Shown: piece after piece, positions 1 through 64,000 of the stretch
Layout: each line of letters starts with the position of its first letter
Numbering within the stretch: the first letter of the stretch is position 1
Source of the DNA: Fragilariopsis cylindrus CCMP1102
Lineage: Eukaryota; Bacillariophyta; Bacillariophyceae; Bacillariales; Bacillariaceae
Assembly: GCA_900095095.1 (NCBI GenBank)
Contig: FMBT01000171.1
Coordinates: 1-64,000 of the forward strand
Length of the DNA: 64,000 nucleotides
Reading direction: 5' to 3'
The notes under the pieces: generated by a model
Seen by the model: the letters and a program-made list of their open reading frames with translations, nothing else
Told to the model about the DNA's origin: nothing
The model's database searches: none
Translations under genes and position numbers: made by a program

Positions 1-151
1 TCGATCCCGACGGCGGCGGCGGCGACAACGACGACTGTTGATGGAGATCATCAGTATTCGCAGGAATCGAAGATGTTGTGTTGTTGTTGGTGTTGGTATT
101 ATCAAATGCAGATCCATCATCATCATCATCGAGCAAATCACTATTCGCCAT
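1..151 (-). CDS. N-terminus of an acidic, low-complexity protein (partial)
   Basis: A minus-strand reading frame starts at an ATG at 149-151 and stays open for 50 codons to the window edge. It opens MANSDLLDDDDDGSAFDN, followed by an Asn/Thr-rich stretch and a Ser/Pro-rich segment. Asp, Asn and Pro runs of this kind are common at the start of proteins in this window. No domain is visible in the part present, so no function can be assigned. The opposite-strand frame over the same bases is less protein-like and ends soon after. The call rests on the start codon, the open frame and the composition, so it is moderately secure as a gene start but says nothing about product. Confidence 0.5.
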   Translation of the reverse strand, partial: MANSDLLDDDDDGSAFDNTNTNNNTTSSIPANTDDLHQQSSLSPPPPSGS

Positions 152-911
152 ATCAGACAATTTTTCGAAATAGATATTCAATTTAATTTCGTTATCGAAA
201 TGGACTTTTCTATTCTATGGCGTAGCTATTAGCTATCGTGTGTGCTGTGATGTTTTTATGTTGTCTGTTGGATCGTTCTACAGTAGTTACATCATTTTTT
301 ATTTTATGTGAATGTTGTTAACGTTATGGTCATTCATTTATTTATTTTATTACACGATGAAATAAATAATCTTAGATACCGTATCCGGTATCAACGATGG
401 ATGATTATTATGAGTCACGAGTAAAGTATACACGACTGAAAAAAAAAATGGATTGTGTCATTGTCGACCATACATAACGCGCCAGCGCGCACTCTTTTCT
501 TTTCTTTTTCATTAGGGTTAAGCTTCACAAAAGGAGGACCAACGCTTTCTTGAGATAACGTGAGTGTTTTTTTGAGTGAAATTAAACCCCCCATTACTAC
601 GGCAACATCGTAATCGAATCTGAACAGGAAACCATTCGTAACCGAAAAGCAACAAGAATAGAACGTGAAAGCTAGAAGAAATACCATAAACTACCGAAGC
701 TGGACAACAATAACTGAAAAAAATTGTTAACCTCCACCACAATAGCTTCCTATTTGTCAGTCTAAGCATCTCATTTTTAAAAACGAAAGAAGGCCAGTAT
801 TATTTATTATAAAATAAAAAAATACGCACGGTATTAAATAGACATTATTTGTCAAATATAGATTTAAATTTAAACAACAACAACAAAAAGTATAGATCTA
901 TATATAAAATC
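152..911. other. Intergenic, upstream of two divergent genes
   Basis: AT-rich sequence between the divergent starts at 151 (minus) and 912 (plus). The two overlapping minus-strand frames here have no domain and unlikely composition. No RNA gene or clear repeat was seen. It presumably holds both promoters. Confidence 0.4.
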
Positions 912-1844
912 ATGTTCCTTCCTGAATCAGTAGATGAAACGAAAGTGGCAGATGAAAGACGTAAATTAGCATATAAACATATTGAAGAATGGTCGTTAGA
1001 ATTAGTACCAGAAAATATTCGATCGGATGTCACAATTTCATCTCAAGAGGTAATATGTGGTGATCCAGAATGTTCTCCTATCGATACTGCTGTAACAATT
1101 ATATTTACAAGGTACGTGTACGTTTTTTGTGTTGAGTTGAGTTGAGCGTGTAGTGAAGTGAAAGTGAAAATGAAGTAAAACATTACATATTTATTTGAAT
1201 TACATACAACAAGTACAGGAGCTATATTTTCAGCACTGTATTTTAAAAAAGTCAGAAAGAAAGAAACAAGTGCTTGTTTCCTGCGATACTGCTACTACTA
1301 CGGTACTTCAAAAATGTTTCACGCTAATAATATTGCTTTTCCTTGATGTTCGTTCCTTCTGTTGTTGTCGTTCCGCCATTACACGTATACCCGTTATCTT
1401 GATACTTTTGATGATACAAAATATTACCGTTCCGTTCTCTTCTATACATAAACATATATATATATATATATATATATATAGTGGTGGAGATGGAGTATTG
1501 GGTTTTCCAATGGAGGCATATGAGGTAACTCAAGAGGAATTAAAAGCTAAATTTCCAACGAAGGATGTATTAGAAAAATGGCATAAGGGTGAAGAAGCGA
1601 ATGGCCACCATTTGAAGAAACAGAATTACCAGAATTACGATTTGCAATTGGTACAAAAGTATTCTGTCGAATCGGACCGGATGCAGAAACAGATTGGGCC
1701 AAAGGTGAAGTAGTTCAACTTTGGTATACAGAAAAGAATTGGCCACCGGGTTCATTTGCACCGTACAAAATCAAACTGGATGATGGACGACAAATTTTTG
1801 CACCAGGTGATATGGATGCTGTCATAAAGGAACGAATAGAATAA
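912..1844 (+). CDS. Conserved stramenopile protein with WPPGSFAPYKI motif, two exons, one frame break
   Basis: Exon 1 is 912-1111 (starts MFLPESVDETKVADE); the intron 1112-1481 is GT-AG and ends in a (TA)n run before TATAG; exon 2 is 1482-1844. The splice joins the phases cleanly (...IIFT-S-GGDGVLGF...). The C-terminal part carries the motif LRFAIGTKVFCRIGP, then VVQLWYTEKNWPPGS and APYKIKLDDGRQIFAP, which I recognise as recurrent in diatom and other stramenopile proteins, often beside MYND or ankyrin domains. Its function is not established. Near 1598 the frame must slip by one base (GAA GCG / GAA TGG) to reach this conserved end, consistent with loss of one G from a GG pair. An upstream in-frame TTG at 849 is rejected as start in favour of ATG 912. 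Confidence 0.75.
1112..1481 (+). repeat. Intron ending in a (TA)n microsatellite
   Basis: The GT-AG intron ends with an uninterrupted TA dinucleotide run (about 1456-1480) directly before the acceptor AG, where a pyrimidine tract is usually found. A second TA run lies just after the stop codon of the same gene (about 1849-1878). Confidence 0.6.
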
Positions 1845-1846
1845 AA

Positions 1847-1883
<37 letters not shown>

Positions 1884-2478
1884 ATCATCATCATAAATAA
1901 GCGACCAGGCAATACCTAGCAGAGATCAATGCAAAGGATGTAAAGTAGAGGTATTAATTATTTTATTAGCAATATGGATGTTTCATTTTCCTTTTTTGAA
2001 CTATTCTACTTTATCTGAAAAATAAATATTGACTTACTTCTCTAGTAGTTATATGATCAATATTATTTGGACGTTTTTCGATTATTTTCCATCTGAAAAC
2101 TAAATAATAATACCACAGTATGTATGGACGAAAATCTTTTCGTAAGATAAATAATATTATACCGTACGAACGTGAAAGTCGAATTGTAGCAAAATTGAAT
2201 CTTGAGAATAGTTCTTTTCTACAACATGCTAGTACGTGTATGGAAAAGTACTTCTGCGATTGTATGAATTTAGAACTATAATGCACCCTCTATACAAAAA
2301 TGCAAGATCTACTTTTTGAAAGACTGGTACCTTAAGCGTATTTCTCTTCTTTCTTTTCGGTTATTATTTATTATCAATTATGATACTACGAGGCGAAAGC
2401 AATATATAATTTTAGGATTTTATCTTATAAAATCGATTTGTAGTAAAAGCTTATTATATTGGAGCGTTACTATAAAAT
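1845..2478. other. Intergenic between two convergent genes
   Basis: AT-rich, with a (TA)n microsatellite at about 1849-1878. Open frames on both strands lack domain content. Nothing else is supported. Confidence 0.4.
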
Positions 2479-4191
2479 TTAGACCAGAGCCGTTTCCCAA
2501 TCTTCTCGAAGAACGGGCATGTAAAAGGCTGGACCTTGACACCAATCGAGTTCTTCGATTTCTGCACAGAATTTCTTCACACTAGATAATGGAACCTTTT
2601 CTGTAACGATAGCAAATGCGGCATCGTCACTCTTGGTAGTAGGATTCTGTAACATAGAATGGATTGAAACTCCATACTTCTCGCAGACTTCACCACATTG
2701 TCGGGTGATACCAAGTGCGTCCTTGTACTTAAGACGAATGAAGAAGTTCGATTCGTAGTTGTTCACAAATTTAGCATCCTTTGATGGTGGATTGAACGGG
2801 AGTGGTGTCTTGTCACCCTTTGCCAATGAAATAATATCATTGATGCAACTGTTCGCGGTTGGATAACGTCCGGCACCCTGTCCGATCAAGGTTGTTGTTT
2901 CTAAATTCTTCGAAATTAATTCAATAGCGTTGGTGCACCGGTGACTGCATACAAGGAATCATTCTGTGTTACGTATGCAGGTGAAACGAAGGCTGCAACC
3001 TTTCCATCACCTACGGCCTTGGCCACACCGATCAATTTGATGGAACCACCCATCATCTTCGCGTATTGGAAGTCCAACTTGGTAAGATCCGTAATACCTC
3101 GACAACTAATGTCTTCTTCTTCTACGTCGATTCCGTATGCCAATCGAATTAAAATCTTGAGTTTCGATCGTGCGTCGAATCCACCGACATCAAGAGTAGG
3201 ATCAGCTTCAGCATATCCCAAGTCAGATGCTTCCGACAAGGCTTCGTCATACGATTTTCCATGCACGTCCATTGCAGTCAACATAAAGTTGGTACACCCG
3301 TTGATGATTCCACTAATCATTGTGATGTCATCTCCAACGAAATCACTTTGAAGTGATCGAATGATAGGAATACCACCACATACGGCGGCTTCGTATCGGA
3401 ATTCGACCTTCTCGTCTTTACCTTCATTGACTTTATTGATCAAGGCTTCGATATCTGGTAAGTTCGCAGCAATCAAGGCCTTGTTGGCCGTGACGACATC
3501 TTGTCCATTACTGAGAGCTTTGCGGACAACGTCATTTGCTAATGTAGTTCCACCCATTACCTCAACAATAATATCAAGAGAATCATCCCCTAGAATATCA
3601 TCGAAGTCTGTGGTGATGACACATCCCTCAGGAACGGTAAAATCACGGGCTTTGTCTAAATCGCGAACAACAATTTTCTTTACGTTAATAGATTTTCCAG
3701 TCATTTTTTCGAAATGTTCTCGTTTCGATTCAATGATCTCCACGATTCCTCCACCGACAGTACCACCTCCAAAGATACCAATGTTAACCTCGGGAAGAGC
3801 AGCCATATTTAGTGTAGGTGCCGTGCGCTTTCGTTGTTTAGATTTACATATTTGTTTGATAAGATTGACATTATATACGGATGGAGATGGGATAAGGTGA
3901 GACGACGGCAGACACACCAATACGTACAAGGTCGACAGTATGACGAGGACAATAAGAAATGAACACAACCATCAGACTAAAATCCAAAAACGACACCAGG
4001 TATATATCGAACTATTTCTCTGAGCGCTGGTACGGTAGAATCTCAAACGTTTTTTCTTCTTTTCTTTTCCTAAATACGGTATCACTTCACTAATTCATGT
4101 CACTCACCTGAACTGATTGTGAAGGACGCACAAAAGCTAGCGAAGGTGTCGCTGCTGCCAGCAAAACTAGCGTCGATAGAACAAACTTCAT
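2479..4191 (-). CDS. Homoserine dehydrogenase, plastid-targeted, two exons
   Basis: It reduces aspartate semialdehyde to homoserine (Asp-family pathway to Thr, Met, Ile). Exon 1 is 4108-4191 and encodes MKFVLSTLVLLAAATPSLAF-VRPSQ, a signal peptide with an AF cleavage motif for complex-plastid import. The donor CAG|GTGAGT leads through intron 3828-4107 to exon 2 at 3827 (RTAPTLNMAALPEV). Visible motifs: NAD(P) loop GIFGGGTVGGG, catalytic region VVTANKALIAAN, AAVCGGIPIIRSL, GIINGCTNFM, and DPTLDVGGFDARSK. A C-terminal ACT-type region (FFIRLKYKDALGITRQC) suggests allosteric feedback, as in bacterial-type HSDH. Near 2932 the frame shifts by one base (GCA CCA / AAC GCT), splitting core from C-terminus; this fits an AAA to AA loss. 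The ATG at 3806 would give a shorter cytosolic form, but the exon-1 splice is better supported. Confidence 0.9.
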
Positions 4192-4929
4192 AGTGTTGTA
4201 TATTTTTATTGTCTTTCGTTGTAATGAATACTATTGTATGTGTTGATCAGGGGTTTGTCTACCTCAAAGTCTTTTACTTTTGTCGTTTGTTGTAAAATGG
4301 ATGCCAATACAGTACAGTAGATAGCAGCAGCAGATCCCAACAAGATCAAAGTGATGGATCTCGAGGACGGGGGACCTCGTCAAAAACTATCCGATGCCCA
4401 TTTTTCTCCCCTTGTGGTCTTCCAGATGGTGTAACTGTAACTGCAAAATCGTTTTCTTCGGCGCACTACACGCACGCATGAAGCACAAATAATGGAATCT
4501 TGGTGTTTTGTTTTTGAAGGAACGAAAATACTGTAGAAAGAAATTGATAAAATTCGAAAATGAGATTCCGTTTTTTTCAAAAACGAATCAGACCCGCCCA
4601 GTCGTGTGAAAAACAGTATTTTTGTTACCTCGCCGTTGCTGTGTGTGGAGAATGTCAAATAATGGGGAGATACACGCGAACACCTTTTGATATGATTTTT
4701 ATGACAGTCGGAATTCAGAATAACACAAGATAAGGCAACACAAGAATCGAATCCAAGAGGAGATCATCAGAGCTGGAGTCGTACAACATAGCAAATACAC
4801 AAACGACAAGAGCAATAACGACAAACAAATTGGCTGGTCATTGTTTACAGTACAACCATAACGAAAGAAACACCATACACGGAAAACGAGACACACTCTT
4901 GTGACATACGAATAAATAATAACGGTAGG
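4192..4929. other. Divergent intergenic region
   Basis: Lies between the homoserine dehydrogenase start (minus) and the PH/J-like protein start (plus). No supported gene, RNA or repeat; likely promoters for both neighbours. Confidence 0.4.
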
Positions 4930-7900
4930 ATGGCCAGCCATAATGGAAATCATACAACGAAAGGTAAAGAACATTATAATAACACCAATCGAGAGATTAA
5001 TCATCAGGAGTTGGCGAGCATGTTGAGGGAGAGTGCCAATTTAGTAGAAAGAGGTGAATTCGGTTCTATTTTGTATGAATCCCTACAAGACTTTCGTGTT
5101 TATTACAAACAAAATTATCCCAAGACTAGTAGCAAGAAAAAGAAAAAAACGAAAGAAAAAGAAAAGGGTGGTTCCGATGTTGCTGTTGCTGTTGAAACCA
5201 AAAGAATAGACACGGTAACAACATCATCATCATCTGCGGTAGAAAATAATGATGATCATAATAATAATAATAAGAAGAAGAATAATGCGGATATCGCTGT
5301 TGCTGGTGCTACGATTTTGAAAGATCAAAAACAATCTGAAGATGTGAATGTCGAACATACGTCCGAAAGGACGACTGGAACTTCTGGAGAATTCACGCTT
5401 AATAATGAGCATGAATATGAACACGATATTAGCAATGATGGTAATAATGATAATGATGTTGATGAAAATCGTGATACATCTAATAAATCGGAAATAGATA
5501 CAACTGCCATGGAAAAGGAGGAGGAGACATCAGCAGCAGCAGCAGCAAAAGCAGCAATAGACCCACCATCAGATACAGTACCGGACGATTCATCGACAAA
5601 AATAAACGGAATTCCTGTGGCCGTACCTATCTTTACGGCCGACGTTTCGGTAGCTCCCCCGTCACCCATTGTCGCAAAAACTACTGCCACAACTATTCCA
5701 ATAGAAACGGCTGTTCCTATTCCATCAAAGCTTGTCCCTGCCGCGGCTTCAGCTTCGGCGGCGATCAGTACAACCCCGGCTCCGCGTCGCACAGAAGCAC
5801 CTTCAACTCCTTCATCTAACCATAGAGGAGCTGCCGTTTTTGGAAAATTCAAAGTTGCTCTTCCAGCTGTCGGAGCGGCACTCAATAATGTGAAAAAAGC
5901 CGCATTGAACGTAACTGGTAAAGATCATCATAACAAGAACAACTCTGCTACTCGAGAAGAATTAGAGAATTTCGGTGGGAGTGGTGTTGCTATGGCTGAA
6001 TCCTCTGGACGTAGAACTTCAGCGGATGGCCCTACTAGTAGTAGTACTAGTCGTAGTAATAGTGGAAGTTCAAATAGTTTCAAAAATAATAATGATAATA
6101 TCAACAAAACCCAAACCTTAGCGGGTATGACCGGCGCGGTAGATGATGCGCGGTCACGCAGCAACGACAATTATGCACCAAACAACGAATTTAATAATTC
6201 TTATGGAAATTCAAACAGCGTCAATGACCACGACCATGATGGGAATGGCAAACCTCCTCATCGATCACTTGCGGACCAGAAACAACAGGGAGGAACAGGC
6301 CTATTCGAATCTAAACGCTTCGTGAATCAACAGCAGAAACAAAATCAGCAGCAGCAGCTGAATACTTTTGTGGAAGAGCCCAGTGAAAGTAACGACACGC
6401 ACGATTCATCAGCATCACGACAAACTACGGCAGTGGATCCCGTCATGGAGGGTGGGGTCGGTGACAAACCTTCTTTTCAACGACCAGTCAATAATGGTTC
6501 ATCGTTGGTTGCCAATGGATGGATTGAACAATTCCGACGATCGAAATTCCGTCACACGTGGAAGGAGGTACTGGCTAGTCTTGTGGAGGGTCAGAAACCT
6601 GGTGAGGTAACGACGTTGTGGATTCAACGAGAAACCGTTAATCCTACAACGGGGAAAACAGAGTTGGAGGCCCTTCATCGGATACCACTCAAGGGATTAG
6701 AAGATGTTTCCTTCCAAGACAATTCGACAGATAATCAATTCCGTTTGAAATTATACAATTCCACTGACGAATTTGTATTCCGTTGTAATGATGCACCGAA
6801 TGACGCGTTGAGGTGGGTACAAACACTTAAGAAACACGAACGATTAGCAAAAGGGGTGAAGGATGAAGAAGAAAAGAAAGGTTCTGAAACATCATCCTCG
6901 TCGCATACTTTTTCACAGCAACAACAAAATCAAGATACATATAATCAAACACCATCCACAAAAGGGATGGCTATTCGTGATTTACGTGCTATTTGTCACG
7001 GAGCCGGAGTCAACACATCAGGAATGATAAACCGTTCCGAATTAGAAGCGGCAGCAGAAGAAGTCCAACAAAGGGGAACCTATTTCGATCAACGTGGTAC
7101 GGCCACTGCAGCAGCGCAATATCCTCAGCAGCAGCCGCAACAGTATGCACAAAATCACGGTCAACCGCGAAATACATCTCCTGTACCACCACCACAGCAA
7201 CATCAGCAGCAACAGCAACAGCAACGACTTGGAGTAAAGGAATTACGTGCTATTTGTCACGGTGACGGAATCAATACAGCTGGTATGGAACGGAGTGAAT
7301 TAGAAGCGGCAGCAAAAGAAGTTCAGAGTCGCGGAACATACTTCGATCCACCTACGGGAATGCATGCGCCGTCTGAAGGTGATGAAATTCGAGCCCGTCA
7401 GGAAGAATATAGAAGACAGCAACAGCAACAACAACAGAACGACGAAATCAAAAGACGGCAGGAACAAGAAGCGGCAGCTGCATTAGAACATCGTCGACGA
7501 GAAATAGATGAGTCTCGTCGTAGAGCCGCTGAAGAAGAAGGACGTCGTAGAGTAGCTGAAGAGGAAGCACGTCGAAGAGCAGCGGCCGAGGAAGAAGCGA
7601 GGCGGAGAGCTGCAATGGAGGATCAACAACGACGACAAGGAGAAGCTCAGGCGCGATATGCACAGCAACAGGCTGCTTGGCAAAAGCAACAACAACAAGA
7701 CGATCAACGTCGGCATGCGGCAGAACAAAAATCTGCCGAAGAACGAAGACAGCGTGATGAAGCGTTACGAAAGCAGCAAGAATGGGCGGCCCCCGCGCCA
7801 GGTGCTCGTCCTCCTCAACAACAACAGTATCATCATCAACAACAACAACAACAACAACAGCAGCATCACCAAGCCTATCCACAACAGCAGCAGCAGCAAC

Positions 7901-8427
7901 AACAACAGCAATGGCATCAACAGCAGCAGCAGCAGCAACCCCGAAATCAAACGCCTCCACCACCACCGCAGCAGCAGCAGAGAGCGCATTCTATTTCTGA
8001 CGATAAATATGCTAAAATGGCTAATCTATCGACTGATGATGGCCAGGCTACCATTACTAAAATTAAGCATGGTATTTTGATTCAATGGGCATTACAACCT
8101 CCGCAACTTCAGATGCTACGACCCATTGCCGCCTTGGTAACAACCATTCACAATGTCTTTCCTCCTGCTCTCGGTGTTCTCGGACATGATTACTTTAAAA
8201 AGTGGAAGTCCATTGTCCGAAACGATATCGCGGGTGCGGCTGGTCTACCGGACGAAGACAAACTGAAAAAGTCTGTTCGTAAAATCCGTTTCTTTTTGCA
8301 CCCAGATAAACTTCCTCATGATTTGAACGAGGAACAAAAGTTTACGGTCAAAATGTTGTGGGATATAACCTCAGATGCATGGGAGGAACACCAAAAGCAT
8401 GCTGAGGATTTAGACTGGGTCAAATAG
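4930..8427 (+). CDS. 1165-aa Gln-rich protein with PH-like, two SAP-like repeats and a degenerate J-like domain
   Basis: Single intact exon, ATG at 4930, TAG at 8425. Residues ~1-520 are low-complexity Ser/Asn/Ala-rich. Residues ~525-640 (GWIEQFRRSKFRHTWKEVLA to LRWVQTLKKHERL) look like a PH fold, including the tryptophan in the final helix. Two ~40-residue repeats at ~680 and ~767 share LRAICHG, GM and RSELEAAA...RGTYFD, resembling SAP-type helical repeats. Then come long Q runs and a charged coiled coil of EEEARRRAA repeats. The C-terminus (~1090-1160) holds DYFKKWKSIV and IRFFLHPDKLPHDL; HPDK is the J-domain signature, here HPDKLP in a shortened helical context, so co-chaperone activity is uncertain. 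A membrane-associated scaffold with a J-like tail is an inference. Cell location is unknown. Confidence 0.85.
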   Translation: MASHNGNHTTKGKEHYNNTNREINHQELASMLRESANLVERGEFGSILYESLQDFRVYYKQNYPKTSSKKKKKTKEKEKGGSDVAVAVETKRIDTVTTSSSSAVENNDDHNNNNKKKNNADIAVAGATILKDQKQSEDVNVEHTSERTTGTSGEFTLNNEHEYEHDISNDGNNDNDVDENRDTSNKSEIDTTAMEKEEETSAAAAAKAAIDPPSDTVPDDSSTKINGIPVAVPIFTADVSVAPPSPIVAKTTATTIPIETAVPIPSKLVPAAASASAAISTTPAPRRTEAPSTPSSNHRGAAVFGKFKVALPAVGAALNNVKKAALNVTGKDHHNKNNSATREELENFGGSGVAMAESSGRRTSADGPTSSSTSRSNSGSSNSFKNNNDNINKTQTLAGMTGAVDDARSRSNDNYAPNNEFNNSYGNSNSVNDHDHDGNGKPPHRSLADQKQQGGTGLFESKRFVNQQQKQNQQQQLNTFVEEPSESNDTHDSSASRQTTAVDPVMEGGVGDKPSFQRPVNNGSSLVANGWIEQFRRSKFRHTWKEVLASLVEGQKPGEVTTLWIQRETVNPTTGKTELEALHRIPLKGLEDVSFQDNSTDNQFRLKLYNSTDEFVFRCNDAPNDALRWVQTLKKHERLAKGVKDEEEKKGSETSSSSHTFSQQQQNQDTYNQTPSTKGMAIRDLRAICHGAGVNTSGMINRSELEAAAEEVQQRGTYFDQRGTATAAAQYPQQQPQQYAQNHGQPRNTSPVPPPQQHQQQQQQQRLGVKELRAICHGDGINTAGMERSELEAAAKEVQSRGTYFDPPTGMHAPSEGDEIRARQEEYRRQQQQQQQNDEIKRRQEQEAAAALEHRRREIDESRRRAAEEEGRRRVAEEEARRRAAAEEEARRRAAMEDQQRRQGEAQARYAQQQAAWQKQQQQDDQRRHAAEQKSAEERRQRDEALRKQQEWAAPAPGARPPQQQQYHHQQQQQQQQQHHQAYPQQQQQQQQQQWHQQQQQQQPRNQTPPPPPQQQQRAHSISDDKYAKMANLSTDDGQATITKIKHGILIQWALQPPQLQMLRPIAALVTTIHNVFPPALGVLGHDYFKKWKSIVRNDIAGAAGLPDEDKLKKSVRKIRFFLHPDKLPHDLNEEQKFTVKMLWDITSDAWEEHQKHAEDLDWVK

Positions 8428-8799
8428 AATAATAATATATTCAATTGATCAGTTTCAATCTCATTGAAGTTTAGTTACCATTCGTTGTTGGATGAAATGA
8501 CGATATGCGTATCGTGTAGGTATAAACGGTACTGACTCTATTTTTGAAAGTTGGACTTGTCGAAAAAAAGAGTTGGTACCAAGATTCAATTATTTTTAAT
8601 ATTGTAATAAATACAAAACATTTTGTATTATTACTTCTTAAAAACACTATTGATTTATGTAAATAGATTATGTTCAATAATCATACAATGACACAACACA
8701 ACTATTTTTATGGCACACATTTTAATCGAGTAAAACCACTAGAAAATAAAAATAATTATCATAAATAAGGTTGTTATAATAAGTCAAACTCCATCAGGT
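8428..8799. other. 3' intergenic between convergent genes
   Basis: AT-rich short gap containing both 3' UTRs. The small minus-strand frame at 8471-8677 has no recognisable content. Confidence 0.4.
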
Positions 8800-9447
8800 T
8801 TATTGCAAAGATTTCAACTTTTCTGCCCATTCGTCTGGACCCCACGCACTCTCTGTACCTTTGACTAGTTTATCGTCAATCACGCTCTTTGGTGCGCCTA
8901 TTTGAGAGAGAAAAAAAACAATGAACAAATGGATGAGAAAAACAAAAAAGGCACGTAATTTAAAAAAAAAGGAAATTAATTGTATATTTTTACTTTTTTT
9001 CGACTCACCGAACACACCATAACCAAGAGCAATTTTATGCTCAGTGTAGGCTGGATTTACCGCCATTTCCCAGTTGTGCAAATCTTGTAAAAATTTTTCT
9101 TTAGTGAATGATTCATCGAAAACGCTCGCCTTTTCGGCAATCTTGGCGAATACTTCATCAATTTCTGACATTTTTGCATCACCAATCGAAGCATTCATAT
9201 ACATGTCTTGATTTTCGTAGCATGCATCAACATACTTGAACATAACGTCTCTGCCTTTCATTTTTTCAATCAATGACGCTCCACATTGAGCAGTAAATGC
9301 CTGAGGATGAAAGGCTAGACTCGTGATGTAGATTGTAATATCATAGTCGTTATCGAATCTATTTTGAATTTCTTTAAAATTCTCCCACATCTTTTTTGAA
9401 TATGGACATTGCAGATCCCAAAACACTTTCCAGGATGTCTTTACCAT
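8800..9447 (-). CDS. DsbA-like thioredoxin-fold protein, two exons
   Basis: Exon 1 is 9009-9447 (ATG at 9445-9447), intron 8898-9008 (GTGAGT...TAG, 111 nt), exon 2 8800-8897. The splice gives GYGVFG-APKSVIDDK. The N-terminus SWKVFWDLQCPYSKKMWENF is a beta strand followed by C-P-Y-S, the position of the CxxC active site in DsbA/2-hydroxychromene isomerase-type proteins, but with Ser instead of the second Cys. The cis-Pro loop region before the end (YGVFGAPKSVIDDKLV) fits the 'GVFGxP' seen in such proteins. A glutathione-dependent or monothiol redox/isomerase role is possible; substrate unknown. No clear targeting peptide is seen. The intron reads in frame without a stop, so retention would give a longer, hydrophobic insert. 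Confidence 0.75.
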   Translation of the reverse strand: MVKTSWKVFWDLQCPYSKKMWENFKEIQNRFDNDYDITIYITSLAFHPQAFTAQCGASLIEKMKGRDVMFKYVDACYENQDMYMNASIGDAKMSEIDEVFAKIAEKASVFDESFTKEKFLQDLHNWEMAVNPAYTEHKIALGYGVFGESKKSKNIQLISFFFKLRAFFVFLIHLFIVFFLSQIGAPKSVIDDKLVKGTESAWGPDEWAEKLKSLQ

Positions 9448-9830
9448 TTTTTCTTTCTGCTCCTGTTGCTTTGCTGCTTGTTCGTTGGTCGGATATCGTA
9501 TGGCATGAAAGTGAGAATGCAGCCATCAAAGGAGATAAGTGAGGGGTGCTTTTGCACTGTTTTGTAGCACGAAGATAATGCAAGATCTTTTTTTTTTAAC
9601 GCCTTCAAACTTCAAATTCCTTCATAGGCGAAGGTGTAAAGAAAATTCTCACTTCGAGAATGCCAAACGTGTATTGTGGAGTATACGGGGATCGCTGTAT
9701 TTTGAATAAATTTTCATAATTCGTCTTGAGGAATTCTTTCCATGTAGGACATGATGATCTTTAATGACGAACACTGTCGTAGTACTGACGGGGGATGACA
9801 ATAAAATCATCGTGATTATTATCTACATTG
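9448..9830. other. Intergenic, left flank of the foldback element
   Basis: No supported gene. Small frames on both strands lack domains. Confidence 0.35.
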
Positions 9831-9918
9831 TACTGGAACATCATCGATTTGAAAAAAATCGAATATCAGCGAAAATTCACAACCCCCAGCCGGCGCGCGC
9901 GATGCATTGTAACGGCAT

Positions 9919-10043
9919 GAGTCGAGTGCTCGACTCATTGAGTCGAGCGCTCGACTCATCGCTCGACTCTGAGTCGAGCGCTCGACTCATGAGTTGAGTG
10001 CTCGACTCAATGAGTCGAGCACTCGACTCATGGGACTCGACTC
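9919..10043. repeat. Left subterminal array of CTCGACTC palindromes
   Basis: Tandem units of GAGTCGAGYGCTCGACTC, itself a near-perfect 18-bp palindrome, spaced by 3-4 bases (ATT, ATC, TCT, ATGA). Mirrored by the right array. Could be transposase binding sites. Confidence 0.8.
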
Positions 10044-10572
10044 ATGATTCAAATTTTGCCTGGCCCTGTGGCTGAATCTCGCTAAAAATATCGACAGGTT
10101 TTCACTTGTATTCAACAACAAAAATTATCATCATCATAACAATGGAAAGTAATAAATCGAAGCTCCATTAATATAGATCCATTTAATACAAAGTATATAG
10201 ACGAAATAAAGATGTCTGTACTCTTTACAAACAGAAAAAGTTTTGGTGTGATTAGGTCATTTGGAAAAGATTTTATGAGGATTTATGTGGGTGGAAGGCA
10301 ATTCCTGGTGAGTTGAATGTGCCTGCTACCCACAAAAATCCTTTAGAATTTTTTCCAAATGACCAAATTCAACCGAAACTTTTTGTCTCTATTGACAGTA
10401 CGAATATATATATTTCGTCTATAAAGTTCGTATTAAATGGAGCTAAATTGATGGAGACATGATTTATTACATTCCCATTTTCAAGAGGATGTGAAAAAAT
10501 TTCCATTTCAATTCTTAATAATTTTAATAATTTTCAAACGCGCTACTAATTGGACCAGTCATTAAATCTTTT

Positions 10573-10705
10573 GAGTCGAGTGACTCGACTCACTGAGTCG
10601 AGCACTCGACTCTGAGTCGAGTGATGAGTCGAGCGCTCAACTCATCACTCGACTCAGAGTCGAGCACTCGACTCAGAGTCGAGCGCTCGACTCATCACTC
10701 GACTC
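10573..10705. repeat. Right subterminal array of CTCGACTC palindromes
   Basis: The same GAGTCGAG...CTCGACTC units as the left array, in similar number and spacing, just inside the right terminal inverted repeat. Confidence 0.8.
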
Positions 10706-10908
10706 AGAGTGGAATCGCGCGCGCCGGCTGGAGGTTGTGAATTTTCGCTGATATTCGATTTTTTTCTAAATCGAGGATGTTCCTGTACCTTATTGAACAT
10801 ATGAAAAATGAATATTCTCGAAATAATCATGTGTAGCTGGTCATGGAATTATTTTTCTTGACATGAACAAGAACCCGGTGAACACAAAACACAGAACATC
10901 ACATATAA

Positions 10909-12057
10909 ATGAAAATGAACGTCGTTCTTTTTCTGCAGCTCTTTCTCTTTGTTGAAGGTGTCTCGGGATTTATTAATTCTCCTGCGCCGCTTCCTACTGC
11001 TAACAGAGCTCTTGCGTCAACAGCGAACGCTGTTGTTCTCCCAAAAAATGATCTTAACAGCTTAACATCCGCGGAACTCGAATCTATGCGATTGGAAGGG
11101 GCAGCTGCTCTTGCGTCAACGACGAACGCTGTTGATCTACAATCCGAGTTGGAGGCCGCTGGTCTAGGAGTATGTACAGGTCCTCTCCATGCAATCGGTG
11201 TACGTTGTCTTGCTGATCTTAAGAGCTTAACATCCGCGCAACTCGAATCCATGCGATTGGTAGGTGCAGCTGATCCATTTGATTACAAAACACTCCTTAA
11301 ATTCGTGGATACATACGAGGGTGAAGGCGACGACGTTGTGACGACAAAACCAAACAAACTATCAACTAGTATCGATGGCGCCTTTGATCGACCTCCCAGG
11401 GGACGGTTTGAACCAGAAACTCCAATAGATTTTGATTTTAAAGTTATTGATGATGATATTTTCGTAGGACAACTCTTTACCGCGGAGCAGTGTGGACAAT
11501 TGAATCGTATGGCTGAATATCACTGCTATCGTGGAGTTGGCACAATGGGTTCTGGTTGGACGAATACAGTCTACACTCTCACAGCACAGCACTTGCAATG
11601 CAAGTTTATTCCAGGCATGGTACAGACTACCAAACCTATTTTCGATCAACTTATACGTGCAATTTATGACTTGTATCCAGGACGGATACGACCAGGTTCG
11701 ATTGTTTTCGAGAATGATGGAGAACCTCATTTAGTTAAGTACAACGGCAAGGCAAAAGGGACGCAACTGCATACAGATAATTCCGAATTTGTTTACATTA
11801 CAGTTAATGTTATGCTGTCTGAGCCAACCGACTTCGGTGGAGGTGGGACATATATTACAACTATCGATAAAACTATTCAGTTAAAGGAAGGAGAAATGCT
11901 CATCCATCTAGGTGACGTGGAACATGCTGGTGCAGAAATCACATCTGGTGTACGACGTATTTTGATTGCATTCTTGGCCTGTGAATGGATGGATGAATCT
12001 TTGAATATTGAAAAAACAGATCAATCTAGAGAAAAGATGTCACACACGCAAACATAG
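10909..12057 (+). CDS. Secreted-pathway 2OG-Fe(II) oxygenase (prolyl 4-hydroxylase-like)
   Basis: Single intact exon, 382 aa, ATG at 10909 (MKMNVVLFLQLFLFVEGVSGF, a signal peptide with Gly-Phe cleavage, so ER or plastid entry). The C-terminal half is a double-stranded beta-helix dioxygenase: QLHTDNSEF gives the H-x-D iron ligands, FGGGGTYI follows, and IHLGDVEHAGAEITSGVRR gives the distal His and the 2-oxoglutarate-binding Arg. This is the order seen in P4H-type enzymes that hydroxylate proline or lysine. Residues ~35-115 contain an imperfect duplication (LASTANAV...LNSLTSAELESMRLEGAA and LASTTNAV...LKSLTSAQLESMRLVGAAD), SAP-like helices of unknown role. The foldback element lies ~120 bp upstream and may overlap its promoter. 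Confidence 0.85.
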   Translation: MKMNVVLFLQLFLFVEGVSGFINSPAPLPTANRALASTANAVVLPKNDLNSLTSAELESMRLEGAAALASTTNAVDLQSELEAAGLGVCTGPLHAIGVRCLADLKSLTSAQLESMRLVGAADPFDYKTLLKFVDTYEGEGDDVVTTKPNKLSTSIDGAFDRPPRGRFEPETPIDFDFKVIDDDIFVGQLFTAEQCGQLNRMAEYHCYRGVGTMGSGWTNTVYTLTAQHLQCKFIPGMVQTTKPIFDQLIRAIYDLYPGRIRPGSIVFENDGEPHLVKYNGKAKGTQLHTDNSEFVYITVNVMLSEPTDFGGGGTYITTIDKTIQLKEGEMLIHLGDVEHAGAEITSGVRRILIAFLACEWMDESLNIEKTDQSREKMSHTQT

Positions 12058-12809
12058 ATGAATGAATTATATCTACGCGTAACAAACAAAGAACATTCAT
12101 GACATATTTTCTCCGATTTTTTAATTAATTGAGTGATTTATCTCTAGTCAAAAAAAAGTAATTATAGTCGAAGTTCTAGATGGATTGGGATCGATCCTAT
12201 CATCTTCAAAAATAGTAAACATAAATCCTTACCATCATATAGTCGAACTTCCATATGATTACATTGGTTTCTAATTTATTTGAAGTATATGTAGATATAT
12301 GCTGACGTCCATTGTACCAGTATGTTGTAATTTTGTAATATAATAGCAGTTGTAAAGTAACGCCAAAGTAAAATATGGAACATACGGTACATGTAGCCCT
12401 TTCCCAATCTTCCTTTGTTTCTTTGCTTTATTTCCGTACCCAACTAAGGGATCAGCTTTTCGTTTAAAAGCGAGCAAATCACGTTGCGGTATAGCTTGTT
12501 CTCCCTCCAGTCGAAGCCGTCGAAAAAAACTGTCCCAGTCGTGCAATTGTTGCGAACTAGCAAATATTCGTTCGGAGGAGGATTGGCGTCACACTTGTAG
12601 TATCCACATCGCCCATTCGGCAGGCCACCAAAAATCATGGGAAATAACACGGTTCAAGAATCTTCCATAGTTGAACTTGGGAATTGCCCTCTGCATCAAA
12701 TTGTTTTTGGACGATTCATTCGTTCATTCGTTTTGTTACGGAGGTTTGCTCGCTTCGATTCTTTTCTCTCCGAATGGTTTTATACTTTGGCACGGATTTG
12801 GTTTGCCAG
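12058..12809 (-). other. Gap with protein-like minus-strand fragments
   Basis: No intact gene. Between about 12350 and 12700 the minus strand reads protein-like in more than one frame: one begins MQRAIPKFNYGRFLNRVI and reaches a TGA, continuing in the same frame with QLHDWDSFFRRLRLEGEQA; another contains NGRCGYYKCDANPPP and GTVFFDGFDWRENK. Base composition is GC-richer than typical intergenic sequence here and like the reductase just upstream. It may be a decayed gene or an unrecognised exon; no family was recognised. Confidence 0.3.
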
Positions 12810-14252
12810 TCATTCCATTTCTTCGTCGCATCCGTCCATTTCGGCCACTGTGTAATAATCGGAACACTCCTTAAGGGTCAGGTCTCGCCCCAGGACGGTC
12901 CAGCGGTGTCGAATCGAAATCGAAGCGGCCGTCTCGAGAACCGTTTGACGGGGGGTGCGAGGCTTGTATCCCTTCGTTTGGAATACCAAGATCGGATCGC
13001 TCCAGGTGGTTGTGTTTTGTTCGGCCGTGTCCCATTCCGAAACACCGTAGGAATCTTCCGAGCAACACGACGACGATGACGAGCTGTCGTCATCCTTGTC
13101 ATCCGACTCTTCCCCACAGCTGCTACCACTATCGCTATCGCTGCTGCTGTCATCTTGGAGCAAGATGGGAGCAAATCGCTTTTCATCTTCAAAATCTTCG
13201 TGATGAGCAATGTATTCGAGCATGTCGGATACTTTCCAGCCCGGATCGGTTCCGTTCCAGAACCTTGTTCCATTGACCAGATCGGTGGCTTCGGCAGCGA
13301 GACGATGGGTCTCGACGACGTCCCGGACGTCGGTTACTTCTCAATTCTGACGCAATGTGTACCTTCCCCGGAGCATGTCGCCGAGCCGGTGGGGGTAGAC
13401 CGTGTCGTGGAGCGGTGGTGTTCCCATCATTGGGCCGAGCACGATGCACGGGCAGACCGATACGCCGACTACTATCTTGCTGTTGTTGTTGTTAATGTGG
13501 TTGCTCTTTTCGTGTTCGCTGTTGTCGTTGCTGATGTTCTTGCAGAACTCGTAGAGCATGGCCTCGCAGTCCCGTTTGGCCCGGCCGTAGGAATTCTCCA
13601 CGATTTTCTCGTCGTCGGCCACCGGCGGGCCAGTGATGGTGCCACCGGCGGCTCCCGAGCTGGTATAGACAATTCTGCGAATTGTGTCCTTGTGCTTGGC
13701 TACCGATTGCAGGAGCCACTCCATCGCTACCACGTAGCTCTCGTACACTGCGTGGTCGTACGAATAATAGTTCTCGTCGTCATTATCATTCTTGTCATTA
13801 TTTTTGGATGTTGCAATTGCCTCTTTGTGAATTTCCTTCAACAGCTTATCGATCGGTGGCAGTCGTCCTTTTTGGTTGTTCTCGTGATTTTTGTTGTGGT
13901 GATTGTTCTTGTTGTTGTTCTTATATTTCGATTTCGATTTCCAGAGGTGATAATCGGTGCCGAAATTCCCCGCGACGTGAAAGACATAGCCACACCCGTT
14001 GCCAAAAATGTCGTCGTAGGCACCTTGTATGGACATGTCGGCGACGCAGACCTCCAGAATTCCACCGGCGGTTCGTGTGGTCTCGGATGTTGCCAAGGCA
14101 CGGAGGTGATCTACCTTGGAGGGGATATTGGCTCGAACACAGGCCCGTACCAAATATCCGTGTTCCAAGAGATTCCGACACAGGTACGATCCAATGAAGC
14201 CGGACGCCCCCGTGACGGCGGCAATTGGTCGTAGTTGTAGTTGATCGTTCAT
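12810..14252 (-). CDS. Extended SDR reductase (dihydroflavonol-reductase-like) with in-frame TGA
   Basis: ATG at 14250-14252. NAD(P) motif AVTGASGFIGSYLCRNLL, VFHVAGNFG, VYTSSGAAGG, and the catalytic Y-x-x-x-K as YGRAKRDCEAM identify an NAD-dependent epimerase/DFR-type reductase. The frame meets TGA at 13341-13343 (LRQN-stop-EV) and then continues in the same frame with the family motif VTDVRDVVETHRLA, NGTRFWNGTDPGWKV, an acidic Ser/Asp insertion, and KPRTPRQTVLETAAS to a stop at 12810. So the gene is interrupted once, by an in-frame stop and not a frameshift. Options are a Trp-to-stop change, sequence error, readthrough or selenocysteine; none is proven. Codons strongly prefer G/C at third positions, unlike most neighbours. 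Substrate unknown. Confidence 0.75.
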
Positions 14253-14564
14253 TGACTACAGCGATAGCGGTGGTAGTACTGTTAGCTTGTTGCTGTTAGG
14301 GACGAGTGACGAGAGGACAGGATGTGCAATAAAAAATAGTAGAAATTGAACAAAAGAAAAAATCATTAGATGTCAAACATGTCAGTCGTCCTATGTTGGT
14401 GCGCGGGATTGAAAAAAGCGATCAGGAGGGTATTTTAATTCCAACTAAGTTAGTCTAATTTCAAAACTACGATCGATTAAAATCATGCCAACGACGGCGA
14501 TCATAATATCATCAATCGTCAAAAATACACAGCAAGTATCAAGTAGAACAGTTCGAATATCACG
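14253..14564. other. Divergent intergenic region
   Basis: About 310 bp between the reductase start and the knuckle-protein start. Nothing recognised besides presumed promoters. Confidence 0.4.
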
Positions 14565-15132
14565 ATGGCGGAACATCCCCAAACATTTGACATTATGTCG
14601 TCTACCTCGTCATTGTCATCATTGTCATCATTAACGTGCCGCAATAGAAGATTCAGTCTCAAACGTGACTTTGAAGCTACTGATATTAGTCCACAACAAG
14701 GGGAAGATAAAGCAGGAGAATCACTCGATGCGTTTGAAAAAAACTATGGAACTGGATTCGTGGCAAAGCGACGTCGGCAGAACGGTGCTGATTTAATCTT
14801 ATTTGATCAACCATTCGCTTGTGCTTTTAGTGTTTGTCGATTTCGTGCCACATGTTCGTACCATCATGGAGAGGCGATACCCTGTAACTGCGACAACTTT
14901 CATTGTCCTCGTGGACACCCCCATAGACGAAGACCAGAGGCGTGCGATCACGGGGGTCCGCATCAATGCCGTTGGAATCAAATGGGGGATTGTTCGTTCC
15001 ATCACGGGGTGGCTACTCCATGCGAATGTGATAATATTAATTGTCAAATGGCCCATGTTAGGAGGGTCAAGAAGAATAGGGAATTACGGAAATATACGAA
15101 AGAGAAAGAGGAAAATGATGAGGAAAGACAGG

Positions 15133-15166
<34 letters not shown>

Positions 15167-15458
15167 TCAAGATCAACCAAAGCAGGAGAAAAAGAAGTAT
15201 AAGGGAAATAAACCTAAGGGAGCGAAATCTAAGGGTCAAAATCATTACCAGAAGTGGAGGGACACTCAGAAAACACGCGAGACAAATGCCGAAAAGAGAC
15301 GTCGTTATTTGGAACTATACCCAAACGGGCCTCCAAATAATAATGGGACGACGAATTTGAGCCCGTCGCTTCCACTAGCATTCGACTCACTGATTCGACA
15401 ACTTTCACAGAATAAAAAAATGTATGACGCTGAAATGGCGGAACCTAATATATCATAA
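14565..15458 (+). CDS. Cys/His-knuckle protein with basic Gln-rich tail
   Basis: 297 aa, single exon, ATG at 14565. Two related Cys/His-rich units occur at residues ~86-118 and ~134-164. Unit 1 contains CAFSVCRFRATCSYHHGEA then PCNCDNFHCPRGH; unit 2 contains CRWNQMGDCSFHHGVATPC then CDNINCQMAH. The shared spacing C...C-x-HHG-x-A-x-PC-x-CDN-x-x-C-x-x-x-H suggests metal-binding knuckles, similar to but not matching CCCH zinc fingers. The rest is Ser-rich at the N-terminus and Lys/Gln-rich at the C-terminus (KKYKGNKPKGAKSKGQ), which suits nucleic-acid binding. An RNA- or DNA-binding role is inference; I do not recognise a named family. Confidence 0.75.
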
Positions 15459-16513
15459 ATATATCATAGAATAGTGTTATAGTTTCCCTATTTTAGCGTC
15501 AAACCCAATAACATAGTCAGCTTGATACGATTGGTAGAATTTTAGGATGGGGGAAAGTCATAGGGTTACCGGCAACACCTCCGATGGATGACGTCGTACA
15601 AAAAAACAGATAATGATGATGGTTCCGATATGAGACTTAACTTTTGGCTGTCCACGGGAACTGTTGGCTCTAACCTTGATCATCCTAATCAAGGAAAGAC
15701 GCAACTATTTCGTCGTCAAATCAATGTGGTTGAGACTTTTGATATTATATTTTTATTAACCTTCGCCAGTATATAGAGAAGGGATATCACACCAAATAAA
15801 TAATAATCGAATCTAGTTAGAAGCTAAACTAATGAAAGTCCCAACTTCGCTGGTCCATTCGTAAGATGCGCTTCTTTCCAGATGAGTAACTGAACAAATA
15901 TTGATTTCCTCGTAGTTACTTGACTACTGCTAATGAGTGCTCTACGCTTTCCGCATAGTAAGCTATAAAAAAATGACGGTTTATAAAGAAAACTAACGAT
16001 AAATAGCACTAATCGCGAACCTATATGTGAGTGTGTGAGTACTTCCTCCAGCGAACGCAAACTTAGCGCAAGGTTCTAAGCGACAACTTTCACAGAGTAA
16101 AAAAACGTCAAGTCACAGGAAAACGATGATGAAAAATTGTTTCATGTAAGCGGCTTTTGTTTTCATTAATGACACCATCTGCCTAAACTACTTCTATTAC
16201 TGTATGTAGGACCTAACATGCGTGTACAAGTAATGAATAGTTTCTTAAAATAAATTTTACATTATAAACAGGAACATAATCTGAATGCCTGCTCAACAAA
16301 ATTCTGTCGGTCAATAATCGTCGAGCAATTCTATTTTGAAAGTGCCATCCGTTTCATACTTTTTTCTTCTTTCATATCCAGCATGGATGTCGGCCCCCCG
16401 GTAGTTGCATTGAGACAATTATAGTTACATAATTACTGCCGTATGCATTGGTATTATCGTGTTATCTATTTTTTCCTCGATGAAATTTGATTTGACCTTT
16501 TTTCTTCCAACAC
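15459..16513. other. Intergenic between convergent genes
   Basis: No supported gene. A short duplication is visible: CGACAACTTTCACAGA-TAAAAAAA occurs in the 3' end of the knuckle gene (~15397) and again at 16081. Confidence 0.4.
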
Positions 16514-18639
16514 TTAAACCTTGAGCCAAACTCCCGAAGTGCATTTGAATCCAGATCCGAACGCTACCTGCATAATCCGATCTCCTTTCTTCAGTGGATT
16601 GGTTTTTTGTTCGTAATGAATATATTCAAGCTCGTACCAAATCGATGAGGAGCTGTGTTACCATAATTGTACAAAGCCTTTCTGGAGGGTTCCGTGTGAT
16701 ATTCTTCTAATTTAAGATTTTTTTCGATACCTGTTTGTGTGATAAACAATGATGAAGAAAGAAGGGTGAGAAGAAAGATATTGTAAATTCGTTGGAGACA
16801 AGTGCTTTCGGTCGTATGGTAAGAGCTACCAAAAGAAAACAACGACACAAAAAAAAAATCTACTTACCATCAATAACGGCACGTCCACCAGCATGGATAC
16901 AGAAATGATCAATACCACGTTTGAAATCTGGTACGTATGGCTTAACCTTAGGTAATTTCGCGGCGGTTTCCTCTCCAACAGCATTTCCGATCGATTTCAA
17001 TAAGAATCGAACAACGATACTCCAAACGACTAATGCTTGTTCAGTGACCGGTAATACCGATGGACCTAACATGGTAAAGTTCTTCTCCATTGTCTTACCA
17101 GCCACTTTAACAATATCTTTCGAAAGACGGACACCTCTTTGTCCATTGGTATCTTCCGTTTCGTATACACATTCGTATGCAGCCTGTCCACTACCTTGAA
17201 CACGAACAGTATGCAATAACTTGTACCACGCTCGACGTCCATCTAACCAATTATTAGAGAGAACAATAGCGGCACCACCACAACGAAATAATGTATTTTG
17301 GATCAAAAATCCGCGTTCATTACCATGATATAAATTGGGTGTGATAACCTCAGTTGATACAACTAATGCCTTACGAGAACCTTTCCTTCCTAATAATTTC
17401 TTTGCTAAATCGACACTAATAAGTGATGCACTACATCCCATACCAGATAAGTTGTATGTTTCAACATCACTACGCATACCGAATTGAGAAACGACCATAG
17501 CACATAGAGATGGTGTCGGTGAAAACAATGAGCAATTGACAATTAAAACATCAATGTCACGGGGTTTTACATTTGCCTCTTTTAATGCCTTCTCTACAAC
17601 GTCAAAGATAACAATTTGTGCCTCCTTTCGACTTGCATCAATGGATCGATCTGCCATCAAATGATCACTCGGATTTTCTGGATCGGGTTTTAAGCATTGT
17701 GTAATACCTGGTGGCCATGCAGTTGCTGGTCCAGTTCCTGATCGATCTAATATACGCCTCATGAAATTTAAAGATTCTTGTGTGAAACATTTTTGACGTT
17801 TCATCATTGTCATAATCTCATCTTGATCACATTTCCAATCCTCAGGTGCCTTGAAGGTAGCAAAACTCAACATGTATATAGGTGAATCCCGACGAATCAT
17901 CCATCCTCCGACCACTAAAATTAATGCAGTTGTTTTCACAGCCGGTGAAAATATATCAAATCCATCACTTTCTGCAATAGAAACATACAATCGTACCAGT
18001 AATTCCTTCACTGCCAGTGCAACAACTGAGACAGTTTCAATAGAAATAGGAACACCCTGATCACCTGGGAATAAGTCCGTAACGACCTGATAAACCACTT
18101 GAGAAATAAGAACGACGAGACCCGCTATGAGAAAAAACGGTGCATTCGTAAAGATAACGTGCACCCAATTGATCATTCTGTATTATATTATATATTTGAT
18201 TTCGTGTGTCGGAAAGATTCGATTCGATGGTTTGATTCATATTATTCATACGAAGACAACGACAAAAGTAAAGATTTAAAAAAAAGGGCGGAAAAAGCAG
18301 AGATATCCGTGAGTTCACTCATTTATTCTACTACCATAAAAAAGATAAGGACATTTGAAGTAATGCCATCATATAAACAAAGCTTTTTCAGGCTCTTTGC
18401 CAAATAGATGATAAGGCAGAGAGACAAGAGAGATAAATTGTGTAAAAACTTGTTCTGCACCAACTACTCGATTGTTATTGTTGTTTATTTATAAATACGT
18501 ACCCAATTAGTGTCGACTTTCGGACTTGGTAGTCTCTAGCAACTGCAGCGCTAGTATTAGCACCTGTAACAGTTATGTTACCCATCGAACCTACTCTTTT
18601 AATGGTAGAACCATTTTCGTCTGTTGCTTGTAGTGCCAT
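16514..18639 (-). CDS. 3-ketoacyl-CoA synthase (FAE1/KCS type), three exons
   Basis: Condenses acyl-CoA with malonyl-CoA in very-long-chain fatty acid elongation at the ER. Exon 1 is 18503-18639 ([19 protein letters not shown]...), intron 18178-18502 (GTACGT...CAG), exon 2 16868-18177, intron 16731-16867 (GTAAGT...CAG), exon 3 16514-16730. Two membrane segments follow the start ([19 protein letters not shown] and [13 protein letters not shown]). The catalytic Cys lies in [19 protein letters not shown], the His in [10 protein letters not shown], the Asn in YGNT, as in plant KCS. The C-terminus [20 protein letters not shown] is the canonical family end. At about 16650 the frame must move by one base (NTA / [10 protein letters not shown]), fitting TT to T loss. 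Without exon 1 the protein would start at MINWVHVIF. Confidence 0.9.
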
Positions 18640-19639
18640 CTTTTCCTTTATTTTTGTGGTATCTTCCTGTCGTTCGTCGTTCGTCGTCGTCGTCGTCGTA
18701 TCGTTGGGTTCTTGACCGTTTGTGTTTTACTTTGTCTCCTGTCGATGTTACTTTTTCTCTTCCCACTACGTTGGATTGATGGGTTGTTTATTTGTTTGTT
18801 TGCTTCGATAGAAATATGTTTATATTCGTGGCTCCTGCTACACAATATAATCTGGGACAGAGATCTGGTGAGCGAGGATGTACAGTATCCAGAATTGAGG
18901 TGAGCAGGTTTCAAGTTGAGACGACGTGTCGAAAACTACAAGCGTACGAATGGTGATGGAGATAAAAGATCGATTATTTGTGGGTCGAAAAAAAATGATG
19001 TCGATGAAAAGTATGATTTACGTCATCGTCTCAAAAGTTTCACGCGGTGACACCTTAAAATTTGGATTTGTTGCTTATGCCATGCATGGGAATCAATCAA
19101 CATAATGAGACGAACCGTGACTGATCATAATATGTGGCATGACATCATGAATACGTGATGACGTGTATCTTCTAGCGACTCCTCGACTCGTTCGACTAAA
19201 ATCGAAGTTGAAGATGCTTTACTGTACCGTATTGTACAATTGTCGTAGTAAAAAAATATAGTATAATATACAATTGTGACATTATATTTGGTTGGTAATT
19301 CATGGTATTACTAGAAGTACTTTACAGTCCCTTGCTTTTTAAGAATTTCATATTATTTATTGCTGCAATAGCAGTGTGCAACGTCTTTGCAGGAATAGTA
19401 TAGCGAAGCCAAATGAGTGATTCATTATTATAAGTATTGCACTACTATAATTATAATGAAGAGGATTACTATTTTTACATGGATTCGATTTGAATTTTTG
19501 TCTAATGTATTACTATTGGTGGTTTGGATCATCAACTTCGTGTAGTTAGTAATGTTATACATAGCATATGTTCCAGATGATTCGACTGGGTAACAATAAC
19601 TACAAACTAAAACTAATACAGTAGTCTTGTCACAGACTA
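18640..19639. other. Intergenic
   Basis: About 1 kb upstream of the ketoacyl-CoA synthase. Low-complexity CGT/CGTCGT stretch near 18670-18700; otherwise nothing recognised. Confidence 0.4.
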
Positions 19640-20040
19640 CTATATGTACCGTGCTTGCAACAACAAATTAAGATAGTGTGGCAATGACGTTCTTTTTGTA
19701 GTTCGCAATCCCGTCTTGATTCTTTGATTTTCGTTTGTCGCTTTCAAGGAAGCTTTTCTACATTCATGTTGTTTCGTTTGTTGATGGAAAGCTTTTAAAA
19801 GAGGGTAATCATTTTCAAATACGATGAAAGATGATGCGGTTCGATTTCTTCAAGGAGTTCCCATAGTCGAAAATCTGGATAAGTGTAATCATTCCCAACT
19901 AAGAATAATGATGATCCATCTTCTGTTGCTGTTGTTGTTTGTTGACATTTCAAACGTCGTTCAAATAAGGGAAGATACTTTGCATCAGCTTTATGGAGTT
20001 TCGTTAATAACAATAATGATTGGATGACAAAGTGTGACAC
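19640..20040 (-). pseudogene. Glutathione S-transferase C-terminal fragment
   Basis: The minus strand reads KYLPLFERRLK, LFLVGNDYTYPDFRLWELLE and EIEPHHLSSYLK, the order of a GST C-terminal all-helical domain (sigma/mu-like). After a one-base frame change near 19813 (A5 to A4) it continues NDYPLLKAFHQQTKQ, matching the 'PLLKAFH' end of such enzymes, to a TAG at 19640. No thioredoxin-like N-terminal domain could be found in the ~850 bp upstream, so this is either a truncated remnant or the last exon of a gene whose first exons I cannot see. An acceptor could lie near 20016 (CATAAAG|CTGATGC). The remaining tail beyond KAFHQ is unusual for the family. Confidence 0.55.
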
Positions 20041-20442
20041 AGTGTATTTTGTATGTGAAAATAAACAATATGAACTTATGTACTATGGTAGAGCCAGCCT
20101 CTCTTTCATGTACAGCTTCTTTCCTACAAAGAACCTAGTACATAAGTAGGTAATCATTAGAGAAGTTAGTGGTCTAAATGATCAACTTAGCCAATTGGCC
20201 TAAAACTCTCAGGACTCAAGAAGCCAAAACCATCGATAGAATCAGATCCAATGCAACAACCACTCTGAGTTGATGACATGCCACCACAGTTGAATCATAT
20301 TGTTGGTAGCAGAGGTGGGGAAGATATATATGTATGGTGCATGTGATAGGGTCATGTTGCAGGCTAGTTTGGATGGTAGCTGATTATTTGGTTGTAGATA
20401 TTGTATCTGCATGCGTTTATTCTTCTCTATACATATAAATTG

Positions 20443-20482
<40 letters not shown>

Positions 20483-20888
20483 GGGCTATCTCTAGAAAGG
20501 AAATCTCTCACATTCTACTCTTCTATAATCAATTGATAACTGTTTTGGTAAGTACATTATTTCTGTTTCTGTGTAGTGTGACATATCAGAGGATAGTATT
20601 TTTCAGTTCAAAATCAACAATCGATATTTCTGAGGGAAAATTGTATTTTTCCTTCAGCATCTTAGTTGTAGATCCTTACAGAAAATCAAGAATACGAATA
20701 CACCGTACTTAAAGTTCTCGTCAGTAATAGTTTCCTAGAGTGGCAGACATCGAATATATTTCTACAAGGACCGTACAAGATATACTGAACTTGTTTCCAT
20801 TCTTTTCCCGATCTTTCTGCTTCTCGTTACGTTTAATTTTTCTTCTTTTCTTATCATATACATTGTAAAGAACTTTATATTAGTTAAG
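20041..20888. other. Intergenic with (TA)n microsatellite
   Basis: Contains a TA dinucleotide run at about 20447-20479. No supported gene; GST N-terminal motifs were looked for on the minus strand and not found. Confidence 0.4.
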
Positions 20889-21912
20889 CTAGCTAAAAAG
20901 ATCGTCCGTTAAATCATCGGAACCAAACAAATCATCCAACGATGATTCGATATCCGCCTCCAGATCAAGAAGATCGTCGCTGCTATTACTAAGAGAAGAA
21001 TCCGACGATGAACCATCTTCATCGTCAGCTTCTGCATCCGCTATAATTCCAGCAGCAGCAAGCTCCTCTGATACAGCCTTCTTCTCTTTCAATCGTTCTT
21101 CTCTTTTCTTTTTCTTTTCTTTATCTGATGCTCTACGATCAGCACCAACTTGCTTAACAACCTCAGGACGGGGTGTAAAAATCAAAGACAAATTCCGTCC
21201 TTCGCGTTTGGGCCGTCCTTCTCTGACACAAGTATCTTCCATTTCCATTGCAAGTTTGTCTAAAATTCGAATCCTAACTTGTCGTGTTGTATTTCCCTTC
21301 CACGAAACGCTATAGAACATTTAACACGATTTCCTTGATTTAAAAATTTCAATGCAGCCTTTTTACGAACTTCATAATCATGTACGTCAATCTTGTAGGA
21401 CATTTTAACTTCTTTAACTTCGGTTGCCTTTGAATTCTTCTTAACTTCCTTTGCTTTCTTTTCTTTCATGTATCGGTATTTGGAATAATCAACAATTTTA
21501 GCAACGGGTGGGTCCGAATTGGGATTAAGTAAAATAACATCAAGTCCACCCATTTCTTTTGCCTTGGCCAGTGCCTCTGCCTTTGTCATTACACCTAATG
21601 CTTCATCCTTACCCTTTGCGTTGGGTGTTGTCACACGAAGTTCATCGAATTGAATTTCATCGTTCATTGGTGGTTTCTTTTCTTTTACAGGTGCACGTCT
21701 CATCATGTTCATGTTACGTCGAGCCATGAATAATGCCGATGATGTGGGGGACAATTGCTGCTGTTCTGGAATACTTATTTGTTGTAGAGAAGAAAGTCCG
21801 ATACGAGGTACGAACCCTTGAACAACAGCAACGACCGAAAAAGTTGTAGCAAGTACAAGGAGGAGGGCCGATGGTCCCCTATCCTGGATGCTCCTACTGG
21901 TCGACAATTCAT
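20889..21912 (-). CDS. infC: Translation initiation factor IF-3, plastid-targeted
   Basis: Binds the small ribosomal subunit and controls start-codon selection in the plastid. N-terminal presequence ALLLVLATTFSVVAVVQGF-VPRIG is a signal peptide with a Gly-Phe site, followed by a Ser-rich transit region. IF3-N: MNDEIQFDELRVTTP and LDVILLNPNSDPPVAKIVDY. IF3-C: VKMSYKIDVHDYEVRKKAAL, FLNQGNRVKCSIAFRGREIQ, DKLG and LIFTPRP. After IF3-C comes a basic coiled coil and an acidic Ser/Asp tail, longer than bacterial IF-3. Two one-base frame changes are needed: near 21271 (LGF to LGIRILDKL, AA to A) and near 21908 between ATG at 21912 and the presequence (TTT to TT). The next in-frame Met lies after the presequence, so I favour the ATG at 21912. 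Confidence 0.88.
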
Positions 21913-23128
21913 TTTCAATATATTATATATTCTTGCCTTTGGAGGTTTATTTGTCTGGGTGTTCTGGAACTGCTTGATAACAATAGTCTGGGAAAGGTGA
22001 TGTTTGTGAAGCAAGCAACGGACACAGTCAACAGGGAAAAGCAGTTGGTGGAGAAATGAAAGAAAATGAAAGGTAGCGATGAGTGACGTTACGCGTGACA
22101 CAGTGTGATTGCGTGTTAAATAATCATTTTAAAAAACGCCGGAAGAGGCAAGACGGCGTGATTTAAAAAAAATGGAAAATATGGTCAGAATTCCTTCCTT
22201 CCTTGTAAAATCGAGCATACAATCAAATTAGGCTTTTTTTCTTGCATGTTGACACTTAATTTTAATTGCCTCCTTCCATTCATTGCCATCAGGTGAGCCA
22301 AGTGAGTACCAACTGTTAATACAATATGCTTACTAGTTTTACATAATATATGATCATCTGCGTTTGATTAGATTTTACTGTAAAGCTCCATGAGCACCTT
22401 ATTTTCCAACAGAAGCAAGAAGATCTCTCTCATTGTCTATCATTCATTACAAAATGAATAAGCCACTTGGATGAATGGAGCCTTATTTCATTGCAACTAG
22501 AAATTGCTGGGTCAATGGTAGTAATTATACATGAGATACCATCTTTGTGGAGTAGCACCGGTCCCATACAAGCATCACTGCATGTGTAATAGTAAAAGCA
22601 TCATTAAATACCCCTTATGTGCACTATGCCACAGCAGGAGGGTAGATACCTTACAACAACATTGTCTTTCTCCTCTCCTCATAATATTTTGATACCATTA
22701 ATTTGTCATAAATACAAGACTGTTGATGATCGATCTATCAGTTATTCTTGGTGTTATTGTTCTCAAATGTTATACTTGTATGGCAATACTTGTATTAGCG
22801 TAAATGTGCAATTTTCTCCAGTTTTTTTTAGTGCAGGGGGCATACATAAAATATAAAAGGAATTTGCCGTATTCTTGGTTATTTTTACCATAATAAACAA
22901 AAAATTTGAAACACGACAGCTGGCGTTGTTAGTACTGGTAAACACGCGCTTAATGCGTTTAACACGACAGATCGTGAGAAGATGAACCCTTTTGGTGCGA
23001 GGATACGAAAAGAGTGGAAAGACTCGTCGCAAGTGATGTTTATTTTTAATTTTTATTGAAGTTACACTAATTAACTCCGTTACGGTTCGCACGACACTTT
23101 CATTATTGCTTACCATTTATCATCAACC
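21913..23128. other. Intergenic
   Basis: About 1.2 kb with no supported gene. A few short protein-like stretches on the minus strand around 22200-22320 are too short to assign. Confidence 0.35.
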
Positions 23129-24436
23129 ATGTCGGACCAAATCAAGGAACCACATCCTCATGATGTGTTATCGGGGAGAGGAAATTATGTAAACTATCAC
23201 GATGGGAATGAGTATTTTCGTAAGATGGTTCGAGATCACAAAGTTGATTACGTGAATTGTCCTAAGCAACAGAAGGGAAAATTCTCAAAATTGATTGTTG
23301 ATAAAATAAAACAACGTAATCCTCCCGGTCGCTTTCTCAAACAAGTTAAGGATTCAAAATTATGGTATGATATCGGAGAGAAGAAGGCATTAGATAAAAC
23401 ACGACAAGCTCTTCGAGAAGGAGCACCAGAACTCATGCAGAATGATTCGCCGGGAATAGAGGATGGAAGCGGCCATAATCTCGTACAAAGTGTAGGTGAA
23501 ACGTCTGTCCGACCATCAGCAATTTCGGTTTTTTTTTATTTTTCGACGATAATAATTCTTACTGAATGAACTTTCTTTCTTTCTTTCACTGCTGTACTTA
23601 TACTTTTTCTTTATTTAGCGACATTCACCATCAGAACAACAGTTCCAAAACAGTGAACTTTCTATCTTACAACAATCGATTATGAGTGGTAACTTTGATG
23701 GGAGTGGGTTCATGTCTAACGTATCCCCCGGCGGCGGTGGCGGTGGCGGGATGATGTCTCAAAATGGTTTGATTGCGGCAGGGTTGTCACCTCAAATAAT
23801 GGCATCTCCCCTATATGCTTCTCCTGGAATGAGTATGTCAAATAGTGCAACGCCGTCATCAAATAACTTGATGAGTCAACGATTCGGTAATCGAACGGGC
23901 GGGATGAATTTATCACAAGTCATACCACCACCCCAAGTCCATCACCGGATCAAAACACGAGTAATATTAATTCGATGTCGATGATGCAACAACAACAGCC
24001 AGCAGCTTCAGCAACAACAAGCACTACAACAAGAAAGGGAGAAACTTATTATACAACAACAGCGACAGGAGCAAAAAAAACAACTACGGCTTCTTCAGCA
24101 ACAACAATACCTACGACAGCAACAACAGCAGCAGCAACAACAACAACAAGCACGACGTCAATCATATACATCACAGCAGCAACAGGAAATACTTCTGAAT
24201 GCCACGGCTGTGATGGGTAATAATCAATTAGGTATGACGAGCCCACAGCAGCGGCAACAACAACAACAACAGCCGGAACAAATACATATGGATCAACTAA
24301 GAATAAATAAACTAAAAGAGAAACAACAGCTGCTGCAACAACAAATCAATGAACATAAACAACTTGAAGAACAACTGAGAAAACAACAACAAATGGATCA
24401 GCAGCAGCAGAATCAGCAACAGCAGAACAGCAGCAA

Positions 24437-24467
<31 letters not shown>

Positions 24468-25180
24468 AACAACAACAACAGCAAAATCCATCCGAAATGC
24501 AAAAACTTCAAAGTAGGTTGGGAGAAATTTATAACACGGACGCATTCTTGGATCCGACACCCATTCATAGCAACGAAATGTCGGGAGTACAGTCGTCGTC
24601 TTCATATCAACATCGTCAACAACAGCAGCAACAGCAACACAATGAAGAAGGTAGCGATAACGACTCAGAACGTTTTCGAACGTTAAAACGAGAAAATAGT
24701 CTCAAAATGGAAAGCGTATTCGATCCGGAGGATACTGTAACACTTACTGAGGGGAAGAAAAAATTCGATGCAAGTGCAATGAGTATGTCAGGAACGAGTT
24801 TATCAATGGGGGATTTTGGCGAAGAGAGTGAACTTAGTGCTCTATTTGATGCATCGATGCAAATTACTCCTGGAAATTATGTCGTCGGTCTGAACGATAG
24901 AGGAAATCGATCTCAATCAAATTCATTGTCACCAAAGCGAGAGAGGGTTATGAAATCATCATCGACGCCGTCGACCGAAGGTAATAATTATAAAGATAAA
25001 CATGCAGCTCTTCTTGGTATGAGTCTTGCAACTATTGGTTCGTCGTCAGGATTTGATTATTCAGGATCACTTAAGACACCCTCGACTGCCGGAGAAAAAT
25101 CCAGTAGTAGTGGTAGTATGAATATGAGTTGTGACAGTTCCTTAAGTCATCTATTTGAGGACTCTATTAAAGAAAGATAG
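23129..25180 (+). CDS. DUF6824-type domain protein with Gln-rich middle (frame-disrupted)
   Basis: ATG at 23129. Residues ~8-105 carry HPHDVLSGRGNYVNYHDGNE, YVNCPKQQKGKFSKLIVDKI, NPPGRFLKQ and LWYDIGEKKALDKTRQALR, a domain very abundant in diatoms whose biochemical role is unclear; DNA or protein binding is often supposed. One GT-AG intron ends at ...TTATTTAG before 23619 (exon 2 begins RHSPSEQQFQ); the donor is either GTTTTT after 23538 or GTAGGT near 23490, both phase 0. The middle is Gln-rich, the C-terminus Ser-rich with RLGEIYNTDAFLDPTP and ELSALFDASMQITPG. Frame changes occur near 23938, 23999 and 24435, all at or beside low-complexity runs. The Q-rich coding potential resumes each time, so I treat it as one gene. 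Confidence 0.75.
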
Positions 25181-25666
25181 GAAAAGAGCGGGGGTGTATT
25201 AAATAACGGTATTGTATAATATTTTATCGATTTTATCATAGTAATTTCCGTTGGGAATAATGTTATTATCTGTCCTTTGGTGTAGTTCAAAATATTACGG
25301 TGTGTTTGTATGGAATCGGCAATGATTAATTCTTTCTCTTTAATAATCTTTTCCGATAGAAATGTAATTAGTAAAGAAAGAAATCTTTCAACTTGTGAAT
25401 TGCCATTATTACTATTATTTCAGATTAGAAATGTGCCTCCCTCTGCTCAGACAATAAAATAAAAGCAGAGAGCAGTTACCGACACATTTTTTAATTGAAA
25501 CATCACTACTAAGTACCGTGATAGAAGATGCCTTTCCTCCTTCTGAAACTCCACAGCGTACTAATACCATGTACTTTCTCGTGAGTTCAACATTTCGTCT
25601 TCGGTAGATCGACGTTAGTCGTAGGATTGTCGCCCCCATTATTGGTTTCTTGTAATTCAGCTATAT
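25181..25666. other. Intergenic between convergent genes
   Basis: Nothing recognised apart from presumed 3' UTRs. Confidence 0.35.
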
Positions 25667-26490
25667 CTAACTTACTTCTGAATCATTTTTATCTTCAGTA
25701 TTTTTCGCTCTATTCGTAGCCCAATAATAGGAAAAGAAATCGAGTACCGGTTTTCGAACATCGGGTTTCGTCATAGTGATACAGGTCGATACAATCGGCT
25801 TGGCGGAACAAAGTAACGTTCGAGTTCCGTAGAAATAACCAGCAAAATTTGTAAGTATAATGGTTGCGAAAACATGAAGAGTGCCATTCCTGGAACCCAT
25901 ACTGCGACGAATCAGAAAAAGATTCGGAAGAAATAACCTTCATCCTACTGTTCGGACACGAGCTCAATAAACCACACCTCCAGATCATAACACATACGAA
26001 GAGAACCAAACCGACTGGAATTCCAACACTTTGGATGAAGGAAAGAGAAAAGTAGATATAACCAGGAGCAATATCTCCCAGAAAATGCCCAAGGACAGCC
26101 AAGAGCATTGCAGAGCAGTAAACTGGTATTGCTTGTATTGTCACTTTGCAGAGACTTGGTGGATTAGTCCTACATATCCAAGAGGTTTTCTTCACGAAAT
26201 CATATACCTCATAGGCTATATCTACATTCAAATATAGATCTGCTGTCACAACATTATCATTCATACAACATTCCCGGGATGTCTTTTCTCAGAAAAAGAG
26301 GCCATAGCAATATATCCACCAGTCGCTTCATTCCAGTAGTCGCTGCAAAGCATCAGTATGCGCCAGGCCAAAGAAGATTGAAAAGTGCATCGGGAATTGC
26401 CAGTATACAGGTATTTATTGGAACTGGATCGACTGGCGTAACTTGTTGTCTGCACCTGGATACGATTGATGTTTGTTGGTGATTCCTTTT
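25667..26490 (-). pseudogene. Multi-pass membrane protein, frame-disrupted
   Basis: Minus-strand fragments in different frames join as one membrane protein: PINTCILAIPDALFNLLWPG, then CSDYWNEATGGYIAMAS, then VDIAYEVYDFVKKTSWICRT, CSAMLLAVLGHFLGDIAPGY, IYFSLSFIQSVGIPVGLVLF, then in a second frame MGSRNGTLHVFATIILTNFA and KPVLDFFSYYW to a stop at 25667. Hydrophobic segments alternate with Cys-containing loops, suggestive of a polytopic receptor- or channel-like protein, but I recognise no family. At least three frame changes are needed; given similar changes in conserved genes nearby, it could be a real gene with sequence errors or unpredicted introns. The 5' end is not defined. Confidence 0.45.
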
Positions 26491-26956
26491 CTCCTTCATA
26501 AGTAATCGTGACAAAATTGGAAGGACCAAAGCAGATGATATTAAAACTAAGAGATCATCAGTCCAATGAACGAAACAAAAGTTGTGTCACTAAGGTTAAG
26601 CTGCTTCGTGATCGTTTCTTTCTTTACTGGATGACCAAAATTTCGATAGAGTGGTTGAGGATTTGCTTTCTTACGTCTACGCGAAGTGTAATTTGTAATT
26701 TCGTAATTTCACTACCATTATTTCGTACTTCAAGTAGCTTAAGAGAAATTGATAAGCCCCATCACAGGTGTTATAAATCTTTCTGAAAAATTCTTGACAC
26801 AGATGCTCGACATGTCACATACGAACATACTGTACTAAGTACTAACGTTACGCATGAGAAGTAACACAGTATTCATCACAACACAGCAGCGAGATTGTCA
26901 AGTACATGTAGTACATTGTAGTAGAAATAGTAAAGGTAGTATACAGTAGTAGATAT
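26491..26956. other. Divergent intergenic region
   Basis: May include the undefined 5' end of the membrane protein (a minus-strand stretch EVRNNGSEITKLQITLRVD is protein-like at ~26650-26740). Otherwise nothing recognised. Confidence 0.3.
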
Positions 26957-29424
26957 ATGACCAGCTTCTTATTACGGACACTGTCCGCTACCACTACGAG
27001 GAGACCAGCCGCAACCGGACGTCGATCCACTCTGGCTGTCGTACTATTTTCGATTGTGGTAGTTGTTGTGACAGTAGCTCTAGTCGAAGCTTTTGTTCCT
27101 TCACAGATACCAACTCGTAACAGAGCATACCGACGACGACTGCTGCTGCTGCTGCCACACCGGAAGATGCGATTCAATGGTGTTATTCAAGAAGAAGAAG
27201 AAGTGGAAGTGGTAGTACAAATTTATTTTCCACAACAATAAATTCCTCTTCGGATGTTCCAATAACACCTCCTCCAAAGCAACAAAGTTCTGCAAATAGC
27301 GTCATTTGTGGTGGCGGTCCAGCGGGTTTGCTGACATCAATTATGTTGGCTCAAAAGTTTCCCAATCAAAAGGTGAGTGAGTGGCGCGCATTGTAACTGT
27401 ATATTGTAGTGTTGTAACATTATATTATACTGTACTGCATGCATATTATTGTTCACTTTGGCTTATTCGCTATGGATGTGACTGTGATTATGACTACTGG
27501 TTTAATTTGATAAAGCCTACAGCCATATCTTGTTCTTTTCCGCTAAAGAACAATCGTAACATAATCCAATGCCTACCGTACTTGCTCCTGACACAAAATC
27601 ATGGTGACTAAAAAACTTTAAACAAAAATTACGAAATAAATAAAAAACTCTATACTGATATAGATCAAAGTGTACGAGCGACTACCCGCACCATATTCGC
27701 CTACCGATTTGACTGTTTGGAATGATTTTGCTAAGTTTTATTTAATTGGATTGGGTGGTAGAGGACAGACAGCATTGGGAAAATTTGGTGTGTGGGACGA
27801 AGTTGAGGAGGTTAGTACGGCTGTTGTTGGTAGGAAAGACTGGTCACCCGGATCGGAAGAAGGTGTCGAACGGATCTTTGAGGGACGGAATAAACGAAAG
27901 TTTACAACCCAGGTATTACCCCGAGATAAATTAGTATCAGTATTGCATCAACATATCGTAGATAATTATTCAAATGAACAAATTGAATTAAATTACGGAT
28001 TCGAAGTCATGCCTGTTAAGTTTGATAATGACGATGATGACAATCAAAGTCACGCTGTCGTCGATATTTACCGATGTCAAGGAGAAAAGGGAGATGAAGT
28101 CGACTGTGAAATGGACCCTATCGAGCGTATCTCAACAGATCTTTTGATCGCTGCGGATGGAACATCAAGAACAATAGCGAACTACATGGCAGAAACTGAT
28201 CAACGTGAACGCAAGTCGATGAATTTGATTCAGAGGCTATTCGCAGGAAAAACCTTTCAGTGTGACCCGATACATTGACGACAATCGGCGTGTGTATAAA
28301 TCAATTCCAATGAAACTGCCAAAAGATTGGAGACCAGATTTAAATTATTCTGCTAGATCGAAGGATGGTGGTATGAACATAGATGCGTTACCAGCGAATC
28401 GTGATGGTAGCTACTGTGGTATATTGCTTTTGAAAGAAGATGATCCGATGGCACAGGCCAACGTCGACCCTGAAACGTTACGAGGATTCTTAAATGAGAA
28501 ACTTCCTCAGTTTTCATCAATGCTCGACGATAAGGTCGTTGCACAGGTAGCGAAGAAGCATCCCTCGTTTCTACCATCGTTTCGATCCGTTGGTCCAAGA
28601 TTAAACCAAGGCGATCATATCCTGATTTTGGGTGATTGTGCGCATACCGTCAAGGTAAGGATATTGAAACCAAAAAAGTTTGAATGACTTCCAGAAAAGA
28701 ATAGAATTTTCCAGGAAACTAGTAGTAACAGTCGAACTTGCTTGTTCATATTCCATTTGCTTTCCTCCATTACTCATACAACTCATTATTTCTTTGTGTT
28801 TTTTCTTCCTTCCTTCTTGTCGTCTCGTTTTGCTAGCCTTACTTTGGTTTGGGTGCAAATTCAGCACTAGAAGATGTTTCAATATTTTCTGATTGCATCG
28901 ACGATTCCAATGAAAACATGATAGATGCTGTCATGAGTTTCTCGTCGTAGAGCTAAAGATTCCGAAACACTTGTCCGTATTTCGAGAGAACTTGATCGTC
29001 CTGGTATACTCGGTACAGTCACATTTATCATCCCGATAATACTAGACGCCATATTTAACAAAATCAATCCAAATTATTCGCACCTAATATCATATCTATG
29101 CTTCAACGAGACGATATGACATTCAATCAAGTTGCACGACGGAAACGTCTTGATCGGACCGTTCAGGTTGCTGTACTTGCTTCGTTAATGACCGGTGCAA
29201 CGTGGATGGCAAAGTTTGTAGTTGCAGCAATTGCTAAAGCTATCGGACGTCGTTCTTCGACCGTATCATTGGTTTTGGCAGGAATTTCCGCTGGTATGAT
29301 CTACTCAAAAAAATCGTTGACACAATATTTAAATTCTGATATGGCACCCGCAGATGTTCTTGCCAAGATGAAATCTCCCATTACCGAAGATGGGGAAACA
29401 ATGGAAAAGGATGTAAAAGCTTGA
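26957..29424 (+). CDS. FAD-dependent monooxygenase (kynurenine 3-monooxygenase-like), plastid-targeted, three exons
   Basis: ATG at 26957. Presequence STLAVVLFSIVVVVVTVALV then EAF-VPSQIP (AF motif). FAD dinucleotide motif: SVICGGGPAGLLTSIMLA. Exon 1 ends 27372 (AAG|GTGAGT), intron 27373-27663, exon 2 begins 27664 (IKVYERLPAPY). DLLIAADGTSRTIA is the DG motif; LILGDCAHTVK|PYFGLGANSALEDV is the GD motif, split by intron 28655-28836. The C-terminus has hydrophobic segments (MTGATWMAKFVVAAIAKAIG), as in membrane-bound KMO-type enzymes. Aromatic hydroxylation is inferred; substrate unknown. Frame changes are needed near 27126, 28250, 28941 and 29073, each fitting a small run-length change. Residues on both sides match the family order, so this is one gene and not several. 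Confidence 0.8.
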
Positions 29425-29548
29425 AAAAAATAATGATAGAAATAGCTAGCTAGGAAGAATCATTTTTTTTTAATGTTTATTTTTTTGTTCTACTAATACT
29501 GTTGCCGATAATGTTAATTTACAATCGAAGCAAACGACGTCGGTAATT

Positions 29549-30319
29549 TCAAACCATCAGTGTACTAGCGTTGTTGTTGCTACTAGAATTATAGTGGGAA
29601 ACGGTAGTAGAAGCAGATGATGATGAGGATGCGCCAGTTGGTTCGTCTGTGTATAATACTGATCGGAGTGGTATCGCTTCACTGTTTTGAGATAATTCTT
29701 CTCCTCCACCTCCTCCAGATACAAGAAGACGATAATACCGTGTAAATTCTTTTCGTGCCATCAATAACTGTATCATTACAAGTAATTGAAAAAAACACAT
29801 AAATGAACTTATATATGATAATGTATAAAGTATTCTCGTCAATGAATGATTAACGATCATATGTCGTCCACTTTCTTCGAATACATTACCATTGGGATTT
29901 AATTTTGATAAATTTAGTAATAAATTCGTTTCAGCCGACCAAACATATACCATATTCAATGACAGTAATGATGCACAGAATGTACAACCAGTAAATATTC
30001 CAATAACAAAATGTGCTTGATGTAATAATGATGACTCGTCTGCTGGTCCAGAAAATAATGCATAACCAAGTGCAGCATGGAATATAGCAAATACACCTGA
30101 TGATTCTCCCGTGAAGGTAATACCTTTATTAACCTTCCATAATTCTTGTAATCCAGGACCTTCATAACATGGCATTACATAACATGCCTCAGCTGCATTC
30201 CAATATACTAATTTACAATACCAAATTGAAAGTAATCCCAGTACTGCATGACTAATCGCTAATAATTTTCTCCATGGAAATAATGATGATGATGATGATG
30301 ATGAAAAAATCGCTGTCAT
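29549..30319 (-). CDS. Small multi-pass membrane protein
   Basis: 256 aa, intact single exon. Four to five hydrophobic segments: LLAISHAVLGLLSIWYC, GVFAIFHAALGYALFSG, AHFVIGIFTGCTFCASLLSL and YTLSYISSFMCFFQLLVMIQ. The short Ser-run N-terminus and Ser/Asn-rich C-terminal tail are probably cytosolic. A luminal-type loop contains CYVMPCYEGPG with a possible disulfide. No family was recognised. The gene ends ~125 bp from the monooxygenase stop (convergent) and is divergent from the sepiapterin-reductase-like gene. Function unknown. Confidence 0.7.
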   Translation of the reverse strand: MTAIFSSSSSSSLFPWRKLLAISHAVLGLLSIWYCKLVYWNAAEACYVMPCYEGPGLQELWKVNKGITFTGESSGVFAIFHAALGYALFSGPADESSLLHQAHFVIGIFTGCTFCASLLSLNMVYVWSAETNLLLNLSKLNPNGNVFEESGRHMIVNHSLTRILYTLSYISSFMCFFQLLVMIQLLMARKEFTRYYRLLVSGGGGGEELSQNSEAIPLRSVLYTDEPTGASSSSSASTTVSHYNSSSNNNASTLMV

Positions 30320-30733
30320 AATATTATTATTTATTTGTTTTATTGTGTCTTATCGTCTTATCGTCTTATCTCATATCCATATTTGTTGGGTTCAAAATCG
30401 GAACTTGGCTTTGTTGTGGCAATTCGACCAGCCAGTGATGACAATCTCTTCGTCGTCCTCGAAGCAAGCTAAATGTTGACAGTAACCGATGTCGGCGTTT
30501 GATAATTGAGTTGTGTTGTAAGAGTTGTTGTCGTTGTCAAAGGGCAATGAATAAGATTTAAAGATACAAGTATTGGCGCGCATTTACCGCGCGCGTGTAG
30601 ATGTCAACAACAACAAAATAAAGCAAAAATCAACTTCCTGATGATCCGACACTAGTTTCAAATTATAAGTTGGGATGGATCACATAGCCATAAAACATAA
30701 AGCATAGAAAACCAACACAACATCAAAAGCATC
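30320..30733. other. Divergent intergenic region with GCGCGC palindromes
   Basis: Between two divergent genes; contains GGCGCGCATTTACCGCGCGCG near 30576-30596. Likely shared promoter region. Confidence 0.4.
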
Positions 30734-31795
30734 ATGCCACCTTCTTCAGCATCATGTTCTTCCGTGGTCGTCTTTCTTATCACGGGTGCATCGAAAGGTT
30801 TAGGACGTGCTATCGCAACTGTCGCAAGTAAATATTATGCTCAACAACAACAACATAAACTACGATCCAATGACAAAGATGATTCCATTTCGTCGGCATT
30901 GCCATCGTCGACGTCGTTATCGCAAAAATCAGCGCGATTTCTTTTAGTAGCAAGATCATCGGATGGTTTACAAGAAACAAAAAAGGAGATCATTTTAACA
31001 ACCTCAACAACAACTGATGAGGATAATGAGGATGATGTCATTATTTGTCGAACGATGGATTTATCAGATCTAGATCGATTGGATGACAATATAGATGTCC
31101 TTTTAGATGACGTAAATCGTCTGATATGTTGTGGAGGAGATGACAAGGATGGCGACAACCAGCGACACGATAACGTGGATGTGGTATTTGTGAATAATGC
31201 GGGTAGTTTAGGACATCTTGGACCAACCATAACAAGTCCATCTCTAAAAGACATGCGTCAAACTATAGATTTGAATGTAACAAGTTCTTTGTGGTTAACG
31301 GTACGATTTTCCCAATACGTAAAACAACTTGAAGAACGACAATGTCAACGACGTCAACAACAAAAAACAATGTCACTAGCAGCAACAATTGTTAATATTT
31401 CATCATTAGCAGCAATTTCAGATGACTTTTTGAGTATGGGGATATACAGTACAGGTAAAGCAGCAAGAGAACGATATCATACGATGCTTGCCAAAGAAGA
31501 AATGAAATCAAAAACGATGAAACAAGAAGAAGAGCCATCGTTGACAAAAGATGGTTGTGATGATAATAACAAAAGTAGTAATATTGCTATCAAAACTTTG
31601 AATTATGCACCTGGACCACTCGAAACTGAAATGACAACAGCAATTCGTAATGCCGATCAATTGGATATTGATTTAAAACCACATTTTCAAAAAGAATTAC
31701 TTGATGCTAATGATAGTGCACTTAAACTTATTAAGTTGGTAGATGAAAATACCTTTGAAAGTGGATCACATGTAGATTACTACGATCTTCCCTGA
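30734..31795 (+). CDS. Short-chain dehydrogenase, sepiapterin-reductase-like
   Basis: 353 aa, intact single exon. Classical SDR order: FLITGASKGLGRAIA (NADP loop), FLLVARSSDGLQ, VDVVFVNNAGSLGHLGP, DLNVTSSLW, IVNISSLAA, and YSTGKAARERYHTMLAKE (Y-x-x-x-K). TLNYAPGPLETEM is the distinctive sepiapterin-reductase substrate-site sequence; these enzymes carry out the last step of tetrahydrobiopterin synthesis. Low-complexity insertions (Q run, acidic DEDNEDD, KTMKQEEEPS) make it longer than animal enzymes (~260 aa). No targeting peptide is seen, so cytosolic action is likely. The assignment to sepiapterin reductase and not another SDR rests on the NAG-SLG and NYAPGPL signatures. Confidence 0.85.
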   Translation: MPPSSASCSSVVVFLITGASKGLGRAIATVASKYYAQQQQHKLRSNDKDDSISSALPSSTSLSQKSARFLLVARSSDGLQETKKEIILTTSTTTDEDNEDDVIICRTMDLSDLDRLDDNIDVLLDDVNRLICCGGDDKDGDNQRHDNVDVVFVNNAGSLGHLGPTITSPSLKDMRQTIDLNVTSSLWLTVRFSQYVKQLEERQCQRRQQQKTMSLAATIVNISSLAAISDDFLSMGIYSTGKAARERYHTMLAKEEMKSKTMKQEEEPSLTKDGCDDNNKSSNIAIKTLNYAPGPLETEMTTAIRNADQLDIDLKPHFQKELLDANDSALKLIKLVDENTFESGSHVDYYDLP

Positions 31796-32105
31796 TAATC
31801 AAAAGAAATAATATTGAATGAAGGACTATGGAAAATAGGAGGTATGGTTTTGTAGTATATGATTTTATTCTATTAGTGATTTTTTTAATTATAAAGTAGT
31901 ACAAAAGTTATGCAGTAAGAGAGTATCAGATGCAAGTAAAGACAAATATTTACAATTCTCTGGAGGACATTCAATGTCTCCATGCGTTGTGTATATAATT
32001 TTACATGCTAGCAATTAAAAAAGCCAGTGAAGAACCAGAACGGTTTAAATGTTCGATAGTACTTCCGTGCAACGCATAATTCACACGCGCTATCACGTTA
32101 AAATT
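31796..32105. other. 3' intergenic with a lone TIR-like fragment
   Basis: Between convergent genes. At about 32059-32076 it contains AGTACTTCCGTGCAACGCA, very close to the terminal repeat of the MITE at 45951-46115. Confidence 0.45.
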
Positions 32106-33788
32106 TTAATTCAATCTAGGTTTGACGGGTTTTGGAATTCCATTTTCATCCCATGGAAGTTCCATACCAGGAAGTGGCTCTAAATCGTCATACCAAACTG
32201 CCTTAGGATCATACTTAGCAAAGAATGGCCGGCCAATCCAATCTTCATCACGGCATTGAAGGAATCGTAACACAAATGCCTTATGTCCTAGAATTTCTTC
32301 AACACCAGTAACCTCAACCTTGCCTGGAGTGCACGACATAGAAGGTCCTCGGACGGTACGGATAAGTCCAGAACAATTGCGTATCGCATCACTATAAATA
32401 CGTTGAGCCTTTTCAAGGGGAACCTCAAAGAAATGTTGCGCACCCGTATCACGAGCCATGAACATATAATAGGGGATAATACCCATCTGAACCTCCTTTT
32501 TCCATTTTTCGGTCCATATGCTAGCATCATCGTTGATGCCTCTCATGATAGGAGATTGAGAACGAATGGTAGCGAATGCTTCCTTTTGGATCCGTTCAAT
32601 TGCATGTTCGACTTTCTTGGTAGAAAGTTCACGTGCGTGACCTAAATGAGCCATAACAGCAAGATGACGTCCACCTTCTTCTCGGACACGTCGCATCAAA
32701 TCAATAAGTTCATCTGCATCCTTATCGGTGGTAAATCGTTGGGGCCAGAATGTTAAGCTACGAGTTCCGATACGGACATTCTGTACGTGTGGTAAAAAAT
32801 TTGGATCGCACAATGGTTCTAGGTATTGTTCCAATGATCGTGTTTGCATAATCATTGGATCACCACCGGTCATTAAGATATCCGATACCTCCGAATGTTC
32901 TGCTAAGTAATCAAAGAGTGAAGTCGCTTCCTTTTGCGCAAACCTAAGTTCATCGTCACCAATAAATTGTGCCCAACGGAAACAGTATGTACAATACGCA
33001 TGACACGTTTGTGCAGCAGCGGGGAAGACCAATACCGTTTCAGAATATTTATGCTGAACACCTGTTAATGACGATTGAGTTTCCTCACTTTCCGATTTAG
33101 GTGCGTTCAATGTTTTTTGTCCAGCAGGATGCGGATTCAAATCGGTACGTATCTCACCTACAACCTCCATAAGAGCAACTGGATCACCGTCTGCTTTTGC
33201 CTTGATGAGTTTCTCACGATGTTCATTACTCAACATATCTAAGGTTGGAAAAACAAGACGATAAAATGGATCATCCTTAACTTTATCAGATCCAACGTCC
33301 CAATCGATAAGTTCATCAACAAAGTACGGAGATGCCTTGAATGGGAATATGAGACCAGATAGACGAATATCATCCAGATGTGGGATGATTTCTGGGTGTT
33401 TTTCTGCAATCTTATCAACAGCTTGAAGACTAATAGCCCTATACCGTTCATTGTTAGTAACTGGTGGTGGTTCTAATCCATTCATTCCAATCATATTACT
33501 CATTCCGTCAACGGACACGGCTTGAGATGACATCATTCGTTCATCGTCGACGCCGCCATTATTATTATTATTATCAGTGTTACTATTGTTGTTGATATTC
33601 ACTCCAGCGACATTATCTTTATCGGCAACGATTTCTCTCGGTCGTTCCAATACACCAAGAGCCGATGACGAGGTGCGACGGCGGGTGTTTGGAGTGAATG
33701 CATCGGAGAATCCGACAGTAGCACTTAATAGAAATGCACAAACAACATATTGACATCGAGACGAAGATAAGAATGAAGAGCTGACCAT
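32106..33788 (-). CDS. KamA-family radical SAM protein (lysine 2,3-aminomutase-like), plastid-targeted
   Basis: 560 aa, intact single exon. Presequence CQYVVCAFLLSATVGFS-DAF-TPNTRRR carries the Ala-Phe plastid motif. The radical SAM [4Fe-4S] ligands are in TCHAYCTYCFRWAQF (C-x3-C-x2-C). ILMTGGDPMIM is the GGDP SAM-binding motif; NVRIGTRSLTFWPQR and LAVMAHLGHARELS follow as in lysine 2,3-aminomutase and EpmB. The C-terminal RTVRGPSMSCTPGKVEV replaces the classical PLP-lysine region, so true lysine aminomutase activity is uncertain; a KamA-type mutase of unknown substrate is the safer call. The N-terminal region includes an Asn-rich spacer. Acting in the plastid is inferred from the presequence. 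Confidence 0.88.
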   Translation of the reverse strand: MVSSSFLSSSRCQYVVCAFLLSATVGFSDAFTPNTRRRTSSSALGVLERPREIVADKDNVAGVNINNNSNTDNNNNNGGVDDERMMSSQAVSVDGMSNMIGMNGLEPPPVTNNERYRAISLQAVDKIAEKHPEIIPHLDDIRLSGLIFPFKASPYFVDELIDWDVGSDKVKDDPFYRLVFPTLDMLSNEHREKLIKAKADGDPVALMEVVGEIRTDLNPHPAGQKTLNAPKSESEETQSSLTGVQHKYSETVLVFPAAAQTCHAYCTYCFRWAQFIGDDELRFAQKEATSLFDYLAEHSEVSDILMTGGDPMIMQTRSLEQYLEPLCDPNFLPHVQNVRIGTRSLTFWPQRFTTDKDADELIDLMRRVREEGGRHLAVMAHLGHARELSTKKVEHAIERIQKEAFATIRSQSPIMRGINDDASIWTEKWKKEVQMGIIPYYMFMARDTGAQHFFEVPLEKAQRIYSDAIRNCSGLIRTVRGPSMSCTPGKVEVTGVEEILGHKAFVLRFLQCRDEDWIGRPFFAKYDPKAVWYDDLEPLPGMELPWDENGIPKPVKPRLN

Positions 33789-34549
33789 GGTGCTAGCTTA
33801 AATAGAAGACACTGAACTGTGTATGATGTTATGGATTAAAATTGATAGTCGCAAATATGAGGTTTGTTTGAAATTATGAGAAGAATATCTGAGTGGTTAT
33901 CTAGCTAGTACATTGTTTGTACGACAGACTAACCATATCACCTGCAGATTTAGCAAGTCAGACGCGTTCCACTCGCAACTAAACTATGACGCACAATGAG
34001 GCCTCAATATATATGGCCTGCTATTTCCTATTTTAAAGCGACGAAACGTATCTTCGGTTTGTTTTTGATGTCTATCTGTGGATTGATAGCCAATCAAAAA
34101 AAAAAAAATATCATCATATTAAGTATTAGGGCGTGATTGAAAAGTAGCGTATTCTACTAAGTAGGGGGGGACAGGCTATGATGTGAAGAAGGACCTTTGA
34201 GAAAGACATTAAATCTCATTGTGGCTCAATAAACATTGTGTGATATTTTTCTGCTGACTGGATTTGCATTAATTTTACTGCTAGAATTCGCAGGAATCTT
34301 TTTTAATGATTTGTCCGTGATCCACTCTAGTCCCGTAAAGACGGATCTGCGAGCGACGTACGTACAAAAGTGCAGGAAAAAGGATCCAAGATTTTATCTT
34401 TTCGGCTATTTTCAAATTTCCCTCTTCCACGGAACGACAACAAGCCAACAACAACAACAACAACAAAACCGTCGAGAGAGAGAGCCAACAATTTCAAACA
34501 CAATACAAAGTAATATATGAGATCAGTGTGCGCCCCTATACTCATCAAG
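33789..34549. other. Divergent intergenic region
   Basis: No supported gene. Contains a CAACAACAA run near 34440-34470 within a short frame that has no domain. Confidence 0.35.
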
Positions 34550-35265
34550 ATGTTGCAACGATGATCGCTATCCGGTGTGCTATTACTATCGTCGTCCCCA
34601 TCATCGGTTGGGGTAAATGGACTTCAAATAACTATCGCGGGCGGTACGGGAAGACTAGGTAGATTACTTCTACCGAAATTATCAGATCATGATGTGACTG
34701 TTTTGACACGGAATTCATTTTAGCATCTGCACCTAATAAAGTTACGGAAGCTTTTGGTTATCTTGGTAAAGGTTTTTACAGAAACATCCATATGTTACAT
34801 TAAGAGATTGGGATGGTGGTGATCTGTTAGAGATTGTTGGACAAGACTTTATAGGATGGCAAGATGATACCTTACCAAATGCCGATATTCTCGTTCATTT
34901 ATGTGGTGGATATACAGAACAACGAGAAATGGTGACAGAACGGTTAGTTAGAGAATCTTTACGAATGAATCCAAGTGTTGTCCATGTTACTGTGAATCCA
35001 CTTGACGAAGAATCCCTAAAATTTCACCGGAATGGTTACACTCAAGACGAAAAGGATTAATGATTGTGAAAATATGGTTGAAAAAAATTGTAAGAATAGT
35101 CGTTGTTTACGATTAGAAGCCTTCCGAAACGAACAGGCAATCGAACAAATTTTTGATACCATCAAATCTTTGGATAATAATAAGAGAAAGAAGAAGAAGA
35201 AGAAGAAGAAAATAATAACGATGCTAAAATGCGGACTACTGGCTAATGTACGATCGGCTGACTAA
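34550..35265 (+). CDS. NAD(P)-binding Rossmann epimerase-like protein, frame-disrupted
   Basis: Reading across frames gives one protein: GLQITIAGGTGRLGRLLLPK (Rossmann G-x-x-G-x-x-G), DHDVTVLTRNS, SAPNKVTEAFGYLGKGF, YVTLRDWDGGDLLEIVGQDF, LPNADILVHLCGGYTEQREM, NPSVVHVTVNPLDEESL, then LRLEAFRNEQAIEQIFDTI and a Lys-rich tail to a stop at 35263-35265. Start candidates are ATG 34550 or 34561, either giving a hydrophobic leader. About four or five one-base changes are needed (near 34720, 34775, 35030, 35085). The layout resembles the TIGR01777/SDR39U1-like epimerase group, but catalytic residues cannot be placed. Third-codon-position pattern is preserved through the frames, favouring a recent break or sequence error over an old pseudogene. 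Confidence 0.6.
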
Positions 35266-36644
35266 TAATAATGAATGCTACTTTAAAGTATACCAGGCGT
35301 TTTACCTTTCACAGCATTATTCTCTATCTACAATGGCATGATCGTAGTACAAGATACGTTTTGGTGCAGATGTTTTATCACGTTGATGTGTTGCTTTTCG
35401 GCTTCTTTATTGATTCCTTTAACGTAGATGACTTCATTAACCTTGGATTAAAGGTGGTAATTTTATCATAGGAGATTTTTTTCCTGCCATGATTGCCATG
35501 CATGATGATTGGGTCATTTGATTATTTTGAGCGGCTTGATTGATTATTAGAACAATGATTATGTTAGACTGCTTTTAATTTAGCGCAGCAAGGTTTTAAT
35601 TTTTCTGTTGAGTAGCTCATTGGTCAAGATAATAGCAATAGAGTTCTTGGTTGCATGCTTGTTGGCTGGTGAAGTGTATCTATTTGATATCATCTCTCTA
35701 TTCCTAATAGATTTTTCTAGAAAGCTTTACTATTCCTTAGTTGGATGCTTAATATACAGAGGTTAGTGGAGTTGCAATTTTTGAAGAAACTACAACAATC
35801 CATAAGAAATTATGGAGGACATGTTTAACAAAGTATATCTAAAGAGAAGGGCATTGTGAACTCAACTACAGTAATCATCACTTTTAAGAGTGATGATGAG
35901 CGTTGCATTGCCAAGTGTTTTGCTAAAAAGTGCTACATATGTCTCAGATGTTGCTAGGACTAATGTGAGTATGTGTATTACTAATATCTTGCACATAGAC
36001 TTAGACACACTACACACACTAATGTGTACAATTACTATTGGCTTTATTGTTGTTGCCATCAAATAATGTCTTCAATGAGACATCATAAAAACAACAATTA
36101 TAATTAGGCGTCCCGACATCATGAATGGGGATTTGTTCGAACAAAAGGAATGCATTTTTGTACTGCTACCGGCTTTTATGGTGTGTGCGTACGTAACAGC
36201 ACAGCCAAGTACGACTTACGAGGTCGAAACACCCACACGTTATTACTAAAGGAAAAAGAGCACGACTGAGTACGCGTGTGACAGTAGCAAGCACCGGCGG
36301 GTCTGTGTCGACTAACATTCGAACATAAAAGCCTAACATCTCTGTTTTAGAAACTTTCTAAAACAGAGGAGTTAGGCAAAATGAAAAAATGGATTTGTCA
36401 TTTAAACAACTAAACACATACCGTACATACCGTGTTGCAATAGCAAGCCAAGTCCATCTTCCATCGATATCGGTACACACGACAAATAATAGTCAAAAAA
36501 TCGGAACGTACTGGTGTGTGTGTGTGTGCAACGCTACCGCATTGTCTTCTATTTTATACCCATCTTTATTTATAAAGTAAGTCTACTGTAGTCGGCGTCG
36601 AGTCAGTCATTTTTTTCCCAAATAAATAATTATATAATATTAGA
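35266..36644. other. Intergenic, about 1.4 kb
   Basis: No supported gene. Holds a strong hairpin at 36331-36377 and short GTGTGT runs near 36514. Confidence 0.4.
36331..36377. repeat. Perfect-type hairpin, 47 nt
   Basis: GCCTAAC-AT-CTCTGTTTTAGAAA and its inverse TTTCTAAAACAGAG-GA-GTTAGGC face each other across almost no loop, with only a two-base internal mismatch. It lies ~270 bp upstream of the AGC kinase start. It could be a MITE remnant, a cruciform-forming site or a small RNA precursor. Confidence 0.6.
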
Positions 36645-39437
36645 ATGGGAAACGAAGGTTCTCTTCCGTCGAGCGATGAATCGGAGGGATGGAATATAAT
36701 CCCTCTACATTATCTCCCAGTGCCGTTGGTGGTCATTCTCGTAGCAGCAATAACAATACAAATAACAATGATCCTCGAGCTATGGTGAGTGGAAATAGTA
36801 TAGTTGACGCCGGCGTAATACCGGTAGGCGTTGGCGTTGGTGGCACTCAACAGCATCAAGGTAATAGTAGATCATCGGGAGGAGGAGGAGAACGATCGAA
36901 TGGAAGTAGTGGTGGTGGACATCATGGAGGAAGACTGAAGGGTAGTGTTTTTACGCGTAGGAGTCATGCCCATAACCAAAACTCGACCGGTATAGAACGA
37001 ACAAATCAACAACAACAACAACAACAATCTCCCGCAGAATCTGGGGCCTCTTATCCCCCGTCACAGTCGAGCGCGAATTCGTCATCGTCGGGTTTATCAG
37101 CATATCATACACCTATTCCGTCAATGGCAGGAGAAGAATTAGCATATATAAATCCCGGAAATATCACCACTCAACATCCTTATCAGAATACTAATAATAT
37201 GAATGCACATCAACAACAACAGATGTACGCACAACAACAGCAGCAATATCAACAGCAGCAACAACAGCAACAGCAACATTATTACAATAATAATACCGTA
37301 CCGATAAATAATAACCTGTCCGGTGCAACTTCTTCTAATACAACAACAACAACCAAAAAGACAATACCGGGACAACGTGCGGGTTCTGCAATCCTTAAAA
37401 GTATGCGAAATTTAAATATTGGTTCTGCCATGCATCGGATCGGTGGTGGTGGTGGTGGTGGTAGTAATGCTCGTAGTCCAGTTACTAGCCCCAGTCGAGG
37501 CAGTAGTAAACGACAGCAGCAGCAGCAGCAGCAACAACAAAACCGGCAACAGCAGCAACAAGTTAATGATTGGGAAACTAGATGGGATGAAGATTCAGAA
37601 GATGACGATGACGAGGATGATCAGCATAACGAAGTTAATAATATAAATCAATCGAAAAGTCATCCATCACATAATCAACAACAACAACAACAAAATCAGC
37701 ATCGGTCAACGACGTTACCACCAACACAACACACTTCCAATACTATAACTAATAATCATATCCACAACAACACACTGTTACGACCTGAGTTGCGTCCTCC
37801 CGAAATGGATTCTGGTTATACGGCTGCCGCAGCAGTTGCAGTGGCCAATATTAATATGACACCGACGACGCAGCAGCAACAACTTCAGCATCATCTAGCA
37901 TACCCACCAGGTCAACCGACGACGACAACAACAAAAATAGCGACACCTGATCCACCAATACAACAACAGCAACAACAAACACAAACACAACATGTCATCA
38001 ATGATGATGACGATGAAGTTGAGTGGGATACAGGGATTGGCGTCAGTGATGCTGATATTGTTGCCAGTGATGGTGACGGTACAGACCTTGATGATACTAG
38101 ACCCAACGTACAACAATTTTCACCTTTACTTCGAGTGCTTGGAAAGGGATCATTTGGAAAGGTGCGTTTACTTACTATTATTTTCTATTACAATGATTGC
38201 AATTCGTTATTGAAAAGCAATAATGCTATGTTACTACTATTCCCGGCTCTTATGTATCGTTTCTGACACAATATGCATGGATTTGTTTGTCTCCTTTTTC
38301 TGTATATTTTAGGTTGTATTAGTTCAGAAAAGTGTAGGAAGAGAACAAGGTGTTTTATTTGCAATGAAAATACTGAAAAAATCACATTTAGTCCGACGAC
38401 GACAAATTGAACGTACCCGAACGGAACGAAAAGTATTATCGGCTGTGAATCATCCATTTATTATGAAATTACATTATGCATTCCAGTCACCTGACAAATT
38501 ATATTTAGTGTTAGATTATTGTCCCGGTGGAGAACTATTCTTTCATTTGTCACGATTTCGACGTTTTCCGGAACGTGTTGCTCGATTTTATGCAGCAGAA
38601 TTGTTATTAGCGTTAGGACATTTGCATAAACGGGGTATAATATACAGAGATTTGAAACCGGAAAATGTTCTGTTGGATGCTGATGGCCATGTGAAACTTG
38701 GTGACTTTGGTCTAGCTAAAGCTGGTATCCGTCATGCGTATGAGGGTGCAACCTCTATGTGTGGTACACCGGAATATATGGCCCCGGAAGTATTAGCGCA
38801 ACAGGGACATGGATTCTGCGTCGATTATTGGGGTCTTGGTATGTTGACGTATGAAATGATGACCGGGTTACCACCGTGGTACACAACAGATAGAGCGAAA
38901 CTCTTTCGGAGATTACGCAGTGCACCATTGGATATACCTCCATACTTTTCTGCTCAATCTGCATCATTTACAAGCGCATTGTTAGAACGAAATCCAAGAA
39001 GGAGATTGGGTGTAACCGGGATACGTGCCGCAATGGAAAATGATTTTTTCAAAAGTATCAGTTGGAGAGCTCTATACGGACGCCGTGTGGAAGCACCCAT
39101 CAGACCATGTGAGGGGTGGTCGCCTCCAGCTGGTGGTGATGAAAACGAACAAACGTCATCGTCGCAACAGCAGTCTTCTCAAGTTAACAATGTCCCTACA
39201 GACTTGGATGCGGCAACGGCTAATTTTGATAATCAATTTACACGAATGCCTGTAGAAACGGACGATAAAGGAAACGACGACAATGAGGACTTGGAAGAAT
39301 TACACGAAGATACCTTTGTTGGATTTACGTTTGACGATGACGACCGTGATGCGGCTGAGGCCGCCCATCAACAAAAGCAACAGAATTCTAGACAAAGGAC
39401 TCAACATATCGCTCGGGAAGGACACCATATAGACTAG
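36645..39437 (+). CDS. AGC-family Ser/Thr protein kinase with long Gln-rich N-terminus, two exons
   Basis: ATG 36645 gives MGNEGSLPSSDESEG: Gly-2 and Ser-6 fit an N-myristoylation signal. A one-base frame change near 36690 leads to MEYNPSTLSPSAVGG and ~460 residues rich in Gln, Asn and Ser. Exon 1 ends 38161, intron 38162-38312 (151 nt) splits the Gly-rich loop (VLGKGSFGK|VVLVQKS). Kinase motifs: FAMKILKKS (Lys), YRDLKPENVLLD (catalytic loop), LGDFGLAKAG, MCGTPEYMAPEV (activation loop with PDK1-type Thr/Ser) and DYWGLGMLTYEM. The C-terminal FVGFTFDDDD matches the AGC hydrophobic motif F-x-x-F-T/S-F, as in S6K/SGK-like kinases. Regulation by PDK1 and TORC-type kinases is inferred from family knowledge; substrate unknown. 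Confidence 0.9.
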
Positions 39438-40506
39438 CTACTAATATATAAGTTGGTGGTCATTGCCACAACATAGTAACGATGAAAAATGAAGGATATC
39501 TTCCTATATACTATATGTTTGTTCTGGTATTGATGTGTAGTACTAGTACGTAGGTAGATGAATTTTGAGCCAATTCATATTGTTTTGCTTTGTCTTCGGC
39601 CTTCCAAACTAAAGATCGATTTTTTTCTATCATTGTGGTAATCCTGAGCGTCCTACAATGCACGTAATACATATTGAATACACGCATTTCATTTACTCTG
39701 TGTTTATCTTATAGCCTTTTGCTGAATATAACATTTGTTGCCGTTGTGTTTTGCACAGTAAGAATTGCGACATCGGTCTGGATCCTTTCGCTGTTGAATT
39801 TTCTTCCTTCGCAGTATTGCTCAGTGTATCACATCCCAACAAGACCGACGATCTTTGAACTTGTCGTATTTGTCCGAAGGTTGATAGAATCATCCATTGC
39901 CCTATGGTACCGGTCACGACTAACATCTGCAAATTTCCATCAAGAATGGAAGTGAGTGAGACATTTCTATGTCTGGGTTTCAATTCTACAAAAGAATATT
40001 CTGTCAAAACTGCCCCTCGAAAACTCGGTCTATTGAGGAAAACAATACAACCTTCGTGCCGCTTGTTGTTTTTCGTTTCCGTCATTGCTGACGGAAATGG
40101 ACATTCCAACTCTTGCGATTGCGCGTACTTGAAATGGTGAACCCATCTATTGTCAAACTAATTGTTAGTATCTAGAATTTACTACTCTAATGTAGTGTTG
40201 AAATAAACTGAATTTAGTTTTAAGAGCTTTCTCTTTGTACATTCGCTGAATTAAATATTTTTTATTTTTGGCAGTACAAACGACAGGAGAAAAGCCGTTT
40301 CATCGCCATCGTCGTTGCTGCGTAGTTATCTGTCGTGATGCGCGAGGAAGCAGCAGCAGAATCTGAAAACGATGATGATACATTATTTATTCATTGATCA
40401 GTTGATAAATTTGTTCTTCGTTCGAGAAGATAAAGGAGAGAAAAGGATTTCCATGGCCGTTGTTTCGTGTATTGATTGATTGATTGATTATATGTCACGC
40501 TTCTTA
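39438..40506. other. Intergenic between convergent genes
   Basis: No domain-bearing frame. A 138-codon minus-strand frame (39693-40109) and a plus-strand one opposite were considered and not accepted. Confidence 0.35.
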
Positions 40507-41800
40507 CTACCGCCGCCCCATTATGTCCTCCAGCTTCCCCGTGGCTAGCAACACGAGCCATGTCACACCCACCAGAAGGCTCATGGAGGCTGAAACACAA
40601 CGGATCCAGAACTCCACGATCACCAAGGAGGATACTTCCAAATCGTCGCGATCGTCGTCGTCGTCGCTGTTTTTCTCGCTTGTGGTGGTTGTGGTTAGGA
40701 TTCTGGAGCTCCGTTCTTTTTTGTTATTGTGAGGCTTGGAAGAAATGCACCGCGCCAGAGAAGTTGTAAAGGTTCCGTATGCAGACGAAAAGGTCCCCAT
40801 CGTGATGATAGAAGTGGTGCAAAAACTTAACAAATAGCAGATCGCTAGCCGAGGGTCGTGGAGCTGGATGGCGGGGACGACCCCCAGGACACCCCCCGGA
40901 CCCGCCAGGCCGTGAAAGATCCCCGCACAGCATGCCAGAAAGGAGCTGTTGGAGTGGTCGTGATTGTGGCTGTGACGATGATTATTATTATTGAAGCCAT
41001 CGCCGCCGGAAGCTTCGTTGGTGTTTGCGGTTTCCTCCGTGGACACAGTCCCGAACATGACCTGGATGTTGTACCGAAATTCTTCCAAATCATCATCGGG
41101 TTCTGTGTAGTCTTGGCGGCGGTGGGGACCACTCGAATCACCACCGTATCCGTCGTCACTATGGCTGTCGATTTCCGTGGCCTCCACCTCGAGGGGCCTC
41201 AGCTTGTTGATGTTGTTGTTGTTGTTGCTTATGGGATCATTCACAAAAACATCGTCGCCCTCGCCGGTGTTTTCGTTGCTGCTGCTGCTGCTGCTCCTAT
41301 CGACTACGGTATACACGTTATAGCGGATCTTGCGGGCCTCATAAATGCCGTAGAATCCAAGCGTAAGCATGAAGATCCCCACAAAGGATTCGAACAAATG
41401 CGTAACCGCATCGGGAATCTCCAGCCTCTTGCCATCGCTATCGTCGCTTTCGTTATCGTCGTGGTTGTTCTGCAGGACATCTTTCATAATAAAAAAGCCT
41501 CCCACCAGCATCAATCCCGTGCTGTGCCCGATTCCCCATCGGGCACCGAGTCCGAAAAGGTAACACTTCGAGACAGAAGACGAGGACGACGATAGGGTGG
41601 CAAGCGCCTGCGTGTGGTTGTGAAGGAAGTGGCAGTGTTGAGATTCAAATGGAACAAACGAAAAAGGAAAAACGAGACAAACGAAGCAGAAGCAATGGTA
41701 GCGAAGATATCTTACTTACAGATAGATGGTCAGGACCCGTCAGCACGTGCACGACGCCCATGGCGATTCCCGTCCAAACGAGATGGATTGCTGTCGCCAT
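40507..41800 (-). CDS. NicO/UreH-type nickel-cobalt transporter-like membrane protein, two exons
   Basis: Exon 1 is 41720-41800: MATAIHLVWTGIAMGVVHVL-TGPDHLS, ending at GTAAGT; intron 41608-41719 (112 nt); exon 2 40507-41607 begins ALATLS. The split motif HVLTGPDHLSALATLS, then LFGLGARWGIGHSTGLMLVG and CAGIFHGLAGPGGVLGVVPA are the family's conserved metal-site helices (H-x4-DH and GHS). A hydrophilic loop with His-rich NNNNHRHSHNHDHSNSS could bind metal. Related plant proteins are annotated as high-affinity nickel transport family or UreH-like; the real substrate in this organism is unknown. Codons are markedly GC-rich and the gene has no frame break, unlike many neighbours. The acidic low-complexity loops are typical of the window's host proteins. 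Confidence 0.85.
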
Positions 41801-42518
41801 CGTTTAGTGTTCATTCACAAAATCTTGCTCTTGTGGTTCTGGTTGTTTGTATTTATTATTAGGTGAATGATTGTTGCAGGTTTTTGTCGAAAGGGAAGTA
41901 CGAGTACGCACTAGTAGTGTGAAGTTGAAGGGGTTCCTTCCATGTAGTGTTTGTAGTATCATCTATGTTTTCTCTCCCTTCTAAAGAAAAATAGATATTT
42001 TAATGAAAGCGTTTTCGAGAATTCAATCATCTTCGAATCTCTACTAACTAGTCCCGTGGGACCTAACTTCGACAAGATCGATAGTCTTAACTAAAAGAAA
42101 GGTACGGGGATAAATAATTTTATCCTGCAGTTTTCTGAAGAGAAAGCGAACGCAAAGTTGCCAAAACAATGGGTGTGTCTTTGTTCGGGATAAAAAAATC
42201 GCTGGTATTTTCATAATACTAAAGATGGAAGTACAAAGTGGAAGTGGCCAAACGTTTAATTTTTCAGGATTAGACTGAGATGGAAAACCATAAAGAAAAA
42301 TAGTAGAGAAAACAATTATTCACGTTTCACGTTGTTTTCTTTTCATGTAGATTTTTAATTCGATTCATTCATTCATTCATTCGGTTCAGGTATACAATTC
42401 CTTTATCTGATCTATCATTTCGTTTAATCGATTTATTCGGTTCAACAGATTTATTGCTCTACATATTAACTCCAGGCTGGTATCATTTCAAATTACTGTT
42501 CATGAAGTATATTCATGC
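41801..42518. other. Intergenic with left 34-bp repeat
   Basis: Contains the first copy of the 34-bp direct repeat (42030-42063) and an ATTC tetranucleotide run near 42360-42383. No gene. Confidence 0.4.
42030..42063 (+). repeat. 34-bp direct repeat, left copy
   Basis: Begins TCTTCGAATCTCTACTAACT and ends GTCCCGTGGGACC. Identical to 46376-46409; the two copies bracket the ABC transporter gene. The 3' part is nearly palindromic (GTCCCGTGGGAC). Confidence 0.9.
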
Positions 42519-45500
42519 TTAATGACCGTCAAGGTTAATTAGTGCCTCGTTAACATGTCTTTCGCTTTTAACCTTCTGCAGAAAACAGTCACGATCTAAT
42601 AAGGGAACTGTACTATTTGATCTTTCGTTGTTCTTGCCATCAATATCAGTGGAAGAGCCGGCTTGCACCATGCTAAAAAAAATGCCATCGTCAATCTGGA
42701 TCAACTCATGGTAGGTGCCATGTTCGGCAATAGTCCCGTGATCGAGAACGACAATCTGATCTGCATCCTTAGACGTAAATGTGCTGTGAGATATGGAAAC
42801 TATGGTCAGTTGCTCCGAGTCTCGGAGCCTTACGATCGTTTTCACAATCGAAGCCGCGGTCTCGGGATCAAGCGCGGACGTTGCCTCATCCAACAGCAGA
42901 ACGGAAGGCTTTCGATATAATACTCGAGCCAAACAAATGCGCTGAATCAACGCCAGTTGCGACCAAATATATATAGCAAAGTAAATATTAGAAATTGAAG
43001 CAATTGAAAAAGAGAATGAAAACCAAAAGATAGGAAAAAAATCGAACTTACCTGAAGCTGCCCCCCGCTCATGTTTATACGGCTGTCGCCCCCAAGAACA
43101 GTGTCATAACCATCTGGTAGCATGGAAATTATGTCAGCTATTTCTGCCATGGTGGCGGCCTCAAATACCGCACCATCATTGTTGTCGGGTGAGCCAAAAA
43201 GAATGTTTTCTCGTATAGTCCCCTCTAGTATCATAGTTTTTTGAAACATCACCGAAACATATTGCCGGTAGCTCCTTAAAGAAGCACCAAATATTTCGGT
43301 TCCGTCCCACATAATAGAACCCTCATTGGGTTGCAGGTTTCTCATGAGCAAGTTGATCAGAGTGGTCTTTCCAGATCCACTAAGCCCACAAAGGACATTA
43401 TAGGTCCCCCGTTTAAATGACAAATTGATACCTTTCAGCACTTCAACCGGCGAACCTTTATATCGAAATATGACCCCCTGTTTATCAGTATCAATGGTAA
43501 AACAACGCCAGTTGTGACCAAATGTATAGAGCAAAGTGAATATTAGAAATGGAAGCAATTGAAAAAGAGAATATAAACCAGAAGATAGAAGAAATGTCGA
43601 ACTTACCTTCATATCTATGCTCTCAGTAAGCGGGGATAACGACGGGTGATCAGCGCCATTGTAATTAATAACAGTATTTCCACTAGCAATCAAATCATCA
43701 ACTTTGCGAATACAACCAGCAGAATTCGATGCTTCACGCATGAAACCACCTAGCCGATTGAGTGGTTCTGTCATACTGGCAGCCAAACTCACCAACGTGA
43801 CAAACCCACCGACAAGTGTGGTATTATCGTCGGAATCTAGTACAGCTTTGCCATAGGGTATGATGACAAACAAAGTATAGATCGCGCCACACATCAGATA
43901 GTAGACCGAAATAGCTCCACTTGAAAAAATAGACCGTTGTCGTGCCTGGCTGAGTTCCAAAAGCATGGGCTGAATGCGATCAGCTGCCCATACTCCGGTG
44001 TCAGACGTAATTAAAACCGGAAGACAGTTGACAAGGCTCGCAAAATTAGAGGCTAACTTGCCTTCCAATCGTGATGCCTTTTGAGATGCTTCCGAAACAA
44101 TAATGCAGATCTTATTTAGTAACAAAACAATCAATGAAATGTATGCAATGATAATAATCTTGCATAAAAAATAACAAGATTATTTCCTGTGAAACAACCA
44201 AGAACTTACCGTCCGTAGCTTTCTTGGTAAGATCGTCATTGCTATACATTACAGGCAATAGACAAATAAATGCTGCGGCCAAAATGATATTGACTTGTAA
44301 GCATGAAAGGCAAGCGATGGTAATTTTCATTGTAGAGAACAACATGGTGTAAGTGGACGTGATGAGTGTCACTTCTACCCGACCCGTTTGACTTGTAAAC
44401 ACATCGACGATTTCTCCTGCGGAAGAACCATCACCGTCAACATTACTATTCACAACAGCACCCAGGGCTCGCTGCCGACACAATAGCATTGCTCGTGTAT
44501 TCAGCTTCGATTGAGAATACGACAATGCAAGCATGATCACGGGATTAATACCCGCTAGAAAAAAATACACAATTAAGGCTGTTCTGGCATCCTTTTGATT
44601 ATAGCTCGCGTTGTTGACAAATATACCTAAAGCGATGGCCTGTACCGGCGCAATTGCTGCGGCCATCGACATGATGATTAGCGATACGATGAATTCTCGA
44701 GGACATTGGATCCACTTTTGAAGGATGGTCCAGACTAAGGCAAAGGAGGTGATCGGGACGGGGACCTTCTCGATGTTACAACCATGCTCACTATCGCAAT
44801 ACGACGAGAGGCAGTTGGCCATTTGTTTCACGACTCGTCTGAATTCGGACGAACTCAAATACTGACTGTTGTTGTTGGATTTCCAACCGGGCCATATCGA
44901 AACATGTTCGGAAATGCGTTTCACGATGCACCAATAATCGAGGGCACCATCGCCCGCCGCACGTACCCGTTGATCGAGATCTATTTTTACTTTTTTGCCA
45001 CGTTTAATGTCCTCGGAGACAATCAATACTTCCAACGCATGATTAAAAGCCTCTTGGACTTGCTCCTTGGTTATTTCGGTGGACGTTTTTCGGAAAGATT
45101 GCATAATCATACTCGTGTCGCTATTTTCGTCGTCGTGATCATTAAATTTACCTGCTTGGTTGGTACCGAGGACATCTCGCAATTCATTCATCGGTTCATG
45201 ATTTATTCGCAAAAAGAACAAATAACATCCGAACATGATTAGAGTTACAGATAAGATTGCTGTTTCGGATCGGTTCAATTGCTCGCATCCCAATGTTATG
45301 TTGAATTTGTCTTCTACGACGAGCAAGCCAATAATAGCAATGGCCAGATGCAACACCAGCGATAAAACGCACTGGAATCCTCCCCAGCGAAAATATATCA
45401 AGCCTCCAAAGAACGGGAGCGAGTACTCCCATAAAAATCCCGTGGCGATCCACAACGAAACATGGACAACGGAAAACCATTTAAAGTGTTCTGAGTTGCA

Positions 45501-45623
45501 CCATCCTGGAGCCGTTATCAGTTCTGATACAGCGAACAGAAAGAACAATAGAAAGGAGATGACCTGAACCGTATATCCAAGAGGTGTCGTGTAAGGTAGG
45601 ATGAGCCGAAAAGTAGTATGCAT
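42519..45623 (-). CDS. ABC exporter (TMD-NBD type), four exons
   Basis: ATG at 45621-45623. The N-terminal part has several membrane segments (VISFLLFFLFAVSEL, FFGGLIYFRWGG) resembling the extra TMD0 of ABCC-type transporters, then a six-helix TMD and one nucleotide-binding domain. Exons: 44210-45623; about 43607-44110; 43052-43477; 42519-42941. Walker A is LCGLSGSGKTTLINLLMR, Q-loop VSVMFQKTMILEG, signature NMSGGQLQ|RICLARVLY (split by an intron), Walker B SVLLLDEATSALDPE, H-switch VSISHSTF. The second and third introns (43478-43606 and 42942-43051) are near-copies of each other. The first intron (GTAAGT at 44209, acceptor near 44111) leaves the frames one base out, so its junction or sequence is uncertain. 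Substrate unknown. The gene lies inside a pair of identical 34-bp repeats. Confidence 0.88.
42942..43051 (-). repeat. Introner-like intron, copy 1
   Basis: GT-AG intron of 110 nt between the ABC signature and Walker B exons. It shares, with small differences, nearly its whole length with the intron at 43478-43606 (shared stretches include GTAAGTTCGA, TTGAAGCAATTG-type and CAACTGGCGTTG on the sense strand). Confidence 0.8.
43478..43606 (-). repeat. Introner-like intron, copy 2
   Basis: GT-AG intron of 129 nt between the TMD and NBD exons; near-copy of 42942-43051 followed by ~20 extra bases before the acceptor (AAACAG|GGGGTC). It contains no in-frame stop, so retention would add 43 residues. 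Confidence 0.8.
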
Positions 45624-45950
45624 TATTTTGTATGTTGTTGTTGTGGGAGGGTGTGCTTTAATATTATTACTGAGTGTAGCTAGTACTTTCTCTATGCAGC
45701 TTGTATTCCTTTGTTATCATGTCCAAACTTGTGCACTGTGTCTTTTCTGCGTCGTATTGATTCGATTATTCCTCTTGTTTGATCGCGTTTCCTATCATAT
45801 TTGCTACATGATTTTGAAGTACAGTAGTAGAGAGTCCTCTCTCTCTAGCGAGTCTATCACCGGTACGATTGTCATGAATAGATATGACCTCCTAGGAAGA
45901 GATTTTGATTTTTTTTCCCCATGGTGCACAGCATACACACAACACATATT

Positions 45951-46115
45951 TCCTCCGTGCAACGCAGGTTGTCCACGGGGTAAGCCATAATAATGAGACG
46001 ACGGTTTCTTTATTTAATATTTTCCTCTCAAATCACTCACTCTCCGTGCTTTTGCGCACGTTAAATATTATAGCGCTTATCCCTGTGGACGACCTGCGTT
46101 GCACGGAGGAAGTAC
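45951..46115. mobile_element. Small MITE-like element with ~34-bp terminal inverted repeats
   Basis: Left end TCCTCCGTGCAACGCAGGTT-GTCCACGGGGTAAG and right end read in reverse TCCTCCGTGCAACGCAGGTC-GTCCACAGGGATAAG are inverted repeats with three or four differences, enclosing about 90 bp. There is no coding capacity. Flanking AT/GT bases do not show a clear target duplication. Confidence 0.75.
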
Positions 46116-46375
46116 TAGTACAGCACTATTCATCGAGTCAATAATCAGTAACTTATGCTTTTAGGATGAATAAGATCATACTACTCACATGGAATTGACA
46201 GCCATTAGAAATATTGAATTTTAGGTAGAACAAATGTAGCTGCTGTTAGTACTTTTTCTAGAAGTAATTTGGAAATTTCATTTAACATTTCTCATAAACA
46301 TTTATTTTGTTTCTAAAGATCTCCTCAAAACAGTTTTGATTGTTTGTACATCCAAAAATAGTTGAGCAGTAGTAG

Positions 46376-46409
46376 TCTTCGAATCTCTACTAACTAGTCC
46401 CGTGGGACC
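46376..46409 (+). repeat. 34-bp direct repeat, right copy
   Basis: Identical to 42030-42063, in the same orientation, 4.3 kb away on the other side of the ABC transporter gene. Confidence 0.9.
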
Positions 46410-46896
46410 AACAGTCGTATTACTTGAACTTGATTTGGACTTGAACTTATCAACAAAACACAACAAACACAAACAAAACAGTCAGTCGAGCTATAAAAAA
46501 GAAAATCTAGAACAAATCTAAAATAAGCAAGAAAACCAAGCCTATCATTGCGAGAGGTTGCATTAGCAAAAGAGATAATCGGCGCTCTATCGATGTCTAT
46601 CTTGCTTACGGCATTGCAAACGACAACGGTCGAACATTTGAATTCCATTTGCCTCCATCCATCATGCTACATGACATAATCGACAGCACAATTTGATTAT
46701 TGCGTAAAAAATCATTATCATTGAAATAGAATAGAATAGAATAGAATAGAATAGGCCGTGTCAGTTTCGATTCATTCGATTGTTGCCCATTACAGTATCG
46801 ATTATCGAATCGTATCTCACGACGGCACACAAGCAAATAAACACTCAACAGTTGAGAATCTAGATTCAAATTTAATCTCATTATAAAATACATACA

Positions 46897-49800
46897 ATGG
46901 CGGAAACAAATAATAACAAGAACAATGAAGTAATCGATTTATTGATGAGCGATAACGACGACGACGACGATCAAGACAATGTCAGTATCAATGATGCCAA
47001 GAATAAACAACAAAAACAACGCCGTGTCATGAAGGATCCTCCTCCATCGGCCTCGTCATCGGCTTCGTCATCTGGCGCTACAAACAATAAGACCGAGGGT
47101 GAAAACAAGAAGAACGGTATATCGAACAGAAAAAACAATAATAGCAAAATCAATAACAGTAACAAGTATCGGACTACAGCTAAAACGACGATGGCAGCAA
47201 CGAAAGCTAAATCTAAAACTAAAAAAACAACGAGTGATGGCCTACAAGCTGGATTGGTTCTAGAAGAAGATGTCTTCGCGTCGTCGGCAGCAGCGGCAGC
47301 CGTAAGAGGAAATGAAGGCGAAGACTACCACAGTAATGATAATGATAATATCAACAATAACAATAACAATAACAATAATACGTATCTCGAGTTGTTTGAA
47401 GATGATGAATTCGGTCCTGTCGCATCATCGATTATGGGAATTCATAAACTTCCATCGTTGATATCAATCTTGATGATGATGAAGATGAAGATGACACTGA
47501 TGAAGATGACGTGAAAGTTGAATCATCATCATCGTCGTCGGCATCGAACAAGAAGAAGACTACTCAGAATGATAATAGTAATAGTAATAATAATGATAAT
47601 AATAATAATAATAAATGGAATCCAAAATGTCGTTGTAAAATGTTAGCAAGATTATCGTATAAAGAAAAGGATGGTGCACCATATTTTGAATGTGGTAAGG
47701 TTACTTCTACGAAGAATAATCCAAGAATAATCAAAAGTAATGTAAATTCTTTACATATGCATTTAAACCAGAATTAACGGTATGGTACAGATTTGGTCAT
47801 CATAATCGCATGTATTGGTACAGCAGCAACAACAACAACAACAGTTACAGACATTACCATCATCGTTACTATTACCATCAAACACAAACAACAATAATAG
47901 CAACGACAATTCTAATTCATTATTTTCCGCACAAGATTTAGTACAAGGCACAGTAGGTGATTGTTGGTTCTTAAGTGCATTAGCAGTCGTTGCGGAACGT
48001 CCCGATCTTATTCGAAGACTATTCCAACAGCAATTACAACAACACAGCAGCAGCAGTAGCAGCGATGATTTACGAAATGGGATAATTCGTGTCAATTTAT
48101 TCCTTGATGGGATATGGTCACAATTCAGATGGATAACTTCTTGCCATGTTATATCCGTGGTTATGATAAAGATGATGACGCCTTACAAAAAGCACTTGAA
48201 GCAAGTTTATTATCAATGAACGGTGGTGACAATGAAAATAGTAACAACAATAACAATAACTCTACTATTCTTCGTAACCCATATAAGAAAAACAAGAATC
48301 CAAACAATAATATCCAACAATACACAAAATTTCCACCAGCATCTTCACGAAATGATCCTAATGGCTTGTCAGAAAGGAATCGACAAATTATGATCAAAAC
48401 AACAGAATTTATTGATCGTGATCGAAAAATGAAACAGCAACATAGAGGAGGAGGAGGATTTTACCGTCCCCGTTTAATAGGATTTGGTAATGCTAGTCGT
48501 GGTTCATCAGCACAAGCGCAATCACAGTCACAAGTAGTACAAACACGTGATTTAGCATATTCGAAGGCACATAAGAATCAATTATGGGTACCATTTTTGG
48601 AAAAAGCATATGCAAAAATACATGGTTCCTATCAAGCAATTAGTGGTGGTCAGATCGCTGAAGCATTCTTAGATTTAACTGGGTAAGTAATGCATGTATG
48701 TGAGAAGAAGCACGTGAATTTTTTTCATAATCATTACGAAGTATTCTAACTTTTTTTTCTTGCTTTTTACTATTATCTCTCGTACTGTAAAGTGCTCCTA
48801 CATTACAGATTGGGTGGCATGCAGGTCGTGCCGCTTCTGGTATGAATAGTACTTCATATGATGATCCGAAACGATTATGGTTTGATCTATTAAAATGGAG
48901 AAAACAACGTCTACCGATGGGATGTGGTACCGACAGTTCTTCGGAAGGATTAGTTGGAATGCATGCATATTCTATACTGGATATACGGGAAATTACCGAT
49001 GTTGGTATAGATTTCTTTAAAGATCATTTAATTCGTGGTACATTGGGGAATGTTAGTGGCTTTACGGAATATGATGGTAAAGTTCGACTATTGAGGATAC
49101 GTAATCCACATGGACAAGTACGTTTTTTTTTTGCCTGCGTCGTGAAAAGAAATAAAGCAGATTTTGTTACAACCAACGACGGGAATATACAGTACTAAAC
49201 CCCCATTCTTCTTCTTTCATGTGTTGTTGTTCTTATTTATACACTCTTTAATAGGGAGAATGGAAAGGTGAATTTTCGGATAAGTGTGCAATGTGGGAAC
49301 AGTTGTTAACTAATAGTGGAATCACATTACCTAGAAGCGGTATTAATGATGGAACATTTTGGATTGGTTACGATGATTTTCTTCTAGGATTTAGTAACAT
49401 CGATGTTGTTCTGGCACATCAAGGGAATCATGCCAAATCATTTATTTCTAACTTTCCGCAAAAGATTAATAATCATCGATGCACTCGTGCCTTTGAAGTT
49501 AGTCTCATCGACCCACAACCAGGTCTCGAAACAAAGGAACGTGTGGAAGTTTATGTTATGGGGATACAAAAAAGCAAACGCGGCGCTCGACAAGGTCGCA
49601 AAGATCGAAAAAAATCATACAAAGTTTCTGACATGGGTATGTTGGTAGGAGAATATCCATTGAATAGTAATGGTGGTAGCGAGAATAACAATGACAATGA
49701 CGATGGTGCAGACGCAAATTCTGTTCCATTCTCTTCAGTGCACGGACAAATGTTTGGTTTCAAACGCAACGGTCACTATAAAATAGTTCTTGATCGAAAG

Positions 49801-51265
49801 AAATGCAAACGACTAGGTAAGTCCCACACAATAAAAATTCTGAACGCCGCAATACAATACAATCAGCATTCCATCTAACGAAAAAATGATTATCATAGTT
49901 GTTATGCCCATTTCATTTGGCCATCCCGCTGCAACCGATGCACTTTTGAGTTTCGTCGTACGGTTCAACGCCGATGCGCCTCTCATGATTCGCGAACTTG
50001 AGGAAGTTCCTCGTATGGATCGTGCTCTCTGCGACTTTTTAATCCGACCAAAGCCATCTGGACATTTTTCCGATACCCGTCAGGGTCAAAAAAAGATCCT
50101 GTGGCAAAATCCTCACTATCGAGTGGTGCAAATTAATTGTTTTGGGAATAGGGGTGGTACCGTTTTCGTTTATCTTTGTGCTTCGCCTTCCGCAGAAGAT
50201 CCAGTTTTGTTGGGTGTAGAAGCCACTTGCCGTGGTATGTCATGTCGAGTGGAAGCTGGACTACTTGATCATGAAACTTTAGCTAAAGGAAAAAAGTTTG
50301 AAGCTGCATGGAGAAAATTCAAGTGCGATATTATTGGGCAAACCAAGTCTCAACTCTTAATGGTTCTATATCAGTCTGGTCAGGATACGGAAATGGGATC
50401 GATTATTGTAAAACCAGTATATACTCTTGGCAACGGTAGCAATACACGACCAAAACCAAAAATGGCATCGACTACCTTGGATCGATATTGGAAGACAAAT
50501 ACCACAGGAAATGGTGACAGCGCCAACAACGAAGAAGATACATATGAATACAAGCTACAAGGTGTATTCAATCCTATTCGTATTGATGACGACACCTTTC
50601 TACATTGTGGGGTGAATCGTGAAGTATTTGAATCGTCAAGCCGCGCAATATCAATGAGCGGACAGGGACAATATCACCCGGATGGAGAATTATTGGATGG
50701 AGATGCAGAACTTCAACAGGCTCTTGCATTATCCCGTCAGGGTCACGGCGTACCAGATGATAGCAAAGATTTGGAAGAAGCCTTGAAGCGCAGCTGTCAA
50801 GACAAAGAGGGGCGGGGAACAACAACGGAAGATATCGATATGGAATTGGAGGACGCCTTGAGGCGTAGCCGTGAAGATGACTTCGGTAGAAATCAAGGTA
50901 GCAGTTTGAAACAAACAATCGACTTAACTATGAAGAAAGCAGCTAAATCTAAGAAGAACGACAATGCAATAGTGTTGGACCTGACTGATACGTCTGATAA
51001 TCCTACTTATCTCACAATCGACGGTTCGATCAATAATAGTAAAGAGAATCCAGACCGTAGGGGAAATAACTGTGAAGAGGGGGACGATCAGGAAATTATT
51101 ATTCTAGATAGTGACGAAGAAGACAGTAGTGACACGAAGGCTGAATACGAAGAGAAGGGTAAACGAAAGGATATCGTGGAGCCTTCTTCATCTAGTCAAA
51201 ATCGAGAAAAGAAAAGAAAATTGGCAGCAGAAGCTGCACTGAAGCGATTAGAAGGTCGGCTTTAG
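46897..51265 (+). CDS. Calpain-family cysteine protease with GRF-like knuckle, UIM and SUMO-interaction motifs
   Basis: ATG at 46897. N-terminus: NEVIDLLMSDNDDDDD (SIM-like) and Asn/Ser-rich sequence. A GRF-type knuckle follows: NPKCRCKMLARLSYKEKDGA, PYFECGK. Protease core: QDLVQGTVGDCWFLSALAVV (catalytic Cys), GLVGMHAYSILDIREI (His), LLRIRNPHGQ|GEWKGEFSD (Asn), i.e. an intact triad. Introns: 48683-48792, 49118-49254, 49817-49898, all GT-AG and in phase. A beta-sandwich-like region follows. Near the C-terminus are three UIM-like helices (DAELQQALALSRQ, DLEEALKRSCQD, ELEDALRRSRED) and SIM-like IVLDLTDTSD and EIIILDSDEEDSS. This suggests recruitment to ubiquitin/SUMO-modified substrates. Frame changes occur near 47459, 47700-47770, 47820 and 48125. 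A plus-strand start further downstream is not needed. Confidence 0.85.
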
Positions 51266-52036
51266 CTTTAAATTGGAACGAAACTATCTTCACCTCTTCC
51301 ATAAGGTCTTATTAGTCATAAAAGAAAGGCTTCGTTTAGATCAGGGGATGATGATCTTTTTTAACTGACTTGAACTGCAAAAACTAAAAATACGATTTAG
51401 ATTTAAAAACTATGTTTGAATTTACAGTTAAGTACAATTTATTTATATTTAATAATGTGTTGGCCGCACTACTACCTACAGCAGTCTAGCTAGTTGCGGT
51501 ATGTCAAACAACAATTGTAGGTTCTACACGATTATCATATGACTATTGAATATAATAAATAGAGTAGTGTTTAGTGGAAGTGCATTTTGATATACGGTAG
51601 TAAAAATAATGATTAATATGCATATTATCTAACATTACAGTTCGTTCTTTATAATACAGGTGTGTGTGTGTGTGTGTGTTAACGTATGTGTGCCGTAGTT
51701 TTTCTCTTTTCCCCGAGCGTGTGTGTGACAAAGAGAGTTGCTGTAAACTCTCAAAACCACAGATATATTATAGTAAGCTAAAGGGATACAAGATAGCTTG
51801 ATATTGATTTTGTGCGAGATTCTTTCTCGTTCGCTGTTTAAAAGTAAATGATATTCCCATAAATGATACAATATCAATGAATAAAATCTTGTGCAGGAAC
51901 GAATAGCTTGAACTAATAAGAGAAGTCTCGTGTGTGAGAATTCTCTCAGTGTTTCTTCGTCTTAGGATACCATCCTTCCCGGTCCCGGTTACTCTCTCTA
52001 CTCTCTCCGTTTGCTAGCTTCGCATTAATATAATAA
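51266..52036. other. Intergenic between convergent genes, (GT)n microsatellite
   Basis: GT dinucleotide run at about 51660-51679. No supported gene. Confidence 0.4.
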
Positions 52037-52591
52037 TTACTGTTCTTCATCAACAGGGACAATATCTGATACTATTCCTTGTTTATGTAACCCTTCATTG
52101 TATGTTTCCGCAATTTCAAAACAAAATACTCCAACACATGCGATACCATTCTGATGAGCTGTCATCATCGTTTGATAGGCAGTCATTTCTGTGATACCCG
52201 TAATCTGTACGAGTGATCGTGCCACATGCTCTCTTGTATTTAATCCATCATTGTATATTCGGACCTCCCATTCTTCACCACCCACATGTTCACGTTCTTT
52301 TACAACAGAAGAGGATCGATCAATGACCTTCTTTTCTGCTGGACGATCTAATACAGCCGGTCCGGTGGTTCTACCTGTTTTCTCTCTTTCAATAGTAGCC
52401 GGTCCTGCTGCTAATGCTGTGTTGAGTCTGTTATTGTGAGTCGTTGAAGCATGTCGTTGTTGTTGTTGTTGTTGATGTTGTACCGGTACATGTAGTTGTT
52501 GTGCATGGAAAGCGATACAAGTACCAAACAAAGAAGAGCATAAAAATAGCGGAAGTACAGCAGACAGTAAAAATTTCATCGTGGAGATCAT
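52037..52591 (-). CDS. ClpS-like adaptor protein, plastid-targeted
   Basis: 184 aa, intact. Presequence FLLSAVLPLFLCSSLFGTC-IAF-HAQQLH with an Ala-Phe site and Gln-rich spacer. The C-terminal ~85 residues match the ClpS fold: WEVRIYNDGLNTREHVARSL, then MTAYQTMMTAHQNGIACVGV, then FEIAETYNEGL. ClpS hands N-degron substrates to the ClpC/ClpP protease; here the N-D pair of 'YNDGLNT' and the 'H-x-x-G' are kept. A chloroplast N-degron adaptor role is inferred from the presequence and fold. The start MISTMKF places two Met near the end; either yields the same presequence. Confidence 0.85.
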   Translation of the reverse strand: MISTMKFLLSAVLPLFLCSSLFGTCIAFHAQQLHVPVQHQQQQQQRHASTTHNNRLNTALAAGPATIEREKTGRTTGPAVLDRPAEKKVIDRSSSVVKEREHVGGEEWEVRIYNDGLNTREHVARSLVQITGITEMTAYQTMMTAHQNGIACVGVFCFEIAETYNEGLHKQGIVSDIVPVDEEQ

Positions 52592-53535
52592 CGTGCTAAT
52601 TATATATGATTATTGTAGGTTGGGTAGTTAGTTGAGCTGGTTAGTTGTGAAAGCAATAACAATTGATTTATGAGCTAATTCAATAATTATACGGAGCAAA
52701 TCGGTTTTAGATTGGAGGGAGACAACAATATTTTAATGGTCAAAACTAAGAAGTATCAACACAAATGCAATACAGAAAGAAGCTGCAAGATGCACTTAAT
52801 TCAAACTAAAATTTGGTGGATGACGAACGACGAGTGATACACTGTACTTTAAGTACCGGAGGAGGATAGTTCTTTACGGTATTTAATTTTTGACACGAAC
52901 AAATACTAAGTAAAATTGCGCGAGAAAAAGTGTGTAAGATTGTTAGTGAATTTGCTGTGTAAAGAGTGATGAGAGTGACGAAATTTATGTAATTTTTGAT
53001 TGAAGATTGTGAATTGTGAGATTGGGGGAAAGATGTATATTTTGTGGTCCAAAAAATAAAATAAAAATTGTCGATCATTTTTAGATTTTCTTGGCGATCC
53101 CCTCAAAATCCGTTTACTTTTGTTACGATCGCAGAATACTGTAATCCTACGTAGTTTGATTGGCAATATCATTTTTTGCGCGATGATTTAAACTTACATA
53201 CAGTGAAACCACATACAAAATACGTTAAATGCGCGCGCCGAAAGTTGGTAGAGAGTTAACTACAAGTCTTCGAATTTTTTTCTAAATTCACCCATAAAGT
53301 AAAGGGGGGAGCAGATTGCGCGATGATGTGTTAAAAGATTGCATCGTTGAACTTCAAGATCGAAAAACAAAGGGAGAATTGTGTCGTCCGAGAGAATGCA
53401 AGACTCATCAATTTCAAGTCCACAAATATGTAAATGCATAAAAATCAACGAAGAAAATCCGACCGTAATGCTTATCGGGGAAGCACACCCTCTATGCCAT
53501 AACTTTATCATAGCAATCGAATTAATGGTTCTAAC
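52592..53535. other. Intergenic upstream of tRNA-Sec cluster
   Basis: AT-rich, no supported gene. GCGCGCGCC near 53231. Confidence 0.4.
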
Positions 53536-53622
53536 GTGTGCATGATATAGCCTGGTGGTTATTACAGGCTTCAAACTTGTAGACGGCTAACGCCGTAGTT
53601 GTTCGATTCAACCTTGCGCACG
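53536..53622 (+). tRNA. tRNA-Sec (TCA), copy 1
   Basis: 87-nt cloverleaf. Acceptor GTGTGCATG pairs with CTTGCGCAC over nine positions (one T:T), discriminator G. Six-bp D stem ATAGCC/GGTTAT with TGGT loop, anticodon arm ACAGG-CTTCAAA-CTTGT with TCA, long variable arm ACGGC-TAAC-GCCGT, T arm GTTG-TTCGATT-CAAC. The 9+4 acceptor/T geometry and six-bp D stem are diagnostic of eukaryotic selenocysteine tRNA. The D stem differs from the other two copies by paired changes, so all appear to be under structural constraint. Confidence 0.92.
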
Positions 53623-53755
53623 TGTGGTATTATTTTGGTTTGGTTTGGGGGCAGAAAAAAAATCCAAGTTTATATTTGGGCGATAGGACGGTGATGGTGA
53701 TACCTATGGGTTCAAGTAGCCTTAATTTTATCTTTCAATCAATCAGTCCTATTTG

Positions 53756-53842
53756 GTGTGCATGATCCAATTTGGTAATTGGTACAGGCTTCAAACCTGT
53801 AGACGGCTAACGCCGTAGTTGTTCGATTCAACCCTGCGCACG
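53756..53842 (+). tRNA. tRNA-Sec (TCA), copy 2
   Basis: Same 87-nt structure. D stem CCAATT/AATTGG around TGGT, anticodon arm ACAGG-CTTCAAA-CCTGT, variable arm ACGGC/GCCGT, T arm GTTG/CAAC, acceptor GTGTGCA/TGCGCAC. It differs from copy 3 at a single base near the 3' side (ACCC versus ACCT). Confidence 0.92.
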
Positions 53843-53918
53843 TACGTACATTGGAAATGCTATCAAACTCAACGGGGATTACTCTCACCACAAAATAATA
53901 GAGGAACTATCCTACTCT

Positions 53919-54005
53919 GTGTGCATGATCCAATTTGGTAATTGGTACAGGCTTCAAACCTGTAGACGGCTAACGCCGTAGTTGTTCGATTCAACCTTGC
54001 GCACG
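53919..54005 (+). tRNA. tRNA-Sec (TCA), copy 3
   Basis: Nearly identical to copy 2, with 76 bp of unrelated spacer between them and AT-rich sequence 20-30 bp upstream. All three copies share orientation, and spacers do not resemble each other beyond the first bases, so only the gene bodies were conserved after duplication. Confidence 0.92.
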
Positions 54006-54647
54006 TATAACGTTCCTTTCCACTCTCTCAAGTCCAGAAAAAATCGACTGTTTTTCGTTACATAAGTCTGTTGCTTGCTGATGCATTATCATCAATCCAA
54101 GAGAACCCTGAAATAATTCGAACGCGACGACGGTCTTGTAATACTTTTGTTTCTTCTGCGACATTGTTTCCCTTAAACGAGTATCCGAGTTGAAATCGAA
54201 GATTTGTCTAACTGGTGTTCGTAGTTTTTGATCCGAGCGATGCACCTAGTTCCATCCTAGTTTGTTGCCCAATTTGGAACCCAGTTCCATCGCGAGTGCT
54301 GTTCCAAGTAGGGAGCTGAGCAACTTGCTCAGATTGCGACCCAGCTTTATGAAGGGCCAAAACTACTTGTAAGTCAAGACAACAAATTCAATGGTCGTTA
54401 ACGGTAACAACTAGTGAACTCGAACCTGTTCCGTTGTAACTGGAAAATAAGCACTGCCATGTATGTATTCAATACACACACGTAATTATTATAGTGACGA
54501 AATTATCCGTACGAATATAGTAGCATATACTATGTATGTGGTTAGTTAGGCATCATGTTTTAAAGTTCTTTCAAGTTATTATTTACAGTTTTAAGTCAGT
54601 TAAATGATCATCCCCTGATCTTATAGTAGCATTTCGTATTTAGTTAG
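54006..54647. other. Intergenic
   Basis: A small local repetition around 54250-54350 (GTTCCATC / CAGTTCCATCG / CCCAGTT) and otherwise nothing recognised. Confidence 0.35.
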
Positions 54648-57080
54648 TTAGGCATCGCCATCATCACCGGCTGGACAACCCGGCCATTCAATTTGTTCTA
54701 AACAATTCAAGTATTCAAAGTTCATTGTAAAGTCAGCACCAAAATGATTGACCATAGCAGAACTAACAAGTGCACCAGTTGATATTAACCAGAAGAAAAA
54801 ATACCAAAAATGATCCTTGAAGATATAAGATAATATCCGACCCAATGATAATTTTTTGCCTTCTCCTAGCCCTTGTTTGGAACTAAAGAAGACACTATAA
54901 TTGATCCCAACTACCAGTAATAACATCAATACAATAAATATTGATCCGTATTTCTGTGCTTCAAACCAACGCTCATCACTAATTTGGAATGATTCATTCA
55001 AATGCTGTGCTGAACTTGGTATATTCCGTACTGCAATAAAAATTAATTGTTGATTGATACGAACAATAATATTTACACATAGTGACCCAGTTGAATCGAC
55101 CATATGATACAGATCACGTTGTTCCCATATTTCCTTTCCTCTTTTAGTAGCAGTAGTAGATGGTGTTACTACTTTCTTCTTGCCCTCATCAGAATCATTA
55201 CTATTATCGTTTGGTGTATCATCATCGAGTATGATATTCTCGAAGCCATCCGTTCGTCCTCCCATTGTTCCTATCCTACTAGTAATAATCGAGTCGTCAT
55301 CGCTGCCAAAGTTTATAGGGGCTTCAACATCGTACTCGTCATCGTCGTCGTCATTGGTGGTGGTGGTGGTGGTGGTGGTGGTGGTGCCATCTCCTACACC
55401 CCTCATGATGCTCGCGAAGTTATTCATCTCGATTGCCATACTAGAGTCGTCATCACTATCATCATACATCATTACACGATTTGTGGCATTTTCGATGCTA
55501 CCCCTACCCGCATCGGTAGAATATAAGTAAGCATGCTTGCTCACATTCCCTCCATTATCGGGAAAATACGTTCCGTTTTCTTCTTCTTCTTCTTCACCAA
55601 CGGTCGTATCAAGAGTTGTAGAAGTATTGCATTTCGTTAAGCTCCGTACTACGTCTTGTCTGTCTTCGCTTAGACTCATATTGATGATATATTGATTCGA
55701 TCCAGTGAAGCAGGCTTCTGTGATACCTTTCATTCTACTTGATTTTGATGATCTCCCGCCCACGTCCACGCCAACAACATTACCATTACCATCGGTATCG
55801 TGCTGTTCCTGGCCTTCTAATGCTGTTGCCTTTATAGCACCCCACCAAAGACCAATCCGGTCAACACCATTGTAGTATCGCCATAGTACCACAGACGATT
55901 CACTGGCGAAGAGCGCAAGTAACGTAAAGGGACTATCGATGAAAGGCCACGTAGCAATTTGAACCCTCGTGAAAAGCACATCAACTACAAGGTTGAGTTG
56001 AATGAGTCGCTTCGGATTGAGACGTACTGCGGTGTTTGCACATATCAATATCTTGCATATGAATCGTAAAATAGCATATGAGAATAAGACCAAGTATTGA
56101 AGCGGATTGCCCTGTAGTCGTTGGATACCAATAGCCCACCCGATTACCGCCGTCAGTGATACCCAATAAGCGAGTAGATGAGTAAACATGAGACAAAAAT
56201 TTCCACGCTCTCGATCCGGCTTGGGCGTCATCAAATACATGATGGGAACAGCTGGAAGAGTTCCCAATGTTCCCGTAACGAAAATCGAGAAGGGAATCGG
56301 AAATATCGGCTCGTAGATAAATATTCCTTTCGTCAAAATTACATCAATAACTTTTGCAATGATCAAACCAACGGTTAATGCAAGCATTCTTGCACGGACT
56401 GGAATCTTAGCTTCAGGCATAGCAAAGTTACATGTTTCTATCCATGGTACTATCATAAATAGTTGATAGAGTGTCATGATACCATAGATAAAAATTCGAT
56501 TTTCTTCAGGTCCGTCATCGACAGGGTTCATTGGTAGGAAGAACACAACCTCGCCAAGAAGTGGACAGAGAATCATTATAATTAAAACCCACATTAGTTG
56601 TCTCCATCGGAATGTTGCTCGATGGGGAAGATCTTTAATAACATTAACAGTAGTTACGATAGATGCCGTTATTACACCCTCAGCGCTTGATCCCCAGGAG
56701 ATAATGGTCGTATGAAGTTCCGACAACGTCGACGGTAGGTTTCCTGCAATCTCACTTGCGTGAGCAGGTAATTCTATCGCTATCTGCTTTATTACATTTG
56801 GAACTGTACGTAAATTTTCTGGTAGATCCACAATAATTTGTTGTAACTTCTCAACAACCTTTTTTGGGTCGGCTATGAAACCAGGAAGAGATATCTGTTG
56901 TAAAATTGATGGTAGTAGAGTCGTCGTATTCGCTGTGGCGTCGGAATCGTTGTTTTCGTTGTCGTTGTTATCATCATCTCCATCTACATCTCCCCTATGT
57001 TTCTTGATGTCTTCCCCATCGTGAATAAGTTTAGGTACTTCATCTACGTCGATAATAAGTCGGGGGATAATACCGACCAT
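54648..57080 (-). CDS. 810-aa multi-pass membrane protein of unknown function
   Basis: Intact single exon, start MVGIIPRLIIDVDEVPK. Residues ~30-150 are acidic then amphipathic (LPSILQQISLPGF...). Ten or so hydrophobic segments follow, e.g. LMWVLIIMILCPLLGEVVFF, ALTVGLIIAKVIDVIL, LVLFSYAILRFICKILICAN and, near the C-terminus, GSIFIVLMLLLVVGINYSVF and YFFFWLISTGALVSSAM. A long Asp/Thr/Ser-rich loop (~430-640, with a Thr run coded by (ACC)n) divides the two membrane blocks. I recognise no family; receptor or transporter are both possible. No targeting presequence is visible. It is divergent from the small charged protein. Confidence 0.8.
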   Translation of the reverse strand: MVGIIPRLIIDVDEVPKLIHDGEDIKKHRGDVDGDDDNNDNENNDSDATANTTTLLPSILQQISLPGFIADPKKVVEKLQQIIVDLPENLRTVPNVIKQIAIELPAHASEIAGNLPSTLSELHTTIISWGSSAEGVITASIVTTVNVIKDLPHRATFRWRQLMWVLIIMILCPLLGEVVFFLPMNPVDDGPEENRIFIYGIMTLYQLFMIVPWIETCNFAMPEAKIPVRARMLALTVGLIIAKVIDVILTKGIFIYEPIFPIPFSIFVTGTLGTLPAVPIMYLMTPKPDRERGNFCLMFTHLLAYWVSLTAVIGWAIGIQRLQGNPLQYLVLFSYAILRFICKILICANTAVRLNPKRLIQLNLVVDVLFTRVQIATWPFIDSPFTLLALFASESSVVLWRYYNGVDRIGLWWGAIKATALEGQEQHDTDGNGNVVGVDVGGRSSKSSRMKGITEACFTGSNQYIINMSLSEDRQDVVRSLTKCNTSTTLDTTVGEEEEEENGTYFPDNGGNVSKHAYLYSTDAGRGSIENATNRVMMYDDSDDDSSMAIEMNNFASIMRGVGDGTTTTTTTTTTNDDDDDEYDVEAPINFGSDDDSIITSRIGTMGGRTDGFENIILDDDTPNDNSNDSDEGKKKVVTPSTTATKRGKEIWEQRDLYHMVDSTGSLCVNIIVRINQQLIFIAVRNIPSSAQHLNESFQISDERWFEAQKYGSIFIVLMLLLVVGINYSVFFSSKQGLGEGKKLSLGRILSYIFKDHFWYFFFWLISTGALVSSAMVNHFGADFTMNFEYLNCLEQIEWPGCPAGDDGDA

Positions 57081-57736
57081 AGTGCGTCTAAGAGTTACGC
57101 TTGTTAAAATAATAATAATAAATATTATTGCATTTTTATGATGGTGTGTTATTATTGTTGTCGGCGTTGTCTAAACTTGCATTATCTTGATCCAAAAGAT
57201 AGAGGTAGAGGTGGGCGGAAGCCCAGAGCTCAGAAGAGATATTTGCACATTCTAATTTGTGTAGACCAATATGATCCTATGGAGCAGCTTTGGTTTTGGT
57301 TCCGACTTTGTTGGTTTGCGAAAACAAGGAGAAGCGAGATTGATATTTCGATAAAAAATAAAACCTGAAAGAAAAATCTGATCGTAGTTCAATCACATCC
57401 GTGACTGAATCTACTATCCATGACTGAAAAGTAGCCGTTAAACAACGATAACGCGAGGTTTGAGATACTACTGCAGCTGTCGTCTGTTGACACAAATCGA
57501 TCGTGAGTTGACACGAATGAAATCAACGAATACTGCTCAAAAGAGCGAATTTGACATGTTTCAAATTGTTCTTATTCGAAAGCATGATGCAATCTTTCTT
57601 TCGAAATCGAACAATACAAAATTAGGAAGTCAGAGTCATTAGGAGTTCTCATAAAAATAATATCTAACAAAGTCAAACGTTACTACTACTAATACTAATA
57701 CTAATACTAATACTAAGAAAAACGAAAACATTAATC
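57081..57736. other. Divergent intergenic region with (TACTAA)n repeat
   Basis: Hexanucleotide-like repeat TACTAATACTAATACTAA at about 57680-57716, ~20 bp before the next start codon. No gene accepted. Confidence 0.45.
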
Positions 57737-58132
57737 ATGGTTGCCGTCGCCCCGAATAACTCTAAGTTACAAGTCACCGCTAATAATGCTGGTCTAGAAG
57801 AACAAGAAAAAGTGTCACCGAAACAATTGAAACGTCTGGAGGAACAAAAAGCTAATGAAGCGAAGAAGATGGCGAAGCGTCAAGCCAAGGCTCTACAAAA
57901 GGAAAGAAAGACCACCGAGAAAGAAAACAAGGAAGCCGATCGTGAACGTAAGGCTGAAGAAGATCGGTTGTTGAATCAAGGTTTGTGTGCGAAAGAAATG
58001 GAAGAGAAACAACGACAAGACGAAGAAGCTGTCTTACTGGAGGAATTTCTAAGAGAAGATCCGAAAAAAGTTCAAGCACACACCAAGAAATCTGCTTCTG
58101 ATAGCAACCGTCTTGGAGTTGTCTTGAAATAA
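57737..58132 (+). CDS. Small highly charged coiled-coil protein
   Basis: 131 aa, MVAVAPNNSKLQVTANNAGL then a Lys/Glu/Arg/Gln helix (PKQLKRLEEQKANEAKKMAK...) to EEFLREDPKKVQ and a Ser/Lys tail ending NRLGVVLK. Heptad-like spacing over ~80 residues suggests one long coiled coil. No domain recognised, no presequence. The codon pattern is like the neighbours, so I accept it as a gene of unknown function. Confidence 0.65.
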   Translation: MVAVAPNNSKLQVTANNAGLEEQEKVSPKQLKRLEEQKANEAKKMAKRQAKALQKERKTTEKENKEADRERKAEEDRLLNQGLCAKEMEEKQRQDEEAVLLEEFLREDPKKVQAHTKKSASDSNRLGVVLK

Positions 58133-59342
58133 TTAAATAAATAGAAGAAAGAAATGATGCAACATAAACAACGATACATCAGTTTTCGTTGCTCAAAGAA
58201 AGAAAGGGACAACGGGGTTTAAGAGTAAAAAATAAAAAGAAGAAGAAAGAAAAAGACATCATCCGAAGGAAACTCTTATCAAGATAGTATCTCTTTTATA
58301 AATAAATATACATAGACTAATAAACATCTTTTTTAAAGTAAAAAAATAAATATCACAAAGTATCGTGATCTGATCTATAATAATAAAGAGATAGTCGACT
58401 TGTGTACAAGTTGCCGTGTCGTGCAAAGACAGAGTAGTGGTGAAGGTTAAGAAGACAAGTATTCGCCATAGCGTCACAGTCGTGTAACATCAATAGTGCA
58501 GATGGTCAGATAGGGCGCAACAGCAAGGCATTTCGATGCGATCGAGAGAATTCGTCCGAGGCAACGTGATCTATTGATAAAACAGATAGGAGAAAGAAAG
58601 ATAGGCGATGCAGACAATCATTGTCGTCGACAAACAAACAGACAGACATCGATAGTAGGATGCACAGCTCTTCACAGACCATAAACTTAAGGCATCACAC
58701 TCTATGGTGCCTCAAATGAGGTGCTGTGCCTTCGTGGAAACGGTATTCGGTCATTTCCGGGAGGATCCAAGTTAGATATTTATATTAATTATTATCAGAA
58801 GGAGAGAGAAGATTAGATTATTGAACACCATTTATTGGCAAACTTCCTATAATCGTAACTTCCCTAGTAATTTCTTCTACGATGTTTTGTTGATACACTC
58901 GAATATCTTTGAGGTCATACAGTACATTACATCCCTTTTTTTAGATAAAAGCAGAAAGCAAACGCACCGCATGTGAATATACATTATTCTTAATATTGAA
59001 AATACACCGTAGACTTTTCATTGTGAGAAATGTATTGAAACTACTACCCTCTCTCTCCCTACCATCCATCCCACTTCACTAGAGGTAATACGTTTTCAAA
59101 ACATATAAAGAATGCGATTTACTATTGCAATTTAAATGTTGATCTTGGTGAAAATTTAGATGGAACTCCATACAATACACACTATAAAAACAATGCTAGT
59201 ACCAAAGAATTGATTGTGTATGCTCCCCAGAATGTATATTGAGATTAGCAGAGCAGGGCAAATTACTCTTTAATGTGTATTGAATATCAATAGTCTATTT
59301 ATTTCAAAATTGTCTTTGATCTTCGAAAACGAAACTGGATAA
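58133..59342. other. Intergenic between convergent genes
   Basis: About 1.2 kb. A small inverted motif GGTGCCTCAAATGAGGTGC near 58706-58724 could form a hairpin. No gene or known RNA recognised. Confidence 0.4.
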
Positions 59343-60542
59343 CTAACCACATGATGCTTTCAATGTTACTCTTAACGAGTTATCAGACTCTGTCTCAGTG
59401 GTTGATGTATTATCCTTTTTATCTCCATGGTCGTCACCGTCCACATTATTACTTCTGTCGTGTTGCTGCCGTTGTTGTTGTTGTTGTTGTTGTTCCAATT
59501 CTTCTACTACTATTATTTCTCCTTCTTCTTCTTCTTCTTCTCGTTGTTGTTGTTGTTGTTGTTGTTGATTCGTAACCATCTTGTTAAGTTCCTTTTTGGC
59601 GTAATAGGATGTTAATGCTATAGCTAATAAACCAAAAATAACACCAAGGACAACAACTGTGATCGTAACAGCCTTGTTATCGTTACTGTCATTATCGCTA
59701 TTATTGTTGACACTATCTGTTAAACTACCAGCAGATGCACCCAAAAATACATAAAATATTGTTCCCGGTAATATTGCAAAATTTGAAAGGCAATAACTAC
59801 CAAATCTAACAGTAGATACTCCCGCGATATAGTTAAGTACAACAAATGGTGTAATTGGACTTAGTCGTAATAAACACATGATCCGTAATCCCTTTTCTGC
59901 TAATGCAATATCCAATGCCTCAAATAATGTATATCTTGTACTTAGTCGTCGGACACTATCATGAAATAAATACCGTCCAAGTAAGAATGCAACAATAGCA
60001 CTTGCAAATGCACCAATAAAGACTGCGACTGTACCAAGAACAACACCCCAAAAAATCGATCCATCAAAACTTGCACTAAATACAAATCCACTACCGAATG
60101 TTAGTAATGCACCTGGGACACATAATACAGTTGCAATAAAATAAACAAATATAAATGCAATAACACCTTCACCAGGATTTTCTTTTATCCATTCTAAGAA
60201 TATTGTTATCCCATGTCGGATATATTTTTGTCCAAACGTTGAATCAACTATAACAAAACATATTATTATTAATAATATTGTACCAATAATAATTTTTCGA
60301 TACAATCGTTTTCGATTATTCCGTTGCTGTTGTTGCTGCTGCTGCTGTTGATCTTGATCTTGCTCTTCTTCATCTTCTCCGATCGACGACGATAACGATA
60401 ATGATAATGGCGATGATGATGTTCTATCTATTGTGTTGCGGTCACCTGTAGTATCAACCTCACCGTCAATCTCATCAATAAGTGAGGAGGAGGTATCACA
60501 TCCAACTGCAGGACCAGTACGAAGAAGTTCGACTTCGAACAT
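59343..60542 (-). CDS. VTT-domain (TVP38/TMEM64/DedA-like) membrane protein
   Basis: 399 aa, intact. Acidic, Gln-run N-terminus, then one helix (IIIGTILLIIICFVIVDS) and the VTT core: FIATVLCVPGALLTFGSGFV, GAFASAIVAFLLGRYLF, LLRLSPITPFVVLNYIAGVS, FAILPGTIFYVFLGA. The 'P-G-x-x-L-x-x-x-G-G/S-F' and 'R-x-S-P-x-x-P' re-entrant motifs identify the DedA/VTT superfamily, members of which scramble lipids or support organelle membranes. The C-terminus is a Gln/Glu-rich tail with three poly-Gln blocks coded by (GTT)n on the plus strand. Location (ER/Golgi-type) is inferred. tRNA-Pro lies ~280 bp beyond its start. Confidence 0.88.
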   Translation of the reverse strand: MFEVELLRTGPAVGCDTSSSLIDEIDGEVDTTGDRNTIDRTSSSPLSLSLSSSIGEDEEEQDQDQQQQQQQQQRNNRKRLYRKIIIGTILLIIICFVIVDSTFGQKYIRHGITIFLEWIKENPGEGVIAFIFVYFIATVLCVPGALLTFGSGFVFSASFDGSIFWGVVLGTVAVFIGAFASAIVAFLLGRYLFHDSVRRLSTRYTLFEALDIALAEKGLRIMCLLRLSPITPFVVLNYIAGVSTVRFGSYCLSNFAILPGTIFYVFLGASAGSLTDSVNNNSDNDSNDNKAVTITVVVLGVIFGLLAIALTSYYAKKELNKMVTNQQQQQQQQREEEEEEGEIIVVEELEQQQQQQQRQQHDRSNNVDGDDHGDKKDNTSTTETESDNSLRVTLKASCG

Positions 60543-60823
60543 AGATAAAGTCGTAAACAGTCTTGCTTATTGCGTTACGTACGTTCTCAGAAATAATAAC
60601 GCAAACGAAGTACAGTATGTTTGCATTCCATCAAATGATGACGTCAAAATGTATGAAGTCTGATTGGTCTAATAACTACTTCAAAGTAGTAGAGATGTGA
60701 TTTCTGCTTGGCGAAAGGGTTCTTTTACCATTCCTTCCCAGATTATTAGAATGTTTTTATATCAGTTCATAGTGTGAAGTATAGAAAGTATAATATTTCT
60801 GCATCTCACAACAAACTTTAGCT
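60543..60823. other. Intergenic; degenerate tRNA-like stretch
   Basis: At about 60658-60675 the bases GTCTGATTGGTCTA closely match the start of the tRNA-Pro gene (GTCCGATTGGTCTA) but no cloverleaf follows. Confidence 0.35.
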
Positions 60824-60895
60824 GTCCGATTGGTCTAGAGGCATGATTCCTGCTTTGGGTGCAGGAGGTCCCGGGTTCGATTCCCGGATCGGACC
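60824..60895 (+). tRNA. tRNA-Pro (TGG)
   Basis: 72-nt cloverleaf without intron. Acceptor GTCCGAT pairs perfectly with ATCGGAC; anticodon arm CCTGC-TTTGGGT-GCAGG exposes TGG; T arm CCGGG-TTCGATT-CCCGG holds the B box GGTTCGATTCC; the A box is TGGTCTAGAGG. A TTTT pol III terminator follows at about 60899. Confidence 0.95.
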
Positions 60896-63800
60896 TCCTT
60901 TTAATGTTCCTTATGTTTTTTTATCCATTATTTTTGTCCAAATTCGGTTGAGTTGAACTTGAGTTACAGTATTAATGATTGTTTGTTTTTGAAACGGAAA
61001 GATGAAGTACGATATTGTGCTGCTATAGAAAATTAGAATACATGTTAACATTGCACACTACTACTACTACCTTCCTTGATTGAATTATTCTTTCTATCTT
61101 TGACCCTCCCTTTTTCCATACAAAAAGCTTTTTTTTAGAAAGATTCTTTTTGTCTTTCGTTTTCATCCATTTTCAATGTGGCATTTCTTTGCTGCTGCCA
61201 AAGTCTCATTTGATGCTGAATTTGTCATTTTTTGGTTTATTGCCTTTAGCTGTGCCGATAGGTTGGAGCTGAAGTTTTGCTATGTTTGCCTTTGCCCTTG
61301 GGAGGTTCTGTCTGAAATGGATTATTTTTTGTTGTTTCTTGTTGTTTCCTGTTCTTCTGTATTATTACGCCATTGTTTATTGAGAGTGTTGTTGGTTCAC
61401 ACACTGACTACGCTGTGGTCTTCTGCAAAATTTGCACTGTGTCCACAGGTATGTCCATTGTGAGTTGCAAAGCTAGCTAGATTCAAACGGTCATCTTTCT
61501 ATTTCTATTGAAAAGACTTTGTAATATTGATTCTTTTTGTCCTTCATTCCCATCCACTTATGTCAAAGTGTTGAATTATAATACCCACGCACTCCTGCTA
61601 CTTTGAGTCACCACTTTTCTTTGCCTTGCTATGATATTATAAATTCTGAAGAATTTAATTGCTTTACTATTAGATTGATTTGATTTGCTTATACTTCTCT
61701 TTGAAACTAGATCTATAAATACGTATGAGCAAATAAATGAAGTAATGCAATTGATACGAAATAAATTTTGTTCTGCTACTTTTAATCCCTGCTGTACATC
61801 ACCACTAACAAATAGCCTGGAAATTACTTATGCTTAGGGCAACACTAACAAACTCCAGCTGTGTATCTCAAGCTACAACGGCACTACCAATTCTATTCAG
61901 AAAGAAACAATTACTTTGGACCACTCGCTCAAAATTGTCCCACTCAGTTAATTCAATACAGTATATTATTGAATTGAATATAACAGATGGTAGGTGTATC
62001 GGCTTATGATTATCTCAAATAAGTTATTATAATATAGTGCACCTCTTTGCAAATTTTCCCAGGGGCTCTTCCATAATTAAATTTACTGGCTTATTACAAT
62101 ACTCAGAATATTTACATCCTCATAAGAATCAATGTAACTACTCTTGTGGATGAGTTGGTCACAACCTGCTGCTGTTGAATATAAGGACGTGGTTTGATAT
62201 CTATGTGCATCAAAAATCTGTTTTGATTTGGTCTATTATGTATTAATATCAGCTTCCAAAGTTTCTCATTTTTATTTTTTAGATGGAAATTATCGTGTGC
62301 TTTTAAAACGCGTAAAATACCACCAAAATATGCTATAGCATGAATCCTGTTAATGAAGATGATGTACCATCCATGCAGCGGCATAGAGTAGGTGTGGCTA
62401 TTGATTTTAAGCGGAAGTGAGCAATGCCATAATTCACATACAAGGAAGCTTTTTCTGGTTTTCTAGGCAAAATCAGCATTTCAACATACCCATTGGTATA
62501 GATCCCCTTCGAACACTCTTACGCTAATAGTAAAACTAACAACACCCTGCTACTTAATAGTATAACAGTATAATAGACTATAGTCAACTATTTGTTCAGC
62601 TGTTACTCTATTATTTGATTCATGTGTACGACATTACTCCTCTCTTTGTTATGCCCTCTTGTTGTGACAATATTTTTGAAGTTCAACTCCATATTCAATC
62701 AATAAAAATCCGGCACTTTATTATTTGCATATTGATCCGTTACTGTAGTACAATAGTTGAGATAATAATGCCTGTATATAACCAACACTTTCCCACTGTC
62801 ATGTCATGTATCAATGTAAAAATAATATTTTCCATCATGACATTTCAATTCTTGTTACTCGCACATAAAATGGGGAATCATCTAAAATCTGTTGTTTGCT
62901 CAACACCTTTTGCTTTCTTGTACACTATTGGTGAAATAAATTTTGGTTTGCTGTGAGAGTCCGAAAACAGCTAAATTAGTTTCTACTAACTCATAATTTT
63001 TGAATCGAGACTTTGTCGAAACAAAGCTTAGCTAAAAAAAGTACGGTATTTCGTGATTTGGGTTATGAAGTTTAGTACCGGTACTTAATATTATTATTGC
63101 TCTTTCGAAAGACTTAGGTTAATAATGAAATTCTAATTTTCATATGCCCCTGTGGAGAATTTACTTTCCTACTGTATCTGTCCAGTATCATCCATCGCGT
63201 TTTTTTCATTTAACGGGAACGAAGACCTTTTCCACATAGAAAGGAGGAGAACATAAAACTAAGATTGAATACATGACATGACATGATTGGATTTGGATTA
63301 CTGTATTTTCGATTCATTATTTATTGACTTAAAACAAAAGAGAACAATGATTATTACACCTTCTTCACATCAATACAGTTCTAAGTACGAGTAGTATTTT
63401 TTTTAGAAGTAACGATATGAAAAAGTCTTATTGGTTTAACATACACTACTTAGGCCAGTGAAGTCGCGTTCTTATTAGTTTTGTTTGAACTTGACCGAAG
63501 ATTGCATCACTGTACACATACAACATGTTGTATATACAGTATTTGATTCATTTCGTCGACGTGCTGGCCTAATAAAAAAATCAAATAATAAATGTCACGA
63601 ATTGCCATCTGCTTACGGTAGTGCAGAAACAATAGCGCCGCAGCTTTTCTTCTTTACCATCCATCCCATAATGCAGAAATTAATGAAAGTCAGTTACTTA
63701 GGTTACATCGGATTAAAATTTGTTACACGTAAGTTGAATTGTTGCATTTTGAATGTTTACATTTTGTTGAAAGATATACACATAACATTCACATTTATCA

Positions 63801-64000
63801 AATAATCGCATAATATCATTGTTTGTAGTGTATCTAAAGGACGCTCTTTAATCCAAAAAAAAGGTAAGGATACAGCAATAGCTTTATTATGTTTTTCGTT
63901 GTTGTTTTGTTTTGTTCTTTCTTACAATGGTGATTGTATTTAGTTTCGATTACCTCGCTCGTGGACTGTGTTGACGGTTATATGCGAATGCTAATACGAA
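60896..64000. other. 3.1 kb with no supported gene
   Basis: AT-rich, mostly low coding signal. Frames at 61176-61463, 62112-62384, 62615-62956 and 63485-63805 have no domain or convincing composition. A short duplicated phrase (GATTCTTTTTGTC-TTC) is seen near 61141 and 61529. The next gene probably begins beyond the window edge. Confidence 0.4.

Follow-up and report, generated by a model that had tools for sequence, protein, structure and literature searches.

Tandem arrays of selenocysteine tRNA genes in the diatom Fragilariopsis cylindrus, with an apparent mosaic allele and few adjacent T4 runs

Introduction

The gene for the selenocysteine tRNA (tRNA-Sec) is usually present in a single copy or in low copy number, and the eukaryotic tRNA-Sec is characterised by a 9-bp acceptor stem, a 4-bp T stem, a 6-bp D stem and a long variable arm. 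In Trypanosoma brucei it is reportedly transcribed by RNA polymerase II (Pol II), and in Leishmania major its transcription is said to be dual, involving both Pol II and Pol III.

Tandem tRNA-Sec genes have been described in Trypanosoma cruzi Dm28c, which carries eleven of them in tandem (PMC12421993). A survey of the Tritryps located a T run 3' of every tRNA gene; in the accessible passages of the same article, the Xenopus tRNA-Sec gene is described as having upstream promoter elements together with a B box (PMC2695483). For Fragilariopsis cylindrus itself, the SecMarker study (Santesmasses, Mariotti and Guigo 2017, PMC5330540) gave eleven non-identical tRNA-Sec predictions of 87 nt, of which five carry compensatory mutations, two of these five having a mismatch as well. 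The sections of that article available to us also tabulate 36 selenoproteins for this species and state that, in genomes with multiple candidates, the number of tRNA-Sec does not correlate with the number of selenoproteins. Multiplicity and compensation are therefore not new for F. cylindrus. The word 'tandem' occurs 0 times in the main text of that article, and its available sections hold no allele pairing, mosaic allele or terminators.

Here we analyse a stretch of 64,000 nucleotides (the window: F. cylindrus CCMP1102, assembly GCA_900095095.1, contig FMBT01000171.1, positions 1 to 64,000 of the forward strand) that bears three tRNA-Sec genes, together with the tRNA-Sec loci of the whole genome. 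This polar diatom resembles T. cruzi Dm28c in having many tandem tRNA-Sec genes, but belongs to a different lineage, and the accessible passages of the T. cruzi report make no mention of D-stem variants, conversion between arrays or missing T runs (PMC12421993). In the accessible passages of the open-licence literature, we found no description of tandem tRNA-Sec arrays in diatoms or of missing tRNA-Sec terminators in this group. The tandem arrangement and the missing stop signals appear to be new, while the extra copies were already known.

Results

We characterised the window array with ARAGORN and with the Rfam model RF01852. ARAGORN called tRNA-SeC(tca) three times, always on the + strand, at 53536-53622 (copy 1, A1), 53756-53842 (copy 2, A2) and 53919-54005 (copy 3, A3), and RF01852 scored these copies at 71.7, 76.6 and 78.0 bits, respectively, where the gathering score is 47. 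The initial annotation had read three 87-nt tRNA-Sec genes, head-to-tail at 53536-54005, from the sequence alone and had proposed a selenocysteine-specific model as a check; both approaches bear it out. The general tRNA model is unlisted at the three sites in the Rfam table, which keeps only the best match per clan. All three copies have the anticodon TCA, and G73 is present in 13 of the 13 tRNA-Sec copies genome-wide. A single base separates copies 2 and 3. Copies 1 and 3, for their part, show 10 differences, 9 of which fall within columns 12-27, that is, in the D arm. As had been noticed at the outset, the D stem of copy 1 (ATAGCC/GGTTAT) differs from that of copies 2 and 3 (CCAATT/AATTGG) and yet pairs fully. 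Equally correct was the statement that the spacers are unrelated: spacer 1 (53623-53755, + strand) and spacer 2 (53843-53918, + strand) share 38% identity, compared with 39% after shuffling.

Both open frames flanking the array lie on the strand opposite to the tRNA-Sec genes: a ClpS-like frame upstream (52037-52609, - strand, PF02617) and an 840-aa frame downstream (54648-57170, - strand) that has no Pfam match at E<=0.001. Elsewhere in the window, an ABC-transporter-like gene on the - strand contains two 109-nt intron-like stretches (42945-43053 and 43500-43608) that are 88% identical to each other. In a genome search these stretches matched only in the window and in its allele on contig C56 (4 matches), and they may represent a recent intron duplication.

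We then searched the genome (67.9 Mb, 818 contigs, the window being contig C138) with RF01852 and obtained 15 matches, 13 of them over the cut-off. The other two, at 41 bits, were rejected as tRNA-Sec: the one on C23 is a tRNA-Ser(tga) according to ARAGORN, and the one on C451 is its near-identical counterpart. With about 10 kb compared around each match, C138 and C56 pair as alleles (98.7% identity over 9.7 kb), as do C69 and C547 (99.3% over 8.5 kb); C678 has no partner. The genome-wide count that the initial annotation had called for thus resolves into three loci with about seven tRNA-Sec positions per haploid genome: array A, which is the array of the window, array B and a solo gene, solo C. 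Six of the roughly seven positions lie in the two tandem arrays. The proposed local array is real without being the only one, array B and solo C lying elsewhere in the genome. A DNA search with the window array (53440-54090) gave 7 matches among the best candidates scored, all on the five tRNA-Sec contigs. In IMG/VR, one exact pattern used to look for relatives had 0 matches.

The 13 copies over the cut-off represent 7 distinct sequences. At six of the seven positions an intact-looking copy is present in every allele examined; the exception is A3, intact-looking in the window allele only. Its counterpart, the third copy on C56, is mismatched at acceptor pair 5-82, carries a change in the B-box core, scores 64.8 bits, the lowest of the 13, and is missing from the ARAGORN list. 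This copy looks decayed. As for the surroundings of the other loci, array B is flanked by an MBOAT gene that shares its strand and by a methyltransferase-like gene in the opposite orientation. The solo gene (L020 4887-4973) begins 198 nt downstream of the stop codon of an L7Ae-family gene (L020 3963-4688) that has the same orientation and is eL8-like by eye.

Comparison of the spacers revealed how the window allele is composed. Array B consists of a triplicated 163-bp unit, made of 62 nt of 5' flank, the gene and 14 nt of 3' flank, and its two spacers are identical at all but one of 76 positions. Between the two alleles of array A (C138 and C56), spacer 1 is 97% identical and the downstream flank 96%. 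Spacer 2 of C138 behaves otherwise: it is 96% identical to a C69 spacer, from array B, and only 50% identical to spacer 2 of C56, which is at chance level (46% shuffled). The C56 spacer 2, of local derivation, is itself 67% identical to spacer 1 of the same contig (49% shuffled). Moreover, A3 shows no difference from two of the three copies of array B. We conclude that the window allele of array A is a mosaic that carries an array B spacer and is allele-specific, a reading well supported by these comparisons, and the mosaic spacer 2 suggests conversion between tRNA-Sec loci. The direction of conversion was assigned by parsimony, and its breakpoints cannot be placed within identical genes. In the 150 nt upstream of the array, C138 and C56 (L018) are 76% identical, with 40 gap columns and zero substitutions. 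Since these gap columns come without substitution, part of the C138/C56 difference may consist of assembly indels, and the upstream indels between the array A alleles are perhaps long-read assembly noise.

We examined the pairing of the tRNAs across the 7 distinct copies. Standard pairs occupy 96.2% of cells, compared with 28-43% when the partners are slid. Changes on both sides occur in 6 pairs, 5 of which are among the 6 pairs of the D stem, and the D stem is paired in 100% of cells. Three D-stem designs coexist in the genome: CCAATT/AATTGG, ATAGCC/GGTTAT and CCTGCC/GGTAGG. Conversely, acceptor pair 8-79 is unpaired, as U-U or U-C, in 7 of the 7 distinct copies (for example window 53926/53997), so that 8 of the 9 acceptor pairs form, and 7 of 9 in the third copy of C56. 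Apart from these unpaired positions, the copies have the characteristic tRNA-Sec stems (acceptor of 9 bp, T of 4 bp, D of 6 bp) and the long variable arm. The B-box core GTTCGATTC is present in 6 of the 7.

Charging with serine followed by conversion to selenocysteine is predicted for these tRNAs. SepSecS is encoded in the genome, over the curated cut-off. The protein searches were six-frame and without intron handling, which limits their sensitivity: the candidate from one of three PF08433 loci scored far below the cut-offs of the PSTK models (46.6 bits where 290.5 are required, and 38.3 where 382.35 are), and the SelB/EFsec model TIGR00475 gave 44 matches, 0 of them over the cut-off, in the six-frame genome search. 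SECIS_1 had no match at E<=1 genome-wide and likewise nothing over the cut-off in the control genomes. One of three Rdx-family matches has an in-frame TGA; with this single TGA, G000:C79:79836-80255 is a candidate selenoprotein gene. The initial annotation had connected the array with a possible high demand for selenocysteine, an idea that the available sections of the SecMarker paper do not support, given the lack of correlation reported there. Outside this machinery, the ice-binding family PF11999 shows a large expansion, with 53 matches over many contigs, and an ice-binding protein on L063 aligns without visible difference with the whole 257-residue chain of PDB 6a8k, an F. cylindrus structure.

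We next compared the 3' flanks of the tRNA-Sec genes with those of ordinary tRNA genes. Of the 23 ordinary tRNA genes sampled, 22 have a run of four T (T4) that starts within 14 nt of the gene, versus 1 of the 7 haploid tRNA-Sec positions (Fisher p = 8e-5); restricted to independent 3' flanks, the tRNA-Sec count is 1 of 5 (p = 0.001). The ordinary set derives from 36 ARAGORN rows, taken from 30 of 63 tRNA-match loci, two tRNA-Ser loci and the window, and is not a random sample. Shared flank words marked ten rows as duplicates (alleles or paralogues), which were removed, and 3 further rows were removed because contig C419 was assumed to be organellar; 1 of these 3 has a T4 at 14 nt or less, and keeping them gives 23 of 26. 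The corresponding rate at random positions is 11% for the window and 15% for local intergenic DNA, which places the tRNA-Sec frequency at background. As a set, the tRNA-Sec genes thus lack the adjacent T4 or longer run that is ordinary for Pol III. The exception is array A copy 1, which is followed at 10 nt by a T4 (53633-53636, + strand), the sole T4 run this close (14 nt or less) to any gene of the window array. Spacer 2 contains no T4 between copies 2 and 3, and the first run of T4 or longer lies 45 nt after copy 3, where a T5 (54051-54055, + strand) is a candidate distal terminator. This distance is 43 nt after solo C and 237 nt after the last array B gene, and on C56 the first T4 is found 81 nt downstream of copy 2. 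The U6 gene on L078 terminates in T7.

A U6-like promoter was considered and rejected. A 25-nt element common to two U6 genes has no above-chance match in 3 of 4 tRNA-Sec upstream regions; in the fourth, that of A1, the match is borderline (15/25, reached by 3% of 300 mononucleotide shuffles). The diatom genes resemble Xenopus tRNA-Sec, in the accessible passages describing it, by the internal B-box core of 6 of the 7 distinct copies, but differ from it in 3 of the 4 upstream regions compared (PMC2695483).

Discussion

The genes analysed here are very probably those predicted by SecMarker. We counted 10 copies that are distinct when flanks are included, 4 of them compensatory relative to the top-scoring copy and 1 of these with an extra mismatch, where the available sections of that study give eleven, five and two (PMC5330540); the agreement is close but inexact. 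Two results are added: the allele-specific mosaic array, well supported by the spacer and gene comparisons, and the absence of T4 at most copies.

Both arrays would be products of tandem duplication. One array B unit would then have entered the window allele by gene conversion or unequal exchange, with the tRNA genes as the point of contact, and would have displaced the older third gene of array A. The D arm would be free to change provided that its pairing holds. Leaving the mode of transcription aside, we consider it probable that copies, arrays and conversion share this explanation.

How the arrays are transcribed is a separate matter. Because spacer 2 has no T4 run, copies 2 and 3 could share one transcript. 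We hold it to be almost as probable as not that Pol III reads past the gene and produces a joint precursor of copies 2 and 3 whose end lies near the T5 at 54051; this precursor would then be cut by ordinary tRNA end processing. Weaker T-rich signals can also stop Pol III, and the absence of T4 is therefore not proof of read-through. It is conceivable, if somewhat doubtful, that Pol III transcribes each gene singly and stops at weak signals (TTT, TATTATTT), the loss of T4 being inconsequential drift. Several copies are indeed followed by TTT-containing stretches, and the B-box core is retained in 6 of the 7 distinct copies. However, a T4 is present at 22 of 23 ordinary tRNA genes and the L078 U6 gene ends in T7, suggesting that this Pol III uses such runs, and array B has none for 237 nt past its last gene.

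We also weighed the possibility that one or two copies are functional, the others being neutral duplicates heading to decay. The third copy of C56 fits this description, with its acceptor mismatch, its B-box change, its low score and its absence from the ARAGORN list. Neutral decay would not, however, yield three distinct D stems, each perfectly paired, and we find this explanation unlikely for the set.

Less probable still is transcription of tRNA-Sec by Pol II within longer transcripts, as in T. brucei, from which missing Pol III terminators would follow. Such a route would agree with the lack of a nearby T4 (14 nt or less) at six of the seven positions, with the solo gene lying 198 nt past the L7Ae-family stop codon on the same strand and with the 3 of 4 upstream regions that have no above-chance match to the U6 element; precedents exist by title (Aeby 2010, Padilla-Mejia 2015). 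Against it stand the orientation of the window array, opposite to both adjoining open frames, the T4 run after copy 1, the B-box core GTTCGATTC kept in 6 of the 7 distinct copies and the borderline U6-element match upstream of A1.

Finally, that the array is an assembly artefact or the product of collapsed repeats is very improbable: array B is identical in sequence on two contigs and the array A alleles show many gap columns upstream, but the copies, spacers and flanks differ across loci and alleles, a homologous and non-identical array on C56 makes the assembly duplication first envisaged unlikely, and the available sections of the SecMarker paper give eleven non-identical predictions for F. 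cylindrus.

A broader and tentative reading, which we rate as possible and rather unlikely, is that tRNA-Sec has left the normal tRNA route: Pol III terminators would have been lost, with multi-tRNA-Sec precursors or Pol II transcripts in their place, as an independent parallel to trypanosomes, and the result would be tandem arrays maintained by conversion. The likeness with T. brucei and L. major would be that the transcription machinery treats tRNA-Sec unlike other tRNA genes; there it is reported as a result on transcription, whereas in the diatom it is a hint from sequence only.

With its two arrays, a mosaic allele and D stems of three designs, this genome provides a natural experiment on the freedom of the D arm and on the upkeep of a multicopy tRNA. 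If the missing terminators reflect a different transcription route, F. cylindrus would offer a second, photosynthetic case of the special treatment of tRNA-Sec of the trypanosome type.
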